A DNA stretch of 64,000 nucleotides from the NCBI RefSeq assembly GCF_017431965.1, contig NZ_JAFRKB010000033.1:1-64000 (forward strand), given 5' to 3'. A program made the position numbers and the translations under genes. Origin of the DNA: Methanobrevibacter sp. Its GTDB lineage: Archaea > Methanobacteriota > Methanobacteria > Methanobacteriales > Methanobacteriaceae. Positions 1 to 64,000 of the stretch are shown in pieces. The notes below the pieces were generated by a model. That model was not told the origin of the DNA. It saw only the letters and a program-made list of their open reading frames with translations, and made no database searches. Numbering within the stretch: the stretch's first letter is position 1; each line of letters starts with the position of its first letter.

Positions 1-246
1 ATAATTTTTCAAATATTTTTCAGCGAGAAAAGTTCTGAAGTTTATTAATCTTCTTTTGAGTGTTCTTCGTTTCCACCTCACACCTTGGTCCTCTTCTGTT
101 TCTGCTTCTTTGATTAATTCTGCTAAGGACATTTCTTGAAAATTAGTGTATAGTTTTATACTTGCACGGTATGCTTTTTTACTGATTGGTTTGAGGTTTC
201 GTGTTTTTACGAAGTCGTTGAGAATTTCTTCATCGTTCATATTCAT
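1..246 (-). CDS. Tyrosine recombinase/integrase, N-terminal part (runs off left edge)
   Basis: An open frame of 82 codons begins at ATG 246 and is still open at base 1. A GGAG Shine-Dalgarno site lies 10 nt upstream of that ATG; a second in-frame ATG is at 240. The peptide starts MNMNDEEILNDFVKTRN and continues with KKAYRASIKLYTNF, the helical SAM-like DNA-binding N-terminus typical of phage-type integrases in Methanobacteriales, in which short helices form the core-binding domain. The catalytic domain with its R-H-R-Y residues would lie left of the window and cannot be seen. It may belong to a provirus or integrative element that extends leftward, but no attachment site is visible. The family call rests on general resemblance of the N-terminus only. 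Confidence 0.6.
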   Translation of the reverse strand, partial: MNMNDEEILNDFVKTRNLKPISKKAYRASIKLYTNFQEMSLAELIKEAETEEDQGVRWKRRTLKRRLINFRTFLAEKYLKNY

Positions 247-281
247 ATTTCTATTTCTCCTTTCTATTTCTGATTATGGGT

Positions 282-301
282 AGAGAGCGTTTGAAAAGTA
301 A
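282..301 (-). repeat. Copy 1 of an upstream motif shared with tnpB and uvrA
   Basis: The plus strand reads AGAGAGCGTTTGAAAAGTAA. It differs at one base from the 20-mer at 39097-39116. Its 18-base core also matches the minus strand at 16343-16360. Relative to the integrase gene (start 246) it reads TTACTTTTCAAACGCTCT and ends 37 nt upstream of the ATG. No clear TATA box follows it here, unlike the other two copies. The remaining DNA from 302 to 510 holds no gene that I can see. Confidence 0.6.
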
Positions 302-510
302 TGGCTCTTTTTTTTGATGTACAGAAAAATACAAGAGTCGTATCATTCATATGAGATGATGAGTATCAATTCTCATGATTATTACTATTTACAACAATAA
401 AATAAAAAAGTTCCTTAAACTATCAATAAGTAAAATTAAAATAGGCTTTAGTCAATATTTCGAATAGATTTAAATAATTTAAAAAATAATAAATAAAGTA
501 GTGATTTAAA

Positions 511-690
511 ATGGCAATAGTTGGAACAACAATATTTTCTCATATTCTACCAGTGATTATTGGATTTTTTGGAGTTTTATTCATAATATCTGGTTCCTTA
601 GAAGAAGATAGGTCTAAACTGGGTTTAGGTATTGCATTATTTGTTATAGCCTGCGTATTCCCATATCTAATTTTAAAAGTTCTAATCTAG
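511..690 (+). CDS. Small two-helix membrane protein, unknown function
   Basis: An ATG at 511 opens a 59-residue frame ending at TAG 688-690. A GTGAT Shine-Dalgarno-like site lies about 5 nt upstream. The protein is strongly hydrophobic. A first membrane segment spans about residues 10-27 and a second about residues 38-57, separated by the charged turn SLEEDRSKLG. No known family is recognised. It sits alone between the integrase fragment and a convergent gene, so the context gives no clue to function. It is short and may be lineage-specific; composition and the Shine-Dalgarno site favour a real gene. Confidence 0.5.
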   Translation: MAIVGTTIFSHILPVIIGFFGVLFIISGSLEEDRSKLGLGIALFVIACVFPYLILKVLI

Positions 691-971
691 AAATTTTATT
701 AAATAACTATCCTTTATGGATTTTTTAGAAATATTCATTTATTTTCAATGAATTTATTGAAAATTTTTTTAAAAGATAAGTTTACCTCAAAATTCCAGAT
801 AAGTTTCATTGTCCTAAACTGTGAAAAGAGTTGTTGTTGCTTTGTTTTCAACATATGTAATTTAAAAAAGCGCATGGTAATTGAAAATTCAAAAAAATAG
901 TATCCTTGATTATTTGGCCTTTTAAATCCCAGGCAAATTTACATGAAAATTATTTTTTAAAAAAATAAAAT

Positions 972-1000
972 TGGTAATACAAATTACCATATCCGCTTAA
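972..1000 (-). terminator. Hairpin downstream of the HisA-like gene
   Basis: TGGTAAT at 972-978 and ATTACCA at 983-989 form a perfect 7-bp stem with a 4-nt loop. It lies 33 nt past the stop codon of the minus-strand gene at 1023-1712. On the minus strand it is followed by ATTTTATTTTTTT, so it fits a transcription terminator. The rest of 691-971 is AT-rich with no gene visible. Confidence 0.45.
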
Positions 1001-1022
1001 AAAGGACATATTTGAAGTAAAC

Positions 1023-1712
1023 TTATTCCATAAGTTTTACTTCACCCGAATGCAGACTGGTTCCAATCAGCACTTTCTTTATACCCAAGGATTCCAGCTC
1101 CCCTAATGATTCCTTATTCAAACCGCCTGCAATAATCAGCTTATCTTTCATGTCTTCAAACATGTCCAGAAGCTTTTTGTTATAGCCCTTCTCTGTGCCT
1201 ACGCCTGTAATGTCTAGAAGAATTATTTCATTCGGATTAAGCCTTTCAAGAATTTCCTTAAACTCCAGCAAGTTCAAGTCCATGTGTTTGGACAAAAGCT
1301 CATCATTTTTAACGTCAACGCTTATGACAATCCTTTCTTTGGGATACTTTTCAAATATCTTTTCCATCTCTTCAATGCTTTCAAGTGTTTCTGTTGGAAT
1401 GATTATCTTATAGGCATAATCGAGGAAAAATTCAAATGATTCGCAGTTTTTTACCCCGCCGTCAAAGATTACCGGCAGAATCGAATTGACCATCTTGATG
1501 TCGTTTATATTGTGGCCGTTTGATTCAATCAAATCCAAATCGGCAATATACATTTCACTGGCACCGTTTAACTTCAATCCTTGAGCTATTTCAACAGGAT
1601 TGGAAGATGGTGCAAAAACAGTCCTTAACGGTTGATATGTGTCCCTCATACCGGATTTTCCGCTTACTGCCTGGTGCTGTTTTAAATCTATTACTGGAAT
1701 TTTTTTAATCAT
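1023..1712 (-). CDS. HisA/HisF-family TIM-barrel protein (paralogue of unknown role)
   Basis: The 229-residue protein has the beta/alpha-barrel layout of ProFAR isomerase HisA. It opens with KKIPVIDLKQHQAV, has the barrel motif MYIADLDLI near residue 55, and ends with IIAGGLNKESL and VLIGTSLHSGE, the phosphate-binding half-barrel. It is slightly shorter than true HisA (about 240). Methanogens carry HisA-related paralogues outside histidine biosynthesis (I recall the 'hisA/hisF family protein' TIGR00734), and I place it there. No other his gene is adjacent; hisG is 16 kb away. The ATG at 1712 has no clear Shine-Dalgarno site, so the transcript may be leaderless. The substrate is unknown; true histidine isomerase activity is less likely but not excluded. 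Confidence 0.7.
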   Translation of the reverse strand: MIKKIPVIDLKQHQAVSGKSGMRDTYQPLRTVFAPSSNPVEIAQGLKLNGASEMYIADLDLIESNGHNINDIKMVNSILPVIFDGGVKNCESFEFFLDYAYKIIIPTETLESIEEMEKIFEKYPKERIVISVDVKNDELLSKHMDLNLLEFKEILERLNPNEIILLDITGVGTEKGYNKKLLDMFEDMKDKLIIAGGLNKESLGELESLGIKKVLIGTSLHSGEVKLME

Positions 1713-1760
1713 AATTATAAATTAGACAAAAGAAGTATTTAACAATTTTAAAAAAATCCA

Positions 1761-1795
1761 AGGAGGTGAATTAAGCTAATGAAATTAGCCTAATT
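1761..1795 (+). other. Strong Shine-Dalgarno sequence joined to an inverted repeat, in a 410-bp gene-free gap
   Basis: AGGAGGTGAA at 1761-1770 matches the 16S anti-Shine-Dalgarno sequence very well. It is followed by an inverted repeat: AATTA-A-GCTAAT (1769-1780), a 3-nt loop GAA, then ATTAGC-C-TAATT (1784-1795), with one mismatch. An ATG at 1779 starts only four codons (M-K-L-A-stop). This may be a decayed gene start, a leader or a small RNA. The rest of 1713-2122 is very AT-rich without any gene visible. Confidence 0.35.
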
Positions 1796-2122
1796 CGATA
1801 ATAAAAAATAATGATCAATTTAGGTAAATAAAAAATATGTTTTTATGAACCTCTATTTAATTAATTAAATTACATACTATATAAATGTTACTAAAGTTTA
1901 AAAAAATTAAAGTATAATTGAATATATAATTTATAAAAAAATCTTAATAAATTAAAAAATATTTAAAAAAATTATTAATATTTATACAAAATATATGTAA
2001 ATAAAAAAGATTATAAACTAGAACTTTTTTGGCAAGCTAAAATTACAAAAAAAGAATAAAATTTGCTTGATAAAGTTCAATTGAAAAAATTAAAGTAGAA
2101 AATAGAAAAAAGAATGAAAAAA

Positions 2123-2407
2123 TCAGACCCTGAAATTTTCATCGATATATGAGTCGAACTTCAAGTAAGCTTCATCTATAGCTTTCATAATCTGGTCTTG
2201 TGTAATCTCGGAAAGCTCATCAAACAAAACCCCTACATCAACGTCAACATCCAGTTGCTCATTTTCATAGCTGAGAGTTATATCCAAATCCAAATCTTCC
2301 AATTCTTTGGTGGAAATTGTCTTTGAAATTTCCCTCTCAAGGATTTCGCCGAAATCATCGGAAATTTTAGACAAATCATCCTGGGTTAATATCTTTAACT
2401 TTGACAT
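2123..2407 (-). CDS. DUF3194 family protein
   Basis: The 94-residue acidic protein has an N-terminal helix-rich part, then the beta-strand pair ITLSYENEQLDVDVDVGV and a C-terminal helix. Length, acidity and position directly after prefoldin beta match the archaeal DUF3194 family, which is found in this place in euryarchaeal genomes. The biochemical role is unknown. It is the last gene of the rpl37A-rpoP-brix-pcc1-pfdB string, 36 nt behind pfdB, so it is probably co-transcribed with translation and proteostasis genes. Confidence 0.75.
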   Translation of the reverse strand: MSKLKILTQDDLSKISDDFGEILEREISKTISTKELEDLDLDITLSYENEQLDVDVDVGVLFDELSEITQDQIMKAIDEAYLKFDSYIDENFRV

Positions 2408-2443
2408 GAAAATCCGTAAAAAAAAGAAAATAAAAGTATTAGC

Positions 2444-2791
2444 CTATTGGCCCATACCTTGCATAGCAGCCTGAATGGTAGCTTGCATTTCTTCGAGTTT
2501 TTTCATGACTCTTTCCTCTTGGCGAGCCATGGTTTGTTTTCTTAACTCAAGAGTTTCTAATTTATCTTCCATTTCAGCTAAAGCGTCAGCATATTCCACT
2601 TTAATGAGTAAAGTGCCTGCTTGTTTGAATACTTCGGTATTTTCATCAGTCTTTTTGAGTTCTTCTAATGCTTTTTCAGTTTCTTGAATTTGAACTTCAA
2701 CATTTTGAACCTGCATGGTTACAGCTTGAGCTTGTTGTTGTAATTGTTGAAACTGATTTAATTGATGTTGAATATTTTCAGGAATCTCCAT
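2444..2791 (-). CDS. pfdB: Prefoldin subunit beta
   Basis: Prefoldin is a hexameric ATP-independent chaperone with two alpha and four beta subunits that captures unfolded proteins in the cytosol and passes them to the thermosome. The 115-residue length fits the beta subunit. The sequence shows the N-terminal coiled-coil arm rich in glutamine ([20 protein letters not shown]), a central hairpin around [11 protein letters not shown], and a C-terminal heptad coiled coil ending in [14 protein letters not shown]. It lies between pcc1 and the DUF3194 gene, as is usual in euryarchaea. A GGTGAT site precedes the ATG at 2791. Confidence 0.95.
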
Positions 2792-2832
2792 AATATCACC
2801 TTATTTTTTATTTAAATTATTTTATATGAGTA

Positions 2833-3099
2833 TTAATTTATTAAATTATTTATTTCCAATGCCAATTTAATCCATTTGATTGCAGAGTTAACGGAAGCTC
2901 TAAATGAAGTGGAATCTTCCGCATCAATATTGATTAAAATATTTTTGCCATCCAGTTCAACGGTCATCGAAGACCGGTAATCAGGAGCGGTATCGAACTC
3001 TAAAATTATAGAATCATAAATTATTTCAGCATCTTTACTATTATCGAATTCAATAGTTATATCACTTTTGACAGATTCAAGAGGAGTTTCCTCAATCAT
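2833..3099 (-). CDS. KEOPS complex Pcc1-like subunit
   Basis: The 88-residue protein matches the Pcc1 subunit of KEOPS, the complex that makes the t6A37 modification of ANN-decoding tRNAs together with Kae1 and Bud32. The fold is small alpha/beta: strands around SDITIEFDN and SSMTVELDGKNILINID, and a C-terminal helix with SFRASVNSAIKWIKLA, the typical ending. Its start overlaps the end of the Brix-domain gene by 8 nt, which suggests translational coupling. The function is known from the family; Kae1-Bud32 is not in this window. Confidence 0.85.
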   Translation of the reverse strand: MIEETPLESVKSDITIEFDNSKDAEIIYDSIILEFDTAPDYRSSMTVELDGKNILINIDAEDSTSFRASVNSAIKWIKLALEINNLIN

Positions 3100-3577
3100 G
3101 TGAAACCTCTAAAACCTTTTTAACGTTAATTTGGAATTTGTTAACCTGTCCAAACTTATTGACAAAGTTAATTTTGGCCACCAAGTCCTCGCTGCTAGAG
3201 ATTAATATATAATTGTCATCAGCCTTATCGACAAGATCTATATCCAATATTTCGCTTAAAACATCAAGCTTTTCTACTTCACTAACTATTTTCAATCTGG
3301 ATGGAGCAATGTTAAGCTTTTCATTTTCGATTGCAGCCCCTATAAGAATTACAAGCAAAACTTCACCCCTATTGGAGTAAAACGTTATTTTGCTTGGATT
3401 TCCCTTAATCTCATTTACAATAGCCAAGTTAAATTCATCCAATTCCAATGCCTTCAGGAGAAGTTCACGCATGTTCATTTTTCCCCTATTCACTGAAGTG
3501 GAATCTGTGCAGCGTGCTAAATTCTTACAGAACTTCCTTGTTTTTTGAGAAGGCTTTCTAGAAGTTGAAATTAACAT
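3092..3577 (-). CDS. Brix domain rRNA-maturation protein (archaeal Imp4-like)
   Basis: The 161-residue protein begins MLISTSRKPSQKTRKFC, the classic start of archaeal Brix proteins, followed by LARCTDSTSVNRGKMNMREL and the central strand-helix pattern of the anticodon-binding-like Brix fold. Eukaryotic relatives (Imp4, Brx1, Rpf1) bind rRNA during ribosome assembly, so a role in rRNA processing is inferred. The gene lies 42 nt after rpoP and overlaps pcc1, the conserved order of the archaeal rpl37Ae-rpoP-Brix-pcc1 string. Confidence 0.85.
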   Translation of the reverse strand: MLISTSRKPSQKTRKFCKNLARCTDSTSVNRGKMNMRELLLKALELDEFNLAIVNEIKGNPSKITFYSNRGEVLLVILIGAAIENEKLNIAPSRLKIVSEVEKLDVLSEILDIDLVDKADDNYILISSSEDLVAKINFVNKFGQVNKFQINVKKVLEVSHD

Positions 3578-3619
3578 ATAAAATCAAAAATAGTAAAAAA
3601 ATAAAGTAAAGCAGATAAA

Positions 3620-3751
3620 TTATCTTGCTTTTATAACTCTAGTTGTTTCGGGAACATTTTTGAATAAAATCCTATATCTGCATTTAGGACATTTATTTTC
3701 CATGTAGCTCTTATGGTCTACTTCAGCTCCACAACGTGGACATCTATACAA
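3620..3751 (-). CDS. rpoP: DNA-directed RNA polymerase subunit P (Rpb12-like), TTG start
   Basis: This 43-residue subunit of archaeal RNA polymerase is a zinc-ribbon protein equivalent to eukaryotic Rpb12. The frame begins at TTG 3751, with GGAGG 8 nt upstream; no ATG is available before the first zinc motif. The protein reads YRCPRCGAEVDHKSY, then NKCPKCRYRILFKN, giving two CPxC pairs that bind one zinc, and ends ETTRVIKAR. It starts 3 nt after the rpl37A stop codon and lies before the Brix gene, its normal archaeal neighbourhood. The short length and TTG start make it easy to miss. Confidence 0.95.
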   Translation of the reverse strand: MYRCPRCGAEVDHKSYMENKCPKCRYRILFKNVPETTRVIKAR

Positions 3752-3754
3752 AGC

Positions 3755-4024
3755 CTATTCCTCCACTTTAATGTCTCTGATACTGCGTGCTGCAGATTTT
3801 GCCATTGGAGTTTGTGGAACGTAAGCTCCACCGGTGAATACTGCACCACATTTTCTGCATTTCCAAATTCCAGCAGCTTGTCTTTTTACATAAGGTCTAT
3901 CACATTTAGGACAAACATGATTCTTTTTCATGTTTTCTTCGATGATTTTAACAGATCTTTTTGCTTTTCTTCCGTATCTTGGACCAAACCTTCCTGTGAT
4001 ACCTACTTTTTTAGTTCTTGCCAT
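3755..4024 (-). CDS. rpl37A: 50S ribosomal protein L37Ae (eL43)
   Basis: The 89-residue protein is the large-subunit ribosomal protein L37Ae. It begins with the basic [20 protein letters not shown] and carries the zinc-ribbon pairs CPKC and CRKC around residues 38-60, then [14 protein letters not shown]. It heads the string leading to rpoP, the Brix gene, pcc1, pfdB and DUF3194, so the whole unit is probably driven by the promoter upstream of 4025. The start ATG at 4024 has a GGAGA site about 5 nt upstream. Its length is normal for the family. Confidence 0.97.
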
Positions 4025-4120
4025 TTAATATCTCTCCATAATAATGAAATTTGTAATAATGTAAATTAAAAGAATTTACATTGATTATCTAAAAATAATC
4101 ATAAAATTATCTAATGTAAT

Positions 4121-4145
4121 AATATTAGATTAACTAATATTTAAA
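4121..4145 (-). promoter_or_regulatory. Likely promoter of the rpl37A operon with an inverted repeat
   Basis: On the minus strand a TATA-like TTTAAATA box lies at 4138-4145, about 115 nt before the rpl37A start. AATATTAG at 4121-4128 and CTAATATT at 4134-4141 make a perfect 8-bp inverted repeat overlapping the box. The DNA is very AT-rich, so the repeat may be chance. The rest of 4025-4255 also holds the 3' end region of guaB. Confidence 0.35.
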
Positions 4146-4255
4146 TGTTTTCTTAAAAATAGGAATTTTAAGAAAAAACAAATCAAAAAAATTATTAAAT
4201 ATTATCTTTTGAAGAAAATAATGCCCAATCAAAAAATAATAAAATATTATCCAAC

Positions 4256-5740
4256 TTATTCAAGTGTTGGATAATTAGGACTTTCGTTAGTAATCAACAA
4301 GTCATGAGGATGTGATTCCTTAATACCGCTGCTTGTGATTCTAACAAATCTTGCATTTTCTTTCATTGCAGCAATATCCTTTGCTCCACAGTAACCCATT
4401 GATGATTTTAAACCGCCCACTAACTGGAACAATATTTCTGCAATTGTTCCCCTATATGGTACTGCACCTTCAATTCCTTCAGGAACATATTTGGTGTGGT
4501 TCATTTTACTTTTTTGGCCTTGGAAGTACCTGTCAGCCCCACCGTCAAATTCACTGGTCATAGCACCCATGGATCCCATTCCACGGTATTTTTTATATTG
4601 CTTACCGTTCATCACAACAATGTCACCAGGAGCTTCCAAAGATGCTGCAAGCAAGTTTCCAAGCATTACTGCATCTGCACCTGCACCAATCGCCTTTGCA
4701 ACATCACCTGAGTATCTTATACCACCATCCGCAATTACTGGAACTCCAGAATCACGAGCAGCATCAGCAACATCAGAAATAGCAGTAAGTTGAGGCACAC
4801 CTACACCAGCTACAATACGAGTGGTACACATTGAACCCGGACCGATACCAACCTTAAGTGCATCCACACCCATGGATATCAAATCTTCAGCAGCTTCAGC
4901 AGTAGCAATGTTACCTACACATAATTCCGCATCAATATTGTCTTTGATGGTTTGTGTGAATTTGACAACATTCATGTTATGAGCATGAGCACAGTCAATG
5001 GAAATAATGTCCGCACCTGCCTGGTCAAGTGCCATTGCCCTGTCTAAATCAAAAGGACCACATGCTGCAGCAACCAAAAAGTTACCGTCTTTATCGCGAG
5101 CTGCATTAGGATATTGGGCTTGATTTAATATATCTTTAATAGTAATGATTCCAACCAATTTACCGTCACGAACAACAGGCAGCCTTTCAACTTTATTGTC
5201 ATAAGCGATGTTTAAAGCTTCCTCAGCAGTGACTCCCTCTTCAACAGTCACAACATCAGATGTCATGATATCCTTAATTTCGGTATTTGGTTCTGATTTT
5301 AAAAACGGCCTGATGTCTCTTTTTGAGATAATTCCCATTATTCTATCATCATCAACGACCGGCAAACCACTAATGAGTTCATTTTGCATTACAGTCTCTG
5401 CTTCAGCAACGGTAGAACCCGGAGAAATAGTAATAACATCCCTAATTGTTAAATCTTCAGCATTCTTTACCTTTTTAACTTCTTCAACCTGTCTTTCCTG
5501 TGAGATGTTTCTGTGAAGTACTCCTATACCCCCTTGCTGTGCCATTGCAATTGCAAGATCCGCTTCAGTTACGGTATCCATTGCCGCACTTAAAACAGGG
5601 ATATTTAATTTGATTCCTTTACCCAATTCAATTGTAGTATCAATGTCTTTAGGTTCAACATAACTTGCATTTGGAGTTAAAAGAAAATCGTCAAAGGTAT
5701 AAGACATTCTTGCTTCTTGAACTTTTTTTGAAAATGACAT
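4256..5740 (-). CDS. guaB: IMP dehydrogenase
   Basis: This enzyme oxidises IMP to XMP with NAD+, the committed step of GMP synthesis in the cytosol. The 494-residue protein has the full bacterial/archaeal layout: an N-terminal barrel half with [13 protein letters not shown] and [21 protein letters not shown], two CBS domains at about residues 100-205, then the catalytic loop [13 protein letters not shown] with the nucleophile Cys305, and the flap [20 protein letters not shown]. The usual loop reads GSICTTR, so Met304 is a minor change. It lies 12 nt behind mfnB and is probably co-transcribed with it. Confidence 0.97.
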
Positions 5741-5752
5741 ATTAACACCTAT

Positions 5753-6466
5753 CTAAAATGAATCGCATAACTCTTTCAATTCAGCTACAGCAGTGTGGTG
5801 GATTTTACCAGTATTCCTGTCACCGCCTACGCAGGCAGCTCCCCTAATTCCAACAACATCACATCCTATATCATGCAATGGTTTTAATTGGTCTTTTTTG
5901 ACGGATCCTGCGAGTGCTGTTAACAGACCATAGCTGTGAGCTTCGTCAACAAATTCCTGTAATTTTTCAATATCCAAATAATCAAATAATGTATGGCCAT
6001 CCTTAACTGCAGTGTCAAGCATTGCCAGGTCGCATCCTGCATCTTTAGCCACTTTTGGAATTTCCATAGGATCCACTGCACCAACACGATGTGCATCGGC
6101 ATATCCTGCAGCTACAATAATTGTGTCTTCACTAATATCTTTTACAGTTTTTACGACATTTTCCATGACTTCAACCGCTTCGTCATGATTTTTTGTTCCG
6201 TATAATCCAACTTTAATATAATCAGCACCAGAAACGTGAGCTCCCATTGCCGCAAGAGAAACTGTTCCCGGTTTGTATGGCACATCACCTAAAGTGGCAC
6301 TTACTAGCTTGTCTTCAGGAGTTAACTCTCTAATTTCCTTAATAACCCACGGGAAATTAGCTCCTAAAGAACCTTCTTTAGGATTTTTTACATCGACAAT
6401 ATCTGCTCCGCCTTTAATAGATTCTAGAGCTTCTTCATGATTTATAGGGCTTATTAATAGAAGCAT
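5753..6466 (-). CDS. mfnB: (5-formylfuran-3-yl)methyl phosphate synthase, methanofuran biosynthesis
   Basis: MfnB condenses two glyceraldehyde-3-phosphate molecules into 4-(hydroxymethyl)-2-furancarboxaldehyde phosphate, the furan unit of methanofuran. The 237-residue TIM-barrel protein carries Lys27 in [14 protein letters not shown], Lys85 in DYIKVGLYG, and Asp151 with Lys155 in MLDTAVKDG. These positions match the active-site residues that I recall for the Methanocaldococcus enzyme. The C-terminal phosphate site [12 protein letters not shown] is present. Methanofuran carries the formyl group in the first step of methanogenesis, so the gene marks a methanogen. It lies 12 nt before guaB. The ATG has a TGGAGG site upstream. 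Confidence 0.95.
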
Positions 6467-6557
6467 AAATTTCCTCCAATAAAATATAATATTATAATAT
6501 AATAATATTACTTCTTTATTATTTATAAGATTATTGTTTTTTTAAAAAAAAATAGTG

Positions 6558-7760
6558 TTAATATGGAGAATCATTTTTAGAAATATTCTCTTTGATTTTG
6601 CCATGAGCCTTAGGATAAAATCCAACATCAGCAGACAATTTCCTCATGTTTTCTATTATTTCATTGGTTGGAATAGCTACAGGACAGTTGAGAGTGCACA
6701 ATCCACATAATGTACACATGTAAAGGCCTGAATTGAAGCATGTTTCATCATCCTCAATGAATTTGGACATTGCAACACCACGGCCACCCAAATAATTGTT
6801 GAATCCGAACTCATTTCCAACAGCATTGTAAACAGGACAGTTGACAACACAGTTTCCACAACCTATACAATAAAGGCATTCAGGAGTCGCTTGGCTTCTT
6901 CCATTATCCAAAAGAATCACTGCAACCTTTTCAGCACCATACATGTTTTTCAAAAGTTTCTTTTCAATGTCGGCGGTTTTTGAAGGACCTGAAACAACAT
7001 TCATATAGGAGGTTACATAGTTTCCAGTTGCAAAAATTGTTTCAAGTTTGACAACAGAGATTGCATCTTCCAATGTAGGCACTATTTTATCGATTCCAGC
7101 TACGATTATATGCAAATCTTTAAGGGAAACTATCGAAATATTGCCCTCGTTGTGAACCATTACAATGGATCCCTCTTCGGCAGCTATTGCGTTGGCTCCA
7201 CTTATACCTACTCTTGCACTTTCTAGGCGATTTAGTACATCTTGCCTTACAAGTTCCATTATTTCATGAGCTTCGGGATTGACATTTGCATCCAAAGACT
7301 CGTTGACAATGTCTGTAATTTTTGAGATATTCAAATGTGAAGCTGGTCCTGTCGGATGAACCGGCTTGTTGTCTTTACGTTTCAGCTGAAGTATCCTATC
7401 TCCCAAGTCAGTTTCAACGACTTCATAACCCCTTTTCGGCAACTCCATTTTAAGGTTGATTTCGCCCAGGGTATTTGATTTAGCTTTGGCAATGACCTTA
7501 GAATCATATTCCTGAAGCAGTTCATAAATGATTTCCAATGCCTCATCATCATTTTCGGCCAATCTGACCTCAATGTCATTGCGTTTGAATGAATCGATGG
7601 CCTGAGTTAAAAGTTCATCCTTGCAGTCAATAGATTCCTTTTTTATTTCACGGACTCTTGACTGTAATCTTTTAGCGGAAGGCGAATCCTTAATTTCGCT
7701 GGATCTTTTTTTAACTGTGTTGAATGATTTTCTCATTGTTTCAAGTTCACTGGCTTCCAT
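6558..7760 (-). CDS. LUD-domain protein with two 4Fe-4S clusters (LutB-like)
   Basis: The protein resembles LutB/YkgF, a subunit of bacterial lactate-oxidising complexes. The LUD domain occupies about residues 50-280, with GISGANAIAAEEGSIV near the middle. Two ferredoxin motifs follow, CLYCIGCGNCVVNCP and CTLCGLCTLNCP, which would bind two 4Fe-4S clusters. I choose ATG 7760 because GGTGAT lies 4 nt before it; an ATG at 7772 is in frame but lies upstream of that site. The gene begins 14 nt inside the upstream CCG-domain gene, so the two are coupled. Whether methanogens use the pair on lactate is unknown. A T-rich tract downstream (6541-6551) probably ends transcription. Confidence 0.8.
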   Translation of the reverse strand: MEASELETMRKSFNTVKKRSSEIKDSPSAKRLQSRVREIKKESIDCKDELLTQAIDSFKRNDIEVRLAENDDEALEIIYELLQEYDSKVIAKAKSNTLGEINLKMELPKRGYEVVETDLGDRILQLKRKDNKPVHPTGPASHLNISKITDIVNESLDANVNPEAHEIMELVRQDVLNRLESARVGISGANAIAAEEGSIVMVHNEGNISIVSLKDLHIIVAGIDKIVPTLEDAISVVKLETIFATGNYVTSYMNVVSGPSKTADIEKKLLKNMYGAEKVAVILLDNGRSQATPECLYCIGCGNCVVNCPVYNAVGNEFGFNNYLGGRGVAMSKFIEDDETCFNSGLYMCTLCGLCTLNCPVAIPTNEIIENMRKLSADVGFYPKAHGKIKENISKNDSPY

Positions 7761-8418
7761 AAGCATCACCATACTTTACTAAAAATTCAGTCAAATCCAA
7801 AACTTCCAAATCATCGTTTTCTAAATTAAGCTTGCAGAATGGACATGGAGTCAATAAAATTTCACATTCAGTATCCTTTGCCTGATTAATCCTTATCTTT
7901 GCCATTTCATCTGCAATTTCAGGATAAGCAGATTTAACTCCACCGCCTGCACCGCAGCATATGCTGTCTTCACGGACATTATCCATTTCCACCAAATCGG
8001 CAACGCTTCTTATTACATCACGGGGTTCGTCAAAAACATTTAAATGACGTCCCAAATGACAGGAATCATGATAAGTTACTTTCAAATCTTGTCTGGAAAA
8101 ATTAAGCTTGCCCTCTTTAATTAAACTGTCCAAAAGTTGAGATATATGAATTACGTCCAATCCTTCATAATCCTGATTAAGTGTTTTAAAGCAACCTGCA
8201 CATGAGGTTAATATTTGCTCACCTTTAAGAATTTCGGTGTTTTTATCAATCTGTTTTTGAGCCTCATCCTCAAAACCGGTTCTAAGCAAAACAGATCCAC
8301 AGCACTTTTCATCATCCAAAATATGATAGTCCACACGAGCCAAATTCAGCAATTTTTCAGTTGCATCCTGAATTCCTGTCAACTTTTCGCGTGCAGTGCA
8401 TCCTCTAAAATATAACAT
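7747..8418 (-). CDS. CCG-domain (heterodisulfide reductase subunit B-like) Fe-S protein, LutA-like
   Basis: The 223-residue protein has two CCG domains, the folds that hold non-cubane 4Fe-4S clusters in HdrB and lie in LutA/GlpC-type redox proteins. The first half has FRGCT, EKCCGSVLLRTG and SCAGCF; the second has YHDSCHLGR, SICCGAGGGVKSAYP and TPCPFC. All cysteines of both motifs are present. Its end overlaps the LUD protein start, so they probably form one complex. No HdrA or HdrC is nearby, and the electron partner cannot be told from the sequence. It follows DUF2304 by 5 nt, which suggests one operon from the glycosyltransferase to the LUD gene. Confidence 0.8.
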   Translation of the reverse strand: MLYFRGCTAREKLTGIQDATEKLLNLARVDYHILDDEKCCGSVLLRTGFEDEAQKQIDKNTEILKGEQILTSCAGCFKTLNQDYEGLDVIHISQLLDSLIKEGKLNFSRQDLKVTYHDSCHLGRHLNVFDEPRDVIRSVADLVEMDNVREDSICCGAGGGVKSAYPEIADEMAKIRINQAKDTECEILLTPCPFCKLNLENDDLEVLDLTEFLVKYGDAYGSQ

Positions 8419-8423
8419 GTAAT

Positions 8424-8789
8424 CTATTCATCCTCATCCAATTCAATTTCATTGCGGATAGCCAATTCACGGACCAAATCATTAATCTGCTGATTCATAT
8501 CATCAAATTTGATATATAGTCTGAAGCCTAAATAGAGTGATAATAAAACACCCACTATAAGCAGCAAATCTATACCCCTACCAAAACCGAACAAATCGGC
8601 AAGAGGAATAGTGATATCCGGTTTGAATGCAAACAGCAATAGGAAAATCCAAATAATTATCCATAAAACAAAAGCTGCAGGAGTACTTTTTTTATTTCTA
8701 AGTCTCTGATATGCAAAAATTATTGTGAAAATCGCGATTAATACAAGTATTATCTGGTATAAATGTAGTGAACCTATAATAAAAAACAC
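8424..8789 (-). CDS. DUF2304 small membrane protein; start codon unclear
   Basis: The protein of about 120 residues has three hydrophobic segments (about residues 10-25, 35-52, 65-88) and an acidic C-terminal coiled helix (DMNQQINDLVRELAIRNEIELDEDE). This fits DUF2304, a family often encoded next to GT2 glycosyltransferases, as here (12 nt gap). The first recognised start is GTG at 8789, but this GTG lies inside the only Shine-Dalgarno match, AGAAGGTG. An ATT codon at 8780 follows at 6-nt spacing and would be the natural start position. No ATG or TTG is available nearby. A role in polyprenyl-linked sugar transfer at the membrane is inferred from neighbours only. Confidence 0.75.
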   Translation of the reverse strand: MFFIIGSLHLYQIILVLIAIFTIIFAYQRLRNKKSTPAAFVLWIIIWIFLLLFAFKPDITIPLADLFGFGRGIDLLLIVGVLLSLYLGFRLYIKFDDMNQQINDLVRELAIRNEIELDEDE

Positions 8790-8801
8790 CTTCTAAAATT
8801 T

Positions 8802-9497
8802 TTAAATTCTAAATAAGTCTAAAATCATTTTAAATAAAATTTTTAACCCTACAATTGCATCTGTTCCCTTATGCTGTGTTTCGGGAGTGTATATTGTAGT
8901 TATTGTAACCTCTTCCAATCTGAAATTCTTATCGGAAATTTCTTTTATGAATTCCGAAGATACTGCATAACCTGATGAAACAATGTTTATTTGGCTTGCC
9001 GCATCGGCAGTGAATGCCCTCAGGCCGCTTTGTGAGTCTCTGACATTTCTTCCATAAAATATCAAGGTTAAAAAGTTCATTACAAAATTTGCAAAACTCT
9101 TTGAAATTGGCATATCCTTCAGAGGCCTTGCACCAATGCATGCATCAGCCTTGCCTTCCTGAAGAGGTTTGGCTACCTTAACTATATCCTCAATGGCATG
9201 CTGGCCGTCTGCATCAAAAGTCAGGATATATTTAGCATCCTTTCTGATTGCAGTTTCCATGCCTGTCTTTAATGCAGCACCCAGACCTCTGTTGATTACA
9301 TGTGAAACTATGAATATTTGATTAGGATATTTCGTTTTGGATTCTATTGCCAAATTTAAAGTGTTATCACTAGATCCATCATTTACAAGCACAACATTAT
9401 AGCCTTCATTAGCAATTCCCTCTATAATCTGGGAAACTGTTTTTTCTTCATTATATGCTGGAACAACAACAAAAATTTCATCTTTTGAATCTGACAT
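8802..9497 (-). CDS. Family 2 glycosyltransferase (dolichyl-phosphate sugar synthase type)
   Basis: The 231-residue protein is a GT-A fold enzyme that would transfer a sugar from a nucleotide donor, most likely to a polyprenyl phosphate. Motifs: VVVPAYNEEKTV near residue 10, VLVNDGSSDNT near 35, TFDADGQHAIED near 93 (the DXD-like metal site), and DSQSGLRAF near 155. No C-terminal membrane domain is present; the adjacent DUF2304 protein may supply the membrane anchor. A second enzyme of the same type lies at 24163-24843. Exact donor and acceptor are unknown. It is probably first in the operon running to the LUD gene. Confidence 0.85.
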   Translation of the reverse strand: MSDSKDEIFVVVPAYNEEKTVSQIIEGIANEGYNVVLVNDGSSDNTLNLAIESKTKYPNQIFIVSHVINRGLGAALKTGMETAIRKDAKYILTFDADGQHAIEDIVKVAKPLQEGKADACIGARPLKDMPISKSFANFVMNFLTLIFYGRNVRDSQSGLRAFTADAASQINIVSSGYAVSSEFIKEISDKNFRLEEVTITTIYTPETQHKGTDAIVGLKILFKMILDLFRI

Positions 9498-9512
9498 AAT
9501 AATCTATAAATT

Positions 9513-9980
<468 letters not shown>

Positions 9981-10029
9981 TTATAAAAGAATATGTAATT
10001 ATTAATATAAATGTTTATTTAAAAATAAG

Positions 10030-10064
10030 AAAGTATTATTAATTATTACTGAGAGTAATACTTT
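10030..10064 (-). promoter_or_regulatory. Inverted repeat upstream of ribC with an AAAGTATTACT box
   Basis: AAAGTATTA at 10030-10038 and TAATACTTT at 10056-10064 are perfect 9-bp arms. The minus strand reads AAAGTATTACT from 10064, the same 11-mer found twice in the metal ATPase promoter near 20.9 kb. It lies about 18 nt upstream of the ribC TATA-like box and downstream of cbiO. It could be an operator for ribC or part of the cbi terminator region. Confidence 0.35.
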
Positions 10065-10104
10065 AGATGTAAAAAATATTATATAAAAATGAGTTAAAAA
10101 AAAA

Positions 10105-10938
10105 TTATTTACTGTGTAACTCATTAGCTTTTCTTCTAGCTTCTGAAATAGTTAAAGGATAATCACCATTTAAATCGAAACCGTCTTTCTTATCCAAGAT
10201 TTCAAATAAATGAGCAACTCTCGGAAGTCTTAAATTAGCTTTTCTGACTAATTCAATATCCCCAAATACTTCTTTTGGAGTTCCTGACTTGATTATCTCC
10301 CCAGAACTTATTACATAAACTTTGCTTGAATAGATTGGCACCAAATCAACATCGTGAGTTGAAATAATAATAGTCATACCTTCTTCATTAAGTTCATATA
10401 ATAATTTCAAGATATCTGATGCTCCTTTAGGGTCAAGACCAGATGTTGGTTCATCTAAAACCATTATTTCAGGCCGCATAGCCAATATTCCGGCAATAGC
10501 AACTCTTTTTTTCTGACCTCCACTCAAATGATGAGGAGCCTTCCTTTCAAAACCTGCCATATCAACTCTTTCAAGAGCTTCAGTGACCCTTTTCTGAGTT
10601 TCTTCTTGAGATAACCCTAAATTCAAAGGTCCGAAAGCCACATCCTCTTCAACAGTAGGTGCAAAAAGTTGATCATCCGGATTTTGAAAAACAATTCCAA
10701 TTTTTTGTCTAAAATATACTAAACTTTTTTTATCGTGTTTTAATTCTTCACCATCTATGAAGATTTTACCACTGTCAGCTTTATAAATTCCATTGAAATG
10801 CAAGAATAATGTAGATTTGCCTGCACCATTCTTTCCAAGAAGAGAAACCATTTCCCCCTTTTCAACATTTAAATTGATATTTTTTAAAGCTTGTGTTCCA
10901 TCATCATAAGAATAAGAAATATTTTCTGCTTTTAACAT
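10105..10938 (-). CDS. cbiO: Cobalt ECF transporter ATPase CbiO
   Basis: This is the ATP-hydrolysing subunit of the energy-coupling-factor cobalt importer. The 277-residue protein contains Walker A (LLGKNGAGKSTLF), the Q-loop (VFQNPDDQLFAPTV), the ABC signature LSGGQKKRVAIAGIL and Walker B (IMVLDEPTSGLDP), followed by the switch histidine in ISTHDVDLV. The start codon overlaps the cbiQ stop by one base (TAATG), so translation is coupled. The substrate assignment depends on the linked cbiM and cbiN genes. Cobalt is needed for the corrinoid of the Mtr methyltransferase. T-tracts follow the gene. Confidence 0.95.
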   Translation of the reverse strand: MLKAENISYSYDDGTQALKNINLNVEKGEMVSLLGKNGAGKSTLFLHFNGIYKADSGKIFIDGEELKHDKKSLVYFRQKIGIVFQNPDDQLFAPTVEEDVAFGPLNLGLSQEETQKRVTEALERVDMAGFERKAPHHLSGGQKKRVAIAGILAMRPEIMVLDEPTSGLDPKGASDILKLLYELNEEGMTIIISTHDVDLVPIYSSKVYVISSGEIIKSGTPKEVFGDIELVRKANLRLPRVAHLFEILDKKDGFDLNGDYPLTISEARRKANELHSK

Positions 10939-11633
10939 TATTTATTCCCCCTTTTCGGCTTATAAACAGGCAAATAACCTTGATAACATCTAGAATCAAG
11001 TGAACATTGTAATGTTTCAGATTTATCTAATGACCTGAAAAACAAATTACTGAATAACATACCTAATGATTTATAGGTACTTTTTGAACCAACATAACCT
11101 AGCCTTGTATCTTGAGCATTTCTCATTGTGTCTAATTGGTCTAAAAATATGAATATTGTGTTATACATCAAAAGCGCAATATCAATGAAAATTACTGGAA
11201 CTTTAACTATATGCAAACACTGAAGAATATCTGCAATAGGTGTTGTTAATGTTAAAAAACCCAAACATGAAAAACATGCAAAACAACGGCAAAATGTTGT
11301 AATTGCCAAATCAAGGGAAGATTGAGTTATTCCTATGCCCCACAATCCAGTATCATAAATTAATTCACCCTGTCCAAAGAAAAATAATAAAAACAAACAT
11401 GTAATAACTGCAAAAACTATTGGAATTGTTAGAAACTTAAGATATGATTTTAAAGAGACTCTAGCCACACCCAATACCAATATGGCCATTAAAACAAATA
11501 CTATAACATCGAGTGTTAAATTATCCAAAATTAATGTGGCAACCATCAAACCAATTGCAACAATTACCTTAACATACATGTTAAAATCAGATAATCTATT
11601 ATTATGTGCTATATAATCAATATCAAATTTCAA
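10938..11633 (-). CDS. cbiQ: Cobalt ECF transporter transmembrane protein CbiQ
   Basis: CbiQ is the coupling membrane component (T-component) that links the CbiM substrate-binding subunit to the CbiO ATPase. The 231-residue protein has about five to six membrane segments and a C-terminal cytoplasmic part with AQDTRLGYVGSKSTYKSLG and LQCSLDSRCYQGYLPVYKP. The Ala-Arg-Gly coupling helices of the family are degenerate here, which is common in archaeal CbiQ. A gap of 52 nt with a long palindrome separates it from cbiN, whereas it overlaps cbiO. Confidence 0.9.
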   Translation of the reverse strand: MKFDIDYIAHNNRLSDFNMYVKVIVAIGLMVATLILDNLTLDVIVFVLMAILVLGVARVSLKSYLKFLTIPIVFAVITCLFLLFFFGQGELIYDTGLWGIGITQSSLDLAITTFCRCFACFSCLGFLTLTTPIADILQCLHIVKVPVIFIDIALLMYNTIFIFLDQLDTMRNAQDTRLGYVGSKSTYKSLGMLFSNLFFRSLDKSETLQCSLDSRCYQGYLPVYKPKRGNK

Positions 11634-11646
11634 TTAAACAACCCTC

Positions 11647-11693
11647 TTAAAAAAAATAAAAAAAAGTAAAAGAATAATTAATTAATTATTCTT
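11647..11693 (-). terminator. Palindrome plus T-tracts between cbiN and cbiQ
   Basis: Bases 11670-11693 form a perfect 24-nt palindrome (each arm AAGAATAATTAA), overlapping the last codons and stop of cbiN. On the minus strand it is followed by TTTTACTTTTTTTTATTTTTTTT. It looks like a terminator or processing site inside the operon, and might lower cbiQO expression relative to cbiMN. The AT-only stem is weak, so read-through is expected. Confidence 0.5.
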
Positions 11694-11970
11694 CTTTACC
11701 TTGTCCTCTCCAGTAACCAAAGAAGTAACCAATAATGATTGCTCCAATAGCTGCTTGGACAGCAAATAATAAACTTTCTATTTCACCACTTGGAGGTTCC
11801 CAAAATGATTCAAACCATGGTTCGTATCCAGTTTCAGAAACACCATCTGATCCTTGATCGTCAGAACCACCGAAGTACCCTTCATCTTCACCAAGACCAG
11901 AGTACATTGCTAAAGGCACAATTAATATAATAAGAACAATTACTGCTAATATAATATTTTCATATTTCAT
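11686..11970 (-). CDS. cbiN: Cobalt ECF transporter accessory protein CbiN
   Basis: CbiN is a small two-helix protein that helps load cobalt onto CbiM. The first membrane segment covers about residues 5-24 (IILAVIVLIILIVPLAMYSG), followed by an acidic, glycine-rich extracellular loop (GEDEGYFGGSDDQGSDGV) and a second segment (LLFAVQAAIGAIIIGYFFGY). I choose ATG 11970, giving 94 residues, because AAGGTGA lies 6 nt upstream. A longer frame from 12006 would overlap cbiM and adds residues not seen in the family. It lies 10 nt behind cbiM. Confidence 0.9.
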   Translation of the reverse strand: MKYENIILAVIVLIILIVPLAMYSGLGEDEGYFGGSDDQGSDGVSETGYEPWFESFWEPPSGEIESLLFAVQAAIGAIIIGYFFGYWRGQGKEE

Positions 11971-11980
11971 AATATTCACC

Positions 11981-12646
11981 TTATAACTCATTATCTGAAA
12001 TTGCACCTAATTTGTTTAATAATTTAGGTTTGTAACTCATTAATCCGTTCCAGATAATTACAGTTAATAAACCTTCAGCGATTGCTAATGGTAACTGAGT
12101 TGGAGCAAAGATTAAGAAGAATTTTGTAATTGCAGCCATAGTAGTAGGTTCAGGGAATGCTAAACCTAATTGAATTGCAGTTACGATGTAAGTTACAATA
12201 TCTGCAATGAATGCAATTAAAAATATGTTAATTTTAGATGGAACTCCAGCTTTGAACAATAGTTTGTATATAATCCAACCGACAAATGGTCCTACAATAC
12301 CCATTGATACACAGTTTGCTCCTAAAGTGGTTAATCCTCCGTGAGCGAGTAAAACAGCTTGGAAAATTAATACAATAGTTGCTAAAACACCAGTTACAGC
12401 AGGTCCAAATAAAGCTGCACCTAAACCGTTACCAGTTGGGTGAGAACAACTTCCGGTTACAGAAGGTAACTTTAAAGATGAAATAACGAACATAAATGCT
12501 CCACTTACAGCAAGTAAAGCTTTAGATTCAGGGGTTTCATCTACTACCTTTTTAATTTCATAGAGTCCGTATGCCACAACAATGATTGCTATTACATACC
12601 AAACAGCACACCAAAATGGTGGTAAGAACCCTTCCATAATATGCAT
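11981..12646 (-). CDS. cbiM: Cobalt ECF transporter substrate-binding subunit CbiM
   Basis: CbiM is the membrane subunit that binds Co2+. The extracellular N-terminus must begin Met-His for metal binding, and the protein indeed starts MHIMEGFLPPFWCAVWY. The metal-site histidine motif VTGSCSHPTGNGLGA is present near residue 65. About seven membrane segments follow in 221 residues. NikM-type nickel subunits are close relatives; the presence of cbiN favours cobalt. It is first in the cbiMN-QO operon. A TCCTCC complement (GGAGGAA) lies before the ATG, and the upstream intergenic region has nested inverted repeats. Confidence 0.93.
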   Translation of the reverse strand: MHIMEGFLPPFWCAVWYVIAIIVVAYGLYEIKKVVDETPESKALLAVSGAFMFVISSLKLPSVTGSCSHPTGNGLGAALFGPAVTGVLATIVLIFQAVLLAHGGLTTLGANCVSMGIVGPFVGWIIYKLLFKAGVPSKINIFLIAFIADIVTYIVTAIQLGLAFPEPTTMAAITKFFLIFAPTQLPLAIAEGLLTVIIWNGLMSYKPKLLNKLGAISDNEL

Positions 12647-12692
12647 AAATAATTTCCTCCGAATAACCTATCAATATTAATTGACAAAACAT

Positions 12693-12739
12693 TCAATAAA
12701 AATTTAAATTATAATTAATTTAAATTAAAGTTTTATTGA
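12693..12739. promoter_or_regulatory. Nested inverted repeats in the divergent cbiM/pyrF intergenic region
   Basis: Outer arms TCAATAAAA (12693-12701) and TTTTATTGA (12731-12739) enclose inner arms ATTTAAATT (12702-12710) and AATTTAAAT (12717-12725). All arms are perfect 9-mers. The element is 47-93 nt upstream of cbiM and about 105 nt upstream of pyrF. It could be a binding site for a metal-responsive regulator, or a chance product of AT-rich DNA. The gap of 197 nt contains nothing else I can name. Confidence 0.35.
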
Positions 12740-12843
12740 TAAAGATAATTATATAGTTTATTATATATAAATATTATTAGTAACAATTTAAACAAAATGA
12801 GTTAATTAACAAAATATTAGAAAAAATAGGCAAAGATGATAAG

Positions 12844-13491
12844 ATGGAAATTAAAAATGACTTGATTTTGGCACTTGATGTGATGAGCGAAAGTGAAGCC
12901 GTCAAAATTTGCAGTGATGTAAAAGATTATATTGACACCATAAAAATAGGTTACCCGCTTGCATTGGCTGAAGGTCTTGAGATAATAAAAACCCTGAAAG
13001 ATCAATTCGGCTTTAAGGTAATCTGTGACTTCAAGGTTGCAGACATTGACGCCACAAACTCAAAGATATGTGATGAAACATTCAAAGCAGGCGCAGATGC
13101 GATAATTTGTCACGGATTCGTGGGATCAGATAGCGTTCAGGCATGTCTTGACATGGCAGACAAACACGAAAAAGAACTGTTTCTGCTTACTGAAATGTCA
13201 CATCCCGGCGCTAAAATGTTTTTGCAGGAAAATGCAGATGCCATAGCCAAGATGGGAGTCGATATGAAAATAACTAACTTCGTAGCACCGGCCACAAGGC
13301 TCGACAGATTGAGCGATATACGGGATATCGTCGGTGAAGATGCATTTATTATATCCCCCGGTGTTGGAAAACAGGGCGGCGATGGTAAAAAAACACTCCA
13401 ATATTCAAATGCAATAATCGTTGGAAGAAGTATTTACGAATCCGAAAATCCAAAACAGTCATGCGAAGATTTGATAAAATCCCTCAAATAA
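12844..13491 (+). CDS. pyrF: Orotidine 5'-phosphate decarboxylase
   Basis: PyrF makes UMP from OMP, the last step of de novo pyrimidine synthesis. The 215-residue length suits the archaeal enzyme. It starts with LILALDVMSESEAV, has the catalytic D-x-K-x-x-D motif as Asp62, Lys64 and Asp67 in CDFKVADIDATN, and ends with the phosphate-binding ISPGVGKQGGD and AIIVGRSIYESENP. It is transcribed alone, divergent from cbiM. A GATGAT site close to the ATG may serve as the ribosome binding site. T/A-rich sequence follows the stop. Confidence 0.96.
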   Translation: MEIKNDLILALDVMSESEAVKICSDVKDYIDTIKIGYPLALAEGLEIIKTLKDQFGFKVICDFKVADIDATNSKICDETFKAGADAIICHGFVGSDSVQACLDMADKHEKELFLLTEMSHPGAKMFLQENADAIAKMGVDMKITNFVAPATRLDRLSDIRDIVGEDAFIISPGVGKQGGDGKKTLQYSNAIIVGRSIYESENPKQSCEDLIKSLK

Positions 13492-13578
13492 AAGCCAAAC
13501 TATTTTAATAAAAAAAAATAAAAATATAATTGTTCTTATAAAGTGAACATTAAAATAAGTTAAATGAGGTGATAAAAA

Positions 13579-13821
13579 ATGGCAAACGAAGTAACAAAAT
13601 TAATTATGGAAACAATTTTAGCATTAATTACAACTGCATTCGCATTTGTAGCAGGTGAAGCATGGAACAGTGCAATTCAAAAATTGATTGAATCCATCAT
13701 AGGTGCAGGAGATGCACTCCCAAGTCTATTCACTTACGCTATTGCTGTTACTATAATTGCTGTAGTCGTAACCGTACTCATTGCTAGAGTAGCAGGTAGA
13801 ATGGGTATCGAAAACGAATAA
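13579..13821 (+). CDS. DUF5654 family small membrane protein
   Basis: The 80-residue protein has two membrane segments, about residues 8-28 (METILALITTAFAFVAGEAW) and 50-70 (FTYAIAVTIIAVVVTVLIARV). The first helix ends with AFVAGEAWNSAIQKLIE, which I recall as typical of DUF5654 in archaea and some bacteria. The function is unknown. The ATG follows AGGTGAT at 6 nt, a strong site, so the gene is probably well translated. It is followed at once by a strong hairpin terminator shared with the convergent gene. Confidence 0.8.
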   Translation: MANEVTKLIMETILALITTAFAFVAGEAWNSAIQKLIESIIGAGDALPSLFTYAIAVTIIAVVVTVLIARVAGRMGIENE

Positions 13822-13825
13822 AATT

Positions 13826-13860
13826 AAAGGAATTTTTAATTCCTTTTTAACTTCTTTTTT
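13826..13860. terminator. Bidirectional hairpin terminator
   Basis: AAAGGAATT at 13826-13834 and AATTCCTTT at 13838-13846 form a perfect 9-bp stem with a 3-nt loop, followed on the plus strand by TTAACTTCTTTTTTTT. It sits between the DUF5654 gene and the convergent membrane-protein gene ending at 13861. Confidence 0.65.
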
Positions 13861-14388
13861 TTAATTCAACTTTTCAAAAACAATTCCGGCAACTTCATAA
13901 GATATCTCAAATAATATGAAGCATACGAATATCCAGATATTGAATATTCCTGAAATTGCCAACAGTAAAATAACAACCTTCATCACAAACCTATATTCAA
14001 AAAACAGATTCAAGAACTTGTTTTCGGTTGCTTTAGAAATTAATTCATGGCCAACTTCATCTGAAAGCGCAGCCAAAATACATATCAACAGGATAACCAG
14101 ACTTAACTCCGGAATTCCAAATATAAGACAAATCAAAACAAAAACGATCAATGTAATAACATGGTGAATTCCATCAACCTTCAATGCAAGCAGATTGCCT
14201 ATTAAAATGGCAATGAATATATATGCTGCATCAATGCTGTAAACTGTTGCAAATCCTGATGCAACACCGCATAAAACTCCAATCAATGAAGCCAATCTGA
14301 TTTCATGCCTAACATCAAAAAGATCATCCGAATACTTCATGAAAAATCCGGACAGCATGAATAATATGGCCAAACTAATGTAACTCAT
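13861..14388 (-). CDS. Integral membrane protein of unknown function
   Basis: The 175-residue protein has about five or six membrane segments, for example residues 2-17, 33-50, 53-68, 77-105 and 135-165. A polar stretch, DEVGHELISKATENKFLNLFFEYRF, lies between segments. I do not recognise a named family, though similar proteins next to deoxyhypusine synthase may occur in related methanogens. The start ATG at 14388 lies directly against the stop of the deoxyhypusine synthase gene (14389), which indicates coupled translation. Function cannot be inferred from this link. Confidence 0.7.
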   Translation of the reverse strand: MSYISLAILFMLSGFFMKYSDDLFDVRHEIRLASLIGVLCGVASGFATVYSIDAAYIFIAILIGNLLALKVDGIHHVITLIVFVLICLIFGIPELSLVILLICILAALSDEVGHELISKATENKFLNLFFEYRFVMKVVILLLAISGIFNIWIFVCFILFEISYEVAGIVFEKLN

Positions 14389-15312
14389 CTAATCACTGTT
14401 AATCTTATCTAAAGCTGCCGCATAAATCAATGGGAAAATGACGGTAACATCCCCGACAACACTAGCCAGATTAGATCCGCATTTGGCTTTTGCCCAAGAT
14501 TTTGCCTCTTCAAGAGGTGCTCCACCCAAACTTCCGGCTTCAGGTCTGTCCATGGTAATCTGAATGGCTGAATCAAGACCTCCTTTAATCACATTGGAAG
14601 CCAGAGTATAATGTTTTGTCAGGCCTCCTCCAAGAAGGATTGCACCTACCTTTTCTGATTCGAATACTATATCTGACAAATAATGCATATCCGCAACTGC
14701 ATCAACAACAAAGTCATGGTCCTGGTTGAAAATCCAAAGCTGCAGACCCATCATGGAGTCAATCAGACCCGGAGCAAAAATAGGAACGTTGTTTCTTGCT
14801 GCGGCACCTACAAATGAGTTTTCATCATCAATCAGAAGTCCAATTTCAAAAAGAAGCTCCTGAATGGAGATGACATTCTTTTTTGAGGAAATTTCTTCAA
14901 ATATCTTAATTATTTCACTTTCAAAAATCGTAAAGTCATCGGACCCCACATTAATATCTGCAATTCTTCCGATTCCGTCGGCGTTTAAATCCTCATCATC
15001 CCTTCCTTCATGCTGATAATGAGCTCCTCCGAAAGCTTCCACCAAATCATGGGTAATGTTTGCCCCGCTGGAAACTATTAATCCCACATGGCCTTCATTA
15101 ATCATCTTGGTTACTATATTTCTCATTCCGCCGGGAATTAAAGGACCTCCAAGACTCATGAATACATTCATATCTTCATCTTTAATCATTTCAGTTAAGA
15201 TATTGCAGGCTCTTGAAACCCTTCCGGCACCTAAAACGCCTGATTTGTCAAATTGGTCTAGCAAATCAGAGACCTTCATACCATTGTCTACATTAATTGG
15301 ATTTACCTTCAT
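14389..15312 (-). CDS. dys: Deoxyhypusine synthase
   Basis: This enzyme uses spermidine and NAD+ to put an aminobutyl group on a lysine of translation factor aIF5A. The 307-residue protein shows the NAD-binding stretches VFMSLGGPLIPGGMRN and VGLIVSSGANITHDL, the substrate loop HYQHEGRDDEDLN, and the catalytic lysine in EEAKSWAKAKCG (about Lys275), followed by DVTVIFPLIYAAAL. All of these match archaeal deoxyhypusine synthases. It lies 19 nt downstream of the HTH-CBS gene and directly before the membrane-protein gene, so the three may form one operon. Confidence 0.95.
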   Translation of the reverse strand: MKVNPINVDNGMKVSDLLDQFDKSGVLGAGRVSRACNILTEMIKDEDMNVFMSLGGPLIPGGMRNIVTKMINEGHVGLIVSSGANITHDLVEAFGGAHYQHEGRDDEDLNADGIGRIADINVGSDDFTIFESEIIKIFEEISSKKNVISIQELLFEIGLLIDDENSFVGAAARNNVPIFAPGLIDSMMGLQLWIFNQDHDFVVDAVADMHYLSDIVFESEKVGAILLGGGLTKHYTLASNVIKGGLDSAIQITMDRPEAGSLGGAPLEEAKSWAKAKCGSNLASVVGDVTVIFPLIYAAALDKINSD

Positions 15313-15331
15313 TAAATCACTTGAATTAAAA

Positions 15332-16234
15332 TTAGTTTGTAATAATTGGGAATTGTTCTAAATTAGTGATAATATTTATCAAATCTGTTCTTGTTACAAT
15401 TCCAAGTAAGTTCTGGTCATTGTCAGCGACAATTAATCTTGAAATAGATTTTTTAAGCATTACCTCAATTGCATTGGCAATTTTCAAATCCTCATTTACA
15501 ATGACTACATTAGGTGACATCAAATCAGCAACTGTTAACTCATCCTTATCTTCAGCTATTGCCTTCACAAGATCTGTTACAGTAAATACACCTACCACTT
15601 TTCCTTTTTCCATTACAGGAGCACCATCAATTTCATTTTCAGCAAATTTTTTCGCAGCATTCTTGATTGTGCAGTCGACAGAAAGTGAAATTACATCCTT
15701 GCTTGCAATGTCCCCTACGGTTTTTTTAGGAATGCTTCTGATTGTGGTTGTATCGACCAGAAGAATATTGTCTAAATCATCCCTTCCTACAATTTCACCC
15801 ATTACTCCTAAATTGTTAACCGGAGTCGGGCCAATCCTGACAATGTCGCCTAAATTTAAATCCTTGATGCTTCCTAAAACCTTGATTGCAGCTTCACACT
15901 CGGTTGGTTGCGGAACACTTGTAAATTCAATTCGTGCAACGGAAATATCTTCCATTCTTTCCCCATTTTTATAAATAGGTACTTTGGAATCCTGATCTGA
16001 AACTGTAATATTTAAAGAATGGTAAGCTTCGATAGTTGGCTTATATCCTCCTCTTGGACCCGGCACTCCCTTAACTAAACCAAGACTTCTTAGAGATTGC
16101 ATCTGGTTACGAATTGTTCCCGGATTTCTTGCCATGACCTCAGCAATATCTTCTCCCTTTATGGATTTACCGTCAGAGGATTGGTATAAATTAATTAGTG
16201 TTTGTAAAATTTCCTTTTGTACAGATGTTAACAT
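15332..16234 (-). CDS. HTH-CBS transcriptional regulator
   Basis: The protein has an N-terminal winged helix-turn-helix (about residues 1-60: IAEVMARNPGTIRNQMQSLRSLGLVKGVPGPRGGYKP), a middle region resembling a TrkA-C or sensor domain, and two C-terminal CBS domains (about residues 170-295, with VGVFTVTDLVKAI and LLGIVTRTDLINII). CBS pairs usually sense adenosine nucleotides, so a regulator answering to energy state is inferred. I choose ATG 16234 (300 residues) because GGGGAT precedes it; an in-frame ATG at 16252 lies upstream of that site. Its target is unknown. Co-orientation with dys suggests one operon. Confidence 0.85.
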   Translation of the reverse strand: MLTSVQKEILQTLINLYQSSDGKSIKGEDIAEVMARNPGTIRNQMQSLRSLGLVKGVPGPRGGYKPTIEAYHSLNITVSDQDSKVPIYKNGERMEDISVARIEFTSVPQPTECEAAIKVLGSIKDLNLGDIVRIGPTPVNNLGVMGEIVGRDDLDNILLVDTTTIRSIPKKTVGDIASKDVISLSVDCTIKNAAKKFAENEIDGAPVMEKGKVVGVFTVTDLVKAIAEDKDELTVADLMSPNVVIVNEDLKIANAIEVMLKKSISRLIVADNDQNLLGIVTRTDLINIITNLEQFPIITN

Positions 16235-16342
16235 ATCATATCCCCATCTCAATAATATATAATCTTATTTATTAATTAATAATGCTAGAATACCTCAACT
16301 TCTTTAAGTCAAAGATTAATTGCACTAATATTAAAGCATGAG

Positions 16343-16363
16343 TTACTTTTCAAATGCTCTTTC
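16343..16363 (-). repeat. Copy 3 of the shared upstream motif, at the left side of the tnpB element
   Basis: The minus strand reads GAAAGAGCATTTGAAAAGTAA; 18 bases match the copy before uvrA exactly. In the direction of tnpB it reads TTACTTTTCAAATGCTCT and ends 7 nt before a TATA-like TTTAATATAT at 16368-16377. A 7-bp hairpin (TTAATAT, loop ATGC, ATATTAA) covers 16370-16387. It may be a regulator site or the left end of the IS605-type element after a TTAC target. Confidence 0.6.
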
Positions 16364-16447
16364 TAATTTTTAATATATGCATATTAACTTAATATAATTA
16401 TTGTATGTACTATTGTTGCATCAATTATAATTTGGAGTTTGTATTTT

Positions 16448-17683
16448 ATGGTTTGTAAATGGGTTAATAAAGGTTTGGTTGTGAGGTTGTATCCTGATGA
16501 GGATATGATTTGTAAAATTAATCAAAATATTGGTAATGCACGTTTTACATGGAATCATTTATTAGCTGAATATCAAAAGACCTATATTTTATTTAAACAA
16601 CATGGATATACTCGTTTAAAGTGTAATATGACTACATTCAATGCTATGTTGACAATGCTTAAAAAGGAGCATGATTTTCTTTATTTAAGTGAATCCAGTA
16701 GTTTGCAACAGGTGTTTCGTAATCTTATTAATGCATATAAAAAATTCTTTAACAAAAATGCGGGTTACCCACGTTTTAAATCTAAACACCCCAAACAATC
16801 TTTCAGAATACAAAACATCAATAACAATATACGATTACAAGATAATATGCTCGTTTTACCTAAAATAGGGCCAGTATATTATCGAACCAGTAAAGAATAC
16901 AAACGATTACTAAATAGCAGCAATATCAAAATAAACAATGTCACTATTAAAAAATCAAACGGCAAATATTATGCAGTATTCAGCATCGAAACAACAGTTA
17001 CATACCTTGAAAAAACATTAAATGTAGTTGGAATTGATTTGGGATTAAAATCATTAGCAACTCTAAGTAACGGACTAAAGATAACCAATTTAGAACTAAC
17101 TTATGAAGAAAAAATGATAAAAAAATGCCAAAAAAGACTCTCAAGAAAAAAATATGGTAGCAAAAGATACCAGAAACTCCAAAGAACCTATTGGAAATGG
17201 CAAAATAAAAAAAATAATAAAATACGTGATGCATATCACAAACTAAGCCGTTATATAACGCAAAAATATGACATAATCTGCATGGAAAACCTATCCATCA
17301 AAGACATGCTTCAAGACACAAATCAAAGCGTCAAACTACATCGCATAGGATTGGCATCATTAGTGGAAAAGATCAAGTATAAATCCAACTGGTATGGTAA
17401 AAATTTCATACAAATCAACCGATGGTTTCCATCAAGCAAAAATTGCAACAACTGCGGATACTACAACAAAAACTTAAAACTAGAAGAAAGAGAATGGACT
17501 TGCCCAAAATGCAAAAAACATCATGACCGAGACATAAATGCTGCAAAAAACATACTTCATGAAGGATTTAGAATCCACATGGAGAATTTAATGAACCTCA
17601 GGGACTGGGGGGATAGCACGGTAATCCTAGAGGCAATAGCATCTACAGCCCGTGAAGTAAGAATCCTTAACATCCATATGTAA
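16448..17683 (+). CDS. tnpB: TnpB, RNA-guided endonuclease of IS605/IS1341 type
   Basis: TnpB proteins are RuvC-fold nucleases guided by an RNA from the element's right end; they are ancestors of Cas12. The frame is intact at 411 residues, close to the usual 350-420. The three RuvC acidic residues are present: Asp197 in VVGIDLGLKSL, Glu280 in ICMENLSIKDM and Asp362 in HHDRDINAAKN. The zinc finger has Cys333, Cys336, Cys352 and Cys355. I choose ATG 16448 since GGAG lies 10 nt upstream; a TTG at 16439 sits only 1 nt from it. With all catalytic residues intact it may be active. No tnpA is nearby. Confidence 0.93.
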   Translation: MVCKWVNKGLVVRLYPDEDMICKINQNIGNARFTWNHLLAEYQKTYILFKQHGYTRLKCNMTTFNAMLTMLKKEHDFLYLSESSSLQQVFRNLINAYKKFFNKNAGYPRFKSKHPKQSFRIQNINNNIRLQDNMLVLPKIGPVYYRTSKEYKRLLNSSNIKINNVTIKKSNGKYYAVFSIETTVTYLEKTLNVVGIDLGLKSLATLSNGLKITNLELTYEEKMIKKCQKRLSRKKYGSKRYQKLQRTYWKWQNKKNNKIRDAYHKLSRYITQKYDIICMENLSIKDMLQDTNQSVKLHRIGLASLVEKIKYKSNWYGKNFIQINRWFPSSKNCNNCGYYNKNLKLEEREWTCPKCKKHHDRDINAAKNILHEGFRIHMENLMNLRDWGDSTVILEAIASTAREVRILNIHM

Positions 17684-17694
17684 AGGTAGTTCAA
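17590..17694 (+). ncRNA. Candidate reRNA (omega RNA) scaffold at the 3' end of tnpB
   Basis: In studied tnpB elements the guide RNA overlaps the 3' end of the gene. Here the end of tnpB is more GC-rich than its surroundings (GGGACTGGGGGGATAGCACG) and ends in a hairpin: CCTT-A-ACAT (17665-17673), loop CCAT, ATGT-A-AAGG (17678-17686), 8 pairs with one A-A mismatch. The tnpB stop lies inside the hairpin. The guide would start near 17695. The 5' limit given is a guess. Confidence 0.45.
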
Positions 17695-17780
17695 AAATGT
17701 TAACGATTTATAATGATAATTTGAAATTCGAAAAATAGGAAGATTAAAAATTTTTAAAAAAAATAAAGAAAATGAAATGA

Positions 17781-18770
17781 TTATTCAACCAATTGTTTCA
17801 AATCATTTCTGATAATTGAAGTCGCATCAAATCCTTTGATGGCATCCACCATTTCAGGGAATTTTGCCTTAGGAATCAGCACGTTAATCTGTGAGAAATC
17901 AGATCCAGGAGTGATTGTAGGCTCATCAGCACAGAGCTTATTGTCAACAAGATAATTGGAAACTTCCTCGATTTTGTTGTTTGCAATGTTGAACTTTACA
18001 TCAAAATATTTTTTAGCTGTAATGGCCCCCAATAGCTGCTCATAAATCATTTGAGCCTTTTCAAGTTTCTCGCCTGTACAGCTTACGCCAGCATAAAGAC
18101 CCGCTGATGAATGAAGGATTGTTTCTATTTCCTTTAGACCTGCTTTTCTTAAACTGCTTCCGGTTTGAGTATTGTCAACAATCAAATCCGCACCTTTGGC
18201 AATGTATACTTCAGTAGCCCCATCGGAGTTGATGACCTGCACCATCTCATTGTCACCATGGGTCAAACCTCTAACCTGAACAAACGGTACTGCATCACCG
18301 TAGATTTCCTGATATGCCTCATTTTCCATCATGAACTTTCTAGTCAAGTTAGGATATTCAGTAAAGCATAAAATAGGAGTTTTCCTGTCCTTGTTTGCTC
18401 TGAACAAATCAGACAAGTTTTCATAAGGAGAATCTTTAGGAACTGCAACAATCAAACGGGTCTTTCCATAATCCAAATCTCCAATCTTAACAGTTTCAGT
18501 TTTTCTTAAAACGGATTCCTCTTTAATCCAGTCCTCACCAACAATAGCTATATCAATAATTCCCCTGTTCAACTCCACAGGAGTGGATTGCGGACGGGTT
18601 AAAAAAGCTATAATATCATTGTCATTTAAAATTTCAATTTCATAAGATTCATCGCCAGGTTCATATCCCTTAACTTCATAACCTGCATCAACAAAAAGTT
18701 GATAAGTATTTCCTCTTTTAACATTATTCAAACTTCCCTTTGGAAGTCCTAAAATTATTTTATCGTTCAT
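17781..18770 (-). CDS. hisG: ATP phosphoribosyltransferase (long form)
   Basis: HisG joins ATP and PRPP in the first step of histidine synthesis. The 329-residue protein starts [12 protein letters not shown], has the PRPP-binding motif [18 protein letters not shown] near residue 200, and a C-terminal ACT-like domain (from about residue 250, ending [19 protein letters not shown]) that normally gives feedback control by histidine. It is longer than the short HisG and needs no HisZ. The sequence after the substrate site is diverged, as in other methanogen HisG proteins. It is not linked to other his genes in this window. Confidence 0.92.
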
Positions 18771-18835
18771 AATAATACCTACAATAAAGGTTATTCATTA
18801 AACTATATATTAGTTTTGAAAAAAAAAGAAAAAAA

Positions 18836-20881
18836 TTAGTTGTGATAAGCTTCACAACTTTGTCTGTTTAAAGCATGCTTGTGAACATGCATATGTTTAA
18901 CACCACTATCAGTTTCGATTTCATCAATGATTTCAATGCCATCATGGGAGTGGGTGTGCTCCCCATCATTGTGGAAATGATAATGTGAGTGCTCTACATT
19001 TTCTGAGTCGATTTTTTTAATTGAATCATCAAATTTTCTGTCATAAAGCAAAGCAGCATTCAATACAACAAGACATGATCCAGCATTGTGAACAATAGCT
19101 CCTGTTACTGGGTTTAACAAACCTAAAACAGAACAGACAATTGCTGCTGCATTAATTGCCATTGAAATTATAATGTTTGCCTTAATAGTAAACAGTGTAG
19201 AGTTGGACAATTTCTTAAGATATGGAATTTTGCCAATGTCATCTCCTAAAAGTGCAATGTCGGCAGCTTCAATAGCCACATCACTTCCAACAGACCCCAT
19301 TGCCACACTTACATCTGCTGTTTTAAGGGCAGGGGCGTCATTGACACCATCACCAATCATACAGACCTTTTTACCTTCACTTTTAAGCTTTTCAATCCAA
19401 GAAAGTTTTTCTTCAGGAAGAAGATTACCATAAACTTTACCTATACCAACTTGAGAAGCAAAGTAATTTGCAGTTTCAGTATTGTCTCCTGTAAGTAATA
19501 TAGTCTCAGTGTCCAAATCATGTAAACTTTGAATCATGCTTGCAGAATCTTCACGAATGACATCAGATAATCCAATGAAACCTGCAACCTTATCATTTAA
19601 TGCAACGATGATTGAAGCTTTTCCCTCACTTCTAAGTTTGTCCAAGTAACTTTCATCAACACTTATATTATTTTCTTCTAAAAATTTAGAGTTTCCAGCA
19701 TAAACAGTACCATATGAGTTATTACAGCTAACACCTTTACCAGGATACATTTTGAAGTCTTGAGGTTCTTCAATATCCATTTCCAATTCTTTTGCTTTAT
19801 TTACAATAGCTTTAGCTAATGGATGTTCACTTAAAGTTTCACAGGATGCAACCATTTTAAGCAAATCGTTTTCAGACAAGCCATCATCTGCAGGAATTAC
19901 GTCTGACACCTGAAGGTTACCATATGTCAATGTACCTGTCTTATCAAATACCAGTGTGTTGAGAGCACCTAAGGTTTCCAGCGCTTCACCGGATTTGATC
20001 AATACTCCATATTTTGTTGCCTGACCAATGGCGGCCATAATAGCTGTTGGTGTTGCAAGTATCAATGCACATGGGCAGAATACCACTAAAACAGTTACTC
20101 CTCTTTCAATGTCTCCTGTTAGTAACCATGCGGCAATAGCTATTAATAATGCAATTGGAACCAACCAGGTTGCCCACTTATCGGCAATCCTTTGAGTTGG
20201 AGCCTGCTTTTCATCGGCTGCCTTTACAAGGTCAATCAACTTTTGAAGTGATGAATTTTCACCCAAACTAGTTGCCTTAATGTCAATTGCACCATACATG
20301 TTCATGGTTCCGCAGAATACCTCATCGCCCACCTCCTTATCAATTGGCAGTGATTCTCCAGTCATGATTGACTGGTCAAGAGATGAAGTACCGCTAATGA
20401 TTTCACCGTCTACAGGTACGCTTTCGCCAGGAAGTATTCTTAATGTATCACCAATCTTAATTTCATCTACTGATATGACTTCTTCCTGACCGTTTACAAT
20501 TCTTCTTCCAGTTTGAGGAGTTAGATTGATAAGATTCCTTAATCCTTTTTTAGCTCTCTCAACTGTCCAGTCTTCTAAAAGGGCACCTAGTGCCATAATC
20601 CATGCAACTTCACCTGCTGCAAAAATCTCGCCAATCAAAAGTGATGCTACCATAGCAATTGCGATTAGAAGTGCAGATGAAATCCATTTTTCACGGATTA
20701 ATCTAGTCATAGCAAGAAGCAACATTGGAATACCACTGATTATTACTGCCCCCCATGCGGGATTCAAGTAAATCGGAGTGTCAATTCCAAATATCATGAA
20801 AATAATTGCAATAACGAGAAATATTGCGGAGACGATAGTCATTTTCAAGCCAAATAAAAAATCAATAATCTCATCAATCAT
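18836..20881 (-). CDS. P1B-type heavy-metal ATPase with histidine-rich C-terminus
   Basis: The 681-residue pump drives a metal ion across the membrane using ATP. It has the TGES motif (about residue 174), the transport site CPC at Cys269-Pro270-Cys271, the phosphorylated Asp313 in DKTGTLT, the SEHPLAKAI motif and the hinge GDGVNDAPAL. The last membrane helix has VHNAGSCLVVLNAALL, which differs from the usual copper and zinc patterns, so the metal is uncertain. There is no N-terminal CxxC metal-binding domain. Instead, the last 50 residues hold 12 histidines (HSHYHFHNDGEHTHSHD), a likely metal-binding tail. The promoter carries a duplicated operator-like unit. Confidence 0.93.
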   Translation of the reverse strand: MIDEIIDFLFGLKMTIVSAIFLVIAIIFMIFGIDTPIYLNPAWGAVIISGIPMLLLAMTRLIREKWISSALLIAIAMVASLLIGEIFAAGEVAWIMALGALLEDWTVERAKKGLRNLINLTPQTGRRIVNGQEEVISVDEIKIGDTLRILPGESVPVDGEIISGTSSLDQSIMTGESLPIDKEVGDEVFCGTMNMYGAIDIKATSLGENSSLQKLIDLVKAADEKQAPTQRIADKWATWLVPIALLIAIAAWLLTGDIERGVTVLVVFCPCALILATPTAIMAAIGQATKYGVLIKSGEALETLGALNTLVFDKTGTLTYGNLQVSDVIPADDGLSENDLLKMVASCETLSEHPLAKAIVNKAKELEMDIEEPQDFKMYPGKGVSCNNSYGTVYAGNSKFLEENNISVDESYLDKLRSEGKASIIVALNDKVAGFIGLSDVIREDSASMIQSLHDLDTETILLTGDNTETANYFASQVGIGKVYGNLLPEEKLSWIEKLKSEGKKVCMIGDGVNDAPALKTADVSVAMGSVGSDVAIEAADIALLGDDIGKIPYLKKLSNSTLFTIKANIIISMAINAAAIVCSVLGLLNPVTGAIVHNAGSCLVVLNAALLYDRKFDDSIKKIDSENVEHSHYHFHNDGEHTHSHDGIEIIDEIETDSGVKHMHVHKHALNRQSCEAYHN

Positions 20882-20912
20882 ATTTTCACCTTCTTTTGAT
20901 AGTTATTCGAAA

Positions 20913-21033
20913 GAAAAAAGTATTACTTTTTTCAAGTTCATTTATATATGCAGTATTACTGTTACATAGTATTGACTTCATGTTATATAAAAGTATTACT
21001 TTTTTTGAGTTCATTTATATACTCAATATTACT
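20913..21033 (-). promoter_or_regulatory. Duplicated promoter-operator unit upstream of the metal ATPase
   Basis: Bases 20918-20960 and 20991-21033 are two 43-nt direct copies with 5 differences, 73 bp apart. Each has a TATA box (TATATAAAT on the minus strand, at 20940-20948 and 21013-21021) flanked by two AGTATTACT-type boxes whose starts are 33 nt apart (20919 and 20952; 20992 and 21025, the last reading AATATTACT). The box is symmetric (AGTA-T-TACT). The proximal one is extended into a 21-nt palindrome at 20913-20933 covering the expected transcription start. This fits a repressor that occludes both promoters. Confidence 0.6.
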
Positions 21034-21108
21034 CAAAAAATTTTCATGAAAAATCCAAAATTAAAAAAAGCACGATAAATCAGCAGCTATAATAACTTTC
21101 AAAATTAA

Positions 21109-21139
21109 ATCAAAAAAAAATAGATTTGAGGAAAATCTA
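21109..21139 (-). terminator. Hairpin and T-tract terminator of the radical SAM operon
   Basis: On the minus strand TAGATTT, a 5-nt loop and AAATCTA form a perfect 7-bp stem at 21121-21139, followed by TTTTTTTTTGATTT. The stem begins at the stop codon of the 41-residue Cys4 gene, so that small gene is the last of the unit. Confidence 0.65.
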
Positions 21140-21262
21140 GTCTTCCTCTTTCTTTTCAAAATTCATGCACTGTTTGACATCCAGTAGCAGATGTTCATTA
21201 ATCTTGCAGACAATTTTATATTTGTCTCTAAATTCCATGTGTTTGCAGTCATCACAAATCAT
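21137..21262 (-). CDS. 41-residue Cys4 protein downstream of the radical SAM gene
   Basis: The frame starts at ATG 21262, 12 nt after the stop of the radical SAM gene, and ends at TAG 21137-21139. It encodes MICDDCKHMEFRDKYKIVC followed by 22 further residues ending QCMNFEKKEED. Four cysteines (3, 6, 19 and 32) could bind zinc or a cluster. A GTTGAT sequence lies 2 nt upstream of the ATG, a weak and close ribosome site. A terminator follows directly, so the frame lies fully inside the transcript. The function is unknown; it may be a second peptide substrate or a small accessory zinc protein. Confidence 0.6.
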   Translation of the reverse strand: MICDDCKHMEFRDKYKIVCKINEHLLLDVKQCMNFEKKEED

Positions 21263-21274
21263 ATTATCAACACA

Positions 21275-22402
21275 TTAAGGTTTCATTGCCAAATCCATTA
21301 TACTGAATGGTTCTCCTTCTTTTCTCTCAGCAGGCACACCCATTCCAAAAGCTGATTTGGCGAATTCCTTATTCATCCTTTTTGAAACTTCTCCAAAAAT
21401 TATCTTATATGCATCACATTGCGGATCAACTGCTTGAGGGGTTTTATGTGCAACAATTGCATTATAAGGGCATCCCCCTTCACAATATTTCACATATCTA
21501 CATTTTTTACAGTTTTCATCAACGTAATCCCTAAATTCCTGAAGCTTTGCCCATGCATCGGATGCTTTTAAATCATCAAAACTTGGATTATCAGAAACGT
21601 TTCCCAATACATATTCAGGCATTCCCACAAATCTGTAACATGGATATATTGAACCGTCCGCTCCAACAGCCAATGTAGTTCCAATGCAATCTGCAAATGT
21701 ACAAAGGGTTCCTCTACGCCTTAACGCACTTTTACAAATATGGTCCAAATCCATTATCGAAAACTTATCCAAATCATAAAGGTATTTATCAAGCCAGTCA
21801 ACCAAGAGTTTTCCATGCTCTTCCTGGTTGAGTGCCCATGGATCTGCATTGTCTCCCCTAAGAGATGGAAGGGCCGCATGAATCTTGAGGCTCATCTTTT
21901 CTCCTTTAAAGAATTCATACAATTCATCTGAGAAATCTTTTGAATATTCAGTGACTGTTAAAACAAAGTTAATAATCAATCCCTTGCTTTTGGCAAGCTC
22001 ATATTTTGACATTGTTTTATCAAAGTAACCGTCTCCCCTTTGATAATCATTAATTTCCTTTGGCCCGTCAATACTTGTACTTACAACAACATTGTATTTG
22101 ACAAATAAGTCAATGAGTTCTTCTGTTAAAAGCCAAATGTTGCTTTGAAGGGAAAATCCTTCGAAATTATCAAGTTTCGATAGTTTTTCTAATGAATATT
22201 CATAAAAGTCATAACCCGCTAAAAGCGGCTCGCCACCGTGGAAAGTAAAATGGACTTTATCATCCCTAAAATCATCTAACCAAGCAATAATTTGGTCAAT
22301 AATTTCTGTATCCATCATCTCTTTTTTGTTTTCGGAACCCCAACAGTATTTACAGTTTGATGGACAATTGAGTGTGGGAATAATCATTACATGAAATGTC
22401 AT
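21275..22402 (-). CDS. Radical SAM/SPASM protein, putative peptide-modifying enzyme
   Basis: The 375-residue protein has the radical SAM motif CPSNCKYC at Cys13, Cys17 and Cys20, the GGEP motif in FTFHGGEPLLAG, and a SPASM domain with CTFADCIG, DGSIYPCYRF, GNVSDN and CKKCRYVKYCEGGCPYNA for auxiliary clusters. The layout is that of anaerobic sulfatase-maturase-like enzymes that alter peptides. I recall a methanogen subgroup (TIGR04083, Mhun_1560 family) that lies beside a small Cys-rich peptide, and this gene fits it. The ATG lies 1 nt after the stop of the 69-residue Cys-rich peptide gene, so the two are tightly coupled. No sulfatase is present nearby. The modification is unknown. Confidence 0.88.
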   Translation of the reverse strand: MTFHVMIIPTLNCPSNCKYCWGSENKKEMMDTEIIDQIIAWLDDFRDDKVHFTFHGGEPLLAGYDFYEYSLEKLSKLDNFEGFSLQSNIWLLTEELIDLFVKYNVVVSTSIDGPKEINDYQRGDGYFDKTMSKYELAKSKGLIINFVLTVTEYSKDFSDELYEFFKGEKMSLKIHAALPSLRGDNADPWALNQEEHGKLLVDWLDKYLYDLDKFSIMDLDHICKSALRRRGTLCTFADCIGTTLAVGADGSIYPCYRFVGMPEYVLGNVSDNPSFDDLKASDAWAKLQEFRDYVDENCKKCRYVKYCEGGCPYNAIVAHKTPQAVDPQCDAYKIIFGEVSKRMNKEFAKSAFGMGVPAERKEGEPFSIMDLAMKP

Positions 22403-22403
22403 T

Positions 22404-22613
22404 TTAACCGTGTATCTTATTTAGTTCATTTAATAATTTTTTCTTCTCGTCTTCTTCCATATCTTCATTGACAAAGAATATGTAACCGCATTCTTCACAT
22501 TTAACCGCATTCATTTCTGCGTGTGCGCGGTGATTGTCTAATAATCTTCTGTGAGCAATTTTATCTTTTGAACCACATTTTGGACATGGTGCTAATAATT
22601 CTTCAAGTTTCAT
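22404..22613 (-). CDS. Cys-rich peptide, likely partner or substrate of the radical SAM enzyme
   Basis: The 69-residue protein begins MKLEELLAPCPKCGSKDKI, continues through a basic His-rich part (AHRRLLDNHRAHAEMNAVK) to CEECGYIFFVNE, and ends in a charged helix. The two pairs CPKC and CEEC look like a zinc ribbon. I recall a Cys-rich methanogen peptide family (TIGR04165) found beside the radical SAM enzyme, and I think that this is a member. A strong AGGTGA site precedes the ATG. It is the first gene of the unit, so it would be made in excess over the enzyme, as precursor peptides usually are. A simple zinc-ribbon role is the alternative. Confidence 0.75.
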   Translation of the reverse strand: MKLEELLAPCPKCGSKDKIAHRRLLDNHRAHAEMNAVKCEECGYIFFVNEDMEEDEKKKLLNELNKIHG

Positions 22614-22779
22614 ATTTTCACCTATAATTAAAGTTAGTTTTCAAAATATATTAATGTTATCAGTGATGGAAAAGTTTAAATAAGATGGTTAAATGACTGC
22701 AATTTTTCAAAATAACTTAAACGATCTTTAAATATCAAATAAGACAATATTAAATATTAATTTATAAAATAAAGTGATT

Positions 22780-22941
22780 ATGATGCCATATGACCTGTAT
22801 GATTATTTCTTAAAAAAGAGAAACAATGAAAATTTTACCGAAACAACAAACATCGTAAGGCAAAAATTTTGACGGGAAACATTTGATGTAGTTGAATCCC
22901 AAAAATGGGAAGAGATAACCGATAAAGTCAAAAGAAATTAA
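22780..22941 (+). pseudogene. Small gene interrupted by one in-frame TGA
   Basis: An ATG at 22780 (or 22783), preceded by GTGATT, opens a frame that reads MMPYDLYDYFLKKRNNENF and on to RQKF, then TGA at 22870-22872, then RETFDVVESQKWEEITDKV and ends KRN at TAA 22939-22941. Without the TGA it would encode 53 residues. Codon use on both sides is alike, so the frame looks like one gene with a single nonsense change (for example from TGG or CGA). No selenocysteine system is expected in this lineage. The family is unknown. It converges with the Fe-S aldo/keto reductase gene and overlaps its last codon. Confidence 0.5.
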
Positions 22942-24161
22942 CAGTTTAAAATCTTTACAAAATATTTGTAAATAGGAAAACCGACATGCCTGACGAATGA
23001 CAGAGCATAATTGACTCCCGGAAATTCAAATTCTTTTTTTACTTTTTCAAGCTCCAAGATGATGTCTAATTTCTGAGGACATTTCCTTAAGCATTTGCCG
23101 CATGCATTACATTTTCCTGCATTGCCAGAATTTCCCATAATGCCTCCAACGTACTGATAATAATCAACAAAAGACTGATTGAACAATCCTTTATGATCAA
23201 ACAAGTATTTTTCATTGTATATTTTAATGCATTCCGGAATATTGACCCCTTGAGGGCATGGCATGCAGTATCCACAAGTTGAGCAATTGATTTTTAGGGA
23301 ATTTCTCATGACCCTTTTTACAAGCTCAACAGTTTCCATTTCTTCAAAGCTCATTGATAAAGGAGTTGTTTCATTTGCAATGGCCAAATTCTCTTCAAGC
23401 TGTTCGAAACTATTCATTCCGGATAAAACACAAGTGACATTCCTATTGTTTAAAACCCACTGCATTGCCCATTGGGCATTGCTTTTATCCGGATTAGCCT
23501 TTTTAAATATGTCTTCGGCATCCTTTGGCATCTTGCCTGCAAGGATTCCTCCCTTAAGAGGTTCCATTACAAAAATGCCCAATCCCTTAGAGGCGGCATA
23601 TTCAATGCCTTCCATGCTCGCCTGAACATTTTCGTCAAAATAATTATACTGAACCATCACAACATCCCAGTCATAGCGGTCCACAACAATTTCAAACTCT
23701 TCTTTAGGCCCATGATATGAAAACCCGATATTCTTTATCTTGCCATCTGATTTTGCCTTATTAATGAATTTAATCAAATCCCTTTTAAGCAGACGGTTAA
23801 TGGTTTTTAAGTCAACGGCATGGATAAGATAATAATCAATGCAATCAATATTAAGCCTCTTTAGCTGTTCATTCAGAAAATTTTCCATATCATCATATTT
23901 TCTGACGTTAATTGATGGCAATTTGGTGCATATATTAACCTTTGACCTCACTTCAGGGGTTAAAATTTCGCCTAAAAAAGTTTCGCTATCCCCATAAAGA
24001 TAGGCAGTATCTATAAAATTAACACCATTATCAATTGCTTTAAAAATAAGTTTTCGAGCTTTGATTCTGTCAATTTTACCATTCTTAAGAGGCAATCTCA
24101 TAGCTCCAAAGCCCAATGGAGAAATTTCATCCCCATTTTTCTTAATCAATCTGTATTGCAT
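22938..24161 (-). CDS. Aldo/keto reductase with C-terminal 4Fe-4S clusters
   Basis: The 407-residue protein joins an aldo/keto reductase barrel (about residues 1-270; FGAMRLP, FIDTAYLYGDSE, DYYLIHAVD, with the Asp-Tyr-Lys-His catalytic set) to a ferredoxin-like C-terminus. The latter has CSTCGYCMPCPQGVNIPEC and CNACGKCLRKCPQKLD. Such fused enzymes are common in anaerobes, and electrons may come from ferredoxin rather than NADPH alone. The substrate is unknown. It is followed upstream on the same strand by the glycosyltransferase-epimerase-galU group with a 1-nt gap, so it may be the last gene of that operon. Confidence 0.88.
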   Translation of the reverse strand: MQYRLIKKNGDEISPLGFGAMRLPLKNGKIDRIKARKLIFKAIDNGVNFIDTAYLYGDSETFLGEILTPEVRSKVNICTKLPSINVRKYDDMENFLNEQLKRLNIDCIDYYLIHAVDLKTINRLLKRDLIKFINKAKSDGKIKNIGFSYHGPKEEFEIVVDRYDWDVVMVQYNYFDENVQASMEGIEYAASKGLGIFVMEPLKGGILAGKMPKDAEDIFKKANPDKSNAQWAMQWVLNNRNVTCVLSGMNSFEQLEENLAIANETTPLSMSFEEMETVELVKRVMRNSLKINCSTCGYCMPCPQGVNIPECIKIYNEKYLFDHKGLFNQSFVDYYQYVGGIMGNSGNAGKCNACGKCLRKCPQKLDIILELEKVKKEFEFPGVNYALSFVRHVGFPIYKYFVKILNC

Positions 24162-24162
24162 A

Positions 24163-24843
24163 TTATCGTCTAAACGTTCTGATTATCTTATCAATAATTA
24201 TTTTTATTAAAACACCCACCCCATGGGTTACAGGACCTTTAGTTGATGAATTTTCAACATCATAGCGAACAGTGATAGGAACTTCAACTATTCTAAAATT
24301 ATTTTCGGCCGCATCAGCCAACATTTCACTTTCGATTCCAAAACCGGTATCCCTAAATCTGAAATAAGGAATGGTTTTACCAGAAAAAGCCCTAAAACCG
24401 CTTTGAGAATCAGTTACATGAGTTCCCGAAGTGACATTTGTAGCAATATCCAAAACCCTTTGGCCAACACGCCTGTAAGCGGGAGTCTCATCATCAAAAC
24501 CATCCAAATATCTGCTGCCGTTTACCAAATCAGCACGGTCTTCAAGGATAGGCCTGACAAGATTAGGTATTTCATCGGGATTGTGCTGTCCGTCACCATC
24601 AATAGTGACAACAATATCATATCCATTAACTTCAGCAAATGCATCCTTCAGGGAAATTCCTTTGCCCAAATTATTGTAATGCTTTATTACGCGTGCACCT
24701 GCATCTTTGGCAATTTGAAAAGTTCTGTCAGTGCTTCCATCGTCAACAACCAAAACTTCATCGGCATATTTCATTGACCGCTTTACAATAGAACTGATAG
24801 CAACTTCTTCATTAAATGCAGGAATAATTACGATTGATTTCAT
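24163..24843 (-). CDS. Family 2 glycosyltransferase (polyprenyl-phosphate sugar synthase type)
   Basis: The 226-residue GT-A enzyme has IVIIPAFNEEVAISSIV, VLVVDDGSTDRT, NNLGKGISLKDAF, VTIDGDGQHNPDE (metal site) and DSQSGFRAFSGK. It resembles archaeal dolichyl-phosphate mannose or glucose synthases, with no membrane domain. It ends with a basic IIIDKIIRTFRR tail. It lies between the epimerase and the aldo/keto reductase on one strand, with gaps of 1-2 nt, in a unit that supplies activated sugars for surface glycans. The exact sugar is unknown. The paralogue at 8802-9497 shares the DSQSG-RAF motif. Confidence 0.88.
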   Translation of the reverse strand: MKSIVIIPAFNEEVAISSIVKRSMKYADEVLVVDDGSTDRTFQIAKDAGARVIKHYNNLGKGISLKDAFAEVNGYDIVVTIDGDGQHNPDEIPNLVRPILEDRADLVNGSRYLDGFDDETPAYRRVGQRVLDIATNVTSGTHVTDSQSGFRAFSGKTIPYFRFRDTGFGIESEMLADAAENNFRIVEVPITVRYDVENSSTKGPVTHGVGVLIKIIIDKIIRTFRR

Positions 24844-24845
24844 AC

Positions 24846-25814
24846 TTATTCAATTCTATAGTAATCTTTCATCCATTCAACAGTCCTTTTAATACCTTCT
24901 TCAGGAGGAACTTTTGGATCATGCTTCAAATCACGAATCGCTTTAGAAAAATCAATTGTTTTCACTTTTGTTGTAAACTCTTCGGCAGGAGTATATGTTA
25001 CCAAGCTGTCGTCAATTCCAACGGCATCCAGAACCATGTCAGAGTATTGCTTAATGTCCCTTTCCCATTCCTGTTTACTTCCAACATTGTAAACCTCTCC
25101 AGGAATGAAATTGTCAACAATATTTGCAAAAGTTCTTGCAGTATCCTCAACATAATCGATGATTCTTTTATGACCCATATGAACGGAATATGGAAGTCCA
25201 TGAAGCGCTTTATAAATAAAAATTGGAATAAATCCCTTATATGGTGAATAAGCTTCATGAGGACCATAACAGTTTACAGGTCTTACACGGACTGTTTCAG
25301 TTCCAAACATTGTTGCGGAATTCATGCACATGAGCTCTCCGGCCCATTTTGAAATGGCATAATCATTCATCTGATAAGTTTCGGAAATTGGTCTTTTTTC
25401 CATAACGTCCTCACTCATAATTCCTTCATAATCCCCATAAACCTCAGCTGATGAAAATGAAATCATCCTGAAGTCAAGTTTTTCCTGAAGGCGAATCATG
25501 TTTTTCAAACCAATAACATTAGTTTCCCAAAGGTTTTCATAATAACCTTCACCATTCCATCTGCCATATTCGGCAGCCAAATGATAAACATAATCAAATT
25601 TGTCATTATCGTCAAAAATCCTCTCCATCTGACGGTAATTCCTAACGTCCCCCCTTACATAATCGGAATAAGAATCAGAGTAAAGGTCAGCTTCACCTTC
25701 ATGGTGAAGTAAATCACAAGCTAAAACTTCATGTCCACGGCTTCTAAGTTCATTTACAAGGTTTGTTCCAATAAATCCGCTGCCGCCAGTAACTAAAATT
25801 CTTTGAGTTTCCAT
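24846..25814 (-). CDS. NAD-dependent sugar-nucleotide epimerase/dehydratase
   Basis: This extended short-chain dehydrogenase acts on a nucleotide sugar. It has the NAD-binding ILVTGGSGFIGTNLV at the start, YHLAAEYG near residue 80, Ser-x-Glu in SFSSAEVYGDYEG, and the catalytic YAISKW motif. I choose ATG 25814 (322 residues) because GAGGAT lies 8 nt upstream; a longer frame begins at TTG 25829 inside galU. It follows galU by 1 nt. UDP-glucose from GalU may be its substrate or precursor, giving UDP-galactose or a related sugar; this is inference from context. Confidence 0.88.
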   Translation of the reverse strand: METQRILVTGGSGFIGTNLVNELRSRGHEVLACDLLHHEGEADLYSDSYSDYVRGDVRNYRQMERIFDDNDKFDYVYHLAAEYGRWNGEGYYENLWETNVIGLKNMIRLQEKLDFRMISFSSAEVYGDYEGIMSEDVMEKRPISETYQMNDYAISKWAGELMCMNSATMFGTETVRVRPVNCYGPHEAYSPYKGFIPIFIYKALHGLPYSVHMGHKRIIDYVEDTARTFANIVDNFIPGEVYNVGSKQEWERDIKQYSDMVLDAVGIDDSLVTYTPAEEFTTKVKTIDFSKAIRDLKHDPKVPPEEGIKRTVEWMKDYYRIE

Positions 25815-25815
25815 G

Positions 25816-26667
25816 CTAATAATCCTCAATCATCTTTTTCATATATTCAATCAAATCATTACTGAATTCAACATCATCCATTGCAAATTCAATTGAAGTT
25901 TTTAGCCATTCAAAACGATTACCTATATCATATGTTTTTCCTTCAAAGGCCACTCCATAAATCGCATCCAGTTTCTGAAGTGCATCGGTAAGCTGAATTT
26001 CACCGCCGACACCAGGTTCGGTTTCATCGATTTTATCAAAAATATCCGGTGTCAACACATAGCGTCCCATAATGGCCAAATTGGAAGGTGCCTGATGAGC
26101 CAGTGGTTTTTCAACAAGTTTATCTATTTTATAAACATCATTTTCAACTTCATTTCCCTTAATAATACCATATCTTTCCACTTTTTCTTTTGGAACTGGC
26201 TCAATGGAAATTGCAGAAGCATCATACTTTTCAGAAACATCAATCAACTGTTTAGTGCATGGAACAGAGCCTTTGGTTATTGAATCCCCCAAAAGAACTG
26301 CAAATGGTTCTCCGCCTATATGTTTTTTAGCGCAGTAAATTGCATCGCCCAATCCCTTTTGCTCTTTTTGTCTAACATAACAAATATCGGCCAAATCAGT
26401 GATTGCACGAACTTGCTTTAAACGTTCATCCTTACCGGCACTCTGTAAAGTCTGTTCAAGTTCAAAAGATTTATCGAAATGATCTTCAATTGATCTTTTA
26501 TTTCTACCGGTAACAATTAAAATATCATCAATACCTGAAGCCACAGCCTCTTCAATTACATATTGAATGGTAGGCTTGTCATAAACAGGCAACATTTCCT
26601 TAGGTTGCGCTTTAGTAGCAGGCAAAAATCTAGTACCAAAACCTGCTGCAGGAATAACCGCTTTCAT
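25816..26667 (-). CDS. galU: UTP-glucose-1-phosphate uridylyltransferase
   Basis: GalU makes UDP-glucose from UTP and glucose-1-phosphate. The 283-residue protein shows the bacterial-type features: VIPAAGFGTRFLPATKAQPKE, PTIQYVIEEAVASGI, QKEQKGLGDAIYCAK, VLLGDSI and LVEKP. It starts the sugar-nucleotide unit galU-epimerase-glycosyltransferase-aldo/keto reductase. The ATG at 26667 has GGTGATA upstream. UDP-glucose is needed for cell-wall pseudomurein and for surface polysaccharides. The gene is of a bacterial-type family that is common in methanogens of gut habitats. Confidence 0.95.
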   Translation of the reverse strand: MKAVIPAAGFGTRFLPATKAQPKEMLPVYDKPTIQYVIEEAVASGIDDILIVTGRNKRSIEDHFDKSFELEQTLQSAGKDERLKQVRAITDLADICYVRQKEQKGLGDAIYCAKKHIGGEPFAVLLGDSITKGSVPCTKQLIDVSEKYDASAISIEPVPKEKVERYGIIKGNEVENDVYKIDKLVEKPLAHQAPSNLAIMGRYVLTPDIFDKIDETEPGVGGEIQLTDALQKLDAIYGVAFEGKTYDIGNRFEWLKTSIEFAMDDVEFSNDLIEYMKKMIEDY

Positions 26668-26765
26668 AATTTATCACCATATAAGTTTTTAATTTATATA
26701 TAATTTTAGTTTAATTATTATAAATAACTTATTAATCAAAAAAAAAGTTTAGAAATTTTAATAAA

Positions 26766-26852
<87 letters not shown>

Positions 26853-26911
26853 ATAAAACAAAAGTAGTTATAAAAAAATATCTTTTTTAAGTTATATAAA
26901 GTTATCTATTT

Positions 26912-27325
26912 TTAGCATAATTTTATAGTAACTTCCATAATTTTTTCATTTTTTAAATCTTCAATTAAATTTTTATCAAGATCGCGAGCAGCCTTATCAG
27001 CTCTAATCATCAATGTTCTTGAGCAGGTATAATCACTTGTTCTGCAAACTATATCTGTCGGATGGGTTAAAGTCAAATCTTCATGACCAAAACCAGTTAT
27101 TTCATCATGACCGTTTTCAGTGTCGAGAATAACCTTAATTTTTGTATTTGAATCAGCTATTTTATCTTTAAACTCACTAGGAAAGTTTAACATGGACTGG
27201 TTCATGTCAACTCCAATTATACAATCGGCAGTTGGGCCAATTTCAGCATCCCTTGTAATTTCAAATGTTGATTTGTGAAGAGATGAGACATTCTTATGGC
27301 CTTTGGTTTTAATTTTAAAAATCAT
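26912..27325 (-). CDS. DUF371 family protein
   Basis: The 137-residue protein matches the archaeal DUF371 family. Typical stretches are IKTKGHKNVSSLHKSTFEIT at the start, IGPTADCIIGVDMNQSM, GFGHEDLTLTHPTDIVCRTS, and RTLMIRADKAARDLDKNLIE. The function is not known. It is compact and soluble, with many conserved polar residues (His, Asp, Thr) that suggest nucleic-acid or metal binding, but this is only a guess. It stands alone between tRNA-Leu and a divergent gene. The start ATG at 27325 has no obvious ribosome site. Confidence 0.85.
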   Translation of the reverse strand: MIFKIKTKGHKNVSSLHKSTFEITRDAEIGPTADCIIGVDMNQSMLNFPSEFKDKIADSNTKIKVILDTENGHDEITGFGHEDLTLTHPTDIVCRTSDYTCSRTLMIRADKAARDLDKNLIEDLKNEKIMEVTIKLC

Positions 27326-27477
27326 GATTATAAGTTAGTTTAAAAAATTAATAAAATTTTTGATAGCAAAATAAATGAAATGAACATCAGTAATATAATA
27401 GCTTTTGATAATTAAAGGCAATATTTAAATTGAAAAATCAAATAAAAATAAGACTAGGAAAAGAATCAAAGATTTGA

Positions 27478-27903
27478 ATGAAAGGATGTTACTGTTTAAT
27501 AATAAATCTAGATAAAACTTCAAAAATTAAAATTGGTAAACTTGGAAAAATCAATTTCAATAGAGGACATTATGTCTATGTAGGCTCGGCAATGAATTCA
27601 TTAACCGCAAGAATCAACAGACATTTGAGTGAAGAGAAAAAGCTTCATTGGCATATTGACTATCTATTGAAAAATGAGAATGCTGGAATTAGTGAAGTAA
27701 TATACAACGTTTCCGGGAAAAAAATAGAATGTGAGTTATCACAAGAAATTTCCCAAAAAAGCAATGGCATCAAAGACTTTGGCTGTTCAGATTGTGAATG
27801 TGAAAGTCACCTATATTTCTTTAAAAATAGAAATGAAGCTATTAAATGTGTAAAAAATGCATATGATTCAATAGCTATGGATTATGAATTTTTTAAAATA
27901 TGA
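27478..27903 (+). CDS. GIY-YIG-like DUF123 protein
   Basis: The 141-residue protein has the reduced GIY-YIG nuclease core of the DUF123 family: GCYCLIINLDK, then FNRGHYVYVGSAMNSLTARINRHL, LHWHIDYLLKN, and later DFGCSDCECESHLYFF with clustered cysteines. In DUF123 proteins the classical GIY motif is changed to GxY/GHYVYVGSA as here. A DNA-binding or nuclease role is inferred; in some archaea the domain is fused to endonuclease III. The plus-strand gene ends within the 3' end of the convergent gene at 27882 (22-nt overlap). Confidence 0.82.
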   Translation: MKGCYCLIINLDKTSKIKIGKLGKINFNRGHYVYVGSAMNSLTARINRHLSEEKKLHWHIDYLLKNENAGISEVIYNVSGKKIECELSQEISQKSNGIKDFGCSDCECESHLYFFKNRNEAIKCVKNAYDSIAMDYEFFKI

Positions 27904-28385
27904 AATTTCTTTTTTTTCTTGTGCTTATATGAAATTTCAAAGGAATTAAGTGCTAATTTCTGTAAAACTTCCAAATCATTTCCACCAATGCCTACAACAC
28001 CTTCCCATTCACTTTCCAAAGAAGCGATTTCATCCAAAATGGCTTTGCCTTTCTCGGTCAGCAAACAGTCATAGGCAAGACCGTTTTCAGGAGAATTATC
28101 AATTTCAATTAGTCCTTTTTTAGCCAACTTTTCATATTTTTTCAAATACAAATCCAAATGAAGGACAAATAAATCGTCCTTATTTGCTTTTTCATATTGT
28201 TTAACCCTAACACGTTTATGATGAGATTTTTCATGCTTTTTAACTTGCTTTAGAAGATTAATTTGACTTTCATGAAGGAAAATACTTAGATTTTCCCGCA
28301 CATAAGTCATTTTTGACTCTTCAATTATGCCAATCAAAGAAGATGCACTCATATTGGAAATTGCATTCTTATGCGGATGAGCCAT
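27882..28385 (-). CDS. Hypothetical protein, possibly winged-helix
   Basis: The 167-residue protein is basic and rich in lysine and histidine. The region LDLYLKKYEKLAKKGLIEID followed by GLAYDCLLTEKGKAILDEIA resembles the recognition helix and wing of MarR/PadR-like transcription regulators, with the usual 'LTEKGKAIL' ending. The first 60 residues (HEKSHHKRVRVKQYEKANK) are positively charged. I do not recognise a family. It ends KHKKKKKFHILKNS. It lies 8 nt downstream of the HerA-like ATPase on the same strand, so it may be co-transcribed, and it overlaps the convergent GIY-YIG gene by 22 nt. Confidence 0.65.
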   Translation of the reverse strand: MAHPHKNAISNMSASSLIGIIEESKMTYVRENLSIFLHESQINLLKQVKKHEKSHHKRVRVKQYEKANKDDLFVLHLDLYLKKYEKLAKKGLIEIDNSPENGLAYDCLLTEKGKAILDEIASLESEWEGVVGIGGNDLEVLQKLALNSFEISYKHKKKKKFHILKNS

Positions 28386-28393
28386 TTTAACAC

Positions 28394-29998
28394 CTATTTC
28401 ATTTGTCCGAATATTCCTCTCATAATACCTTTTGTGACTTCACGGGCTGCAGTATTCATTGCTTGTGTTGCCGCTTTTTCAGCCATCTTTTGAGCTTCTG
28501 ATTTTTTAGCTTTCTTGCCTCCGGCAGGTTGTCCTCCACCTAAAACTGTTCCCAAAATACCTTCCAAGACAGATTCCTGTTGTTGAGGAGCCTCCTGTGG
28601 AACTTCTTGTTGTTGAGGAGCTTGAGGAACTTCCTGCTGTTGCGCTTTAACCTCTTCAATAACTTCCATGGTTTCAGCCGGCACTTCACTTTCAATTTCA
28701 GGGTTTGAATCAATCTTATTCAACAACAATTCATAAGCGGACTCGCTGTCCAGCGCATCCCAATATTTGGATTTTAATGTTGAGATGTTAATCAATTCAG
28801 ATCTCAGGTCATCTTCAATTGCTCCGATATGGCTTTGCGGAGGCACAATATCAACTTGTTCAACCACTGTTGGAACACCTTTTTCATCCAAAACAGACAC
28901 TAAAGCCTGACCTATTCCCAAGTTGGAAATAACCTCAGCAGTATCAAAGTCTGGGTTAGCCCTAAATGTTTCTGCAGCAACTTTAACAGCTTTTTGGTCT
29001 TTAGGAGTGTATGCATGAAGTGCATGTTGAACACGATTACCCAACTGAGCTAAAATGTCATCAGGGATATCTGCAGGAGACTGTGAAATAAAGTATACTC
29101 CAACACCTTTTGACCTTATTAACCTTACAATCTGTTCAATTTTCTTGCCGAATTCTGGTGACATGTCATCAAACAATAAATGCGCTTCATCAAAGAAGAA
29201 TACGAATTTAGGCTTATCCATATCCCCCACTTCTGGCAATTTTTCAAATAGGTTAGATAACATCCAAAGAAGGAATGTTGAATAGATTTCCGGTGAAAGT
29301 GACAATTTTTGAGCATCCAAAATATTGATTACACCACATCCGTTATCATCAACCTGAATAAAATCTTCAAGTTCCAAAGCAGGTTCTCCAAAGAAATCAT
29401 TTCCGCCTTGGTCTTCCAGAGTAATCAAGCTTCTCAAAATAGTATTTGCAGACTTTGCAGCAATGGCACCATATTCGCCTTCATAAGCATCTTTGTTTTC
29501 AACAACATGATTAATCATTGATTTTAAATCTTTTAAATCAATAATCGGCAATGATTTTTCATCAGCCACTTTAAACACTATATTCAATACACCTGCTTGT
29601 GCTTCAGACAAGTTTAGGATTTTTGAAAGTAAAACCGGACCCATTTCAGATAAAGTTACTCTTACAGGAAGACCCTTTTGACCAAATAAATCCCAAAATT
29701 CCACAGGATATTCCTTAAACTTAAATCCTTTCTCGTCAAGGCCATACCTTTCTCTGTTTTTGGTTATGAAATCATTTCCAGAACCTATTTTGGCAAGCCC
29801 TGAAACGTCCCCTTTCATATCTGCCATAAATACTGGAACTCCCAAATCTGAGAAGGATTCTGCCAATACTTTTAAAGTCACTGTTTTACCTGTTCCTGTT
29901 GCACCAGCTATTAAACCATGACGGTTAGCTAACTTTGGGGATAAAAACACATTTGTGTTGTCATTACACCCAATCAATATTTTATCTTCCGCATACAT
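28394..29998 (-). CDS. HerA-like ATPase of the DUF853 family
   Basis: The 534-residue protein is an FtsK/HerA-superfamily ATPase. Walker A is GATGTGKTVTLKVLAE near residue 30, and Walker B is FVFFFDEAHLLFDD near residue 265, followed by FISQSPADIP. The C-terminal third is rich in glutamine and proline (QQQEVPQAPQQQEVPQ) and then Gly/Lys, a likely linker. Bacterial relatives are annotated as DUF853; DNA translocation is inferred. I choose ATG 29998, since GGGTGA precedes it, rather than the GTG at 30007 that lies in that site. It starts 5 nt after the helicase stop, so they form an operon, perhaps for DNA repair. Confidence 0.85.
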   Translation of the reverse strand: MYAEDKILIGCNDNTNVFLSPKLANRHGLIAGATGTGKTVTLKVLAESFSDLGVPVFMADMKGDVSGLAKIGSGNDFITKNRERYGLDEKGFKFKEYPVEFWDLFGQKGLPVRVTLSEMGPVLLSKILNLSEAQAGVLNIVFKVADEKSLPIIDLKDLKSMINHVVENKDAYEGEYGAIAAKSANTILRSLITLEDQGGNDFFGEPALELEDFIQVDDNGCGVINILDAQKLSLSPEIYSTFLLWMLSNLFEKLPEVGDMDKPKFVFFFDEAHLLFDDMSPEFGKKIEQIVRLIRSKGVGVYFISQSPADIPDDILAQLGNRVQHALHAYTPKDQKAVKVAAETFRANPDFDTAEVISNLGIGQALVSVLDEKGVPTVVEQVDIVPPQSHIGAIEDDLRSELINISTLKSKYWDALDSESAYELLLNKIDSNPEIESEVPAETMEVIEEVKAQQQEVPQAPQQQEVPQEAPQQQESVLEGILGTVLGGGQPAGGKKAKKSEAQKMAEKAATQAMNTAAREVTKGIMRGIFGQMK

Positions 29999-30003
29999 CG
30001 TAT

Positions 30004-32595
30004 TCACCCATTTTCTATTTTTTTAATTAAATAATTAGTCTTTTTTACAATATTTCCTCTATTATGTGCTTTTGCTATTCTTTTAATAGCATCAAGGTTT
30101 TTTACATAATTGTCCAACCATGAGAATATATCTCCCGGATAGACTTGAATTTGATATTTTCTAAATAATTTATTTGAGATATCTTGAGGATCCTTACCTT
30201 TCAGTCTTTCATGAACGATTATTTCAGATATTCCCCTCTGCATGCAACTGCAAAATGGCCTGTCCTGGCACTTGCATTGCATGAAATCAACTTGAAGTGC
30301 AATCAATGCATCCTGGAATTTTTTATCAACCTTCTGGATAGCTTCGCCACTGGAAATGATATCCAAAGTCGATTCTGCAAAGAGCCTTGTTGAAAACTTA
30401 ATCTTGAGTGCATTTGCAATCTGATTGTGGATGACACTAGACAGATATGCATTTTCAAACATTTCCAAATCCAATGCTAGAGCCAAAATCAAAACTTTAA
30501 GTTTATCATATTTTTCCTTTTTCTTATACATTGGAGATAATGCCACATACCTTTTTAAGTACTGCATATCATTTAATGTATTCTTAATGAACTCTGCATC
30601 CTCAATTGACAAAAATGACACTGAAGTTGCCCTTCCATATTTGGTAATTTCAAGCCCATTGGATGGGGTGATATCAATCATGCCCAAATTTTCCATTTCT
30701 TCAATAGCTATTTTTGTACTTATTCCTACATCAATATTTTTATAAAATTTATTCAGCCCATCAATTGATTTTATCGAAGTTGATGAAACATCCGCAAGGA
30801 TTTGCTCATATGCAGAATCCTCATCATATTCAATATACACATCTTCGCTATTGCTTTCAAGCAAATCCAATGCCATTGCCTCTTCACTTTCACCGGCAAA
30901 GTCATTTCCAATTTCAGGAAGCAAATATACAATTCCCCTGTCATGATAGGTTGGCCTACCTGCACGACCCAGCATCTGTGAAAATTCATTCGGATTAATC
31001 CATTTGTTTCCCATAACCAATGAATCGAAAATTACCTGCGAAGCCGGGAAGTCAACACCCGCTGCCAAAGCGGCTGTCGTAACAACACATGAAATTTTAC
31101 CTTTATCAAAGTCCTTTTCTATCTTTTCTTTTTTATAATATGATAAACCTGCATGATAAGCTGCTGCGCTAACTTTTTTATTAGTCAAATAGTTTGCAAT
31201 CTGATGGGTTTTTCGCCTTGAATTTGTAAATATGATAGTCTGGCCTCTAAAGCCTTTTTTGGATTTTGTATTGAACTCCCTTTTAACCAATTTCATCATC
31301 AAATGACGTTTTTGGGACTCATTTCTTGTATAGACCAGATGCCTTTCAAGGGGAACCGGCCTTTCATCATACTTAACAAGTTTCATGTTAAATTCACTGG
31401 CCAAAAATTCCGGATTTTTAACAGTTGCGGAAAGTCCAATAATTTGGGTTTTAGGATATAAGTGCTTTACACGTTTGATTAATCCGTTTAAGCGTGTTCC
31501 ACGGTCTTCATCATCAATCATGTGGATTTCATCTATCAATACAACACCCAAGTTAGATAAGGAACTGGAATTGCCGTTGCGCAAAAGATAATCGATTCCT
31601 TCATAGGTAGCTACAACAATGTCCGATTTGGATACATCGCTATCCGGAAGATTTAACTCACCTTTTGCTTTAACACGATTTCTTCCAACTTTAATGGCTA
31701 CTTTTAAACCTAATTTTGAATATTTCTTTTTAAAATCCCTGTATTTTTGATTTGCCAAAGCAACCAATGGAGTTAAGAAAATGAATTTTTTTCCCTCAAG
31801 AGCTTTAGTTATTCCGGCAAGCTCACCAACCAGAGTCTTTCCGGAACCCGTAGCGCTTACTACCAGCAAATCCTCACCTTTAAGGAGTCCTTCCTTAATG
31901 GCCAAATACTGAACAGGAAGCAGTTTGTCATTTCCTGAATCAATTAATATCTTTCTAAAGTTTTTAGGTATCTTAAGGCGTTTCATATCAACCGAAGGGA
32001 CGATATGCCTCGGCTTTCTGGTTTTATCAAACAAGGTCAACTTTCTATTTTTTAAAGGATCAAAATGAGGGGACAGAACAGATAACGTTTTTTCCAAATC
32101 ATCTGTTTTTTCTAAAGTTGCCTTAAGATTTCTAAATATCTTTTTGTCAAATCCCTGAAGTTTAATTTCCTGTTTAATTGTATCCAGAGCACAATCTTTA
32201 CAGATTAGCTGATTATTGTATTTATAAGAATAAGATGAATTTACAACAGTGATATTTCCTTCATAAGCACAGTAGTCACAGACTTTAGTGTGCCTTACTT
32301 TAATATTTAAGGACTTTAAAAATTTTTCAACCTTTTCATCGGGTGTCGCCAGAAAAACAGCTTGAGAGCGCAATAGTTTATTCACTTCACTTGGGGGAAG
32401 CAATTTTTCATTTAAAGTGGAATTGTCTTTAAAGTTATAATCTGCCACAAAACGATTAATAGATAGGGAGTCTCCATCATCATTGAATTTGATGTTTCCA
32501 ACAAATTCCGGTTCTCTTTTATGATTTAGCGCTCCTTTTGGAGAACCAATCGGATATAATCTCCATTGTTTTTTAATCTTTTTTAATACTAGCAT
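30004..32595 (-). CDS. Ski2-like DEAD/DEAH helicase with N-terminal zinc motif (DUF5814 type)
   Basis: The 863-residue protein has an N-terminal region of about 200 residues with CDYCAYEGN and LICKDC (zinc-ribbon-like), a superfamily 2 helicase core (about 215-590: ATGSGKTLVGELAG, VLIDEIHMIDDEDRG, LSATVKNPE, AALAAGVDFPA, QMLGRAGRP) and a winged-helix and helical C-terminus with a second cysteine cluster, CKCQDRPFCSCM. The layout resembles Hel308/Ski2 helicases, with extra zinc parts; I recall DUF5814 for the N-terminus in archaea. DNA or RNA unwinding is expected; the target is unknown. It lies directly before the HerA-like gene. Confidence 0.88.
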   Translation of the reverse strand: MLVLKKIKKQWRLYPIGSPKGALNHKREPEFVGNIKFNDDGDSLSINRFVADYNFKDNSTLNEKLLPPSEVNKLLRSQAVFLATPDEKVEKFLKSLNIKVRHTKVCDYCAYEGNITVVNSSYSYKYNNQLICKDCALDTIKQEIKLQGFDKKIFRNLKATLEKTDDLEKTLSVLSPHFDPLKNRKLTLFDKTRKPRHIVPSVDMKRLKIPKNFRKILIDSGNDKLLPVQYLAIKEGLLKGEDLLVVSATGSGKTLVGELAGITKALEGKKFIFLTPLVALANQKYRDFKKKYSKLGLKVAIKVGRNRVKAKGELNLPDSDVSKSDIVVATYEGIDYLLRNGNSSSLSNLGVVLIDEIHMIDDEDRGTRLNGLIKRVKHLYPKTQIIGLSATVKNPEFLASEFNMKLVKYDERPVPLERHLVYTRNESQKRHLMMKLVKREFNTKSKKGFRGQTIIFTNSRRKTHQIANYLTNKKVSAAAYHAGLSYYKKEKIEKDFDKGKISCVVTTAALAAGVDFPASQVIFDSLVMGNKWINPNEFSQMLGRAGRPTYHDRGIVYLLPEIGNDFAGESEEAMALDLLESNSEDVYIEYDEDSAYEQILADVSSTSIKSIDGLNKFYKNIDVGISTKIAIEEMENLGMIDITPSNGLEITKYGRATSVSFLSIEDAEFIKNTLNDMQYLKRYVALSPMYKKKEKYDKLKVLILALALDLEMFENAYLSSVIHNQIANALKIKFSTRLFAESTLDIISSGEAIQKVDKKFQDALIALQVDFMQCKCQDRPFCSCMQRGISEIIVHERLKGKDPQDISNKLFRKYQIQVYPGDIFSWLDNYVKNLDAIKRIAKAHNRGNIVKKTNYLIKKIENG

Positions 32596-32663
32596 TATCT
32601 TTAATTATATTGTTAATTGTTAATATATTTTTAAAAAAAAGAAGGGTGACAAAATGTCACATT

Positions 32664-33533
32664 TTAATCAATGTAATCGAATCTAGTCTCTAAAATAATA
32701 ATTAATCCAAATCCAATTACGGCAACAATAAGACAAGGGAATAAACCTGCAAAGCTTAAACTTGCAGAATTAATTATTTCAACTCCCGGAACTTTTAGAG
32801 ATCCAAGCATTACTCCTATAAGAAATGCCATGGTGAATTCCTCATAGTTTTTAAGTAAATAATTCAATATTTTTGAAAACCCTAGAATTCCTATTACTGC
32901 ACCAACAACAAAAACGATTATTTCAGTGAAATGCAATTGGTGAAGGGCATTCAACATATATTTGTACTGACCAAGCAATAGCAATAAGAATGAACCTGAA
33001 ATACCCGGCAATATCATAGCACAAATAGCTATCATACCGGAAACGAATAAAATAGGCAATGAATGATTAGCAGCAATTGGATTTAAACTTACAAAAATAA
33101 ATGTCAAAATGGCTCCTATAATTGCAAATAGGAAATGTTTAGCATTAATCCTATCAATCTTTTTGAATAGAATCACTGCTGAAGCTAAAATTAATCCTAA
33201 GAAAAATGAATATGTCCATGCAGTATAGACATCCATACAGTAAGTTACCACTTTAGCCAATGTTAAAAAAGCAATTCCAATACCTAAAACAAGAGGTATG
33301 AAGAATTCGAAATCTATTTCTTCAAATAATTCTGTTAAAAAACCATTGAAATCTCCTTTTAATAATGGTTTTACAAATCCAAATTTGATTTTACTGATTG
33401 CTTCTACCAAATGACCATAGATTCCTGTAATCAATGCTATTGTTCCTCCTGAAACACCCGGAACAATATCAGCAGAACCCATCAGGACTCCACGAATAAA
33501 TATTAAAATAGCTTCCTTAAAATTAAAATTCAC
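32664..33533 (-). CDS. DUF368 membrane protein (polyprenyl-phosphate transporter family)
   Basis: The 289-residue protein has about eight to nine membrane segments. It begins with FKEAILIFIRGVLMGSADIVPGVSGGTIALITGIY, in which 'DIVPGVSGGT' is the DUF368 signature, and has a second copy, AMILPGISGSFLLLLLG, near residue 175. The inverted repeat of PGxSG motifs is typical. Bacterial relatives were shown to recycle undecaprenyl phosphate (PopT). In this organism a role in recycling the lipid carrier of cell-wall precursors is inferred. It is transcribed alone, after the hairpin that ends the aquaporin operon. Confidence 0.88.
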   Translation of the reverse strand: MNFNFKEAILIFIRGVLMGSADIVPGVSGGTIALITGIYGHLVEAISKIKFGFVKPLLKGDFNGFLTELFEEIDFEFFIPLVLGIGIAFLTLAKVVTYCMDVYTAWTYSFFLGLILASAVILFKKIDRINAKHFLFAIIGAILTFIFVSLNPIAANHSLPILFVSGMIAICAMILPGISGSFLLLLLGQYKYMLNALHQLHFTEIIVFVVGAVIGILGFSKILNYLLKNYEEFTMAFLIGVMLGSLKVPGVEIINSASLSFAGLFPCLIVAVIGFGLIIILETRFDYID

Positions 33534-33584
33534 ACTATCACCTAAAAGTAATTACTATAATATTAGTCAATCTTATGTTAAATA

Positions 33585-33631
33585 AGTTATCTAAAAAAAA
33601 GGAAAAAAAAGAATAATTCAGAGAATTATTC
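33585..33631 (-). terminator. Hairpin terminator of the DUF2193-aquaporin unit
   Basis: GAATAATTC (33611-33619) and GAATTATTC (33623-33631) form a perfect 9-bp stem with a 3-nt loop. On the minus strand TTTTTTTTCCTTTTTTTT follows. The stem lies just inside the end of the aquaporin gene, whose stop codon is at 33626. Confidence 0.6.
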
Positions 33632-34393
33632 ATCTTTAAACGGTTGTGGAAGTTCACAAACTCCACTGTCTTTAGCAAGATATGCATATGCAAATGCTGC
33701 ACAAATTGCACCGAGGATAGGTCCAACTAAATATATTGGGAAGAATGCCCAAAGGTTAGCACCGCCAAGTAGAGTGTCCATCAAGTATGGTCCGAATGTA
33801 CGTGCAGGGTTGATTGAAGCACCTGTAAATGCGCCTAAAACTGCAATTACTGCAGCAACTGTCATACCGATTGATATTCCAGCAAAGCCAGGTTCCGCTT
33901 TCTTATCTACTGCAACACCCATTACTACCATCATCAAGAAGAAAGTTCCTAAGAATTCTGCAAACATTGCTTGGAAGTAACTTACACCCAATCCCGGAGC
34001 AGTAGCACCAAGTCCGCCTATAGTAACAGCAGGAGCGCCTAAGCATAAGAATAGACAAATACTTCCTAAACATGCACCAATAACTTGTGCAACAATATAA
34101 TAAATACTGTCAACTAAAGCTATGTTTTTGGTTACAAGTAGCCCAATGGTTACAGCTGGATTTAAGTGTGCGCCGGATATCTTACCGAATACATAAATAC
34201 ATATCATTACAGTTAGACCAAATACCAACGCAATAGCAATCCAATCCCCAAGTCCTCCTAAAGGTCCGATTCCAGTAACTCCAGCAGCCTCTGAAATCAA
34301 TAGAGTTACAACAGCAGATCCTGTACCGAAAAATACTAGGAAAAATGTTCCTAAAAGTTCAGCAAAAAATTTTTTTCTAATGTTACAAGTCAT
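33626..34393 (-). CDS. aqpM: MIP-family channel (aquaporin AqpM type)
   Basis: The 255-residue protein is a major intrinsic protein with six membrane segments and both half-helices: GAHLNPAVTIGL near residue 80 and GASINPARTFGPYL near residue 200. Length and the long loop GTGSAVVTLLISEAAGVTG match AqpM of Methanothermobacter, which passes water, glycerol, and perhaps dissolved gases. The C-terminus is short and acidic (GVCELPQPFKDE). It lies 10 nt behind the DUF2193 gene, and this close pairing may point to a common role. The start ATG at 34393 has GGTGAGA upstream. Confidence 0.93.
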   Translation of the reverse strand: MTCNIRKKFFAELLGTFFLVFFGTGSAVVTLLISEAAGVTGIGPLGGLGDWIAIALVFGLTVMICIYVFGKISGAHLNPAVTIGLLVTKNIALVDSIYYIVAQVIGACLGSICLFLCLGAPAVTIGGLGATAPGLGVSYFQAMFAEFLGTFFLMMVVMGVAVDKKAEPGFAGISIGMTVAAVIAVLGAFTGASINPARTFGPYLMDTLLGGANLWAFFPIYLVGPILGAICAAFAYAYLAKDSGVCELPQPFKDE

Positions 34394-34403
34394 ATTTTCT
34401 CAC

Positions 34404-35903
34404 CTATACAGATTCTCTCCATTGACAGTATTCGTGTTTGTTGTCAACTAATGAAGCAGCAGCACAGTTTTTACATCCCCTTACAGGAGAACCTGGTGCT
34501 TCTTTGTTAAGTGCAATAATGTTTGTCATCATGGTTGCTGTAATAGGTTCTGAAGTTAAAAGACATGGGTAGTCTGCTAATCTCATAAGTGATGAGAATC
34601 TTACTGTTATTGCGCATGCTGGGTAAGTGTATCTTTGTGGGTTCATTACTGTTTCATTAGCTAAAATAGGGCTTAAGTCAACAGCCATTCCATTGATTTT
34701 AGGTGCTAATTCTCCACCAGTACCTGCTCTGAACTTTCTAGCTCCGCTGATTGCATTGAATCCTCTGTAAATCATGTCCATGAAGTCACAGTTGTGCAAT
34801 TCAGCAGCTGCACCTCTAGTAGGATATTGCTGTACGAAGTTGTGGAATCTTTTTGAGAATAAATCTACAACCATTGGTGCATTAAATCCATCTAATTCTA
34901 ATATAAATTCAGTTGCACATGCTGATGAACCAGTAGCTAATTTTAATACATCAAATTCAGATTTATAATTGTCTAAGTTGGAAGTTAAAGTTGATCCGAT
35001 AACTTCAGCTGTTGCTTGAACGATAGCTAGTGTTACATCATCTTTACACATATTGTAAGTGGATTGACCAATGTGGTGCCCAATATCTCCAACACAGTAA
35101 GCAGGAACTGTTACAATGTTACCATAATGTACTCCATCATCCATTGCTGCTTTAACAGTTGAGGTCATTGCCTTTTTATATTTGTTCATGTAGTCTCTTA
35201 CATCAAATGAAGAGTGGTCAGCATCATCCATTAAAGTGCCTTGTCCTTCAATAGGAGTTTTATAAATCATTTGTAATGCTGCAATTTCCTTTTCAGTTGC
35301 TTCAGCTGCAGTAGCACCTGCTTCTATTGCATTAGCAAATGCATCTCCAATACCATATGAAGTGTTCATACCCCATGATTTGGCTGAAAGTATTGCTTGT
35401 TTGTGAGCTACAGGAATGTCAGTTTTTTGTAATATTTGATTTACAACATTACTGGTACTACCTGGCATTAATGCAAAGTCCACAACACAAGTAGGTCCAT
35501 AAAATCCACCATATCTTCTGATAGATTCTTTTGCAACAAGTGCTTCATTATCAGCGATAGCTTGGATGAATTTATCTAAACTGTCTGCAAATTCACCATC
35601 TTCTTCACATAAAATTTCTAAAACTGGAGGAGTTTGGAAATGTTCAATGAATGGGTCATCTTCACATTTTAAAGTGTCTGTAATGGAAGATAATATTTCA
35701 AAGTGGTTTTTGACAGAATCCTTGTGTAAGTTTATTACAGATTCCGCTTGGTTGTCTAATGCAGTCATTTCTGCTACTGCATCAGCGTACGGTTTTGCAT
35801 CAGTTATTTTAAAGTCGTTGTATCTATTTTCTGATATAACTGCAACGTCTGCCTTTTGAGCAGCCATTGATTCGTTAATCATCTTTTCATATAACTCTCT
35901 CAT
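34404..35903 (-). CDS. DUF2193 family protein
   Basis: The 499-residue protein belongs to DUF2193, a family of unknown function in methanogens and a few anaerobic bacteria. Features: an N-terminal helical part, the stretch RYGGFYGPTCVVDFALMPGS, GDIGHHIGQSTYNMCKDD in the middle, RGAAAELHNCDFMDMIYRG, RAGTGGELAPKINGM, and a C-terminal GCKNCAAASLVDNKHEYCQW with three cysteines that could bind metal or a cluster. No membrane segment is seen. It is co-transcribed with aqpM. A 245-bp AT-rich promoter region lies upstream. The protein is probably an enzyme with a metal or radical site; this remains inference. Confidence 0.85.
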   Translation of the reverse strand: MRELYEKMINESMAAQKADVAVISENRYNDFKITDAKPYADAVAEMTALDNQAESVINLHKDSVKNHFEILSSITDTLKCEDDPFIEHFQTPPVLEILCEEDGEFADSLDKFIQAIADNEALVAKESIRRYGGFYGPTCVVDFALMPGSTSNVVNQILQKTDIPVAHKQAILSAKSWGMNTSYGIGDAFANAIEAGATAAEATEKEIAALQMIYKTPIEGQGTLMDDADHSSFDVRDYMNKYKKAMTSTVKAAMDDGVHYGNIVTVPAYCVGDIGHHIGQSTYNMCKDDVTLAIVQATAEVIGSTLTSNLDNYKSEFDVLKLATGSSACATEFILELDGFNAPMVVDLFSKRFHNFVQQYPTRGAAAELHNCDFMDMIYRGFNAISGARKFRAGTGGELAPKINGMAVDLSPILANETVMNPQRYTYPACAITVRFSSLMRLADYPCLLTSEPITATMMTNIIALNKEAPGSPVRGCKNCAAASLVDNKHEYCQWRESV

Positions 35904-36148
35904 ATTATCACCTTAAATGATAAGTGTACTACCAATAGCTAAATAATTGTAGCCATTAATAGTGTTAATTAAATGTTTATTCAGTGAAATATTTAAATTT
36001 ATTTAAAATTTTTTACAAAACCCTATTTCATAGCATTAATTTTATAAAAAAAGATTAAAAAGCTAAATATACTTTAATTAAAAAAATAGTAAAGTTTAAT
36101 AAAATTATTAAAAATTTGTATAAAAAATAATAAAAAATGAAGATACGG

Positions 36149-39037
36149 CTATTTTCCAATATCTTCAACAAGTTCCTTTGCATAAGGAGTGATGTTTTCA
36201 TTAAGCATCCTTTCTAAAAACTGACCGGTATATGTACCTGCCTCGGCAACTTCCTCAGGAGTTCCGGTAGCAATCACTTCGCCTCCACCGTCACCGCCTT
36301 CAGGACCTAGGTCAATTATATGATCTGCAGTTTTGATAACATCCAGATTATGCTCAATAACAACAACGGAATTGCCGGCATCAGTCAATCTAGACAATAC
36401 TTCTAAAAGTCTTTTAATATCTGCAAAATGAAGACCAGTAGTTGGTTCATCTAGGATATATAACGTTTTTCCAGTGCTGGTTCTAGATAGCTCTTTAGCC
36501 AGTTTAATCCTTTGAGCTTCACCACCTGAAAGTGTTGTTGCAGGCTGGCCTATCTTCATATAGCCCAGTCCCACATCATATAAAGTTTTAAGCTTTTTAG
36601 TGATTTTTGGAATGTTTTCAAAGAATTCCAATGCTTCTTCAACTGTCATTTCCAAGACTTCATAGATATTTTTACCCTTGTATCTGATATCCAAAGTCTC
36701 TTCATTGTATCTTTTACCTCCGCATACTTCACAAGGAACAAATACATCCGCTAAAAAGTGCATTTCAATTTGCACAATTCCATCTCCTGAACAGGCTTCG
36801 CACCTTCCTCCCTTGACATTGAATGAAAATCTTCCAGGTTTATATCCTCTTGCTTTTGATTCTGGAGTATTTGCAAACAGTTCACGAATATCAGTAAATA
36901 CGCCTGTATAAGTTGCAGGATTTGACCTTGGAGTTCTTCCTATAGGTTTTTGATCAATTGCAATTACTTTATCAATATTCTTCAATCCCTCAATTTCATC
37001 ATATTTCCCTGCAAACATGAATTTTTTAGATAACTTGCCATGAGCGCCTTTGTATAGAATTTCATTGATTAGACTACTTTTACCAGAACCGCTAACTCCA
37101 GTAACGCAAGTGAACTTACCCAATGGAATTTCAACATCAATGCCCTTCAAGTTATTTTGGGCTGCACCTTTTATCTTAATAGATTTGCCGTTTCCGGGCC
37201 TTCTTTCTTTAGGAATGTCAATTTTCTTAACTCTTGAGATATACTGGCCTGTAATTGAATTAGGATTGTTCATAATGTCTAATGGAGTTCCCTGAGCCAC
37301 GACTTTCCCACCATGCTCACCGGCTCCAGGACCTATGTCGACAACGTGGTCTGCTGATAAGATGGTTTCTTCATCATGCTCAACAACAACTAAAGTATTT
37401 CCAAGATCTTTTAGCCTTTTTAAAGCTTCGATGAGTTTTATATTGTCTCTTTGATGAAGGCCGATACTCGGTTCATCCAAAATATATAAAACACCAACAA
37501 GACCAGAACCTATTTGAGTAGCTAGTCTAATCCTTTGTGCTTCCCCACCGGAAAGGGTACCAGATGACCTTGACATTGATAAATAATCCAAACCGACTTC
37601 AACTAAAAAGCTTAAGCGCTCTTTAATTTCCTTTAAAACTTCTTTTGCAATGAAATTTTCTCTTTCGGTTAATTCCAAATCCTGGAAAAATTGATAAGAA
37701 TCCTTTATTGCCAAATCACATACATCAATGATGGATTTTCCTCCGACAGTTACTGCCAATACTTCCGGTCTTAAGCGTTTGCCGCCACAAACATGACATT
37801 TCCTGTCGCTCATGAATTTGGAAAGGTATTTTCTTGAATAATTTGACTTTGTTTCAATGTACAATCTCTCCATTCTGGGAATGACACCTTCAAATTTACG
37901 GTTAACCATATAAGATTTGTTTCTTCTTTTAAATGTGAAAGGTATTTTATCCTTACAACCGTATAAAATAGTATTCTGATGTTCCTTATCCAATTCATTG
38001 AATGGAACGTCCATACTGAAATTAAAATGTTTTGAAACAGATTCAAGCATTTGATAGTAATAATTTTCCCTTTTGGATGATTTTGACCATGGAGCGATAG
38101 CACCCTCATTTAAAGTTAATGTATTGTCAGGGACAATCAAGTCAGGATCAATCTCCATTTTGGAACCGATACCGTTACATTCCGGACATGCACCCTGAGG
38201 CGCATTGAATGAAAACATCCTAGGAGTCAGCTCCTCAAAGTTTATTCCACAATCGACACATGCGAAGTGCTCTGAATATTTTTTCTCATATTCTTCATCG
38301 TCAGTTGTATATAATACATTTATTAATCCTTCAGCGAATTCTGCTGCTGTTTCCAATGAATCAACCAATCTTCTTTTAAAGTCTACATCTTTTCTGATTT
38401 TAAGTCTGTCTACAACAACATCAATACTATGGCGATATGTTTTAGCAAGGTCAATATCCTCTTCCAAATCCCTTATCTCACCATCAACACGAACTCTTAC
38501 AAATCCCTTGTTTCTCAAATCATCTAAAACATCTTTGTGTTGACCTTTTTTATCTCTGACGACAGGTGACAATATTTGGATTTTTATTCCTTCCCCTTCT
38601 TCCATAATTGATTCTGCAATTTGTCCGATAGTCTGTTGTGACACTTCCTTTCCACAATTCGGACAATGCGGAATTCCAATTCTTGCAAACAATAACCTCA
38701 AATAATCGTAAATTTCTGTAATTGTTCCTACAGTAGACCTTGGATTTTCCCTTGTTGTTTTTTGGTCAATGGAAATGGCTGGAGACAAACCCTCAATTGA
38801 TTCCATTTCCGGTTTTTTCATTTGTCCCAAAAATTGCCTTGCATATGCTGATAGGGACTCGACATATCTACGCTGTCCTTCAGCATAAATAGTATCAAAA
38901 GCAAGTGAAGATTTTCCAGACCCACTAAGACCTGTAATTACAATAAATTCATCACGAGGGACACTAACATCAATATCCTGTAAATTGTGCTCACGTGCAC
39001 CCTTGATGACAATTTGTTTTTTAGAATTTTCAGCCAT
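36149..39037 (-). CDS. uvrA: Excinuclease ABC subunit A
   Basis: UvrA is the damage-recognition ATPase of bacterial-type nucleotide excision repair. The 962-residue length is normal. It has two ABC ATPase modules: first Walker [15 protein letters not shown] near residue 35, second [14 protein letters not shown] near residue 650, and signatures [16 protein letters not shown] and [15 protein letters not shown]. Zinc motifs include CPNCG, CVDCG...CPEC, and CEACSGDG...CEVCGG. This bacterial repair system was gained by some archaea by transfer. It lies downstream of uvrB but has its own likely promoter at 39081-39116. No uvrC is in the window. Confidence 0.97.
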
Positions 39038-39080
39038 AATATTCTCCTAAAAATTAGTTATATAATATTAGAACAAACTC

Positions 39081-39116
39081 ATTTATAAAGTATTTTAGAG
39101 AGCATTTGAAAAGTAA
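39081..39116 (-). promoter_or_regulatory. uvrA promoter with copy 2 of the shared upstream motif
   Basis: The minus strand carries TTACTTTTCAAATGCTCT (39116-39099), then 8 nt, then a TATA box CTTTATAAAT (39090-39081), about 44 nt upstream of the uvrA ATG. The same 18-mer lies 7 nt upstream of a TATA-like box before tnpB, and a one-mismatch copy lies before the integrase. The AGAGAGC version spans 39097-39116 on the plus strand. Confidence 0.55.
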
Positions 39117-39125
39117 ATTTAAAAG

Positions 39126-41090
39126 TTATTTGTCCATACCCTTTAAGGCATATAATTTATTCCTTAAATCAGCTGCCCTTTCAAAGTCAAGTCTTGCAGC
39201 AGCATCCTTCATATCTCTTTCCAAATCCTTAATTAACAAACGAAGTTCATCTTTAGGCATTTTTTCAAGGTCAGCTCCAATACCTTTGTATTTTTCATCT
39301 TCCTCAGCAAGCTTCTCTTTCAATGTTCTTGTTGTTGATTTTGGAACTATGCCATGCTTTTCGTTGTATGCCATCTGCAATTTACGCCTTTTCATAGTAA
39401 TGTCATATGCATTCTGAACAGAATCAGTCATATTGTCAACATACATTATCACACGACCGTTGACGTTTCTTGCTGCACGACCAATTGTCTGTATCAGAGA
39501 AGTCTCATTTCTTAAAAATCCTTCCTTATCTGCATCCAAAATAGCTACCAAAGACACTTCAGGCAAATCCAAACCTTCCCTTAAAAGGTTTACCCCGACC
39601 AATACATCGAATTTTCCTCTTCTCAAGTCGTTTACAATATCAATTCTCTCCAATGTATCGATTTCCGAGTGCATATATCTTACCTTAACGCCGATTCTTG
39701 CGTAATAATCAGTCAAGTCCTCAGCCATCCTTTTGGTTAAAGTAGTGACAAGCACCCTTTCATCTTTTTCGGCAGTTAGCTGAACTTCCTTAAGCAGATC
39801 CTCGACTTGGCCTGTAACCGGCCTGATTAAAACTTCAGGGTCCACCAATCCTGTTGGCCTGATAATCTGTTCTACAACATTTCTTGATTTTGCAAGCTCA
39901 TATTGGGCAGGAGTTGCAGAAACATAAATAACCTGATTAACGGAGGATTCGAATTCATCAAATCTTAGAGGTCTGTTTTCTTTGGCTGAAGGCAATCTGA
40001 ATCCATATTCAACCAAGGTTTCCTTACGAGCCCTATCCCCATTATACATCCCCCTAATTTGCGGAACTGTTACATGGGATTCATCAATGATTGTTAAAAA
40101 ATCATCCGGGAAATACTTTAAAAGGGAATATGGCTTTTCACCCCAGCTACGGCCGGACAGATGCATAGAATAGTTCTCTACACCCGGACAGTATCCCATT
40201 TCCTGAAGCATTTCAATATCAAAACGGGTCCTTTGCTCCAGTCTCTGAGCTTCCAATAGCTTTCCTGTCAAATTAAGTTCCTGAAGCCTTTCATCCAATT
40301 CCTGAGAGATTTTTGAAATAGCAGTTTCCATTTTATCCTGACCGACGACAAAGTGCTTTGCAGGGAAAATCATGTATCTTTGAAGGCTTTCCTGTTTTTT
40401 GCCAGTTACCCTGTCAATCAGACTGATTGCATCGATTTCATCGCCGAACAGTTCAATTCTGATAGGTGGTGTTCCATGAACTGGATTTATTTCTATGACA
40501 TCCCCTCTGACCCGGAACTGTCCTCTGTCAAACTCAATGTCATTTCTTTCATACTGCATGAAAATAAGTTTAGATATTATTTCGGACCTGTCATAAATAT
40601 CCCCAACAGATATTCCGAAGGCAAATTCGCCATAATCTTCAGGCGAACCTATACCGTAAATGCAACTTACACTGCTTACCACAATTACATCATCCCTTGA
40701 AAGAAGAGATTGTGTAGCCGAGTGCCTCATTATGTCAATATCATCATTTATTGAAGCTTCCTTATCAATAAATGTGTCTGTTCTTGGAACATACGCTTCA
40801 GGCTGGTAATAATCATAATAACTAACAAAATATTCCACTGCATTATCCGGGAAGAATTCCTTAAACTCTTCATATAACTGTGCAGCCAATGTTTTGTTGT
40901 GTGAAATGACAAGAGTCGGCTTTTGAACTTTTTCAATGACATTAGCCATCGTAAAAGTCTTTCCTGAACCTGTCACTCCCAAAAGAGTTTGTTCCTTAAT
41001 TCCGTTTTTAATGCCTTCCGCTAGTGAGTCAATGGCTTTTGGTTGGTCACCTAATGGTTTATAAGGTGATTTAAGCTTGAATTCTTTCAT
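39126..41090 (-). CDS. uvrB: Excinuclease ABC subunit B
   Basis: UvrB verifies damage and loads UvrC. The 654-residue protein has the N-terminal helicase motifs ([17 protein letters not shown]), the beta-hairpin that inserts into DNA ([16 protein letters not shown]), [15 protein letters not shown], and [12 protein letters not shown]. It ends in the UVR coiled-coil motif with [27 protein letters not shown], which contacts UvrA and UvrC. The order prs-hypothetical-uvrB suggests that uvrB is made from the prs promoter, since gaps are 1 and 5 nt. uvrA follows after 88 nt. Confidence 0.97.
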
Positions 41091-41095
41091 AATAT

Positions 41096-41386
41096 CTAGT
41101 TTAAAATTGTAATATTGAAGCTAATATGTGTATATGGTGGAGAACAGCACGGAGTGACTCTTTGATCCCTAACTATAAGCTTTCCATAACCTTTCAATTC
41201 TTTTTCCAAATCTTTCATTATATTTGGAACAATTTCATAACGAAAAACCTTTAAAGAACCCAAATATACTGTCTTATCGGCAAAATTCATTACTGAAACA
41301 CTTTCGACAGTGTCAGGTTCTGAATATTTTACCAGAATATTATTTGATTTATCAACCAATTCCTGTTTGATTTGTTCTTTATCCAT
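41096..41386 (-). CDS. Small hypothetical protein between prs and uvrB
   Basis: The 96-residue protein starts [20 protein letters not shown] and has an alpha/beta pattern with [20 protein letters not shown] and [20 protein letters not shown]. The double cysteine CCSPPYTH near the C-terminus is its only striking feature and might bind metal. I recognise no family. It begins 1 nt after the prs stop and ends 5 nt before uvrB, so it is clearly part of one transcript with both. A role cannot be deduced. Confidence 0.7.
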
Positions 41387-41387
41387 A

Positions 41388-42302
41388 CTACTGCCTCAAT
41401 GCATCTGCAATACTTTTTGCAAGGGATACACGTGATGTATCTGAAGATAAACTGTTAGTACCAATAATTTTATTTGCACCCGCTTCATAAATTCTAGTTG
41501 CACCGTTATTGGTTAAAATAGGATGTACGCAACATACATCAACGGAAGATGCGCCATATTGTTTCAAGATATTAATAGCATTTACAATGGTTCCACCGGT
41601 TGCAATGATGTCATCAACAATAACAGCGTGCATGCCCTTTACGGAGTCAATATTAACGGTGTTTTCACTTTCACTGTCACATCTAACATCAACAATTCTG
41701 GTTTCAACTTTATCAGGTCCTAAACGGACTTTAGTCAAGTAAGTGCAATCGCATCCAATGATTTCTGAAATTTCCTGCGCAAAACCATAAGCGCCCTTAT
41801 CAGGGGCAACGATTAATGGTTTTTCATCGGACTTTTTGAATAATTTTTTGTTTAAATATTCCGCCAATGCAGGCATCGCTGAAATATTTCTAGCTTCGAT
41901 ATTGAAGAAGTTAAGAACACATTCTTCATGAATATTAAAAGTGATGAATTCATCAGCACCTGCTGATTCAATCAATCCGCAAATAATCTTAGCTGAAATA
42001 GATTCACCAGGATTAAAACGCTTTTCTTGTCTTGCATAACCCATATATGGAACAACAACCCTCACTTTTTTTGCACCCATATCCTTAAGAGTTGAAATTA
42101 TAAATATCAATTCCATCAAATTTTCATCCTGAGGATAACCAGTTGATTGGATAACAGTTACTTCCTCTTCAATTTCACCTGCAATTCTTAAATATCTTTC
42201 TCCGTCCGGAAACTTTTTAGTTTCAACATAACATAATTCTTCGTCAAGTTCTTTTGCAACATGAGCTGCCAAATCTTGTGAAGCTGAACCTCCAATAATC
42301 AC
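41388..42302 (-). CDS. prs: Ribose-phosphate pyrophosphokinase
   Basis: This enzyme makes PRPP from ribose-5-phosphate and ATP, for purines, pyrimidines, histidine and, in methanogens, methanopterin. The 304-residue protein has GGSASQDLAAHVAKEL, IFPDGER-type KKFPDGERYLRI, VVPYMGYARQEKRFNPGE, and the PRPP loop VIVDDIIATGGTIVNA. Motifs fit the archaeal class. The start is GTG at 42302, with GGTGAT 3 nt upstream. It is first in a transcript with the small hypothetical gene and uvrB. Confidence 0.96.
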   Translation of the reverse strand: MIIGGSASQDLAAHVAKELDEELCYVETKKFPDGERYLRIAGEIEEEVTVIQSTGYPQDENLMELIFIISTLKDMGAKKVRVVVPYMGYARQEKRFNPGESISAKIICGLIESAGADEFITFNIHEECVLNFFNIEARNISAMPALAEYLNKKLFKKSDEKPLIVAPDKGAYGFAQEISEIIGCDCTYLTKVRLGPDKVETRIVDVRCDSESENTVNIDSVKGMHAVIVDDIIATGGTIVNAINILKQYGASSVDVCCVHPILTNNGATRIYEAGANKIIGTNSLSSDTSRVSLAKSIADALRQ

Positions 42303-42392
42303 AATATCACCAAAGTATTATATGATATAATATTAATCTTAATAGAATAAAAAAGTTAAGTATTAATATTTAAAGGTTATTAAAAAATAATC

Positions 42393-42899
42393 ATGAAAAA
42401 AATTCTTATTGCAATAATCGTTATAATTGTTCTATTGTTGGCTTCAACAATCGTAAGCCCAATTTTAATAATTGCAGAGGATGCAGATGAAGGAACACCG
42501 GGCATAGATATGGCCGCTACAGTAGGTTTAGGTGGCTTTAACTGGATTTATCCAGGAAGTTCCTATAATGCCAATGGTGAAACATTACATAACATTCACT
42601 TAATTGACCCTGAAAACCCTTACGGAGCTGCCCGTGATATCATGGAATATACTTATCATGTATCTCCCCATATAATTGTCAGCATCAACAATGACGCTGC
42701 CGAAGCGATATTTGGCGTTAATATAGTTGATGATATCCGCGCAAATGATGCATATAATGGTTATGCTGGTAGTGAAAATGTCGCCGGAACCATGTCCAGA
42801 GGAGATGCAGTCGGAACAGCTATGGCAAATGATGGCATGAATGTATTTGAAATTCCACTACAATTGTTGCTTGGAAACATCAGATTCCACTTCGCTTAG
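42393..42899 (+). CDS. Hypothetical membrane-anchored or secreted protein
   Basis: The 168-residue protein begins with a hydrophobic segment, KKILIAIIVIIVLLLASTIV (residues 2-21), probably a signal anchor. The rest is exposed and soluble, rich in Gly, Ala, Asn and Asp (DMAATVGLGGFNWIYPGSSYNANGE), with no cysteine. No family is recognised. It has no clear ribosome site; AAGGTTATT lies about 15 nt upstream. It is divergent from prs and convergent with the zinc-ribbon gene. It could be a surface protein. Confidence 0.65.
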   Translation: MKKILIAIIVIIVLLLASTIVSPILIIAEDADEGTPGIDMAATVGLGGFNWIYPGSSYNANGETLHNIHLIDPENPYGAARDIMEYTYHVSPHIIVSINNDAAEAIFGVNIVDDIRANDAYNGYAGSENVAGTMSRGDAVGTAMANDGMNVFEIPLQLLLGNIRFHFA

Positions 42900-42916
42900 C
42901 CATTATTTTTCTTTTT

Positions 42917-43282
42917 TTAATGCAACATTAAATAAAATGATAATCCTACACCTACAAAAGAGATGACCAATAGAATTATCGCATGCATTTTAAGTTTGCG
43001 AACTGGAGCCTGCAACAAATAAAATGGCATGAAAAATCCAAAGAACGCAAAAGTGGCCATGGAATTATTTTTGAAAAATAGTGTTGAAACGACACCTGAC
43101 CATGATAAAAAAATAGTAATAATATAAGCTGCCAAAACAGCTTTTTTATTAAGTTGAGGTTCCTTTTGATAAACAAATACCTGTTTAGGTTTTAGGCCTT
43201 CAACCAATGGATTACCGCATTTAGCACAGTAATCATATTCATCCTTATTTTCATATCCGCAGTTTTTACAAAATCTAGTCAT
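42917..43282 (-). CDS. Zinc-ribbon membrane protein
   Basis: The 121-residue protein has an N-terminal zinc ribbon, RFCKNCGYENKDEYDYCAKCG (two CxxC pairs at about residues 4-7 and 18-21), followed by a linker and two or three membrane segments (residues 48-63, 70-90, 101-119). Such zinc-ribbon plus membrane proteins are common in methanogens and their role is unknown. It is convergent with the preceding hypothetical gene, with only 17 nt between the two stops, and shares a strand with the following GNAT gene. Confidence 0.75.
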   Translation of the reverse strand: MTRFCKNCGYENKDEYDYCAKCGNPLVEGLKPKQVFVYQKEPQLNKKAVLAAYIITIFLSWSGVVSTLFFKNNSMATFAFFGFFMPFYLLQAPVRKLKMHAIILLVISFVGVGLSFYLMLH

Positions 43283-43314
43283 TAGAATTAATTAATATCT
43301 TTAAATATATAAAA

Positions 43315-43824
43315 CTATTTTTCTTTAATCATCGCGATTTCTCTAAAGCGTTCGCCTAGATAATTTGTATTTTCAAGTTCTGTATAATACTTAAATCCCA
43401 ATTTTTCTAAAACTCTTTTCGATTGGGAATTTTCAAGCCTATAAGATGCATAAATCTGTTTGATATCCAAATCATCAAAGGCATGCTTAATTATTGTTTT
43501 AGAAGCTTCAACAACTAAGCCCCTACCCCAATATTTCTCAGCTATCCAGTAACCAAGTTCAGCTGATCCTTCACCCCAATAATGGTTTCCATCAGGATGG
43601 ATTAAGAGTCCGACACAGCCAATTGGAATTTCATCCAAAGTAATGGCATAAGTTTCTTTTTTAGCAAAAACCGTTTTGATAATATATAAGCTATCTTCAA
43701 CACTTTTATGGGGAGGCCATCCTGCAATAGGTCCGATTTTAGGATTCTTTGCAAAATGATATAAACATTCTGCGTCGCCTTCTTCCCAGGGCCTTAAAAT
43801 CAAACGTTTAGTTTTAAAAATCAT
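43315..43824 (-). CDS. GNAT acetyltransferase (RimJ/RimL type)
   Basis: The 169-residue protein matches the RimJ/RimL branch of GNAT N-acetyltransferases, which acetylate protein N-termini or small amines with acetyl-CoA. Motifs are TKRLILRPWEEGDAE at the start, IPIGCVGLLIHPDG, ELGYWIAEKYWGRGLVVEA (acetyl-CoA pyrophosphate loop), and ENSQSKRVLEKLGFKYYTE at the end. The substrate is unknown. It lies 29 nt upstream of the GGGtGRT gene on the map and transcribes in the same direction, perhaps as the tail of that operon. Confidence 0.88.
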   Translation of the reverse strand: MIFKTKRLILRPWEEGDAECLYHFAKNPKIGPIAGWPPHKSVEDSLYIIKTVFAKKETYAITLDEIPIGCVGLLIHPDGNHYWGEGSAELGYWIAEKYWGRGLVVEASKTIIKHAFDDLDIKQIYASYRLENSQSKRVLEKLGFKYYTELENTNYLGERFREIAMIKEK

Positions 43825-43853
43825 AAAAAAAAGAGTAAAAAGGGAAAATCCCC

Positions 43854-44855
43854 TTATTTTTTCATTGCTTTTTCAACAGCCACAGCCACTGCAACACTTG
43901 CACCAACCATAGGGTTATTTCCCATACCGATTAATCCCATCATCTCCACATGAGCCGGTACGGATGATGAACCTGCAAATTGGGCATCGGAGTGCATTCT
44001 TCCCATAGTGTCAGTCATACCATAAGATGCAGGACCTGCCGCCATATTATCTGGGTGCAGGGTTCTTCCGGTACCTCCTCCAGAGGCAACTGAGAAATAT
44101 TTCTTGCCTTGTTCAATACATTCCTTTTTGTATGTTCCAGCTACAGGATGTTGGAAACGTGTCGGATTTGTTGAGTTACCGGTAATTGATACGTCAACAG
44201 CTTCCAAATGCATAATGGCTACGCCTTCCCTTACATCATCAGCACCGTAGCATCTGACCTTAGCCATTTCACCATCGGAGTATGCTTTTTCCCTTACCAC
44301 TTTCACTTCACCTGTGAAATAGTCAAATTCAGTCTGAACATAAGTAAATCCATTGATTCTTGAAATGATTAATGCAGCATCCTTACCAAGTCCGTTTAAG
44401 ATAACCCTTAAAGGTTTTTCCCTCACTTCATTAGCGGAATTTGCAATTCCAATAGCTCCTTCAGCAGCTGCAAAACTTTCATGACCTGCAAGGAATGCGA
44501 AACATTCACTTTCATCACTTAAAAGCATTGAAGCTAAATTTCCATGTCCAAGACCCACTTTTCTATCATCTGCTACGCTTCCAGGAATACAGAATGCCTG
44601 AAGTCCCTCACCAATAGCCTTAGCAGCATCTGATGCTTTTGTGCATCCTTGCTTTACAGCTATTGCCGCTCCAAGAGTATATGCCCAACAGGCATTTTCA
44701 AAACAAATCGGCTGAACGCCTTTAACAATTTCATATGGGTCAAAACCTTTGTCAAGACAAATTTGTTTTGCTTCTTCAAGGTCTTTAATGCCATATTTTT
44801 CTAAAACAGGAATGATTTGATCGATTCTTCTTTCATAACTTTCAAATAAACTCAT
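43854..44855 (-). CDS. GGGtGRT protein
   Basis: The 333-residue protein contains FSVASGGGTGRTLHPDNMAAGPASYG, the feature that names the GGGtGRT family. Other conserved parts are CWAYTLGAAIAVKQGCTKA, GHGNLASMLLSDESECFAFLAGHESFAAAEG, and a glycine-rich C-terminus LIGMGNNPMVGASVAVAVAVE. The function is unknown. It is encoded right behind an IscU-like scaffold protein (4-nt gap), an arrangement that I recall as constant in anaerobes. Several cysteines and glycines suggest binding of a cluster or cofactor. No membrane segment is certain, although the C-terminus is hydrophobic. Confidence 0.9.
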   Translation of the reverse strand: MSLFESYERRIDQIIPVLEKYGIKDLEEAKQICLDKGFDPYEIVKGVQPICFENACWAYTLGAAIAVKQGCTKASDAAKAIGEGLQAFCIPGSVADDRKVGLGHGNLASMLLSDESECFAFLAGHESFAAAEGAIGIANSANEVREKPLRVILNGLGKDAALIISRINGFTYVQTEFDYFTGEVKVVREKAYSDGEMAKVRCYGADDVREGVAIMHLEAVDVSITGNSTNPTRFQHPVAGTYKKECIEQGKKYFSVASGGGTGRTLHPDNMAAGPASYGMTDTMGRMHSDAQFAGSSSVPAHVEMMGLIGMGNNPMVGASVAVAVAVEKAMKK

Positions 44856-44859
44856 AATA

Positions 44860-45552
44860 TCACTCCTTCCTCGGATCTATTTTTTTAACAGCATCATCAA
44901 ATCTTCCGTATTGACCTGTTGCCTTTTCGATTGCTTCAAGCGGATCAACGCCATCTTTGATTTGGTCTAACATCACACCCAAATTGATGTACTTGTAACC
45001 AATGATTTCATCATCCCCGTCAAGGCCGATTTCTGTAATGTAGCCCTCAGTTAGCTCCAAATATCTTGGACCTTTTTCTTTGGTGGAATAAATTGTTCCG
45101 ACTTGGCTTCTGTGACCTTTACCTAAATCCTCAAGGCCAGCACCAATTTGAAGACCCCCTTCTGAAAATGCAGATTGAGTTCTTCCGTAAACAATTTGCA
45201 AGAATAATTCACGCATTGCAGTGTTAATTGCATCACAAACAAGGTCTGTGTTTAAAGCTTCCAAAATGGTTTTTCCAATTAGAATTTCACCAGCCATAGC
45301 TGCGGAATGTGTCATTCCGGAACATCCCAAAGTTTCAACTAGCGCCTCTTCAATAATACCATCCTTAACATTCAAAGTTAATTTGCAACATCCTTGCTGT
45401 GGAGCGCACCATCCAATACCATGAGTGAAACCTGAAATATCAGATATTTCCTTTGACTTAACCCATTTTCCTTCTTCAGGAATAGGTGCAGGACCATGGT
45501 TCGCCCCTTTCCTGACAGGACACATATTCTCTACTTCAGTTGAATAAATCAT
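44860..45552 (-). CDS. IscU/NifU-like iron-sulfur scaffold protein
   Basis: The 230-residue protein has an IscU-like domain with conserved cysteines in GIGWCAPQQGCCKLTLNV and ETLGCSGMTHSAAMAGEILIG. Compared with IscU it has extra N-terminal cysteine (MCPVRKGANHG) and a C-terminal extension (GYKYINLGVMLDQIKDG). It is upstream of the GGGtGRT gene by 4 nt. The pair may assemble or carry a special cluster; this is inferred from the linkage. The start ATG at 45552 has no strong ribosome site; TATATAAT-like sequence lies 28-40 nt upstream. Confidence 0.88.
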   Translation of the reverse strand: MIYSTEVENMCPVRKGANHGPAPIPEEGKWVKSKEISDISGFTHGIGWCAPQQGCCKLTLNVKDGIIEEALVETLGCSGMTHSAAMAGEILIGKTILEALNTDLVCDAINTAMRELFLQIVYGRTQSAFSEGGLQIGAGLEDLGKGHRSQVGTIYSTKEKGPRYLELTEGYITEIGLDGDDEIIGYKYINLGVMLDQIKDGVDPLEAIEKATGQYGRFDDAVKKIDPRKE

Positions 45553-45659
45553 ATTTCATTCCTCAATAATTTTTACTAATTATTATATATTCAATTAATA
45601 TTAATTAAGATTTTAGGATTTAAAAAAAAATAATTACTTTAAAGAACATACTATAAATT

Positions 45660-46571
45660 ATGAAAGTTAAAGATGGAATAATCGGTTTATTGATTGGCGA
45701 TACCCTAGGCGTTCCAGTTGAGTTTGATAGCAGAGAACTATTGGAAGAAAACCCTGTTACAGGAATGAAAGGAGGCGGAGGATATGGCAAGCCAGCAGGA
45801 ACATGGTCTGATGACACATCCATGACAATAGCCACCATGGACAGCATTGTTAACAAAAAAGCCATCGATTATGATAACATAATGGAAAACTTCTGTAAAT
45901 GGTATAAAAAAGAAACATATTGGCAGACCCCACGCTTCGATATTGGAATTACCACACGTCTTGCTTTAGACAATTACCTTGATGGAATTCCCGCTTTGGA
46001 ATGCGGACTTGACGGTGAACTTGACAACGGAAACGGTTCATTGATGAGAATCCTTCCGCTGGCGTACATTCCAGATATTAACTATGAAACAATTGAAAAT
46101 GTTTCCGCTTTAACCCATGCCCATAAAAGGTCTAAAATAGCTTGCGTATTATATGTGGAAATTGCCAAATCAATGATTGAAAATGAAGATTTGTCCATTG
46201 ATGAGCACATCAAACTGGCATGTGATAAAATCAAAGATTATTATGCGGATTCTGAAGAATTAAAACATTTCCAAAGGATATTCGATGATGATTTAAATGA
46301 TATTGACAGCATAAGCAGCAAAGGTTATGTAATCTTCACTTTTGAGAGCGTCATATACTGTCTGAAAAACACCGACAATTATAAGGATGCAGTTCTAAAA
46401 GCCGTTAATTTAGGCGAAGATACAGACACAACAGCAGCTATTTGCGGAGGGCTTGCCGGAATTTATTATGGATATGATGAAATCCCTATAGATTGGATTA
46501 GTACAGTTGACCAAATTGATAGGGTGCTTTCATTATGTGAAAAGTTCGAGGCGTTTTGTGATGAAAGTTAG
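45660..46571 (+). CDS. ADP-ribosylglycohydrolase family protein
   Basis: The 303-residue protein is an ARH/DraG-type hydrolase that removes ADP-ribose from protein or related N-glycosides. It has IIGLLIGDTLGVPVEFDSRE and GTWSDDTSMTIATMD (the first metal aspartates), DNGNGSLMRILPLAYI, and AVNLGEDTDTTAAICGGLAGIYYG with the second Mg-binding D-x-D-T-x-x. All the metal ligands are present, so it is likely active. The ATG at 45660 lacks a ribosome site and may be leaderless. The next gene starts 11 nt before this one ends, so the two are coupled. Confidence 0.93.
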   Translation: MKVKDGIIGLLIGDTLGVPVEFDSRELLEENPVTGMKGGGGYGKPAGTWSDDTSMTIATMDSIVNKKAIDYDNIMENFCKWYKKETYWQTPRFDIGITTRLALDNYLDGIPALECGLDGELDNGNGSLMRILPLAYIPDINYETIENVSALTHAHKRSKIACVLYVEIAKSMIENEDLSIDEHIKLACDKIKDYYADSEELKHFQRIFDDDLNDIDSISSKGYVIFTFESVIYCLKNTDNYKDAVLKAVNLGEDTDTTAAICGGLAGIYYGYDEIPIDWISTVDQIDRVLSLCEKFEAFCDES

Positions 46572-47043
46572 TGAAACTATCAAAAATATTAGGTCTAAAT
46601 GTGATAATTACATAGACTCAGATTTGGTTGCAACCGTCATTCATGACAATTACTACATGGGCACAAATAACATTTTAGAATTCAGTGATTATGACATAAA
46701 AAATGGAGATTCCTATGAAGAAAGAATCTTAAAAATCCTAAAGCACGAAAATGTCTTTTTAGCAATTGGAATGTATACTTTCATACCGGTCATTAATGAA
46801 TGCGATATCTATTCAGTTGATGATTACAATCTGAGGCTTTCAGATGAAGAATTTGAAAAATATGCCAATGAAAAAGAAAGAATCTTTGGCATACTGATAA
46901 AAAAAGAATCAGATGATTTTATTATTGGAAGCACAGACCTATGTGGCTGCAGCATTGATGCTTCCTTTAAAGAAATCGAAAAAAGTGATTTTGAATTCTA
47001 CAAAAGATTAGAAAAGATTATAGATGAACTAATCATCTATTAA
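46561..47043 (+). CDS. Hypothetical protein coupled to the ADP-ribosylglycohydrolase
   Basis: The 160-residue acidic protein starts MKVSETIKNIRSKCDNYIDS. I choose ATG 46561, as GAGG lies 9 nt upstream inside the previous gene. It is mostly alpha/beta, with NVFLAIGMYTFIPVINECD and FGILIKKESDDFIIGSTDLCG, and ends with a helical KRLEKIIDELIIY. No family is recognised. Coupling to the glycohydrolase suggests that it may take part in the same process, such as release of ADP-ribose or regulation by it, but there is no direct sign. Its end overlaps the convergent MurT-like gene by 15 nt. Confidence 0.7.
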   Translation: MKVSETIKNIRSKCDNYIDSDLVATVIHDNYYMGTNNILEFSDYDIKNGDSYEERILKILKHENVFLAIGMYTFIPVINECDIYSVDDYNLRLSDEEFEKYANEKERIFGILIKKESDDFIIGSTDLCGCSIDASFKEIEKSDFEFYKRLEKIIDELIIY

Positions 47044-48447
47044 CTTTCTTTTTATTCTCTCCCACATCGCCTGTTCCTCACCGCAACCGGTCATTATTAC
47101 ATAGTCATAGTTGGAATTGCGAGCAAGCTCTGTTAATTTTTCAATTCTGACCTCCATTTCATCATAACTTAGCGGATAAAACTCAGCATCAGGATACTCT
47201 TTTTTGATTATTTCATAGTACTCACGAGCCTTATCGATGGATTTTCTTCCAGGAACAACAATAACATGTTCAGGATTCATGCTTTTGACAACTTCAAAGT
47301 GGTCTTCAAAGATTTCCTCTTCATCCTCATCAGGAGTTGTGTAAATAAATTCAAGAGGCCCGTCCACATACTGATTCATGAACATTGCATTGATTTTAAT
47401 TGCATCCCCATTGTCTCCCTGACCAAGCCCGACATATTTTCCGCCAATGTCAACAACTTCAAATCTTCCTGGCGGAATAAAGGACATGTCCAAGTTGTTA
47501 AATATTTTTTTAACTGTAGTTTCAATGTTTTCGACCTTTGGAGTGAAAGTGGCATATGCTGTTATTGAAGCCAATGCATTGTAGATGTTATGGAAACCGA
47601 ACGGAGGTACAGTTATATCCAAATCAAATTTGACATTTTTGGAAACTGTGTAATTGAATAAATCACCTTCAATTGTCAATTTCCATGTGTCCTGGCCGAA
47701 TTCAATGTCAGTTAATTTTACATTCAAATCCGGGCGTTTGAATCCGCAACTGCATGTGTAAATTCCCCTATGGTTTAGGAAATGTTTTGAATATGTTAGT
47801 TTTTCACCACAATTAGGGCATGCAATATCTTCACCGTTAATGTCTTCAATGCCTTCACTTTCAATACCGTAATAATTTACCCTGACATCCTTTTCTTTAT
47901 CAATTCCTATTAATGCAGTTCTTGGGTCATCGGCATTAGTTACAATAACACCCCTTGTCATTGCCTGGGACAATAATCTTTTAGCCTTATAATAATCCTC
48001 AAAAGGATTTTTAATTCCTGCAACCTGAGTATGCTCTTGAGAAATGGTTGTATAAACAACACCGATAGGGTCAACAACCCTTTGAACAGTATCCGGAACT
48101 CCATACTTTATATTACGAATACCATACTCAAAAACACCTAATTCACCATTTTGTTGAATAAAAGCAGAAGCTATTGCATTAATAGTGTTACTCTCATAAC
48201 TACTTCTAATCTGAGTATCATTTGATAATAATTTAATTAAAAGTGTTGTAGTTGTTGTCTTTCCATTAGTTCCAGTAAGAATAACAGAACCGATATCCAA
48301 ATCTTTAGATAATTCTAAAACTCCATCAACACCAGCAATTTTTGTAAATAAAATTCCAGCAAAACTTTTACCACTTCCCGGTCCAAATCTGGAAAATGGT
48401 CCTCCTACTTTAGCTATAAATTTTGCGATATTAATCTTAATACTCAT
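47029..48447 (-). CDS. MurT-like Mur ligase
   Basis: The 472-residue protein is a Mur ligase of the MurT branch. It has the P-loop VILTGTNGKTTTTTLLIKLL (about residue 60), a zinc-ribbon insert IACPNCGEKLTYSKHFLN with CSCGF, and the C-terminal DUF1727 domain starting SFIPPGRFEVVDIGGKYVG. In Gram-positive bacteria MurT works with the amidotransferase GatD on lipid II. Methanobacteriales have pseudomurein instead, so a role in pseudomurein peptide assembly or amidation is inferred. No GatD-size partner is adjacent; the nearby CobQ is full-length. It follows lonB by 75 nt. Confidence 0.88.
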   Translation of the reverse strand: MSIKINIAKFIAKVGGPFSRFGPGSGKSFAGILFTKIAGVDGVLELSKDLDIGSVILTGTNGKTTTTTLLIKLLSNDTQIRSSYESNTINAIASAFIQQNGELGVFEYGIRNIKYGVPDTVQRVVDPIGVVYTTISQEHTQVAGIKNPFEDYYKAKRLLSQAMTRGVIVTNADDPRTALIGIDKEKDVRVNYYGIESEGIEDINGEDIACPNCGEKLTYSKHFLNHRGIYTCSCGFKRPDLNVKLTDIEFGQDTWKLTIEGDLFNYTVSKNVKFDLDITVPPFGFHNIYNALASITAYATFTPKVENIETTVKKIFNNLDMSFIPPGRFEVVDIGGKYVGLGQGDNGDAIKINAMFMNQYVDGPLEFIYTTPDEDEEEIFEDHFEVVKSMNPEHVIVVPGRKSIDKAREYYEIIKKEYPDAEFYPLSYDEMEVRIEKLTELARNSNYDYVIMTGCGEEQAMWERIKRKLIDD

Positions 48448-48522
48448 AGTTAATGATTAGAATATGAAAATATATAAAAATTTGGTTAAATCTTTAAAAA
48501 AAAAGTTAAAAAATAATCCAAC

Positions 48523-50502
48523 TTAATTTGTAGTTGGATTTTTAATATTTGTTTGCGGTACTTTTTCAGCGACTTTAGATCCGATGTTTTTCATCTTTTC
48601 AATCAATGAATCTTTTTTAGAACCGCTGATTAAAATGTTTTCTAAAACATCACTTAAAGTTTCAGTTGGAATGATTTCAATCATGTCTTCATATTTCTTC
48701 TCAATCATGACATCCTTCAAGTTGGATTTTGGAATCAATACTTTTTTCATTCCCGCTTCAGCAGCAGCCTCGATTTTAGCTGTTGCTCCACCAATAGGCA
48801 TAACATCTCCACGTACGTTAAGTGAACCTGTCAGCGCTACAGTCTGGTCGATTGGAATCTCTTCCACTGCAGATATTACAGCTGTTGCAATACTTACACT
48901 GGCTGAGTCACCTTCCACACCATCATAAGTCTGGATAAACTGAACGTGAATGTCATAATCTGAAATGTCCTTGTTAGTGTACTTTTTAATGAGTGCACTG
49001 ACATTCTGTACAGATTCCTGAGCTATTTCACCCAATTTACCTGTTGCAATGATTTGACCACCGTTTTTGGATTGGGTAGGTGCCGCTTCAGCAGCGATTG
49101 GTGAGACTATTCCGCTTCTATCACCTATTACGGCAAGCCCGTTAACAAGACCGACTCTTCCGCCTTCAGCAGAAACCATACTGTAATCTTTTCTTTGCAT
49201 GATGGATCTGTCAGCTATTTGCTGCTCTAAGGTTCTTGCGAATTTCTTAGCTTCGACCACATGAGCTGCAGTTACAATTTCAGCTCCTTTTTCAATAGCT
49301 ACATCTCCAGCAGATCTTACTAATCCACCTAAATCTCTTAATCTTAAAGTTAAAGCATTTTGTTTTCCGGACCTTCTTTTTGCTTCCATGATAATCTCAT
49401 CCAATGCATCCGGAGCAAAGTGTGGAATTCTTCCGTCGTTTTTAACTTCCTGAGCTACGAACTGGACCAGTTTTTCTCTGTTTTCAGTGGTGTCATCCAT
49501 GTAGTCTTTCATAAATACCTCATAACCGTATCCCCTGATTCTTGATCTCATTGCGATGTGCATTCCTTCAAGAACCTGAAGGTTTCCTGATGCCACAAGC
49601 ACAAAGTCACACGGTACAGCCTGAGACCTTACCATAGCCCCACTTGAGTTTTCGCTTTGACCGGTAATGGCATATTGCTTTTCCTGCATTGCGGATAAAA
49701 GCTCCTGTTGAGTTTTCATGCTCATTGTACCTATTTCGTCAATGTATAAAACTCCCCTATTTGCCTTGTGAATCATTCCGGCCTCCACACGTTCGTGTGC
49801 TGGAGTTCCAAGACCTCCTGACTGGTATGGGTCGTGCCTTACATCACCTAATAATGCTCCTGCATGAGCACCGGTTGCATCCATGAATGGAGCAAATCTT
49901 GATTCCTGGTTATTAACCAATAATTTTGGAGACATATTATTAGTTTTAGGCTTAATTTGTATTGAAATAAGCAATATTAAAGCAGCAGCAATAATGGATT
50001 CCAATAATCTTCCATACATAAATCCAATGACCAAGATTCCACCAATTGCAAACATTGTAATAATTGTTTTTCTCTCTTCATGACCTTTGGCTGATCCTTT
50101 TGTTGCCTTTACTATTTTTTTACCCTCACCTGCAGGGACTGTCCTTATCAACGGATGATTGCTGTCTTCCATATTAGGATATACCAAAATATCCTGCAAG
50201 GTTTCATGAGGTAAGATTTGTGCCATTCCTTTAGCAAGCATGGATTTTCCAACACCCGGATCACCAATCAGCAAAACATTCCTTCTTTGTTTTGCCGCTT
50301 TTTTAATTGTTTCAATGGACTCTTCATGTCCAATGACCTGGTCAATTAATAAAGGTGGAACTTCAATATCTTGTGAGCTTTTAATATTATTATAATCTAA
50401 CATAGGTTTAGTTTCTTCACTGGAAGCTGATTCATCTACTTCCGCTTCAACTACTATTTCATTAGAAGAATCTTCAATTGATTCTTGTTCTTCAAATTTC
50501 AT
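48523..50502 (-). CDS. lonB: ATP-dependent protease LonB (archaeal, membrane-anchored)
   Basis: LonB degrades damaged and regulatory proteins at the inner face of the membrane. The protein has the AAA+ Walker [18 protein letters not shown], two membrane helices inserted in the ATPase region ([20 protein letters not shown] and [11 protein letters not shown]), Walker [11 protein letters not shown], and the Lon protease domain with catalytic Ser in [13 protein letters not shown] and Lys in [15 protein letters not shown] choose ATG 50502 (659 residues), with GAGGT 9 nt upstream; an in-frame start further up at 50544 lacks a good site. The acidic N-terminus is low-complexity. Confidence 0.95.
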
Positions 50503-50733
50503 TAAACAAACCTCACTTCTATTAATAAATTCATCATTACACAATTAAGTTTAATATACTATTTAAATATTAGTTTCATAGTTATATAAAAAGTTTTGTA
50601 TTTTAGTAAATAAAAGTTAGAAAAATAATTTCCAGAATATGGCTCTGATATAATCATGTTGAAAAAATATCAGTTATACTTTCATTTTTTTAAATTAAAA
50701 ATTATTTATAATATTAAATTAATATATTTTTAC

Positions 50734-52260
50734 ATGACAAAATGTATCATGGTTCAAGGAACCTCCTCCAATGCTGGAAAAAGCATGCTTGTAGCAGCAC
50801 TCTGCAGAATTTATAAAAATAGGGGATATAAAGTAGCTCCCTTCAAATCCCAGAATATGTCTTTAAACTCATACACCACAAAGGAAAATGGAGAAATAGG
50901 AATTGCTCAGATGCTTCAGGCCGAAGCGGCAATGATTGAACCAAGCATACACATGAACCCTGTTTTGCTTAAACCGAAAGGGGATTTCACATCCAACGTC
51001 ATCATTCAAGGAAAATCCATTGGAGATATGAATTTCTATGATTACCAGCACAAATACCATGATACCGCTTTCAATGCAATGAAAGAAAGCTTTAAAATAT
51101 TGTCTGATGAATATGACATCATAATCATTGAAGGAGCAGGTTCACCTGCCGAAATCAATATGCGTGACCAGGATATCGCAAATATGGAAATAGCCCACAT
51201 GGCAGATGCTAATGTAATTCTAATTGCAGATATCGAAATGGGCGGAGTTTTTGCAGCCATTGCAGGAACATACGTTCTGCTTGACGATTATGACAGGTCC
51301 CGCCTGAAAGCAACTGTAATCAACAAGTTCAGAGGAAATCTGGATATTTTAAAACCTGGTCTTGACAGGATTGAAGAGATAACCGGCGAGCCTGTTTTGG
51401 GTGTTTTGCCATATGATGAAACCTTAAGACTTCCCGAAGAAGACTCCGCATCACTTACAACACATGTTTTTGCAGAGGATAAGGACATAACAATAGGCGT
51501 TATACGTTTGCCCAAAATAGCCAATTTTACAGACATTGACCCATTCGAGTATGAAGAGGATGTGGCTTTAAAGATGATTGGAGTTAATGACGATATCGGC
51601 GATGTCGATGCAATAATCATACCCGGAACACGTAACTCCACAGAGGACATGTTTGCACTGCGTGAAAGCGGCCTTGCAGACAAGATAATTGAAAAATCAA
51701 AGGAAATTCCAATTGTCGGCATCTGTGGCGGTCTGCAGATATTGGGTAATGTAATCCATGATGAAGACAAGCGCGAATCAAAACATGGTACAATTAATGG
51801 ACTGGGCCTATTGGATATTGAATCAAGTTTCTCAAGAGCTGAAAAAATCGTGACACAGTCAACAGCAACAATTCCTAAAAACTTAGAAGGCCTTGCAGGT
51901 GAAATATTTAAAAGCATCACCGGCGAAGAGGTTACAGGTTATGAAATCCATGAGGGTACAACTGAACTGAATTCCGCTTCAGGATTTTTAAACATTAAAG
52001 AGGGACAAGGAAATAATGAAGATGGCAAAATCGACGGAGCTGTGCAGGACAACATCTTTGCAACATATTTCCATGGAATATTCCACAATTATAACCTAAG
52101 AAGAGAATTCCTAAACTATTTAAGAGTCAAAAAAGGCCTTGAAGCCAAATCAGGTGAAGACCCATATGAAACTCAAAAAGACTATTCACTAAACAGATTG
52201 GCCGAAATAGTTGAAGAGAACCTGGATATGGACATTATCGATAAATTGATATTTGATTAA
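50734..52260 (+). CDS. cobQ: Cobyric acid synthase
   Basis: CobQ/CbiP amidates four side chains of adenosyl-cobyrinic acid diamide, using glutamine and ATP, in cobamide synthesis. The 508-residue protein has the dethiobiotin-synthetase-like P-loop VQGTSSNAGKSMLV at the start, PFKSQNMSLNSYTT, IIEGAGSPAEINMR, and the glutaminase domain with IVGICGGLQILG (nucleophile Cys) and YFHGIFHNYNLRREF. I choose ATG 50734. The longer frame from 50656 adds a hydrophobic low-complexity stretch. No ribosome site is found, and TATA-like sequence lies close, so the transcript may be leaderless. It links to the cobalt importer at 10-12.6 kb by pathway. Confidence 0.93.
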   Translation: MTKCIMVQGTSSNAGKSMLVAALCRIYKNRGYKVAPFKSQNMSLNSYTTKENGEIGIAQMLQAEAAMIEPSIHMNPVLLKPKGDFTSNVIIQGKSIGDMNFYDYQHKYHDTAFNAMKESFKILSDEYDIIIIEGAGSPAEINMRDQDIANMEIAHMADANVILIADIEMGGVFAAIAGTYVLLDDYDRSRLKATVINKFRGNLDILKPGLDRIEEITGEPVLGVLPYDETLRLPEEDSASLTTHVFAEDKDITIGVIRLPKIANFTDIDPFEYEEDVALKMIGVNDDIGDVDAIIIPGTRNSTEDMFALRESGLADKIIEKSKEIPIVGICGGLQILGNVIHDEDKRESKHGTINGLGLLDIESSFSRAEKIVTQSTATIPKNLEGLAGEIFKSITGEEVTGYEIHEGTTELNSASGFLNIKEGQGNNEDGKIDGAVQDNIFATYFHGIFHNYNLRREFLNYLRVKKGLEAKSGEDPYETQKDYSLNRLAEIVEENLDMDIIDKLIFD

Positions 52261-52261
52261 A

Positions 52262-52828
52262 ATGACCAGACCACCATTAACCACCAATCTGACAAGTGAA
52301 GAATTCGAGCAATACTATTTTTTAAAAGAAGAATTGAAAGACTTTTGCAGATCTAACGGATTAAGGATTAGCGGCAGCAAGAATGATTTGGAAAAAAGAA
52401 TTATCTATTTTTTAGATACTGGAAAATCTCTGAATGAAACCAAACCAACAAAAGCAAAAGTTGAAAATTTTAATACTATCAGCTTAGATACAAAAATCGG
52501 TGAAAACTTCAAATGCAGTGAAGATAAAAGAGAATTTTTTGAAAACAATATTGGAAAAGGATTTAGATTTAAGGTTAGATTTCAAAAATGGCTGAAATCC
52601 AATCCGAATAAAACCTACAAGGATGCTATTGCAGCATATCATGAAATTCAAAACTCAAAAGAGAAAACTCAAATCGACAAACAATTCCAATACAACCAAT
52701 ACATAAGGGATTTCTTTAAGGATAATGAAAAATTGGGACTAGAAGACGCAATTAAATGCTGGAAATATAAAAAAGGCCTGAAGGGCCATCACAAATATGA
52801 AAAAAGCGATTTGGAAATTCTAAATTAA
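52262..52828 (+). CDS. SAP-domain protein (DUF6434 type)
   Basis: The 188-residue protein has a SAP motif in the first 60 residues (YYFLKEELKDFCRSNGLRISGSKNDLEKRIIYFL), a helix-extended-helix fold that usually binds DNA or RNA. The second half, with FFENNIGKGFRFKVRFQKWLKSNPNKTYKDAIAAYHEI, matches the DUF6434 region that I recall joined to SAP domains in archaea and bacteria. It is basic. The ATG at 52262 follows the cobQ stop by 1 nt, so it is probably read from the same transcript although the link in function is unclear. It overlaps the convergent aldo/keto reductase by 4 nt. Confidence 0.85.
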   Translation: MTRPPLTTNLTSEEFEQYYFLKEELKDFCRSNGLRISGSKNDLEKRIIYFLDTGKSLNETKPTKAKVENFNTISLDTKIGENFKCSEDKREFFENNIGKGFRFKVRFQKWLKSNPNKTYKDAIAAYHEIQNSKEKTQIDKQFQYNQYIRDFFKDNEKLGLEDAIKCWKYKKGLKGHHKYEKSDLEILN

Positions 52829-53865
52829 ATCTTATTTTTTGTATGCTTTTGCCATACCTTTTCATTGTCACTGGCTGAAACTCTGTTATCCGCCATCACT
52901 CCGACAAGTTCATGTGCGACATAAGGCTCCTCCAGATAGCCAATATCATCAGAAGTTAATTTTAAATCCACTGAATTGACCGCACCTTCAACATGATGAA
53001 TTTTAGTCGCACCAACAATTGGAGATGTGACCTTTGCAAGAAGCCATGCAAGAGACACCTCTGTCATCGATACATCATAATTTCCGGCTATTTCATCAAC
53101 CCTTTTAATAATCTCCATATCATGCATTTCACTTGATTTGTATTTCAAATCAGCATAGAAATCTTCTTTCATTCTTTTGGATTGTCCTCCAGGAAGCCTT
53201 GAAAGCCTACCGGAAGCAAGAGAACTGTAAGGAGTTGTTGCAATATTGTCTGTTTTGCAAAGAGGAATCATTTCACGTTCTTCCTCTCTAAATATTAAGT
53301 TGTAATGACCTTGAATTGAAATGAATTTGTTAAATCCTTCCGCTTCAGCCAGAGCATTGGCCTTAGCAAGCTGCCAGGCAAAGCAGTTAGATATACCTAT
53401 ATATTTTACCTTACCATCTTCAACAGCTTCGTTTAAACCTTCCAGAATATCATATAACGGAGTATTGTAATCCCAGATATGATATATGTACAAATCAATA
53501 TAGTCAAGTCCAAGATTTGAAAGGCTTTTTTCAACCATATTACGAATATGCTGCTGGCCTGTGACATTGTTTTTGATGTCTTCTTCAGATCTTGGCAAAA
53601 ACTTGGTTGCAACAACAACATCTTCACGGGACGCATTTTCTCTTATTGCTTTTCCAAGATATTGCTCTGAAGTTCCATTTTGATAACCTATTGCAGTGTC
53701 GAAAAAGTTTATTCCATTATCCAACCCGTTTTTAATTATTTCAATAGACTCCTCTTCAGGTAGTGTCCAAGTGTGCATTCCATTTGTCGGGTCACCGAAT
53801 CCCATACACCCCATACAAATCCTACTCACTTTTAAATCTGAGTTACCTAATTTAATAAAATTCAT
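52825..53865 (-). CDS. Aldo/keto reductase
   Basis: The 346-residue protein is an NADPH-dependent aldo/keto reductase of the YakC/Tas type. It has MNFIKLGNSDLKVSRICMGCMGFG, INFFDTAIGYQNGTSEQYLG (catalytic Asp and Tyr), VVATKFLP (Lys), YIDLYIYHIWDY (His), and a C-terminal LAWLLAKVTSPIVGATKIHH for cofactor binding. No Fe-S motif is present, unlike the enzyme at 22.9 kb. I choose ATG 53865, with GGTGAT 5 nt upstream; a GTG at 53874 lies in that site. The substrate is unknown. It is transcribed alone. Confidence 0.92.
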   Translation of the reverse strand: MNFIKLGNSDLKVSRICMGCMGFGDPTNGMHTWTLPEEESIEIIKNGLDNGINFFDTAIGYQNGTSEQYLGKAIRENASREDVVVATKFLPRSEEDIKNNVTGQQHIRNMVEKSLSNLGLDYIDLYIYHIWDYNTPLYDILEGLNEAVEDGKVKYIGISNCFAWQLAKANALAEAEGFNKFISIQGHYNLIFREEEREMIPLCKTDNIATTPYSSLASGRLSRLPGGQSKRMKEDFYADLKYKSSEMHDMEIIKRVDEIAGNYDVSMTEVSLAWLLAKVTSPIVGATKIHHVEGAVNSVDLKLTSDDIGYLEEPYVAHELVGVMADNRVSASDNEKVWQKHTKNKI

Positions 53866-53957
53866 TAAAATCACCAGTTATATATAAAATTAAACCGCAT
53901 TATTTAAAAACATTGACGAACATAATTAATAATATCAAAAAATTGGAGATTATATTT

Positions 53958-54200
53958 ATGATTTTAAATGTAAACGCAACAAATAAAAAATCCGGTGAAG
54001 TAATTTCATTCGCATTAGAAGGTGACTCAGATGCAGGTTTCACCTATGAAGGAACACACATGCAAGAAGTAGCTGACAACAAAATCAGAGAAGTCTGTAA
54101 TGGTTTAATTTTACTCGGTTCCCCAATCTACACCATTAAAGCTGGTGAAACCGAAACCATTGAAAACATGACCTTTGTTACTGAAGTTACAGCAGAATAA
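53958..54200 (+). CDS. Small hypothetical protein
   Basis: The 80-residue acidic protein starts at ATG 53958, with GGAGAT 9 nt upstream. It reads MILNVNATNKKSGEVISFAL and has a beta-rich pattern with ALEGDSDAGFTYEGTHMQEV, a helix ADNKIREVCNGLILLGSPIY, and a final strand pair. One cysteine is present. I recognise no named family. The clean Shine-Dalgarno site and strong terminator suggest a well-expressed gene. Its neighbours are unrelated. Confidence 0.75.
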   Translation: MILNVNATNKKSGEVISFALEGDSDAGFTYEGTHMQEVADNKIREVCNGLILLGSPIYTIKAGETETIENMTFVTEVTAE

Positions 54201-54226
54201 TTCTGCTCTCTCTTTTTTTATTTTTT
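54191..54226 (+). terminator. Hairpin terminator after the 80-residue gene
   Basis: AGCAGAAT and ATTCTGCT (54191-54198 and 54200-54207) are perfect arms around one base. A run CTCTCTTTTTTTATTTTTT follows. The stop codon TAA lies at the centre, so the hairpin includes the last codons. Confidence 0.65.
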
Positions 54227-54358
54227 AACTAATTTAAATTAAATGCCCACAAATAACTGAAACAGTATGGTATAAACTATTTTTTTACTGTAGCCCATGC
54301 ATCAGATTGAACTTCAGCGGATATAAAACTTAAAAGTTTATAAAAATAATATATTACC

Positions 54359-54784
54359 ATGACTTTCATGAATAATGATGCAAATATAAAACAGTTCCAA
54401 CTGATTAAATTCATAAATGAAAATTGCAGTGACGACCATGTGATGTCAAAGATTACAATAGTGCTTCGCCGAGACAAAATAGAAGCTCCTTATTATATGA
54501 TTACCAAAATCAGACTGTCTTCATGTCTTGACAAACCGGAAAATGGAGTTATTCACGCAATGGACGTATTAAACCATGTCAGAAGACATAATTTAACTGA
54601 AGACCCATATAACAAAATCAAATCATTAATAACCGATAACCAACATGAATCCGACCAGGTGAAAATCTCTGAAAGTGATGAACAGCTGAAGATGGTTTTA
54701 ATGTCTAGAAATGATGATGAAATCAAAAATCTCTTTAAAAACTATGGAGAACTTTTTGATAAAATAGACAATCTGGTTGATTAG
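54359..54784 (+). CDS. Hypothetical protein
   Basis: The 141-residue soluble protein starts MTFMNNDANIKQFQLIKFIN. It has a first half with ITIVLRRDKIEAPYYMITKI and a helical second half with HAMDVLNHVRRHNLTEDPYN and a terminal coiled stretch (IKNLFKNYGELFDKIDNLVD). An in-frame ATG at 54368 is an alternative start. No ribosome site is evident; TTTATAAAAATAATATATT upstream can act as a TATA region for a leaderless message. I recognise no family. Confidence 0.6.
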   Translation: MTFMNNDANIKQFQLIKFINENCSDDHVMSKITIVLRRDKIEAPYYMITKIRLSSCLDKPENGVIHAMDVLNHVRRHNLTEDPYNKIKSLITDNQHESDQVKISESDEQLKMVLMSRNDDEIKNLFKNYGELFDKIDNLVD

Positions 54785-54789
54785 TACAA

Positions 54790-54928
54790 ATGGAAACTGC
54801 ATTAATTATTTTATCAGTATTGGTTGCAGGACTATGAAATTTTTCAAAGAAAATATAAGTGAAGTAACTGAATGCCAAGAAAAAACAGTGCTCAGTGATG
54901 ACACATTGTCCGGAAAGTGGAGTAATTA
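54790..54928 (+). pseudogene. Two tiny overlapping frames, possible remnant of a membrane-protein gene
   Basis: ATG 54790 encodes METALIILSVLVAGL and stops at TGA (54835-54837). An ATG overlapping this stop (54834) encodes 31 residues starting MKFFKENISEVTECQEKT and ending at TAG 54927-54929. The first looks like the start of a membrane segment. Both are too short for a recognisable protein, and a decayed or truncated gene is the likeliest reading. Confidence 0.3.
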
Positions 54929-55029
54929 GTTAGGCCAATCTTGTTTGAAATGTATGTTTCAATCGAAACATTCAATTATATTTATATGAGGTTATAATTT
55001 AATTGCATGAATATTTTTATTATAAAATA

Positions 55030-55276
55030 TCATATTAATAATCTAGTTTGTGCATCAATATAACTAGGTTCTGTTATTTCCTTTACAACATCAGTATCAT
55101 TAACATCCCCAATTAAAAGTGGTGACCCCGGATTATGCAATTTCTGATTCTTTTTGACTAACTTCATGTTACTATTTGCATAATAGTATAGAAATTATCT
55201 GCCACAATTTCAAATCTTATTTAATATAGTACGAACAAACAACACTTAAAAGTATAAGAATTACCCATTACTTTTT
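55030..55276 (-). repeat. Degenerate repeat, copy R1, with a 45-residue frame
   Basis: This segment aligns over its length with 62754-62999 on the same strand. The minus strand has a frame from ATG 55167 to TGA 55030 that reads MKLVKKNQKLHNPGSPLLIG, then DVNDTDVVKEITEPSYIDAQ and TRLLI. It shares about 32 of 48 residues with the other copy. Upstream in both copies is a conserved AAAAAGTAATGG and TAATTCTTATACTTTT. A one-base deletion near 55190 breaks the longer frame seen in R2. It looks like the 3' end of a decayed gene or a deletion-derived mobile element. The family is unknown. The rest of the gap 54930-55577 holds a 7-bp hairpin (ATGTTTC/GAAACAT, 54954-54971) and nothing else I can name. 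Confidence 0.6.
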
Positions 55277-55577
55277 AGTGAAATCCGTTTTGTGGTTAAC
55301 TAATTAACATTACTTACCAAATACATTTAAAAATGAGAATTAATCCTTAATGCAATGTTATTCCATAAGAACCCTTTTTAATTAATTTTATTTAAAACTT
55401 CATTAATAAACTATCCATTAAATTAAATTTTTGGGACAAATTCTTAAAAATATCACAATCGTTATGTTTTTAACTTCCCCCATATAAATATAACAATAAT
55501 TAACTTTAATGGGAAAATCTATCACAAAAAAGTAAACTCAAAATCAGAAAAAATGTAATGTTGTTCAAGGTGAAACT

Positions 55578-56426
55578 ATGGCAAAAGACTATCATGTAAT
55601 CGAAGCTTTAGGTAAAACAGAAGTAGTAATAGAAAATGGAGAAGTAACCTCAGTTGGAGAACCCCTTGTTGATTTCTGTCCTATCTTTTATAAAATTGAC
55701 GGTGCTGAACATCTAACTAAAGATTTCATAAAATGGAATATGGAAAAAAGGATTCGGGAATTTGGAATGTGCACACCTCAAAGAGTAGTGAAAATGAAGG
55801 ATTTCATGAGCTTTGGAATATCTGAAATTCTAAGAACAAACATCGAATTGGGATTGATTGACTGTGTTGTTGGCGTGTGCGAAGGTGTTGGAACATTACT
55901 GATGACCGATCCGGAAATTATTCAGGGCGTAGGCGGTCGGGTATCCGCACTTATTAGCACAACCCCCATACCTGAAGTTATTGAACAAGTTGGAATTGAA
56001 AACGTGCTAAATCCCGAAACTGCAGACTTAGACCCGATTAAAGGATTGGAAATGGCAATTGAAAGAGGCTATAAGAATATCGCTATTATAATTCTACCCT
56101 CAAAATCAATTGAAGAAATCGGCCAATATCCACTACCTGATGGCGTTAATACATATATGTTTGTAGCCCACACCACTAATGCAAGTCTCAAAGAAGTTGA
56201 AACTGCATTTAAATACTGTGAAGTCATTACTGCATGTTCCTCCAAAAATGTTAGAGATTACGCTGAAAAAGAAAAGTCCTACTATTCAGGATCCAAGGTT
56301 CCAATTATTGCAATTAGTGAAAAAGGAAGGGAATTTTTAGATAATAGGCTTAAAAAGATAGGCAAACCACTGACAACAAATGATTATCCTATGAATAAGG
56401 ATAAACATTCAAAACCATTAATATAG
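55578..56426 (+). CDS. Methanogenesis marker protein 8 (DUF2099)
   Basis: The 282-residue protein belongs to DUF2099, called methanogenesis marker 8 because it is found in methanogens. It starts MAKDYHVIEALGKTEVVIEN and has EPLVDFCPIFYKIDG, FGMCTPQRVVKMKDFMSFG, LGLIDCVVGVCEGVGTLL, NPIIQGVGGR-type EIIQGVGGRVSALISTTPI, and YCEVITACSSKNVRDYAEK. Several cysteines may bind a cluster or cofactor. The function is not established. The ATG follows AAGGTGAAA at 2-3 nt. It is transcribed alone, convergent with thiI. A family role in methyl-coenzyme M reductase maturation is only a suggestion. Confidence 0.92.
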   Translation: MAKDYHVIEALGKTEVVIENGEVTSVGEPLVDFCPIFYKIDGAEHLTKDFIKWNMEKRIREFGMCTPQRVVKMKDFMSFGISEILRTNIELGLIDCVVGVCEGVGTLLMTDPEIIQGVGGRVSALISTTPIPEVIEQVGIENVLNPETADLDPIKGLEMAIERGYKNIAIIILPSKSIEEIGQYPLPDGVNTYMFVAHTTNASLKEVETAFKYCEVITACSSKNVRDYAEKEKSYYSGSKVPIIAISEKGREFLDNRLKKIGKPLTTNDYPMNKDKHSKPLI

Positions 56427-56494
56427 AAAAAAGTGAAAGAGGAATTGATTGAATATTCTCTATTTAATATTTTCAAAATAAATATTTTGGATAT

Positions 56495-57649
56495 TCAATC
56501 GAGTCTCCTAATATTTACATATGCTTTTTGAATATATTCCTCCTGGTTCATGTCTTCACATGCTTTTTTTGATAAATCCAAGTCAGCATGTGTTTGCGGA
56601 TATCTTGGAACTGCACTGCACCCTCCATCATCAATTTCAGATATTTTAAATGTTCCAATATCCTTTGCAATAGCTGTGATTTCTTCTTTATCCAAACCAA
56701 TTAACGGTGACAATATTGGCATGTCCACACCATATCTTGTTACTAGAATATTTGGCAATGTTTGTGATGCAACCTGACCAACACTGCTTCCGTCAACTAT
56801 AGCATTGGCGCCCAATTCTGTTGCTAGCTTTTCTGCTATTTTATACATTCCAGATTTGCATAACACACAAGTCATTCTCTCAGGAGCTTTAGTTTTGGCA
56901 TTTTGAAGATATTCACCATAGTCTACAACTCTTTTTTTGATAGGTGATCCTTTTGCATATGTGTTCAATTGATTGACCAACAGATTAAAATTTTCAGTTA
57001 CTTTTGGACCTGAAAACGGATCATTGTTAAAGTGAAGCGCTATGACCTCACAGCCTCTTTTCATCATCAGATATGCAGCCACTGGTGAGTCAATTCCGCT
57101 TGAAATTAATGCAACAACCTTTCCCTGTGTTCCAAGAGGCAAACCTCCCGGACCCCTGATTTTTTCATGAAAAATATATGTATCATCTTCCCTGACTTCA
57201 ACAAAAATAGTCAATTCAGGATTTGTCAAATCAACCGGTGCTGATACGACATTTCTTACAACATTTCCACAAAATGCTGCCATTTCCTGTGAACTAAAGT
57301 CATGTTTTCCAACACGCCTGCATTTAATTGCAAATTTGGTGTTCTCATCAATGAGATTTTCTTTAATTAAATCCTTGACATATTCAGCTAAAGTTTTTTC
57401 AATATCTTCGTAAGTTGTTTTAGTTGATACTGCAGGAGAATATGAAACTACACCAAACACATGATTTAATTTTTCTATTGCCTGAGTGTAATCTTTTGGA
57501 CGAATATATATTCTACCCTGGTTTCTTTCAACTTTACAGTCAATAGTTGCTTTAATGTTTTTAACAAGTCTTCTTTCAAAACGTGCTCTTATTTTAGAAC
57601 TTTTTACTCCTATTTCACCATATCTTGCTAGTATTAAATCATAATTCAT
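56495..57649 (-). CDS. thiI: tRNA 4-thiouridine synthase ThiI (archaeal form)
   Basis: ThiI adenylates U8 of tRNA and inserts sulfur. The 384-residue protein starts YDLILARYGEIGVKSSKIR (the NFLD part), followed by THUMP (residues 60-165) and the PP-loop ATPase with VALISSGIDSPVAAYLMMKRG. The rhodanese domain of bacterial ThiI is absent, as in archaea; instead MTCVLCKSGMYKIAE supplies a CxxC pair, which in methanogens can bind a cluster for sulfur delivery. It ends just after YIQKAYVNIRRLD. A ThiS-like carrier gene lies 86 nt upstream on the same strand. Thiamine thiazole synthesis is another known role of ThiI. Confidence 0.95.
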   Translation of the reverse strand: MNYDLILARYGEIGVKSSKIRARFERRLVKNIKATIDCKVERNQGRIYIRPKDYTQAIEKLNHVFGVVSYSPAVSTKTTYEDIEKTLAEYVKDLIKENLIDENTKFAIKCRRVGKHDFSSQEMAAFCGNVVRNVVSAPVDLTNPELTIFVEVREDDTYIFHEKIRGPGGLPLGTQGKVVALISSGIDSPVAAYLMMKRGCEVIALHFNNDPFSGPKVTENFNLLVNQLNTYAKGSPIKKRVVDYGEYLQNAKTKAPERMTCVLCKSGMYKIAEKLATELGANAIVDGSSVGQVASQTLPNILVTRYGVDMPILSPLIGLDKEEITAIAKDIGTFKISEIDDGGCSAVPRYPQTHADLDLSKKACEDMNQEEYIQKAYVNIRRLD

Positions 57650-57735
57650 TCAAACACTCTCTTTATTTTAACATACTCTGAAAAATAATAATTATTCAAT
57701 ATTAGTTTTAAAAAAAATTAATAGGATTACTTCAT

Positions 57736-57936
57736 TTATCCCCCATAGATTATCTGAATCAAGTTTATTTCATCACCATCATTGATTATGCTATCTTCAA
57801 TTGCCAACTCACCGTTTTGCTTAGCAACAATCGTTTGGCTTGACTGGTTCAATTCATTCAACAAATCTTTTATTGTATAATTTTCTTTTAATTGTCTTAT
57901 CTCATCAATATCTTTAAATTTTAATTTAAATTCCAC
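57736..57936 (-). CDS. ThiS/MoaD-like sulfur carrier protein
   Basis: The 66-residue protein has the ubiquitin-like beta-grasp pattern and ends IQIIYGGstop. The C-terminal Gly-Gly is the site that accepts sulfur as a thiocarboxylate. Hallmarks are MEFKLKFKDIDEIRQLKENY, IKDLLNELNQ, and DSIINDGDEINLIQIIYGG. It is adjacent to thiI and 9 nt after the GMC oxidoreductase stop. It may deliver sulfur for tRNA thiolation, thiamine or a cofactor. The activating E1-like enzyme is not in the window. The specific pathway is open. A GGTGAT site precedes the ATG. Confidence 0.88.
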   Translation of the reverse strand: MEFKLKFKDIDEIRQLKENYTIKDLLNELNQSSQTIVAKQNGELAIEDSIINDGDEINLIQIIYGG

Positions 57937-57945
57937 ATTATCACC

Positions 57946-59253
57946 TTAAATATTATTATTTACAATTTTTGCTACTTTTTTGGCTATTGCAACTATAGTT
58001 AAAATTGGAGGTCTTCCCGGAGCTTCAGGTATTACGCTGGCATCTGAAACGTATAATCCTTTGATTTCGGTTTCAAAATTATTGTCTACAACTTCACCTA
58101 CTGCGGCAGTTCCCCCAGGATGTGCTCCTTTAAGAGAAGTTGCAACAATAGAACTTTCATCAACACCCAAATTTAGAAGTATTTTCACAGCTTTCCCATA
58201 TCCTTCTTTGATTAAATCCACATCGACTTTCGTTAGTGTCTTTTCAATGTTTCCATTATTATCTATTGTTCCGATGCATGTGTCTGCAAATTTAAGCATG
58301 ATTCCGATGACATCACTTTCATTAGCTTTTATGCCTTTTTCTTTCATTAATGGTAGTAATTGCATTGAATAATGTGGTGATAAAAAATATGGTCCGAATT
58401 CAGCTTTAATACCCATCATCAGCTCATTTTTTAAATCTGCATCTTTTAGATATCCCCCAATTGTTGTGAATATATCAAAGAATATTTGACCTCCGACATT
58501 TATTATTCGTGAATTTTTTAATATTATTGGAGTGTTCAATGCTCCGGCAGCTACGACAACTTTCTTTGCTTTAAATATTTGTTTTTCATTGTTTTCATTT
58601 ATTCCAACAACACCTGCTACCTGACCCTTTTCATGCAGTATTTCAATCACATTTAATCCTGTTATCAATTTAGCTCCATATTCCTGAGCTTCTTTGATAA
58701 AGTATGTCGCATCCCATTTTGCATCAAACATGCATCCGTTTACGCATTTTCCACAAAATCTGCATTTTTCAAAGTTGATGAACTTTGGCATTGGCTCTAC
58801 GACATATCCTAAATCATTTCCTGCATCAGCAATCAGCTTTGTTGCATGTCCCCATGATTTTTTGGGGAAATATGTAACATTTAGTTCACCGCTGGCTTCC
58901 AAGAGTTCTTCAAAAATATCTAGGTTTTTATCTTCAAACTGCTGCATTATTGAGTTTGTATAACACCCGCTGCATGAAAAGCATGCATTTCCGATTGATG
59001 AAGTTGTTGTTCCTCCGACTTCTTCAATGTTGGTTAAAGTCAATGGCCATGTTAAGAATTCATATTTTTGTTTATCCTCATCTGAAAGGTTATTTTTCAG
59101 ATGAATTTCTTTATTTTTCATGTATTTGACATAGCTTCCATCATTTTGTTTTTGTCCTTTATCTAATATGAGGACATTTCGTCCGTTTAAAGATAAATCT
59201 TTAGCGACTGTTGCTCCTCCAGCACCGGTTCCTATTACAATAACATCAAAAAT
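57946..59253 (-). CDS. GMC-type FAD oxidoreductase with cysteine motifs; AUU start inferred
   Basis: The frame gives 435 residues. It begins with IFDVIVIGTGAGGATVAKD, the FAD-binding GxGxxG fold, then CFSCSGCYT and CRFCGKCVNGCMFD (ferredoxin-like), KKVVVAAGALNTPIILKNS, and ends with the GMC motif HPGGTAAVGEVV and GLYVSDASVIPEAPGRPPI. The first ATG in frame (59121) lies after the FAD motif and cannot be the real start. No ATG, GTG or TTG precedes the motif near a ribosome site. GGAGG lies 7 nt before an ATT codon at 59251-59253, exactly where related proteins start. I infer AUU initiation (or a mutated ATG). The substrate is unknown. It is next to the ThiS-like gene and divergent from larE. 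Confidence 0.8.
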   Translation of the reverse strand: MFDVIVIGTGAGGATVAKDLSLNGRNVLILDKGQKQNDGSYVKYMKNKEIHLKNNLSDEDKQKYEFLTWPLTLTNIEEVGGTTTSSIGNACFSCSGCYTNSIMQQFEDKNLDIFEELLEASGELNVTYFPKKSWGHATKLIADAGNDLGYVVEPMPKFINFEKCRFCGKCVNGCMFDAKWDATYFIKEAQEYGAKLITGLNVIEILHEKGQVAGVVGINENNEKQIFKAKKVVVAAGALNTPIILKNSRIINVGGQIFFDIFTTIGGYLKDADLKNELMMGIKAEFGPYFLSPHYSMQLLPLMKEKGIKANESDVIGIMLKFADTCIGTIDNNGNIEKTLTKVDVDLIKEGYGKAVKILLNLGVDESSIVATSLKGAHPGGTAAVGEVVDNNFETEIKGLYVSDASVIPEAPGRPPILTIVAIAKKVAKIVNNNI

Positions 59254-59521
59254 TTTTATTCCTCCAAAATTATTAACAATTGTTATATTATTCTTTAAAT
59301 GTTTAAATATTTTCTGTTGGACTGTGAAAAAAATTCAAAAAATATTTATACTATAATTTACATTACTAACTTTATGGAAAAAAATAACTATTGTTATATA
59401 GTTTAATTTCGAAGGGATTCTATTTTTTCCATGTTCTCGGGCGTGTATGAAAGTCTTAAAAATGAAAACGAATTTTTAAGCAGCTGGTTTCATAAATCTC
59501 TAACCATAGGAAAAACACAAC

Positions 59522-59607
59522 ATTAACGAGCAATAACTCCTTAATATTTAAACATTAATCAACTTCTTAAAGCTCGTTAATAAAAAGAGCATCATTTGAT
59601 GCTCTTT
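59522..59607. other. Two inverted repeats in the GMC/larE intergenic region
   Basis: ATTAACGAGC (59522-59531) and GCTCGTTAAT (59572-59581) are perfect 10-bp arms 40 nt apart. Directly after comes AAAGAGCATCA (59584-59594), TT, TGATGCTCTTT (59597-59607), a perfect 11-bp hairpin 32 nt before larE. The area could be a structured leader RNA, an attenuator or a small element. The rest of 59254-59521 has a GC-richer patch near 59440-59455 and no gene that I can see. Confidence 0.5.
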
Positions 59608-59639
59608 AAATTTAAAAAAAACTTAAAGATACACGTGAT

Positions 59640-60665
59640 ATGATGAATTTAGAAGAGAAAATAGAAATCGTGAAAGAAATTTTAAAAGATAAGAAAGTGG
59701 CTATAGGTTTTTCAGGAGGTGCTGATTCAACACTAATAGCCTACTTATCATCAAAGGTTGCAGAGGATACACTGGCCATTACTATTGATAACCATCTGTT
59801 TCCAACCGGTTTTGTTGAAAATACTAAAAAACTTGCTAAATCATTTGGAATTAAACATGAAATAATTGACATTGACTTTTATAAAAAAGAATATTTTTTA
59901 TCAAACGATTCGAAAAGATGCTATGCCTGCCGTAATTTAATGTACAGTGAAATTGAAAAACTTGCTCAAGAAAAAGGCTTTGATTTTGTATGCGATGGCA
60001 ATAACATTAGTGATTTGGTTATCGACAGACCAGGAATTCTTGTAACTTATAAAAAAGGATTCAATACTCCGTTTATTGAAGCGAAATTAACCTCCAAAGA
60101 AATTCATGAGTATTTATATAAAAATGATATTCCATATTCCAGATCAACCACTTGCCTTGCAACAAGAATTCCAACCAATACAAAAACCACTGAAGAGAAA
60201 ATTAAAAGAATTCGTGAGTGTGAAGACTATATCTACAATAACACTAACTGTGAAATTGTTAAAGTTAGAGATTTGGGAAAATTTGGTATATGTGAAGTGG
60301 ACAACTTGGATGAAATATTAAAAGAAGATAAATTTAAAGAGATTAATGATGAATTAAAACAAAAAGGTTTTAAGAAAGTCGCATTAAATTTATCGGAAAT
60401 TGACGATGATGAATACATTACTATCCAATATGATAATGGTTCTTTTTCATATCAACTCCCATTTACAATAAACCTCGAAAATACAAAAAAACAAATCAAA
60501 AACGGAATTATTAATGAAAGTGAAAACACTATTGAACTTAACAACATACAGATTAATCAGAATGGCCTGATAACTGGAAATAACTTTAAAAGTTATGAAG
60601 ACGCATTATTTAATTTTATGGAAATATTATCCAAATTAAGAAGAAACATATGCAATCAGAGGTGA
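59640..60665 (+). CDS. larE: LarE-like ATP-dependent sulfur transferase with C-terminal extension
   Basis: LarE proteins adenylate the pyridinium cofactor precursor of the nickel-pincer nucleotide and give up a sulfur atom from a cysteine. The PP-loop reads AIGFSGGADSTLIAYL near residue 25. The cofactor-binding CYACRNLMY and the reactive-cysteine motif TTCLATRIP (about Cys175) are both present. The usual LarE ends near residue 270; here another 70 residues follow (from SYQLPFTINLE), an added domain I cannot name. No larA, larB or larC is in the window, so the substrate may differ. The start may be ATG 59640 or 59643. It follows two hairpins. Confidence 0.87.
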   Translation: MMNLEEKIEIVKEILKDKKVAIGFSGGADSTLIAYLSSKVAEDTLAITIDNHLFPTGFVENTKKLAKSFGIKHEIIDIDFYKKEYFLSNDSKRCYACRNLMYSEIEKLAQEKGFDFVCDGNNISDLVIDRPGILVTYKKGFNTPFIEAKLTSKEIHEYLYKNDIPYSRSTTCLATRIPTNTKTTEEKIKRIRECEDYIYNNTNCEIVKVRDLGKFGICEVDNLDEILKEDKFKEINDELKQKGFKKVALNLSEIDDDEYITIQYDNGSFSYQLPFTINLENTKKQIKNGIINESENTIELNNIQINQNGLITGNNFKSYEDALFNFMEILSKLRRNICNQR

Positions 60666-60759
60666 TTAGCATTATGAGATATCTTCAATCCAATTAGAAG
60701 ATAACAAAATTTAACCTTTTAATGCATGAATTTTCCTGTTTTAAAAAAGTAGGAAATTT

Positions 60760-62250
60760 TCAATTAATTCTCTCTTCAGCTTCAAACCAATTTTTAAATT
60801 TAGGCGGTAAAACCGTAAATATTAACGCAAGAATCAGCACGATTACGGATAACAAAATCAATAATGATAGTACTTCCCAGGAGCCAGATATTGCAAGTTC
60901 ATAAACACCACCCAACCAAATAACAGAAATAAGAACTGGAACAACATATCTAACAAGCATTAACCACCATTTACCAATTTTCAATGAGTTACTCCTGCTG
61001 TTTAAAAATCCAATCAATCTTTCACTATTGAACATCCATGAAAAAAGCAAACATTCCACTACCACTGAAAACAGAATTGCTATATTATTAACAAACAAAT
61101 CTGTTATCGAAACCATATATTCTCCAGCAGATGACGCATATAACATAGATATAATTCCACCAACAATACACAAAATTGTTGTAGTCCTTTTTCTAGAAAA
61201 ACCCAATTTATTTTGAATAGAACATGAGAAAACTTCAAAAGAGGACAGCATACTAGTGATGCCCGCAATATACACCGTTAAAAATAATAATGGTCCCAAT
61301 ATAAATGCAGTATTTCCTAAAACATTTAATACTTCAGGATATGCAACAAAAATTAAACTTGAACCCTGAGATACAAGATTAGAAACTGAAGTTCCTGACT
61401 GTAAAGACATATATCCCAAAATTGAAAAAACACCTAAAGCTGCGAAGTTTTCAAAAGCACAATTTGCAATGACAACATATAATCCGCTTGTAACTAAATC
61501 TATGTCCTTTTTTGTATAGCTTGAAAACGTGAAACCTATACCCATCCCCAGACTCAATGAGAAAAACACTTGCCCAAAAGCAGCCATCCATATATCAAAA
61601 TGACCTAAAAGTGATAGATTCGGATTAAATAATTCTGCAAGTCCAATTGATGCGCCAGGCAACATCAGAGAAACTCCAACAAGTAAAATCATCATGAAAA
61701 ACAATAATGGAACAAAAATTTTAGAAATTTTGCCTAAACCATTTTCCAAATTCCTATGAGAGACTAACCAGATAATAAACCATACTACAATCATAGAAAT
61801 TCCAATGGCTGGAATAAAATTTAAAACACCATAAACAGAATGAGTAGAGTGTAACACTGAATTTGTTAAAAATGCATTAGGATCAGAGCCCCATCCTTTA
61901 AAAAAACTTAAAATCAGATAGATTCCATCCCAACCGATTATGGTGGAATAGTAAATTGTCATCACAAAAATAACAATAGGCAAAATCCATGCATAATACT
62001 CCAGTTTAGGATTGATATTAATAATTGCTTTTGTAAAAGAGGATTTATAGTTATAACCAACACCGTATTCTAGAACTAAAACTGGAATTGCCAGAACTAA
62101 AATAGCAATTAGATAGGGAATATAAAAAGCACCGCCCCCATTAGAATAAAGTATATATGGATATCTCCAAATATTGCCCAATCCAACAGAAGAACCTATC
62201 ATTGCAAGAATAAATGAAATGTTACTTCCCCATTCGTTTTCTTTAGTCAT
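60760..62250 (-). CDS. Neurotransmitter:sodium symporter (NSS) family transporter
   Basis: The 496-residue protein is a sodium-coupled uptake carrier for amino acids or similar compounds (LeuT fold). It begins with GSNISFILAMIGSSVGLGNIWRYPYILYSNGGGAF, which includes the unwound helix 1 for Na+ binding, and has about 12 membrane segments, with SLSLGMGIGFTFSSY in helix 6. Bacterial-type carriers of this family have 11 or 12 helices. The substrate is unknown, though tryptophan, tyrosine and leucine are typical. GAGGATAATATG covers the ribosome site. A 14-nt palindrome lies next to the TATA box upstream, so the gene may be regulated by its substrate. Confidence 0.93.
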   Translation of the reverse strand: MTKENEWGSNISFILAMIGSSVGLGNIWRYPYILYSNGGGAFYIPYLIAILVLAIPVLVLEYGVGYNYKSSFTKAIININPKLEYYAWILPIVIFVMTIYYSTIIGWDGIYLILSFFKGWGSDPNAFLTNSVLHSTHSVYGVLNFIPAIGISMIVVWFIIWLVSHRNLENGLGKISKIFVPLLFFMMILLVGVSLMLPGASIGLAELFNPNLSLLGHFDIWMAAFGQVFFSLSLGMGIGFTFSSYTKKDIDLVTSGLYVVIANCAFENFAALGVFSILGYMSLQSGTSVSNLVSQGSSLIFVAYPEVLNVLGNTAFILGPLLFLTVYIAGITSMLSSFEVFSCSIQNKLGFSRKRTTTILCIVGGIISMLYASSAGEYMVSITDLFVNNIAILFSVVVECLLFSWMFNSERLIGFLNSRSNSLKIGKWWLMLVRYVVPVLISVIWLGGVYELAISGSWEVLSLLILLSVIVLILALIFTVLPPKFKNWFEAEERIN

Positions 62251-62301
62251 ATTATCCTCTTAATTAAAATCAACACTCAATATTTTTTCAGTTTCTCAAT
62301 C

Positions 62302-62333
62302 ATATTATACTCATTCCATGATATGGCCATATC
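62302..62333 (-). promoter_or_regulatory. NSS transporter promoter with a 14-nt palindrome
   Basis: GATATGGCCATATC at 62320-62333 is a perfect 14-nt palindrome with a GC core in very AT-rich DNA. On the minus strand it lies 7-8 nt upstream of a TATA-like AGTATAATATG (62302-62312), about 70 nt before the transporter start. It is well placed for a repressor or activator. Confidence 0.5.
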
Positions 62334-62525
62334 CATCAAAGTTATTCGACAGATGGACAACTATAACAATAACCCCTAGAATTAACAAACATAAATCCAA
62401 TTTCAATATCTCATAAATGTTTAATTGATAAAATCTCATATAATAGTTAATATTCAGGTTATCTTAAAAAAGGACATGAAATATACATATAATAAGATTA
62501 ACAATATTTCAATACTTATAAAAAA

Positions 62526-62591
62526 TTAAATAGCCATAAATAAAGGCATATAAATACGATTACATGAATTACTCATCATACATCCACACAT
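62526..62591 (-). CDS. Candidate 21-residue Cys-rich micropeptide
   Basis: The frame starts at ATG 62591, with AAGGGTG 7 nt upstream, and ends at TAA 62526-62528. It encodes MCGCMMSNSCNRIYMPLFM plus two residues (AI). Three cysteines fall in ten residues, which is unusual for chance AT-rich sequence. It lies 275 nt upstream of the NSS transporter on the same strand. It could be a leader peptide or chance. Longer frames upstream (to 62708) look random. Confidence 0.25.
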   Translation of the reverse strand: MCGCMMSNSCNRIYMPLFMAI

Positions 62592-62626
62592 AGTTAAACA
62601 CCCTTTTTCATGATTATTTTTTAAAA

Positions 62627-62648
62627 TTTTATAACTATTGTTATAAAA
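62627..62648. other. AT-rich hairpin upstream of the micropeptide
   Basis: TTTTATAAC (62627-62635) and GTTATAAAA (62640-62648) are perfect 9-bp arms with loop TATT. On the minus strand it lies 36 nt upstream of ATG 62591, a place where an archaeal TATA box is expected, so it may serve as promoter and operator. A chance AT-rich repeat is also possible. Confidence 0.3.
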
Positions 62649-62753
62649 AGTAGTCTGGTAGATATAAATTGAATAATCAAATATATAAACATTATGGTTT
62701 TCAGCCATCCTAGAAAATTAAAATATTTCAAATGCCCATCATATTGAAATAAT

Positions 62754-62999
62754 TTAAAATAATCTTTGTTGCGTATCAATGAAACTTGTCTTAGAAACTT
62801 CCATTACTACATCACTATCTTTAACATCACCAATCAATAGTGGTGAATCAAGATCATGCAATTTCTGATTCCTTTTCACCAACTTGATGTTACTGTTTGC
62901 ATAAAATACTATTGAAATTATCTACCTCAAATTCAAAACTTGTTCCTTCTCTTGCGAACAATCAATATGTAAAAGTATAAGAATTATCCATTACTTTTT
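62754..62999 (-). repeat. Degenerate repeat, copy R2, with a gene remnant
   Basis: This copy aligns with 55030-55276. On the minus strand the conserved frame runs from 62900 to TAA 62754-62756: ANSNIKLVKRNQKLHDLDS, then PLLIGDVKDSDVVMEVSKTS and FIDTQQRLF. The frame is open a little further upstream (ISIVFY) but has no suitable start and hits a stop, so it is a remnant. R1 and R2 are direct repeats 7.7 kb apart and flank the marker 8-thiI-GMC-larE-NSS block. Confidence 0.6.
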
Positions 63000-63061
63000 G
63001 GAATTTGCATAGAAAACCAATCATTTCCATCTTCTAAAAAAATTGTTTGAAAACCAAAATA

Positions 63062-63088
63062 AGTTTATCAACTCATAGTTGATAAACT
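63062..63088. other. Strong 11-bp hairpin in the gap before the DUF4143 gene
   Basis: AGTTTATCAAC (63062-63072), loop TCATA and GTTGATAAACT (63078-63088) form a perfect 11-bp stem, followed by CTAAAAAAGGTGG. It is in the 1-kb gap 62251-63265. Between 63089 and 63265 I see no gene. It may be an end of a decayed mobile element or a terminator. Confidence 0.45.
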
Positions 63089-63265
63089 CTAAAAAAGGTG
63101 GAATACCTCAAAAAGGACATAATGTTGATGCAACCATACCAATGAGATAAGAAGCAATGCAGTTTCATCAATTAACTACTAAATTATCATTTCATAGTAT
63201 ATAACGCATGATAAATTGTAGCTGTTTTTGAAAAGTATTGTCAATCAGAAATACTTTAGAAAGAA

Positions 63266-64000
63266 TTATCTCAATGTACCAATTGGAATTACCATTACTC
63301 CATCTTTTCGAACTTTTGCAATTGGACCACCAGTTACAACAGCTAAAAAGCTAGGTTCTGGAATATGCGTATCTCCATCAGCAATTTTTTGCTTGATCAA
63401 TTTATCTATTTTTAATAAAGATTGTGCACCCTCATCAATCCTTTTATCTCCTAATTTAAACTCGATTAATCCATAACGCCCATCAGCAATTTGCAAAACA
63501 CAATCCACTTCCAAGGTACCGTCATTATAATATAATACTTTTCCACCCAATGGTGCTGAATATACCTTTAAATCCCTGATACATAATGTTTCAAAAATGA
63601 ATCCGAAAGTTTCTAAATCATAGACCAACATTTCAGGAGTTACATTAAGTCCTGCAACTGCAATTGATGGGTCTATAAATTCTTTTTTTTCTGATTTTCT
63701 CATTTTTTGCTTTGACCGAATATTGGGAGCCCATGCTGGAACATTGTCAATGACAAAAAGATTTTTTAAAACGGAAATATATGAATAAAATGTAGGTTCA
63801 GAAATTTTGCCGTAATTCTCCTCAATATCCGCCATTATTTTAGTATTATTGACCAATGTTGAAATGTTACGTGAATAAGATCTAAGAATTGCTTCAAATA
63901 CTTTTGAATCACGTTTAACACCATCAATATTATAAGTGTCATCACGACAGATGTTATCAAAATATGAAGAAGCCACGATTAACTGTTTTTGTTTATCTTC
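63266..64000 (-). CDS. DUF4143 ATPase, C-terminal part (runs off right edge)
   Basis: The frame is open from the right edge to the stop at 63266, giving at least 244 residues. It lacks the N-terminal AAA ATPase domain, which must lie beyond base 64000. The visible part matches DUF4143: a winged-helix region with NTKIMADIEENYGKISEPTFYSYISVLKNLFVIDNVPAW, then a nuclease-like fold with LEVDCVLQIADGRYGLIEFKLGDKRIDEGAQSL, in which E-x-D...E-x-K resembles a PD-(D/E)xK site. The family occurs in many copies in Methanobrevibacter-like genomes, often near mobile DNA. A GTG at 63976 is not the real start, since the frame is open above it. Confidence 0.88.
   Translation of the reverse strand, partial: EDKQKQLIVASSYFDNICRDDTYNIDGVKRDSKVFEAILRSYSRNISTLVNNTKIMADIEENYGKISEPTFYSYISVLKNLFVIDNVPAWAPNIRSKQKMRKSEKKEFIDPSIAVAGLNVTPEMLVYDLETFGFIFETLCIRDLKVYSAPLGGKVLYYNDGTLEVDCVLQIADGRYGLIEFKLGDKRIDEGAQSLLKIDKLIKQKIADGDTHIPEPSFLAVVTGGPIAKVRKDGVMVIPIGTLR

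Follow-up and report, generated by a model that had tools for sequence, protein, structure and literature searches.

The radical SAM/SPASM enzymes of family TIGR04083 are probably the makers of the didehydroaspartate residue of McrA, an assignment drawn from gene content and gene neighbourhoods to which we give a probability of about 0.72; that the family is tied to MCR in some way is very probable. One member lies in the window, by which we mean the whole 64,000-nucleotide stretch of Methanobrevibacter DNA that was analysed, where it is flanked by genes for two small cysteine-containing proteins. A fuller reading, in which an McrA aspartate-desaturating SPASM enzyme works with TIGR04165 as a required adaptor in Methanobacteriota and with an undescribed Cys4 protein as a partner in part of Methanobrevibacter, is tentative and falls somewhat short of even odds.

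Almost all methane of biological origin comes from MCR, the enzyme targeted by feed additives that are meant to cut emissions from cattle. Its didehydroaspartate was reportedly described in 2016. The enzyme that forms this residue in McrA was stated to be unknown in two reviews, of 2020 (PMC7581889) and 2021 (PMC8070964), and the publications from 2023 onwards in which the residue is mentioned assign no enzyme to it, in a search whose reach mostly excluded subscription journals and preprints. Because no enzyme is assigned in the literature found, the role of didehydroaspartate has been closed to genetic study, and one named gene together with a tractable host, M. acetivorans, would make the question testable. 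If true, the assignment would also help in producing MCR with its proper modifications in foreign hosts and would give a new meaning to a family annotated as peptide-modifying. Since the window comes from a gut-type Methanobrevibacter whose relatives are mostly rumen and gut organisms, the MCR of rumen methanogens is concerned as well.

The modification status of McrA by species was taken from Table 1 of PMC9081873 and from PMC12413448. In all eight checkable cases, which come from few and related species, an intact TIGR04083 gene is found where, and only where, didehydroaspartate has been published. Modified McrA and an intact gene coincide in M. marburgensis (G144; McrA identical to 3POT), M. 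barkeri (G566; identical to 1E6Y over 543 residues) and M. acetivorans (G562; identical to 8GF5 over 545 residues), as well as in ANME-2c (G475; 23 differences in 555 residues from 9QM5) and ANME-2d (G487; 1225 bits to 9QQT), these last two being represented by close relatives of the crystallised strains. The M. acetivorans enzyme gene occupies positions 4,090,849-4,091,973 on the plus strand of a record of 5,751,492 bases. Conversely, McrA is unmodified and the gene absent in Ethanoperedens (G454; McrA identical to 7B1S) and in ANME-1, likewise represented by a close relative (G240; McrA close to 3SQG). In the eighth case, M. wolfeii (G151), the McrA is identical to 5A8K, the M. wolfeii structure listed without didehydroaspartate in PMC9081873, and the TIGR04083 gene is interrupted. 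The unmodified M. kandleri, Methermicoccus, Methanotorris and Methanothermococcus fall outside this set; M. jannaschii, used as a stand-in for the unmodified Methanococcales, scores below the TIGR04083 cut-off. The unmodified McrA of Methermicoccus shengliensis (7NKG) was compared with 80 genomes, among which the species was not found, and none of its full-length matches exceeded 71% identity; genome G629, an early candidate for this species, proved to be a different one. About 70 Methanosarcinia genomes that carry mcrA (G154, G164, G359 and their relatives), among them entire groups of Methanosarcinaceae, gave no match to TIGR04083, and their McrA is predicted to be without didehydroaspartate. 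Methanococcoides burtonii, Methanohalophilus, Methanosalsum and Methanothermus fervidus are examples of species that lack the gene.

The M. wolfeii gene carries a TAG at codon 337, corresponding to Tyr332 of the window enzyme, a position occupied by tyrosine in 105 of 106 aligned rows with M. wolfeii as the sole exception. The nonsense codon leaves all cluster cysteines in place and a tail of 3 residues after the last of them, compared with at least 42 in every other copy; in the predicted structure of the window enzyme a helix (residues 329-351) covers the part that is lost. The truncated enzyme might keep its activity. That TIGR04083 might be the didehydroaspartate enzyme, and that M. wolfeii might be one of the two interrupted Methanothermobacter copies, was put forward before the genomes were identified; both lesions had already been seen, so that the forecast concerned the species and not its lesion. 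About 3% of the TIGR04083 copies in Methanobacteriota are interrupted anyway, so the M. wolfeii coincidence taken alone amounts to odds near 1 in 30. The second lesion is a single-base frameshift, close to a stretch of G, that splits the gene at 2709-3835 of locus L158, from a genome that we take to be M. thermautotrophicus Delta H. It may be a real loss or an old sequencing error and was kept out of the eight-case count; if real, it predicts an unmodified McrA.

Genomic linkage provides a second line of evidence. Both mcrA (TIGR03256) and TIGR04083 were sought in 238 genomes of the class to which Methanolobus vulcani (G152) belongs. The two genes lie within about 5 kb of each other in 18 of about 90 Methanosarcinia genomes with both located, where 0.4 would be expected, a figure that was counted by hand from coordinates, spans a handful of independent lineages and is judged by a binomial that ignores relatedness. 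The argument is therefore carried by several separate lineages, not by the binomial value. The two genes adjoin in Methanolobus-like genomes; in G152 and G354 the mcr operon has TIGR04083 after it in the same orientation; mcrA adjoins the enzyme gene in a relative of ANME-2c (G478), where the ANME-2c spacing is 180 bp, and is directly adjacent in ANME-2a-like genomes as well; in two ANME-2d relatives (G487, G489) the distance is about 5 kb. Outside Methanosarcinia, a Methanoregula-like genome, presumably close to Methanoregula boonei, has one gene between mcrA and TIGR04083, and in G414 the two are 0.1 kb apart. In the Methanobacteriota loci that were read, the window included, no MCR genes were seen near TIGR04083. 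A 718-aa protein is encoded between mcrA and TIGR04083 in ANME-2d relatives (L152:5337-7493 and L178:2742-4898); for the L152 copy NCBIfam gave no match at E 1e-60, and the protein may belong to MCR maturation.

The linkage extends to mmp10, the gene of the B12-dependent McrA arginine methylase (TIGR03278). The order is mcrA, mmp10, TIGR04083 in G596 and G364, three ANME-2a-like loci have mmp10 directly next to TIGR04083, and in G615 mcrA and TIGR04083 are convergent with mmp10 on the far side. In a Methanothrix genome (G602) mmp10 and TIGR04083 are paired on one strand with about 23 nt between them. Four of the mmp10 copies beside TIGR04083 score 585-628 bits against TIGR03278. Two mmp10 matches each were seen in G602, G605, G608, G610, G611 and others. 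Mmp10 resembles the proposed TIGR04083 function in being a radical SAM enzyme that modifies an active-site residue of McrA and in having its gene beside mcrA in many Methanosarcinia, but it is a methylase of another family, whereas TIGR04083 is a SPASM enzyme and a proposed desaturase. The TIGR03278 search also found mmp10 in Ethanoperedens and M. jannaschii; MCR-modifying enzymes thus do not all share the TIGR04083 pattern. Similarly, YcaO-TfuA and McmA make the thioglycine and the S-methylcysteine of McrA, neighbouring modifications in the same loop as the proposed target, and their genes likewise occur near mcr (PMC11796369, PMC7058361), although their chemistry and families differ from those of TIGR04083.

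Taken alone, proximity to mcrA and mmp10 demonstrates just a tie to MCR, and the enzyme could act at a different residue, on a different subunit or on a protein that assembles MCR. We consider this unlikely, since no other modification column in Table 1 of PMC9081873 fits the TIGR04083 distribution: M. wolfeii and Ethanoperedens both have S-methylcysteine, Methanosarcina lacks methylglutamine, and methylhistidine is universal.

Within the window, the enzyme gene is the middle one of three, all on the minus strand. The operon comprises the following features:

22618..22623, minus strand: Shine-Dalgarno AGGTGA of the TIGR04165 gene, read from the sequence, 4 nt before the ATG
22404..22613, minus strand: TIGR04165 small protein, 69 aa, with two CxxCG knuckles; predicted zinc ribbon and C-terminal helix
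21275..22402, minus strand: TIGR04083 radical SAM/SPASM enzyme, 375 aa; proposed McrA aspartate desaturase (didehydroaspartate maturase)
21137..21262, minus strand: Cys4 protein, 41 aa, CxxC-x12-C-x12-C; adjoins the enzyme gene; probable lineage-specific accessory gene in part of Methanobrevibacter
21128..21148, minus strand: terminator-like hairpin, a consensus match only, of which the region has 2 where 0.8 are expected

The initial annotation, made from the sequence alone, had placed the three genes at these positions, with a good Shine-Dalgarno site before the small protein and the enzyme gene starting 1 nt past its stop codon, and the coordinates bear it out on each point. It had also put the hairpin after the Cys4 gene, which begins 12 nt past the enzyme stop; the hairpin in fact overlaps the final codons of that ORF (21148-21128). 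The 69-residue protein had been called Cys-rich, a generous term for 4 cysteines arranged as two CxxCG knuckles.

The same annotation named a methanogen-specific TIGR04083/TIGR04165 pair and read the small protein as a peptide modified by the enzyme, in accordance with the NCBIfam names, peptide-modifying enzyme and Cys-rich peptide. The window proteins do belong to the pair by the curated cut-offs, with 591 bits for the enzyme (cut-off 300) and 86.6 bits for the small protein (cut-off 60). Among 152 Methanobacteriota genomes, TIGR04083 is over cut-off in 132 and TIGR04165 in 136; a comparison of the two lists showed that the discordant genomes are explained by fragmentary genes, unfinished assemblies and contig ends, so that the two families co-occur almost perfectly. 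Both are kept in genus g12 (G128, presumably Methanosphaera stadtmanae), where the two genes are far apart, and neither is over cut-off in Methanothermus fervidus (G001). The situation is different in Halobacteriota, the phylum of Methanosarcina and of Methanolobus vulcani (locus L091), where TIGR04083 is over cut-off in 89 of 295 genomes and TIGR04165 in 0 of 295. The small protein is consequently a regional partner of a wider, MCR-linked enzyme family, and its distribution rules it out as the universal substrate. The annotation had named a peptide widespread without its enzyme as an outcome that would speak against it; what was found is the reverse, an enzyme widespread without the peptide in methanogenic Halobacteriota and often near mcrA or mmp10 there.

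The idea that TIGR04165 is a precursor, at whose cysteines or neighbouring residues TIGR04083 makes a radical link, draws on the 1-nt gap between the adjacent genes, on the Methanobacteriota co-occurrence even where the genes are unlinked, as in Methanosphaera, on their joint absence over cut-off from Methanothermus fervidus, and on the fact that SPASM enzymes often act on peptides. The Halobacteriota counts oppose it, and so does the small protein itself, which has no leader/core division. In the family alignment C10, P11, C13, G14, D17, K18, C39, C42 and G43 are invariant, so both cysteine pairs are fixed in knuckles of the form CPxCG-x2-DK and CxxCG. The window protein scores with zinc-ribbon families; among Lar-type ribbons it reached 32.3 bits with PF14354, over the gathering score of 28.6, and 28.1 bits with TIGR03655, under the cut-off of 39.6. 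Its structural model, of moderate confidence (pLDDT 78), has a three-stranded sheet and a terminal helix, with weak fold matches to TFIIS/RPB9-type ribbons. Judged from the model and the profile scores, TIGR04165 looks like a compact, folded zinc ribbon. We therefore regard the precursor explanation as improbable, a little more so than action elsewhere on MCR, and a peptide-modification system in general is not upheld, although the intracellular role foreseen for the system appears right. Within Methanobacteriota, a direct enzyme-substrate relationship between TIGR04083 and TIGR04165 is possible.

Under the McrA aspartate assignment, the almost perfect co-occurrence in Methanobacteriota calls for a helper hypothesis, and we infer that TIGR04165 is a zinc-ribbon adaptor specific to this phylum, which would present McrA to TIGR04083 or contact the enzyme. 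Methanothermobacter has a further TIGR04165-like protein (L157:9311-9532, L158:8618-8839, L159:8872-9093), which is longer and carries an insert and additional cysteines; its gene lies about 4.5-5 kb from the enzyme gene on the opposite strand.

The window enzyme scores above the gathering thresholds of PF04055 and PF13186. Its radical SAM motif CxxxCxxC (C13, C17, C20) and its SPASM cysteines (C234, C239, C255, C298, C301, C307, C311 and C329) are invariant in the 106 aligned rows. Both by sequence and by fold (TM about 0.8), the nearest solved structure is the anaerobic sulfatase maturase anSME (PDB 4K36-4K39), and the second-best NCBIfam model is the corresponding TIGR03942. A role as sulfatase maturase or general protein-modifying SPASM enzyme unrelated to MCR, to which these matches might point, is nevertheless very improbable, given 173.5 bits against a TIGR03942 cut-off of 349.45. 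The family clears the TIGR04083 threshold, and in several lineages its genes go with the mcr locus.

The anSME enzymes oxidise a side chain of another enzyme by two electrons. Desaturation between C-alpha and C-beta is likewise a two-electron oxidation, which makes this chemistry plausible for TIGR04083 by analogy. The two share the SPASM domain and the oxidation of an active-site residue of another enzyme, but the anSME target is a cysteine or serine of sulfatases, whereas the proposed TIGR04083 target is an aspartate of McrA. In the suggested mechanism, this anSME-like enzyme would act on McrA by using a 5'-deoxyadenosyl radical to abstract a hydrogen at C-beta (or C-alpha) of one aspartate. 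This residue belongs to the motif G-(Y/F)-D-L-Q-D-Q-C and is Asp470 in M. acetivorans and Asp450 in the numbering of a second species.

The 41-aa Cys4 ORF had been put forward as a real and undescribed gene, and both parts of that claim hold. Among 25 distinct copies from the fetched loci, pN was below pS in 300 of 300 orthologue pairs (mean pS about 0.71, mean pN about 0.11, median dN/dS about 0.08), which demonstrates a real gene under strong purifying selection. The protein has no NCBIfam match and no credible Pfam match, so family scans suggest no function. A profile search found it in 27 of 152 Methanobacteriota genomes, all from the genus of the window, and it adjoins TIGR04083 wherever the positions of the two genes were compared. 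It is probably a lineage-specific accessory of the enzyme in part of Methanobrevibacter, where it would join TIGR04165 as a further helper.

Two other ORFs were observed on the plus strand of the window. A small ORF remnant (MMPYDLYDYFLKKRNNENFTE...) with an in-frame TGA lies upstream of the operon at 22781-22940, and a 414-aa ORF at 16439-17683 resembles, by eye, a TnpB-type transposon protein.
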